Shown here: positions 1 to 7,625 of the stretch, piece by piece
How the letters are laid out: each line of letters opens with the position of its first letter
Numbering within the stretch: the stretch's first letter is position 1
Assembly (NCBI GenBank): GCA_001873285.1
Contig: MNYV01000154.1
Location: forward strand, 1-7,625
Length of the DNA: 7,625 bases
DNA from: Nitrospirae bacterium CG2_30_53_67
Lineage (GTDB): Bacteria; CG2-30-53-67
Direction: 5' to 3'
Notes under the pieces: model-generated
Told to the model about the DNA's origin: nothing
The model's database searches: none
What the model saw: the letters and a program-made list of their open reading frames with translations, nothing else
Program-made: the position numbers and the translations under genes

Positions 1-786
1 CATGCTCCCGCTTCTGAATCCTTCGAGATCCAGTGTGACATAGACAAAACCGGCCTCTTTGAACCTTTTAACGAGGGCGGCAAGAATGTCTTCTTTCAGA
101 AGACGATGAAAGGCATCACTTGCGACCTCGATCCGGGCAATCTCCCCGTGATAACGGACCCGATAGGGATCGAAACCCATGGAACGAAGCAGCTCTTCAC
201 ACCGAGCCACCTGCCGGACCCTCTCTTCCGTGATTTCGGTCCCGTAGGGGAAACGGGATGAAAGACAGGCCATGGATCCCTTATTATGCGTAGGGAGTCT
301 TAGTTCACGGCTGAGTTCACGGATCTCCCGCTTGGAAAGGCCGGCCTCGATCAGGGGATGGCGGACTCCTTTTTCCGCAGCCGCTTTCAGCCCGGGCCGA
401 TAGTCGCCGGTATCATCGAGGTTGGACCCGTCACAGATATGAGCGATCTTCAGGGCGTCGGCATAACGGCGAAGGATTCCGAAGAGTTCGCTTTTGCAGT
501 AGTAGCAGCGCATTGGGTCGTTCCGGGCGAAGTTTTGGATCTTGAGCTCGTTTGATTCCACGAGGATATGCCGGACCCCCAATGCCGATGCAAACTTCTT
601 TGCCTCCATCAGCTCGTGTTCCGGGTAGGTGGGTGAGAGGGCGGTCAGGGCTGCTGCCTGGTCGCCGAGCGCTTCCCGGGCCACACGCAGAAGAAAGGCG
701 CTGTCCACTCCGCCCGAAAAAGCGATCAGAACCGAGCCCATCTCCTTGAGGATCGCCTGCAGCTTGTTTAATTTATCCCGGCTCAT
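1..786 (-). CDS. larE: LarE-type ATP-dependent sacrificial sulfur transferase (3' end cut by window)
   Basis: My reading of the minus strand gives 262 codons from an ATG at 786 to the window edge, with no stop reached. The product has the PP-loop ATP pyrophosphatase motif SGGVDS (residues 24-29), a CYYC pair (94-97), and ACLSSR (172-177) followed by FPYGTEI. These are the hallmarks of LarE, which adenylates the carboxylate of the pyridinium dicarboxylate precursor and donates sulfur to it during synthesis of the nickel-pincer nucleotide cofactor of lactate racemase and related enzymes. C174 aligns with the sacrificial cysteine. The CxxC pair plus C174 is the three-cysteine pattern of LarE proteins reported to carry a [4Fe-4S] cluster. 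The reading ends in DLEGFRSGSM, the usual LarE C-terminus, so only a few residues are missing. No larB or larC is in view. The ribosome binding site is weak. It lies 64 bp downstream of the HD-GYP gene on the same strand and may be co-transcribed with it. Confidence 0.9.
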   Translation of the reverse strand, partial: MSRDKLNKLQAILKEMGSVLIAFSGGVDSAFLLRVAREALGDQAAALTALSPTYPEHELMEAKKFASALGVRHILVESNELKIQNFARNDPMRCYYCKSELFGILRRYADALKIAHICDGSNLDDTGDYRPGLKAAAEKGVRHPLIEAGLSKREIRELSRELRLPTHNKGSMACLSSRFPYGTEITEERVRQVARCEELLRSMGFDPYRVRYHGEIARIEVASDAFHRLLKEDILAALVKRFKEAGFVYVTLDLEGFRSGSM

Positions 787-850
787 GTATAGAAAATGAC
801 ACAATTCAAAATGATTGTCCACCGGAATTTGATTGTGGATGATTCAATGG

Positions 851-2122
851 TCAGACTTTTGCCTTTTCAGGAAGGAGAAACTGTTTTTCATAAAATGTCC
901 GGGCTGCTTCCTGTCTCTGCTTCATGTATGCGGACATGTCATCCCAGTTTTCGATCACGAGATCCACAATTCTTTTTTCCAGGAGTCCCCGATTGGAGAA
1001 GGCGGAAAAAATCCGGATAATCTCCTGCTTGTCCATCCCTTTTCTGTAGGGCCTGTCTTCCTCCATGGCCGTAAACATGTCGGCCACCATCATGATCCGG
1101 GATTCAATGCTGAGTTCACCGGCATTGCAATGGAAGGGATAACCGCTTCCGTCCAGCCGTTCATGATGAAACGCCGCCCATTCCTGGATCTGTTGAAAGC
1201 CTCCGATACTGTTCATGATGGAATAGGTGTAATAGGTATGGGACTTGATGACGGCGAATTCTTCAGGTGTGAGCTTTCCTGGTTTCTCCAGGATGCTGTT
1301 GGGAATGGCGAGTTTGCCCAGATCATGCAAACGTCCTGCAATTTCCATCAACAGTAGTTCGGGTTCAGTCAGCCCAAAGAGCTTGGAAAGAAACACGGCG
1401 GATGCAGCGACGCCCGATGAGTGCGTGGAGGTGAAACGGGACCTGAAATCAATGATGTCGGAGAAGATTTCTGAAATCGTAAGGAGAGACACAGAGTCGA
1501 TCTCAAATTCCCGATGAGGTCCGTGATGGAGAAGATAAGAATACAATCTATTGGAGACCATGTCGAGCCAGAATTCCTCTCTGATGCCGGCGGATAAAAG
1601 AAGGTCGGTCACATCCGGGTGAAAAACGGATCCGGTCTTTTCCACGATCCTGGAAGTGAGTTCCCTGCTTTGATGCAGGATATAGGTCTTACGGTTAATG
1701 GAACGTTCCAGAAAATCAGCCAGAAAAATAATATGTGATCCGAGAGTCATCGGGTCATCTATGTTCGTCCGGCAGTCTTCCCATTTCCGATGATGATGCC
1801 GGACGAGTATGGCGGCGTTTTCCAGCCATGGGATTTTATTAAGAATCATTTCACCGCGCAGACAGTGTTCCTCAGTCATATCAGTCTCTGTTTTCAGGAG
1901 TTCATATTTCTCTTCAACTGAGAAAGCTCCGATATCGTGAAGCAGCGCGGCGTAGAACATCTGTGCCATATCTTCGTCGGATAATCCTGCGGATTTTCCC
2001 ATTTCCCAGGCAATGAATGCGGTCCTGAGCTGATGCTGGACCAGTTCAGGTCCAGCCAGGTCCATGGCATCGGAAAGTGAGAGCAGAAGGTTCAGAAGGT
2101 TTATGGAAAGATTTTTCTTCAT
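851..2122 (-). CDS. Tandem HD / HD-GYP domain phosphohydrolase (probable cyclic-di-GMP phosphodiesterase)
   Basis: The protein has 423 residues from the ATG at 2122. That ATG is chosen because AGGAG (2129-2133) lies 6 nt upstream; an in-frame start 8 codons earlier has no such site. Residues about 28-150 form an N-terminal HD domain with HD at 62-63 and HHH at 109-111. Residues about 230-390 form a complete HD-GYP domain: H234, HDLGK (266-270), H295, HHERLDGSGYP (319-329) and the VAD aspartate at 348. HD-GYP proteins with the full H-HD-H-HH-D set normally bind a two- or three-iron centre and hydrolyse cyclic-di-GMP (some act on cGAMP). There is no receiver, PAS or membrane segment, so the protein is expected to be cytosolic. 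It is divergent from csrA-fliW and has its own sigma-28-like promoter, which suggests a role in motility or second-messenger control. The exact substrate is inferred. Confidence 0.9.
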   Translation of the reverse strand: MKKNLSINLLNLLLSLSDAMDLAGPELVQHQLRTAFIAWEMGKSAGLSDEDMAQMFYAALLHDIGAFSVEEKYELLKTETDMTEEHCLRGEMILNKIPWLENAAILVRHHHRKWEDCRTNIDDPMTLGSHIIFLADFLERSINRKTYILHQSRELTSRIVEKTGSVFHPDVTDLLLSAGIREEFWLDMVSNRLYSYLLHHGPHREFEIDSVSLLTISEIFSDIIDFRSRFTSTHSSGVAASAVFLSKLFGLTEPELLLMEIAGRLHDLGKLAIPNSILEKPGKLTPEEFAVIKSHTYYTYSIMNSIGGFQQIQEWAAFHHERLDGSGYPFHCNAGELSIESRIMMVADMFTAMEEDRPYRKGMDKQEIIRIFSAFSNRGLLEKRIVDLVIENWDDMSAYMKQRQEAARTFYEKQFLLPEKAKV

Positions 2123-2128
2123 GGGATT

Positions 2129-2133
2129 CTCCT
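2129..2133 (-). promoter_or_regulatory. Ribosome binding site setting the HD-GYP start
   Basis: AGGAG on the minus strand lies 6 nt before the ATG at 2122. It favours that start over the in-frame codon at 2146. Confidence 0.7.
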
Positions 2134-2211
2134 GATTGGAAATCAAAACGTTCCAGTCTGTTGGGCCGTGCTTAAAACCTGCTTGGACAGGAACAGGAAC
2201 ACTGTATCCAT

Positions 2212-2238
2212 ATATCGGAAAATCCGGGTTTTTCTTGA
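2212..2238 (-). promoter_or_regulatory. Sigma-28-like promoter of the HD-GYP gene
   Basis: On the minus strand TCAA (2238-2235) is followed by exactly 15 bp and then TCCGATAT (2219-2212). The sigma-28 (FliA) consensus is TAAA-N15-GCCGATAA, so 3 of 4 and 6 of 8 positions match at the standard spacing. It would give a leader of roughly 80 nt before the ATG at 2122. The call rests on motif match and on the neighbouring flagellar regulators. Confidence 0.5.
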
Positions 2239-2303
2239 GCGATTTCTTAGGTTTTTTGAATTTTCAGCAGGGATTAAGGAGGAGATTTTCCGGTGTAACG
2301 GGG

Positions 2304-2331
2304 TAAAGTTTTAAGACATCCCAACCGATAA
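2304..2331 (+). promoter_or_regulatory. Sigma-28-like promoter of csrA-fliW
   Basis: TAAAGTTT begins at 2304 and ACCGATAA covers 2324-2331, giving TAAA, 16 bp, then ACCGATAA. This matches the extended sigma-28 consensus TAAAGTTT...GCCGATAA at nearly every conserved base, with the spacer one longer than the usual 15. It lies 34 bp before the csrA ATG, leaving a short leader of about 28 nt. A single GGA (2344-2346) in that leader is a minimal CsrA contact, not enough on its own to claim autoregulation. Confidence 0.65.
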
Positions 2332-2365
2332 GACTTTCAGAACGGAAACAAGAGAGAGGTCATTT

Positions 2366-2611
2366 ATGCTGGTACTCACCCGGAAACTGGGAGAAGAGAT
2401 TTTTATTGACGACGAGATCCGCATCGTGATCAAGGAGATCAAGGGGAGGCAGGTGCGGATCGGTATTGAGGCGCGTTCCTCGGTCTCGGTCCATCGGGGT
2501 GAAATCCACCACCGGATAGAAGAGGAGAACAGGGAGGCTGCTCTCATAGACCTCGAAGCGGCCGATAAAGCCGCGGCCTCACTGAAACGGTTGATTCAAG
2601 AGACCGGGTGA
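2366..2611 (+). CDS. csrA: Carbon storage regulator CsrA, RNA-binding translational regulator
   Basis: The product has 81 residues beginning MLVLTRKLGEEIFI, the invariant CsrA N-terminus. R6 and R44 (within SVHRGEI) sit at the positions that contact GGA motifs in RNA. CsrA is a homodimer that binds mRNA leaders and usually blocks ribosome access; in flagellated bacteria with FliW its main target is often the flagellin mRNA. The C-terminal helix (about residues 46-80) is longer than in the 61-residue E. coli protein. Extended C-termini are common in species that control CsrA with FliW, and FliW contacts this end. GAGAGGT (2354-2360) is the ribosome binding site. fliW follows immediately, which is the classic pairing. 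Confidence 0.97.
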   Translation: MLVLTRKLGEEIFIDDEIRIVIKEIKGRQVRIGIEARSSVSVHRGEIHHRIEEENREAALIDLEAADKAAASLKRLIQETG

Positions 2612-2627
2612 GGTGAGTAGTGAACTC

Positions 2628-3125
2628 ATGATCATAAAAACACGGTTTTTCGGAGAAATAGACATCGTGGAGCAGGAGGTCCTGACCTTTCCGTCCGGAT
2701 TGATCGGGATGAAGAACCTCAAGAGGTTTGTCCTTCTAAACCACCAAGCAGGCAGGCCTTTCCGTTGGCTTCAGTCCCTGGATGATGCGAATGTCTCCTT
2801 CCTATCCGTGGAGCCGCGCTTCGTTCGTAAAACCTACCGGGTTCCCGTCCAGAAAGAGCTTTTGATGCGTCTCAGGATCACGAAACCAAGGGAGGTCATG
2901 GTCCTTTGCCTGGTGGCCATCTCCAAGGAGTCCGGGACCATGACCGTTAATTTCCAGGCGCCCCTCCTCATCCATATGGAAGGCCGGATCGGAAAACAGA
3001 TTATTCTGGTGGATGGACCGTACCATAGACGTCATGATATCTTGCAGGAATTAAAAGATCAGAGCGGGATTCCGGCGGCTGTGCCGGAGGAAGAGATCCT
3101 GGATATCAAAAACGGCCATGCATAG
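2628..3125 (+). CDS. fliW: Flagellar assembly factor FliW, protein antagonist of CsrA
   Basis: From the ATG at 2628 the product has 165 residues and begins MIIKTRFFGEIDI, followed by LTFPSGLIGMKNLKRFVLL, the typical FliW start. The middle (KPREVMVLCLVAISKE, then TVNFQAPLLIH) also fits. FliW binds CsrA and relieves repression of flagellin translation; when free flagellin accumulates it takes FliW away, closing a feedback loop on filament export. A GTG at 2613 would add five residues, but AGGTGA (2611-2616) sits 11 nt before the ATG and the family alignment starts at MII, so I prefer 2628. The gene follows csrA by only 16 nt (1 nt if the GTG is used), so the two form one operon. Confidence 0.93.
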   Translation: MIIKTRFFGEIDIVEQEVLTFPSGLIGMKNLKRFVLLNHQAGRPFRWLQSLDDANVSFLSVEPRFVRKTYRVPVQKELLMRLRITKPREVMVLCLVAISKESGTMTVNFQAPLLIHMEGRIGKQIILVDGPYHRRHDILQELKDQSGIPAAVPEEEILDIKNGHA

Positions 3126-3156
3126 CAGGGAAGCTTAGATTCACCCCATCGCAAGG

Positions 3157-3210
3157 AATCCACCGGCCTGAATTCGACAACGTATATCAGTGGGGCTCCG
3201 GATTGTTTTT
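3157..3210 (+). terminator. Possible imperfect intrinsic terminator after fliW
   Basis: AATCC...CGG (3157-3166) can pair with CCGGATT (3198-3204), and CCTGA (3167-3171) with TCAG (3187-3190) inside it. A TTTTT run ends at 3210. The stem has bulges and a long loop, so this is a weak call, but the position in the convergent fliW/flgM gap is right for one. Confidence 0.3.
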
Positions 3211-3240
3211 AGGACTCGTTCTCAAGCCGTGATGCAGGGG

Positions 3241-3567
3241 TCATAACCCGACGATCTCTTTCCGGATTTCCTCAAGAATTTTTGCAGCCACTTTCTCACA
3301 GGATACGATATAAGTCCCTGCATGGATGGCGCGTTTGATGGACTCAACCTTTTTTGCACGGATATCCGGGGTCTTCCTGACGATTTCACAGACCCTTTCC
3401 ACCTCTTCGCTCTTGCCTGAAATATGAAGCGGACCTTTTTTTAATGGGGCTGAAGTGTCTTGGGCGTTTACATCATTATTTTTCCCAGGATGGCAGCCGG
3501 CCTTTTTTTGATCACTTTTGTTTCGTGGATCCTGGCTGTCTATTTTACCTGAAGAGGATCTCCTCAT
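3241..3567 (-). CDS. flgM: Anti-sigma-28 factor FlgM
   Basis: The product has 108 residues from the ATG at 3567, preceded by AGGAG (3577-3581) with a 9-nt gap; a TTG three codons upstream overlaps that spacing and is less likely. The C-terminal part (about 55-104) has the FlgM signature: EEVERVCEIV, then RAKKVESIKRAIHAGTY, then EKVAAKILEEI. That region binds sigma-28 (FliA) and holds it inactive until the hook is complete and FlgM is exported through the flagellar apparatus. The N-terminal half is polar and rich in Ser, Lys, Asp and Asn, as expected for the disordered export part, and is somewhat longer than in the enteric protein. Similarity is limited to the short C-terminal motif, but the setting beside csrA-fliW and the sigma-28-like promoter support it. 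Confidence 0.85.
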   Translation of the reverse strand: MRRSSSGKIDSQDPRNKSDQKKAGCHPGKNNDVNAQDTSAPLKKGPLHISGKSEEVERVCEIVRKTPDIRAKKVESIKRAIHAGTYIVSCEKVAAKILEEIRKEIVGL

Positions 3568-3576
3568 TTTTGGCAA

Positions 3577-3581
3577 CTCCT
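3577..3581 (-). promoter_or_regulatory. Ribosome binding site of flgM
   Basis: AGGAG on the minus strand lies 9 nt before the ATG at 3567 and decides that start over the in-frame TTG at 3576. Confidence 0.6.
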
Positions 3582-3675
3582 GGTAATTGGATACATCAAT
3601 TAAAACAATGACATGTATACAGCTATCTGATCATGTGCATTAACAATATGGTTCTTTTTTCTCAAGTTATAATCC

Positions 3676-3703
3676 GTATCGGAAATTCAAGATGGAGACT
3701 TTA
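3676..3703 (-). promoter_or_regulatory. Sigma-28-like promoter of flgM
   Basis: On the minus strand TAAAGT starts at 3703. After TAAA and a 16-bp spacer comes TCCGATAC (3683-3676). The -35 part matches perfectly and the -10 part at 6 of 8. The 16-bp spacing is the same as at the csrA promoter. A sigma-28 promoter on flgM is a known arrangement that gives negative feedback on sigma-28. The predicted leader is about 100 nt. Confidence 0.55.
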
Positions 3704-3756
3704 GTAAAAAACCTACAGGTCGGTTTATGAATTTTCCGTTCGTCTCCTGTCTGAAA

Positions 3757-3879
3757 GCTTAGCGGCCCAATTTGTAAATACGGTGGCATTCGAGCCTGCC
3801 TGCCGCCTGCCTGCGCTACAGCAGTCAGACGACAGCCAGGCCTGCTGCGTCGCCATATTTACGAACAGGACCACTTAGC
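3757..3879. repeat. 123-bp element bounded by 31-bp imperfect inverted repeats
   Basis: The arm at 3757-3787 matches the reverse complement of 3849-3879 at 22 of 31 positions without gaps. The best stretch is GTAAATA (3774-3780) opposite TATTTAC (3857-3863). Between the arms lie two exact copies of GCCTGCCTGC (3794-3803 and 3805-3814), one base apart. No reading frame is apparent. The form fits a small non-autonomous repeat (MITE- or REP-like) or a structured RNA. No target-site duplication was recognised. Confidence 0.5.
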
Positions 3880-3901
3880 CTTCCTGATTTTACGGAGTCG
3901 T

Positions 3902-3960
3902 TTCATCCGGTTGAAAATCAAGAAACAAAAATCATGAAACCCCTTTTCAAATCGGATGAA
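3902..3960. repeat. Inverted repeat / hairpin upstream of rng
   Basis: TTCATCCG (3902-3909) plus TTGAAAA (3911-3917) is complementary to TTTTCAA (3944-3950) plus CGGATGAA (3953-3960). This gives 15 paired bases with only a 1-versus-2 base internal mismatch and a 26-nt loop. No T-run follows on the plus strand, so it is not a standard terminator. It lies about 100 nt before the rng start and could be part of its leader. Confidence 0.55.
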
Positions 3961-4048
3961 ATACGTTAAACTCAACTGCGTTTGCCATTGAGCAGATGCT
4001 TCAAAAAACCGGGTTTTCAAAAACAGCCTGATGATAACAAATTTTTCT

Positions 4049-4054
4049 GGAGAG
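4049..4054 (+). promoter_or_regulatory. Ribosome binding site setting the rng start
   Basis: GGAGAG begins 9 nt before the ATG at 4058. The in-frame ATG at 4031 has no comparable site, and the ATG at 4070 is too far away. Confidence 0.7.
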
Positions 4055-4057
4055 TCC

Positions 4058-5668
4058 ATGTCAAAAAATATGCTGATCAATGCGGTTCATTCTGAGGAGA
4101 GCAGGGTCGCTATCGTTGGAAACGGGATTCTGGAGGAACTGGGGATCGAAACGGCCGCAGCGGAACGTCATAAGGGGAACATCTACAAAGCCGTGGTGGT
4201 CAGGGTGGAGCCGAGCCTTCAGGTTGCATTCGTGGATTACGGGGAGAAGAAAAATGGTTTTCTCCCTTTTCGGGAGATCCACCGGTCTTATTACAAGAAG
4301 GATGTCAACAAGGAACACCCGAGGATACAGGATGTCATCGAGAGGGGACTTGAGGTGCTTGTCCAGGTCGTTCGGGAGGAGCATGAGCAAAAAGGGGCCT
4401 ATTTGACCACGTTGCTCTCCATACCGGGGCGCTATCTCGTCATTATGCCGGGAAGCGACAGCGGCGGCGTCTCCCGCAAGATCGAGGACGAGGACCAGCG
4501 GAAGGAATACAAGAAAATGCTCAAGGAACTCAATCCTGCCGAAGGCATCGGTTTGATTTTCAGGACGGCAGGTCTCGGCATGACCAAGCCCGTCCTTTCT
4601 CAGGAGCTGAAGTTTCTGATCAAGGTTTGGGAACAGATCCTTCAAAGAGGAACTGAGCAGAAAGCGCCGTCGCTGATCTATCGGGAGTCGGACCTGGTGA
4701 GCCGCACGATCCGGGATTACTTCAGCTCGGACATCCAGGAGCTGCTGATTGACCATCTCGACGTCTACAAGAAGACCCTTGAATTCTTTGAAACGGTTAT
4801 GCCGCGCTACAAGAACAGGGTCAAGTTTTACCAGGGATCCAAGCCCATATTTTCCAAATATAATCTTGAAGACCAGATCGAAAACATTTATGAGAGAAAG
4901 GTGAATCTGAAGTCCGGGGGGTCGATTGTGATTGAGCCCACAGAATCCATGGTCACCATCGATGTGAACTCGGGCAAATCCATGCATGCCAAGGGAGTGG
5001 AACAGACCGCCTTCCATACCAACATGGAGGCGGCGGAAGAGATCGCCCGACAGCTCCGGCTCCGTGACCTCGGCGGACTGATCGTCATTGATTTTATCGA
5101 TATGGCAAACAAGAAGAACCAGCAGGAGGTTGTAAAAAAATTGAAAGACTCCTTGAAATACGACAAGGCCAAAACCAACGTCTCCAGCATATCCAGGTTC
5201 GGACTTCTGGAGATCTCACGTCAAAGGATCCATGCCCCGGTGGATGAAGGGACCTATGTCGTCTGCTCTCATTGTGAAGGGAAGGGGCGTGTGCGTTCCA
5301 GGGAATCCCAGGCCCTGATCATCCTTCGGAAGATCCAGATGCGCATCGCCGGAGGCGGGGTGGCAGCGGTGGAAGGGGAACTCTCTGCGGACCTGGCGGA
5401 TTTTCTGTTGAATCGGAAACGCGAGGACCTCATGAAGATGGAAAAGAAACACGGCGTCAAGATTACGCTGGTCGGTAAACCGGAGCTCCTTCATTCCCAA
5501 TATCACCTGGAATTTGTCAGCAGGCAGGAAGACTCCCATGAGGCGCAGGTGAACGTCGACCAGAGGCCGCAGGGGGACATGAGCGGGGAGCCTCGTGTTC
5601 CGGTGAAAAGAAAACACAACCTATCGCGTGGTTCCAGAAAGTTTGAAGTCAAACCCCAAAGCAATTGA
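4058..5668 (+). CDS. rng: Ribonuclease E/G family endoribonuclease
   Basis: The product has 536 residues beginning MSKNMLINAVHSEESRVAIV, close to the E. coli RNase E start. An S1 RNA-binding domain (about 38-118) contains GNIYKAVVVRVEPSLQVAFV. The 5'-phosphate sensor RTAG is at 169-172, the catalytic metal-binding aspartates are D302 (TIDVNSG) and D345 (IVIDFIDM), and the zinc-link pair CSHC is at 403-406. These fall at, or one residue from, the E. coli RNase E positions, so the catalytic core is complete. The enzyme cuts single-stranded AU-rich RNA with preference for 5'-monophosphate ends, in mRNA decay and rRNA/tRNA processing, as a tetramer. The protein stops about 20 residues after the small domain, so it has no long scaffold tail like E. 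coli RNase E. By length it is nearer RNase G, and annotators may use either name. Confidence 0.95.
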   Translation: MSKNMLINAVHSEESRVAIVGNGILEELGIETAAAERHKGNIYKAVVVRVEPSLQVAFVDYGEKKNGFLPFREIHRSYYKKDVNKEHPRIQDVIERGLEVLVQVVREEHEQKGAYLTTLLSIPGRYLVIMPGSDSGGVSRKIEDEDQRKEYKKMLKELNPAEGIGLIFRTAGLGMTKPVLSQELKFLIKVWEQILQRGTEQKAPSLIYRESDLVSRTIRDYFSSDIQELLIDHLDVYKKTLEFFETVMPRYKNRVKFYQGSKPIFSKYNLEDQIENIYERKVNLKSGGSIVIEPTESMVTIDVNSGKSMHAKGVEQTAFHTNMEAAEEIARQLRLRDLGGLIVIDFIDMANKKNQQEVVKKLKDSLKYDKAKTNVSSISRFGLLEISRQRIHAPVDEGTYVVCSHCEGKGRVRSRESQALIILRKIQMRIAGGGVAAVEGELSADLADFLLNRKREDLMKMEKKHGVKITLVGKPELLHSQYHLEFVSRQEDSHEAQVNVDQRPQGDMSGEPRVPVKRKHNLSRGSRKFEVKPQSN

Positions 5669-5717
5669 TTCCTTCCATGCTACATGACGGCGGTTGAGGT
5701 CGTTAACAGGTTCAGTC

Positions 5718-6719
5718 ATGTTTGAACACAAACATCATCCCAGGGAAAAGAAAGAGGCCCATCTCCATGAAGGAGACGGTACACATCACCACCGGCATCG
5801 GGCCACGGAGCGAAAGCTTCTGAGGGTGGTCATCGTGTTGACCTTTGTCATGATGGCGGCGGAAATCATCTGGGGCATACTTTCCAACAGCTTGGCCCTT
5901 CTTTCCGATGCCTTTCATATGCTGACCCACTTCAGCGCTCTAACCGTGAGCCTGGTCTCCATTGAGGTAGCCGTCAGGATGAACCACCGGGACAAGACCT
6001 TTGGATACTGGAGGATCGAGATTCTGTCGGCCCTGTTCAACGGCCTGACCCTCCTGCCGATCACGGGCTACATCCTCTACAAGGCCTACCAGCGGTTTGA
6101 GAACCCGGAGATGGTCGTCGTTTCACAGATGTTTGTGGTCGCTGTGATCGGACTTGCGGTCAACGTCTTATGCGCCCTGATCCTTGCAGGCGTGAGCCGT
6201 GAGGATTTCAATATCCGGGGGGCCTTCCTCCACATGATCGCGGATACGGCCTCGTCCGTGGGTGTGGTCATCGCCGCCGTCATCATCCATTTTACCAACT
6301 GGTACTTTCTGGACCCGCTGGTGAGCGTGCTCATCGCCGTGGTCATCCTGGCCTGGTCCCTGAGTCTGATCCGGGAATCGGTCAACATCCTGCTGGAATC
6401 GGTGCCCAAGGGAATCAACATTCAGGAGGTCCGGGATGCCGTACTCGGGATCCCGGAAGTCAAGGACATCCACGACCTGCATATCTGGCAGATCACATCC
6501 TCGATGTATGCCCTGACCGCTCATGTGGCCGTAGAGAACATCCCGATAGCGGAAACCCGGTCCATCATGGTGAAAATCAACAGGATTCTCGATGAACGTT
6601 TCCACATCACTCATGCCAATATTCAATTTGAACCGCATCTATCGGCGTATGACCGGCATGGAGAGGGGAGGGCAGAAGAGAGCCCAAGACATCCCGTAAG
6701 CAAGGAGGAGAGCCTGTGA
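5718..6719 (+). CDS. Cation diffusion facilitator (CDF) heavy-metal efflux transporter
   Basis: From the ATG at 5718 the product has 333 residues. A TTG at 5694 would add eight residues but has no better ribosome binding site. The N-terminus (1-30) is His-rich (HKHH, HLH, HHHRHR), probably a cytosolic metal-collecting segment. Six membrane segments follow, about 33-55, 58-86, 99-122, 135-158, 170-192 and 198-220, then a cytosolic C-terminal domain with DLHIWQITSSMYALTAHV (253-270). CDF proteins are dimeric antiporters that exchange cytosolic divalent metal for protons. The site in segment 2 is D64-AF-H67-MLT-H71 and in segment 5 H172-MIA-D176. Zinc exporters such as ZitB/CzcD normally have HxxxD in segment 2; here it is HxxxH, as I recall for the DmeF cobalt/nickel group. 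So it is a CDF exporter with Zn, Co or Ni as likely substrates. It begins 49 bp after rng and may share its transcript. Confidence 0.93.
   Translation: MFEHKHHPREKKEAHLHEGDGTHHHRHRATERKLLRVVIVLTFVMMAAEIIWGILSNSLALLSDAFHMLTHFSALTVSLVSIEVAVRMNHRDKTFGYWRIEILSALFNGLTLLPITGYILYKAYQRFENPEMVVVSQMFVVAVIGLAVNVLCALILAGVSREDFNIRGAFLHMIADTASSVGVVIAAVIIHFTNWYFLDPLVSVLIAVVILAWSLSLIRESVNILLESVPKGINIQEVRDAVLGIPEVKDIHDLHIWQITSSMYALTAHVAVENIPIAETRSIMVKINRILDERFHITHANIQFEPHLSAYDRHGEGRAEESPRHPVSKEESL
6702..6708 (+). promoter_or_regulatory. Strong ribosome binding site of the 69-residue gene
   Basis: AAGGAGG inside the transporter's last codons ends 7 nt before the GTG at 6716. This near-perfect site supports the GTG start and translation of the small frame. 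An identical copy lies in the inverted arm at 7492-7498 on the minus strand. Confidence 0.75.
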
Positions 6720-6925
6720 GACTGCACTCCATGCAGTTCCACCTTGAATCGTCCAGGAAGAGTATTGAAGCATTAATCAGAAACAGCGGCGACGAGCTGG
6801 CGCCGGGAACCTATATACAGCCTGCCCGGGACATCCTCTCGCAAGACCACCATCTGTCCGGCCTCACTTCCGTATTGAACATCCTGCTGGAGGCTATGGA
6901 AGAGGCGAGGCCAAAGAAGACGTGA
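6716..6925 (+). CDS. Small uncharacterised protein, translationally coupled to the CDF transporter
   Basis: The frame encodes 69 residues. Its GTG start overlaps the transporter stop (GTGA at 6716-6719) and follows a near-perfect AAGGAGG, so translation is very likely. I do not recognise the family. The protein is soluble, with no signal peptide or membrane segment and no cysteine. It has H4, H9, an HH pair (42-43), a likely helix at about 10-22 (SSRKSIEALI) and another at about 45-63 (GLTSVLNILLEAMEEA), ending in a basic PKKT tail. The coupling suggests a function linked to the transporter or merely co-expression. The gene lies entirely inside the left arm of the long inverted repeat and has an exact copy at 7275-7484. 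Confidence 0.7.
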   Translation: MRLHSMQFHLESSRKSIEALIRNSGDELAPGTYIQPARDILSQDHHLSGLTSVLNILLEAMEEARPKKT

Positions 6926-6986
6926 GCAGGGACCTGATCGCGTTAATATTTATGGATCATCTCCAAAAGAGTAGGTGAAAACATCA

Positions 6987-7022
6987 GGGGTCAAGGGGTC
7001 AAGGATTCCAGGGGCCAAGTGA
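6987..7022 (+). repeat. GGGGTCAA short repeats, left flank of the four-helix-bundle relic
   Basis: Two tandem GGGGTCAA units (6987-6994, 6995-7002) are followed by GGATTCCAGG and a degenerate GGCCAAGTG. They are mirrored by CTTGACCCC units at 7171-7213. Such heptad/octad repeats often border genes for four-helix-bundle (23S rRNA intervening-sequence-like) proteins. Confidence 0.7.
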
Positions 7023-7023
7023 A

Positions 7024-7185
7024 GTGCTCAAATACTACAAGGAGTTAAAGGAAAGGCCCCAGTCATATCAATTATGTTTGGAGATTTATAAAATAACAAA
7101 AAGACTTAAGAGTGATATCGAGGAGGTTGAGTGGATGCTCAAGGCACTGATCAAGTCACTGGAAAACAAACACTTGACCCCTTGA
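7024..7185 (+). pseudogene. Internally deleted four-helix-bundle protein (23S rRNA intervening-sequence protein family) remnant
   Basis: The open frame, read from a GTG at 7024, gives 53 residues. The first half (KYYKELK, then SYQLCLEIYKITKR) looks like the N-terminal helix of four-helix-bundle / 23S rRNA-intervening-sequence proteins. The second half (SDIEEVEWMLKALIKSLENKH) looks like their last helix. The two are joined directly around codon 27-28, while intact members have about 115-125 residues, so I infer an in-frame loss of about 65 residues covering the middle helices. No ribosome binding site is evident and the product would not fold as the normal bundle, so I call it a relic. The family assignment comes from recall of the family pattern, not a search. 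The frame sits at the centre of the long inverted repeat and ends inside the right-hand repeats (LTP then stop). Confidence 0.55.
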
Positions 7186-7213
7186 ACCCTGGAATCCTTG
7201 ACCCCTTGACCCC
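7171..7213 (-). repeat. GGGGTCAA short repeats, right flank of the four-helix-bundle relic
   Basis: CTTGACCCC, CTTGAACCC, CTTGACCCC and CTTGACCCC units mirror the left set. This side has one extra 8-bp unit relative to 6987-7022, which is why the perfect pairing of the long arms stops at 7013/7187. Confidence 0.7.
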
Positions 7214-7274
7214 TGATGTTTTCACCTACTCTTTTGGAGATGATCCATAAATATTAACGCGATCAGGTCCCTGC

Positions 7275-7484
7275 TCACGTCTTCTTTGGCCTCGCCTCTT
7301 CCATAGCCTCCAGCAGGATGTTCAATACGGAAGTGAGGCCGGACAGATGGTGGTCTTGCGAGAGGATGTCCCGGGCAGGCTGTATATAGGTTCCCGGCGC
7401 CAGCTCGTCGCCGCTGTTTCTGATTAATGCTTCAATACTCTTCCTGGACGATTCAAGGTGGAACTGCATGGAGTGCAGTCTCAC
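7275..7484 (-). CDS. Second, identical copy of the 69-residue small protein
   Basis: The translation is identical to that of 6716-6925, with the same GTG start, the same AAGGAGG (7492-7498) and the same overlap with a transporter 3' end. It is unrecognised for the same reasons. If the inverted repeat is an assembly artefact, this copy does not exist in the genome. Confidence 0.5.
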   Translation of the reverse strand: MRLHSMQFHLESSRKSIEALIRNSGDELAPGTYIQPARDILSQDHHLSGLTSVLNILLEAMEEARPKKT

Positions 7485-7625
7485 AGGCTCTCCTCCTTGC
7501 TTACGGGATGTCTTGGGCTCTCTTCTGCCCTCCCCTCTCCATGCCGGTCATACGCCGATAGATGCGGTTCAAATTGAATATTGGCATGAGTGATGTGGAA
7601 ACGTTCATCGAGAATCCTGTTGATT
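7481..7625 (-). CDS. Inverted copy of the CDF transporter C-terminus (partial, runs off window)
   Basis: On the minus strand this reads residues 287-333 of the transporter plus the stop codon, identical to 6578-6719. Whether an intact second transporter lies beyond the edge cannot be told. A complete copy would mean a large inverted duplication or fold-back; an abrupt end would mark the duplication border. Confidence 0.6.
   Translation of the reverse strand, partial: INRILDERFHITHANIQFEPHLSAYDRHGEGRAEESPRHPVSKEESL

Follow-up and report, generated by a model that had tools for sequence, protein, structure and literature searches.

Miniature inverted-repeat transposable elements (MITEs) of prokaryotes have been reviewed (PMC10969869), and the repeat family described below resembles them in its short copies, imperfect terminal inverted repeats, target duplications, lack of a transposase and high copy number. 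It differs from them in the presence of tandem heptads (GGGTCAA-type) and of 23S-IVP gene remnants in some copies, which would make it a modest addition to the known prokaryotic MITEs. A second related system is the Coxiella IVS, a 23S rRNA intervening-sequence element with an S23 gene (PMC4990558). The likeness lies in the small size, the terminal inverted repeats and the S23-type reading frame, whereas the frame found here is decayed and is located within a dispersed MITE outside the rRNA genes. At the level of the assembly, the closest counterparts are the repeat-induced fold-back or chimeric contig ends of draft genomes, which have in common with the present case a mirror running to the contig end, a turn inside a high-copy repeat that has inverted repeats of its own, and a true continuation on another contig, with nothing essential unlike. 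A literature search on palindromic contig-end artefacts found nothing direct.

The window, i.e., the whole stretch of DNA that was analysed (7625 bp), is the complete contig C154 of a draft genome of 2.36 Mb in 183 contigs. A preliminary description had reported a perfect inverted repeat at 6575-7625 with partly coding arms of at least 439 bp and a 173-bp centre, and this was confirmed: 6575-7013 and 7187-7625 are exact reverse complements of 439 bp around a 173-bp centre, the position sums across the arms (14200) are correct, and the arm length is far above chance. Beyond the 439-bp arms, the pairing is interrupted by two mismatches at 7014-7015 and resumes for four bases. As the window is the whole of C154, the mirror, which is exact up to 7625, reaches the contig terminus with the last base of C154, a behaviour that the preliminary description had named as a sign of a fold-back artefact; the arms are given as "at least" 439 bp because only the contig end limits their length. 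The inverted repeat is very probably a fold-back artefact at the end of C154, considering that the mirror ends at the contig end, that another contig (C66) has the matching target duplication, and that the two flanks are adjacent in a relative. The 418 bases at 7208-7625 are almost certainly false sequence, and the second gene copy that they seem to carry is almost certainly not there. The features of the region are as follows.

6575..7013, + strand: left arm of the apparent palindrome, genuine; an exact arm, in synteny with the relative up to 6789, that contains the 3′ part of a cation-efflux gene, a 69-aa open reading frame and the left MITE end
6946..6953, + strand: ATATTTAT, the 8-bp target-site duplication on the left side of the element; its right-hand counterpart is on C66
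6954..6976, + strand: left terminal inverted repeat of the MITE, GGATCATCTCCAAAAGAGTAGGT, the shared left end of the family
6954..7207, + strand: the stretch of the MITE copy that is genuine (254 of 282 bp), with C66 identity over 7009-7207
6979..7185, + strand: putative internally deleted remnant, within the MITE, of a 23S_rRNA_IVP (S23, four-helix bundle) frame, of which the longer copy on contig C94 matches PF05635
6993..7013, + strand: left copy of a 21-bp inverted repeat, AAGGGGTCAAGGATTCCAGGG, site at which the contig turns back
7187..7207, - strand: right copy of the 21-bp inverted repeat, belonging both to the true continuation on C66 and to the false mirror
7208..7625, no strand: almost certainly false sequence, mirror of 6575-6992, which in the genome would not adjoin the MITE

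The 69-aa open reading frame (6716-6925), located 3′ of the cation-efflux gene, has no Pfam match; as conservation in the same-genus genome is limited to its first 25 codons, it possibly does not function as a gene.

When the DNA of 6575-7625 was searched against the own genome, 99 matches were obtained; they are spread over dozens of contigs, and almost all fall within approximately 6940-7260. Many of the copies sit at contig ends, and the repeat therefore breaks this assembly. The preliminary description had placed the turning point in a small unit with inverted repeats of its own, which agrees with the switch at the 21-bp inverted repeat inside the MITE; it missed that the centre is one of the many copies of a transposable element. 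When the copies were read side by side, a left end GGATCATCTCCAAAAGAGTGGGTGAAAACATCAGGGGTCAAGGGGTCAAGGATTCCAGGGGTCAAGTGAAGTGCT, the same in more than 30 copies, a right end CACTTGACCCCTTGAACCCTGGAATCCTCGAACCCTTTTTACCCACTAAATGGGAGAAGAACC and a variable middle were found, and the termini form 23-bp imperfect terminal inverted repeats. The terminal pattern occurs 208 times in the genome (102 forward and 106 reverse), against a single occurrence of a reversed-pattern control, and the family comprises approximately 100 dispersed MITE-like elements in the 2.36-Mb draft. These are multi-copy elements whose complete copies span 125-409 bp, and no transposase frame was seen in them. Exactly 8 identical flanking bases were found in 10 of 41 complete copies (most from the own genome, seven from the same-genus genome), and 6, 7, 9, 10 or 11 in none. 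The summed 8-base flank match was 235, compared with 146 ± 9 (maximum 174) in 2000 shuffles of the right flanks; the family has a fixed 8-bp AT-rich target duplication. The same-genus genome contains 31 terminal matches, and the family is essentially absent from six other relatives. Judged by its sequence features, the real object at this locus is an ordinary, genus-restricted, MITE-like family.

Regarding the true right side of the copy in the window, an intact insertion requires ATATTTAT to come after the right terminus. The right junction predicted in this way, GGGAGAAGAACC followed by ATATTTAT, has one exact occurrence in the whole assembly, on C66, and the only match to GGGAGAAGAACCATATTTAT in the genome lies at C66:5486-5505, - strand. 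Over 199 bp, the C66 end agrees base for base with 7009-7207, including positions where the window copy differs from most of the family, and it diverges at 7208, from which C154 continues with GACCCCTGATG, mirroring its own left end. Past this overlap, C66 shows TTTTTACCCACTAAATGGGAGAAGAACC, a normal right terminus, followed by the target duplication. C154 lacks the right terminus; with 254 bp on C154 and the last 28 bp (TTTTTACCCACTAAATGGGAGAAGAACC) on C66 only, the complete element is therefore 282 bp long. The preliminary description had proposed to look for heptad repeats leading into a different right-hand sequence, and C66, as an assembled contig, provides such a path.

Comparison with the same-genus genome leads in the same direction. 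CAKKPE010000060.1 (Hainich-H32-bin143-1) matches C154 5707-6789 at its positions 357-1439 and, 10 bases further on, from 1449, matches C66 at 92%. The genes of C154 and C66 neighbour each other in this contig, with neither the element nor the duplication between them; the matched genes of C66 encode what we take, by reading the sequences, to be a 173-aa membrane-type protein, an FMN-binding-type protein, a porin-like protein, a Fur-type regulator and NrfD/NrfC-type proteins. Approximately 150 bp of the own genome beside the insertion site are missing in the relative, which therefore has no perfect empty site, yet its flanks are adjacent and the gene order is clear. The preliminary description had rated an artefact as no less likely than a real duplication, and the C66 continuation, the target duplication and this synteny support that assessment. 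The two convergent gene copies that it had envisaged otherwise are not supported.

Other ends of the assembly behave in the same manner. C47 (7232 bp) contains an element copy at 6533-6822 within a fold-back region at 6533-7232, and its flank is mirrored over 410 bp up to the contig end with 0 mismatches. AGAAAAGA, the duplication predicted from the left flank of C47, was found after the right terminus on both C10 and C109. C10 starts inside the element and is identical to C47 over 128 bp, including the distinctive middle of C47, before it continues into a normal right end; by this identity and the matching duplication, C10 is the true partner of C47. The first 90 bp of C109 (1-90) duplicate the flank of C10 after the MITE while the other flank of its element mismatches, and this end is thus regarded as chimeric. 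As read from these contigs, the MITE family is one that misleads this assembly repeatedly.

As for the way in which the fold-back may have arisen, C154 would enter a dispersed MITE copy, read through it as far as the subterminal heptad repeats of the opposite end, jump there onto the reverse complement of the entry heptads, and then run back along its own flank over the last 418 bases of the contig. The heptads near one element end are inverted with respect to those near the other, and the two sets share an exact 21-bp stretch (6993-7013/7187-7207), inside which the mirror starts. The jump may have occurred either in the graph of the assembler or by template switching in library molecules. A smallest k-mer of 21 is common among short-read assemblers, and the coincidence with the 21-bp shared stretch favours a graph error for C154. 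The switch in C47, in contrast, shares only 7 exact bases (17/18 with one mismatch), too few for a direct join in a k-mer graph, so that an origin in the library, by a template switch at the inverted heptads during PCR or amplification, is possible, although it is the less probable of the two: C154 shares the full 21 bp, and the end of C109, the third chimeric one at this family, points to repeat-graph confusion. The simple shared-k-mer account would suit C154 better than C47.

A real inverted duplication of the end of the CDF gene around the MITE, whether carried by the whole population or by a part of it, would explain the sequence as assembled, and inverted heptads could promote template switching in the cell as well; it is nevertheless very improbable, since an intact target duplication joins the flank and C66, the relative keeps the same gene order without a duplication, and both fold-backs, with 0 mismatches, run up to a contig end and are not followed by unique sequence. 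It was rejected on C66, the target duplication and the synteny. That template switching at the inverted heptads has given a minority of cells an inverted duplication at this MITE is similarly improbable; if true, it would make the MITE family an inversion and duplication hotspot. The amplification or inversion hotspot suggested in the preliminary description is not supported by the data, which hold no evidence for an amplification hotspot. A composite transposon, in which the element was inserted twice in opposite orientation beside a really duplicated flank, is the least credible reading, for although both orientations of the family occur in the genome, the window has one element only, with an apparent second left end that is the mirror, the right terminus is absent from C154, and C66 contradicts it. 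With the fold-back artefact as the preferred explanation, a false gene duplicate and 418 bases of false sequence would be pinpointed in a public draft genome. Target-site duplications can pair contigs broken at MITEs and expose fold-back ends, and both cases (2/2) were solved here in this way.

Regarding the cargo of the family, the frame in the window copy has no Pfam match, PF05635 included at its cut-off. The copy on C94 matches PF05635 (23S_rRNA_IVP) with an E value of 8.9e-12, and further copies match too, which points to the capture of a four-helix-bundle gene by the family and to the later loss of parts of it. The frame at C94 2-202 is the longest S23-type remnant seen inside a MITE copy.

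The enzyme that mobilised the family may be sought among ISL3-type transposases. ISL3-family insertion sequences generate 8-bp duplications, which would fit those of the MITE family. The same-genus genome contains a truncated remnant of a PF01610 transposase with GGGTCTTCTCCCAAACGAGTGGGT just upstream, which resembles the MITE terminus GGTTCTTCTCCCATTTAGTGGGT, and an ISL3-type transposase is therefore a candidate mobiliser. The parallel is incomplete in that a search of the own genome found no ISL3 transposase (PF01610), and the related insertion sequence is known from one end, the only one seen. The MITE family is possibly ISL3-related; an intact ISL3 relative, if it is the mobiliser, would carry GGTTCTTCTCC...AGTGGGT ends. 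A search of the own genome for an IS1595 transposase found none, and a literature search on ISL3-type MITEs with 8-bp duplications found nothing direct. Two pairs of distant MITE ends were considered as possible full-length insertion sequences and rejected: C108 (1389 bp) has ordinary genes, no evident transposase and mismatched flanks, and C57 (approximately 3.2 kb) has ordinary genes and no evident transposase.

The window has no Rfam match. It contains a second dispersed repeat at 3757-3880 with imperfect inverted ends (GCGGCCCAATTTGTAAATACGG... / ...CGCCATATTTACGAACAGGACCACTTAGC), for which 75 matches were found in the own genome, often as paired ends approximately 130-150 bp apart, and which is probably another MITE-like family.
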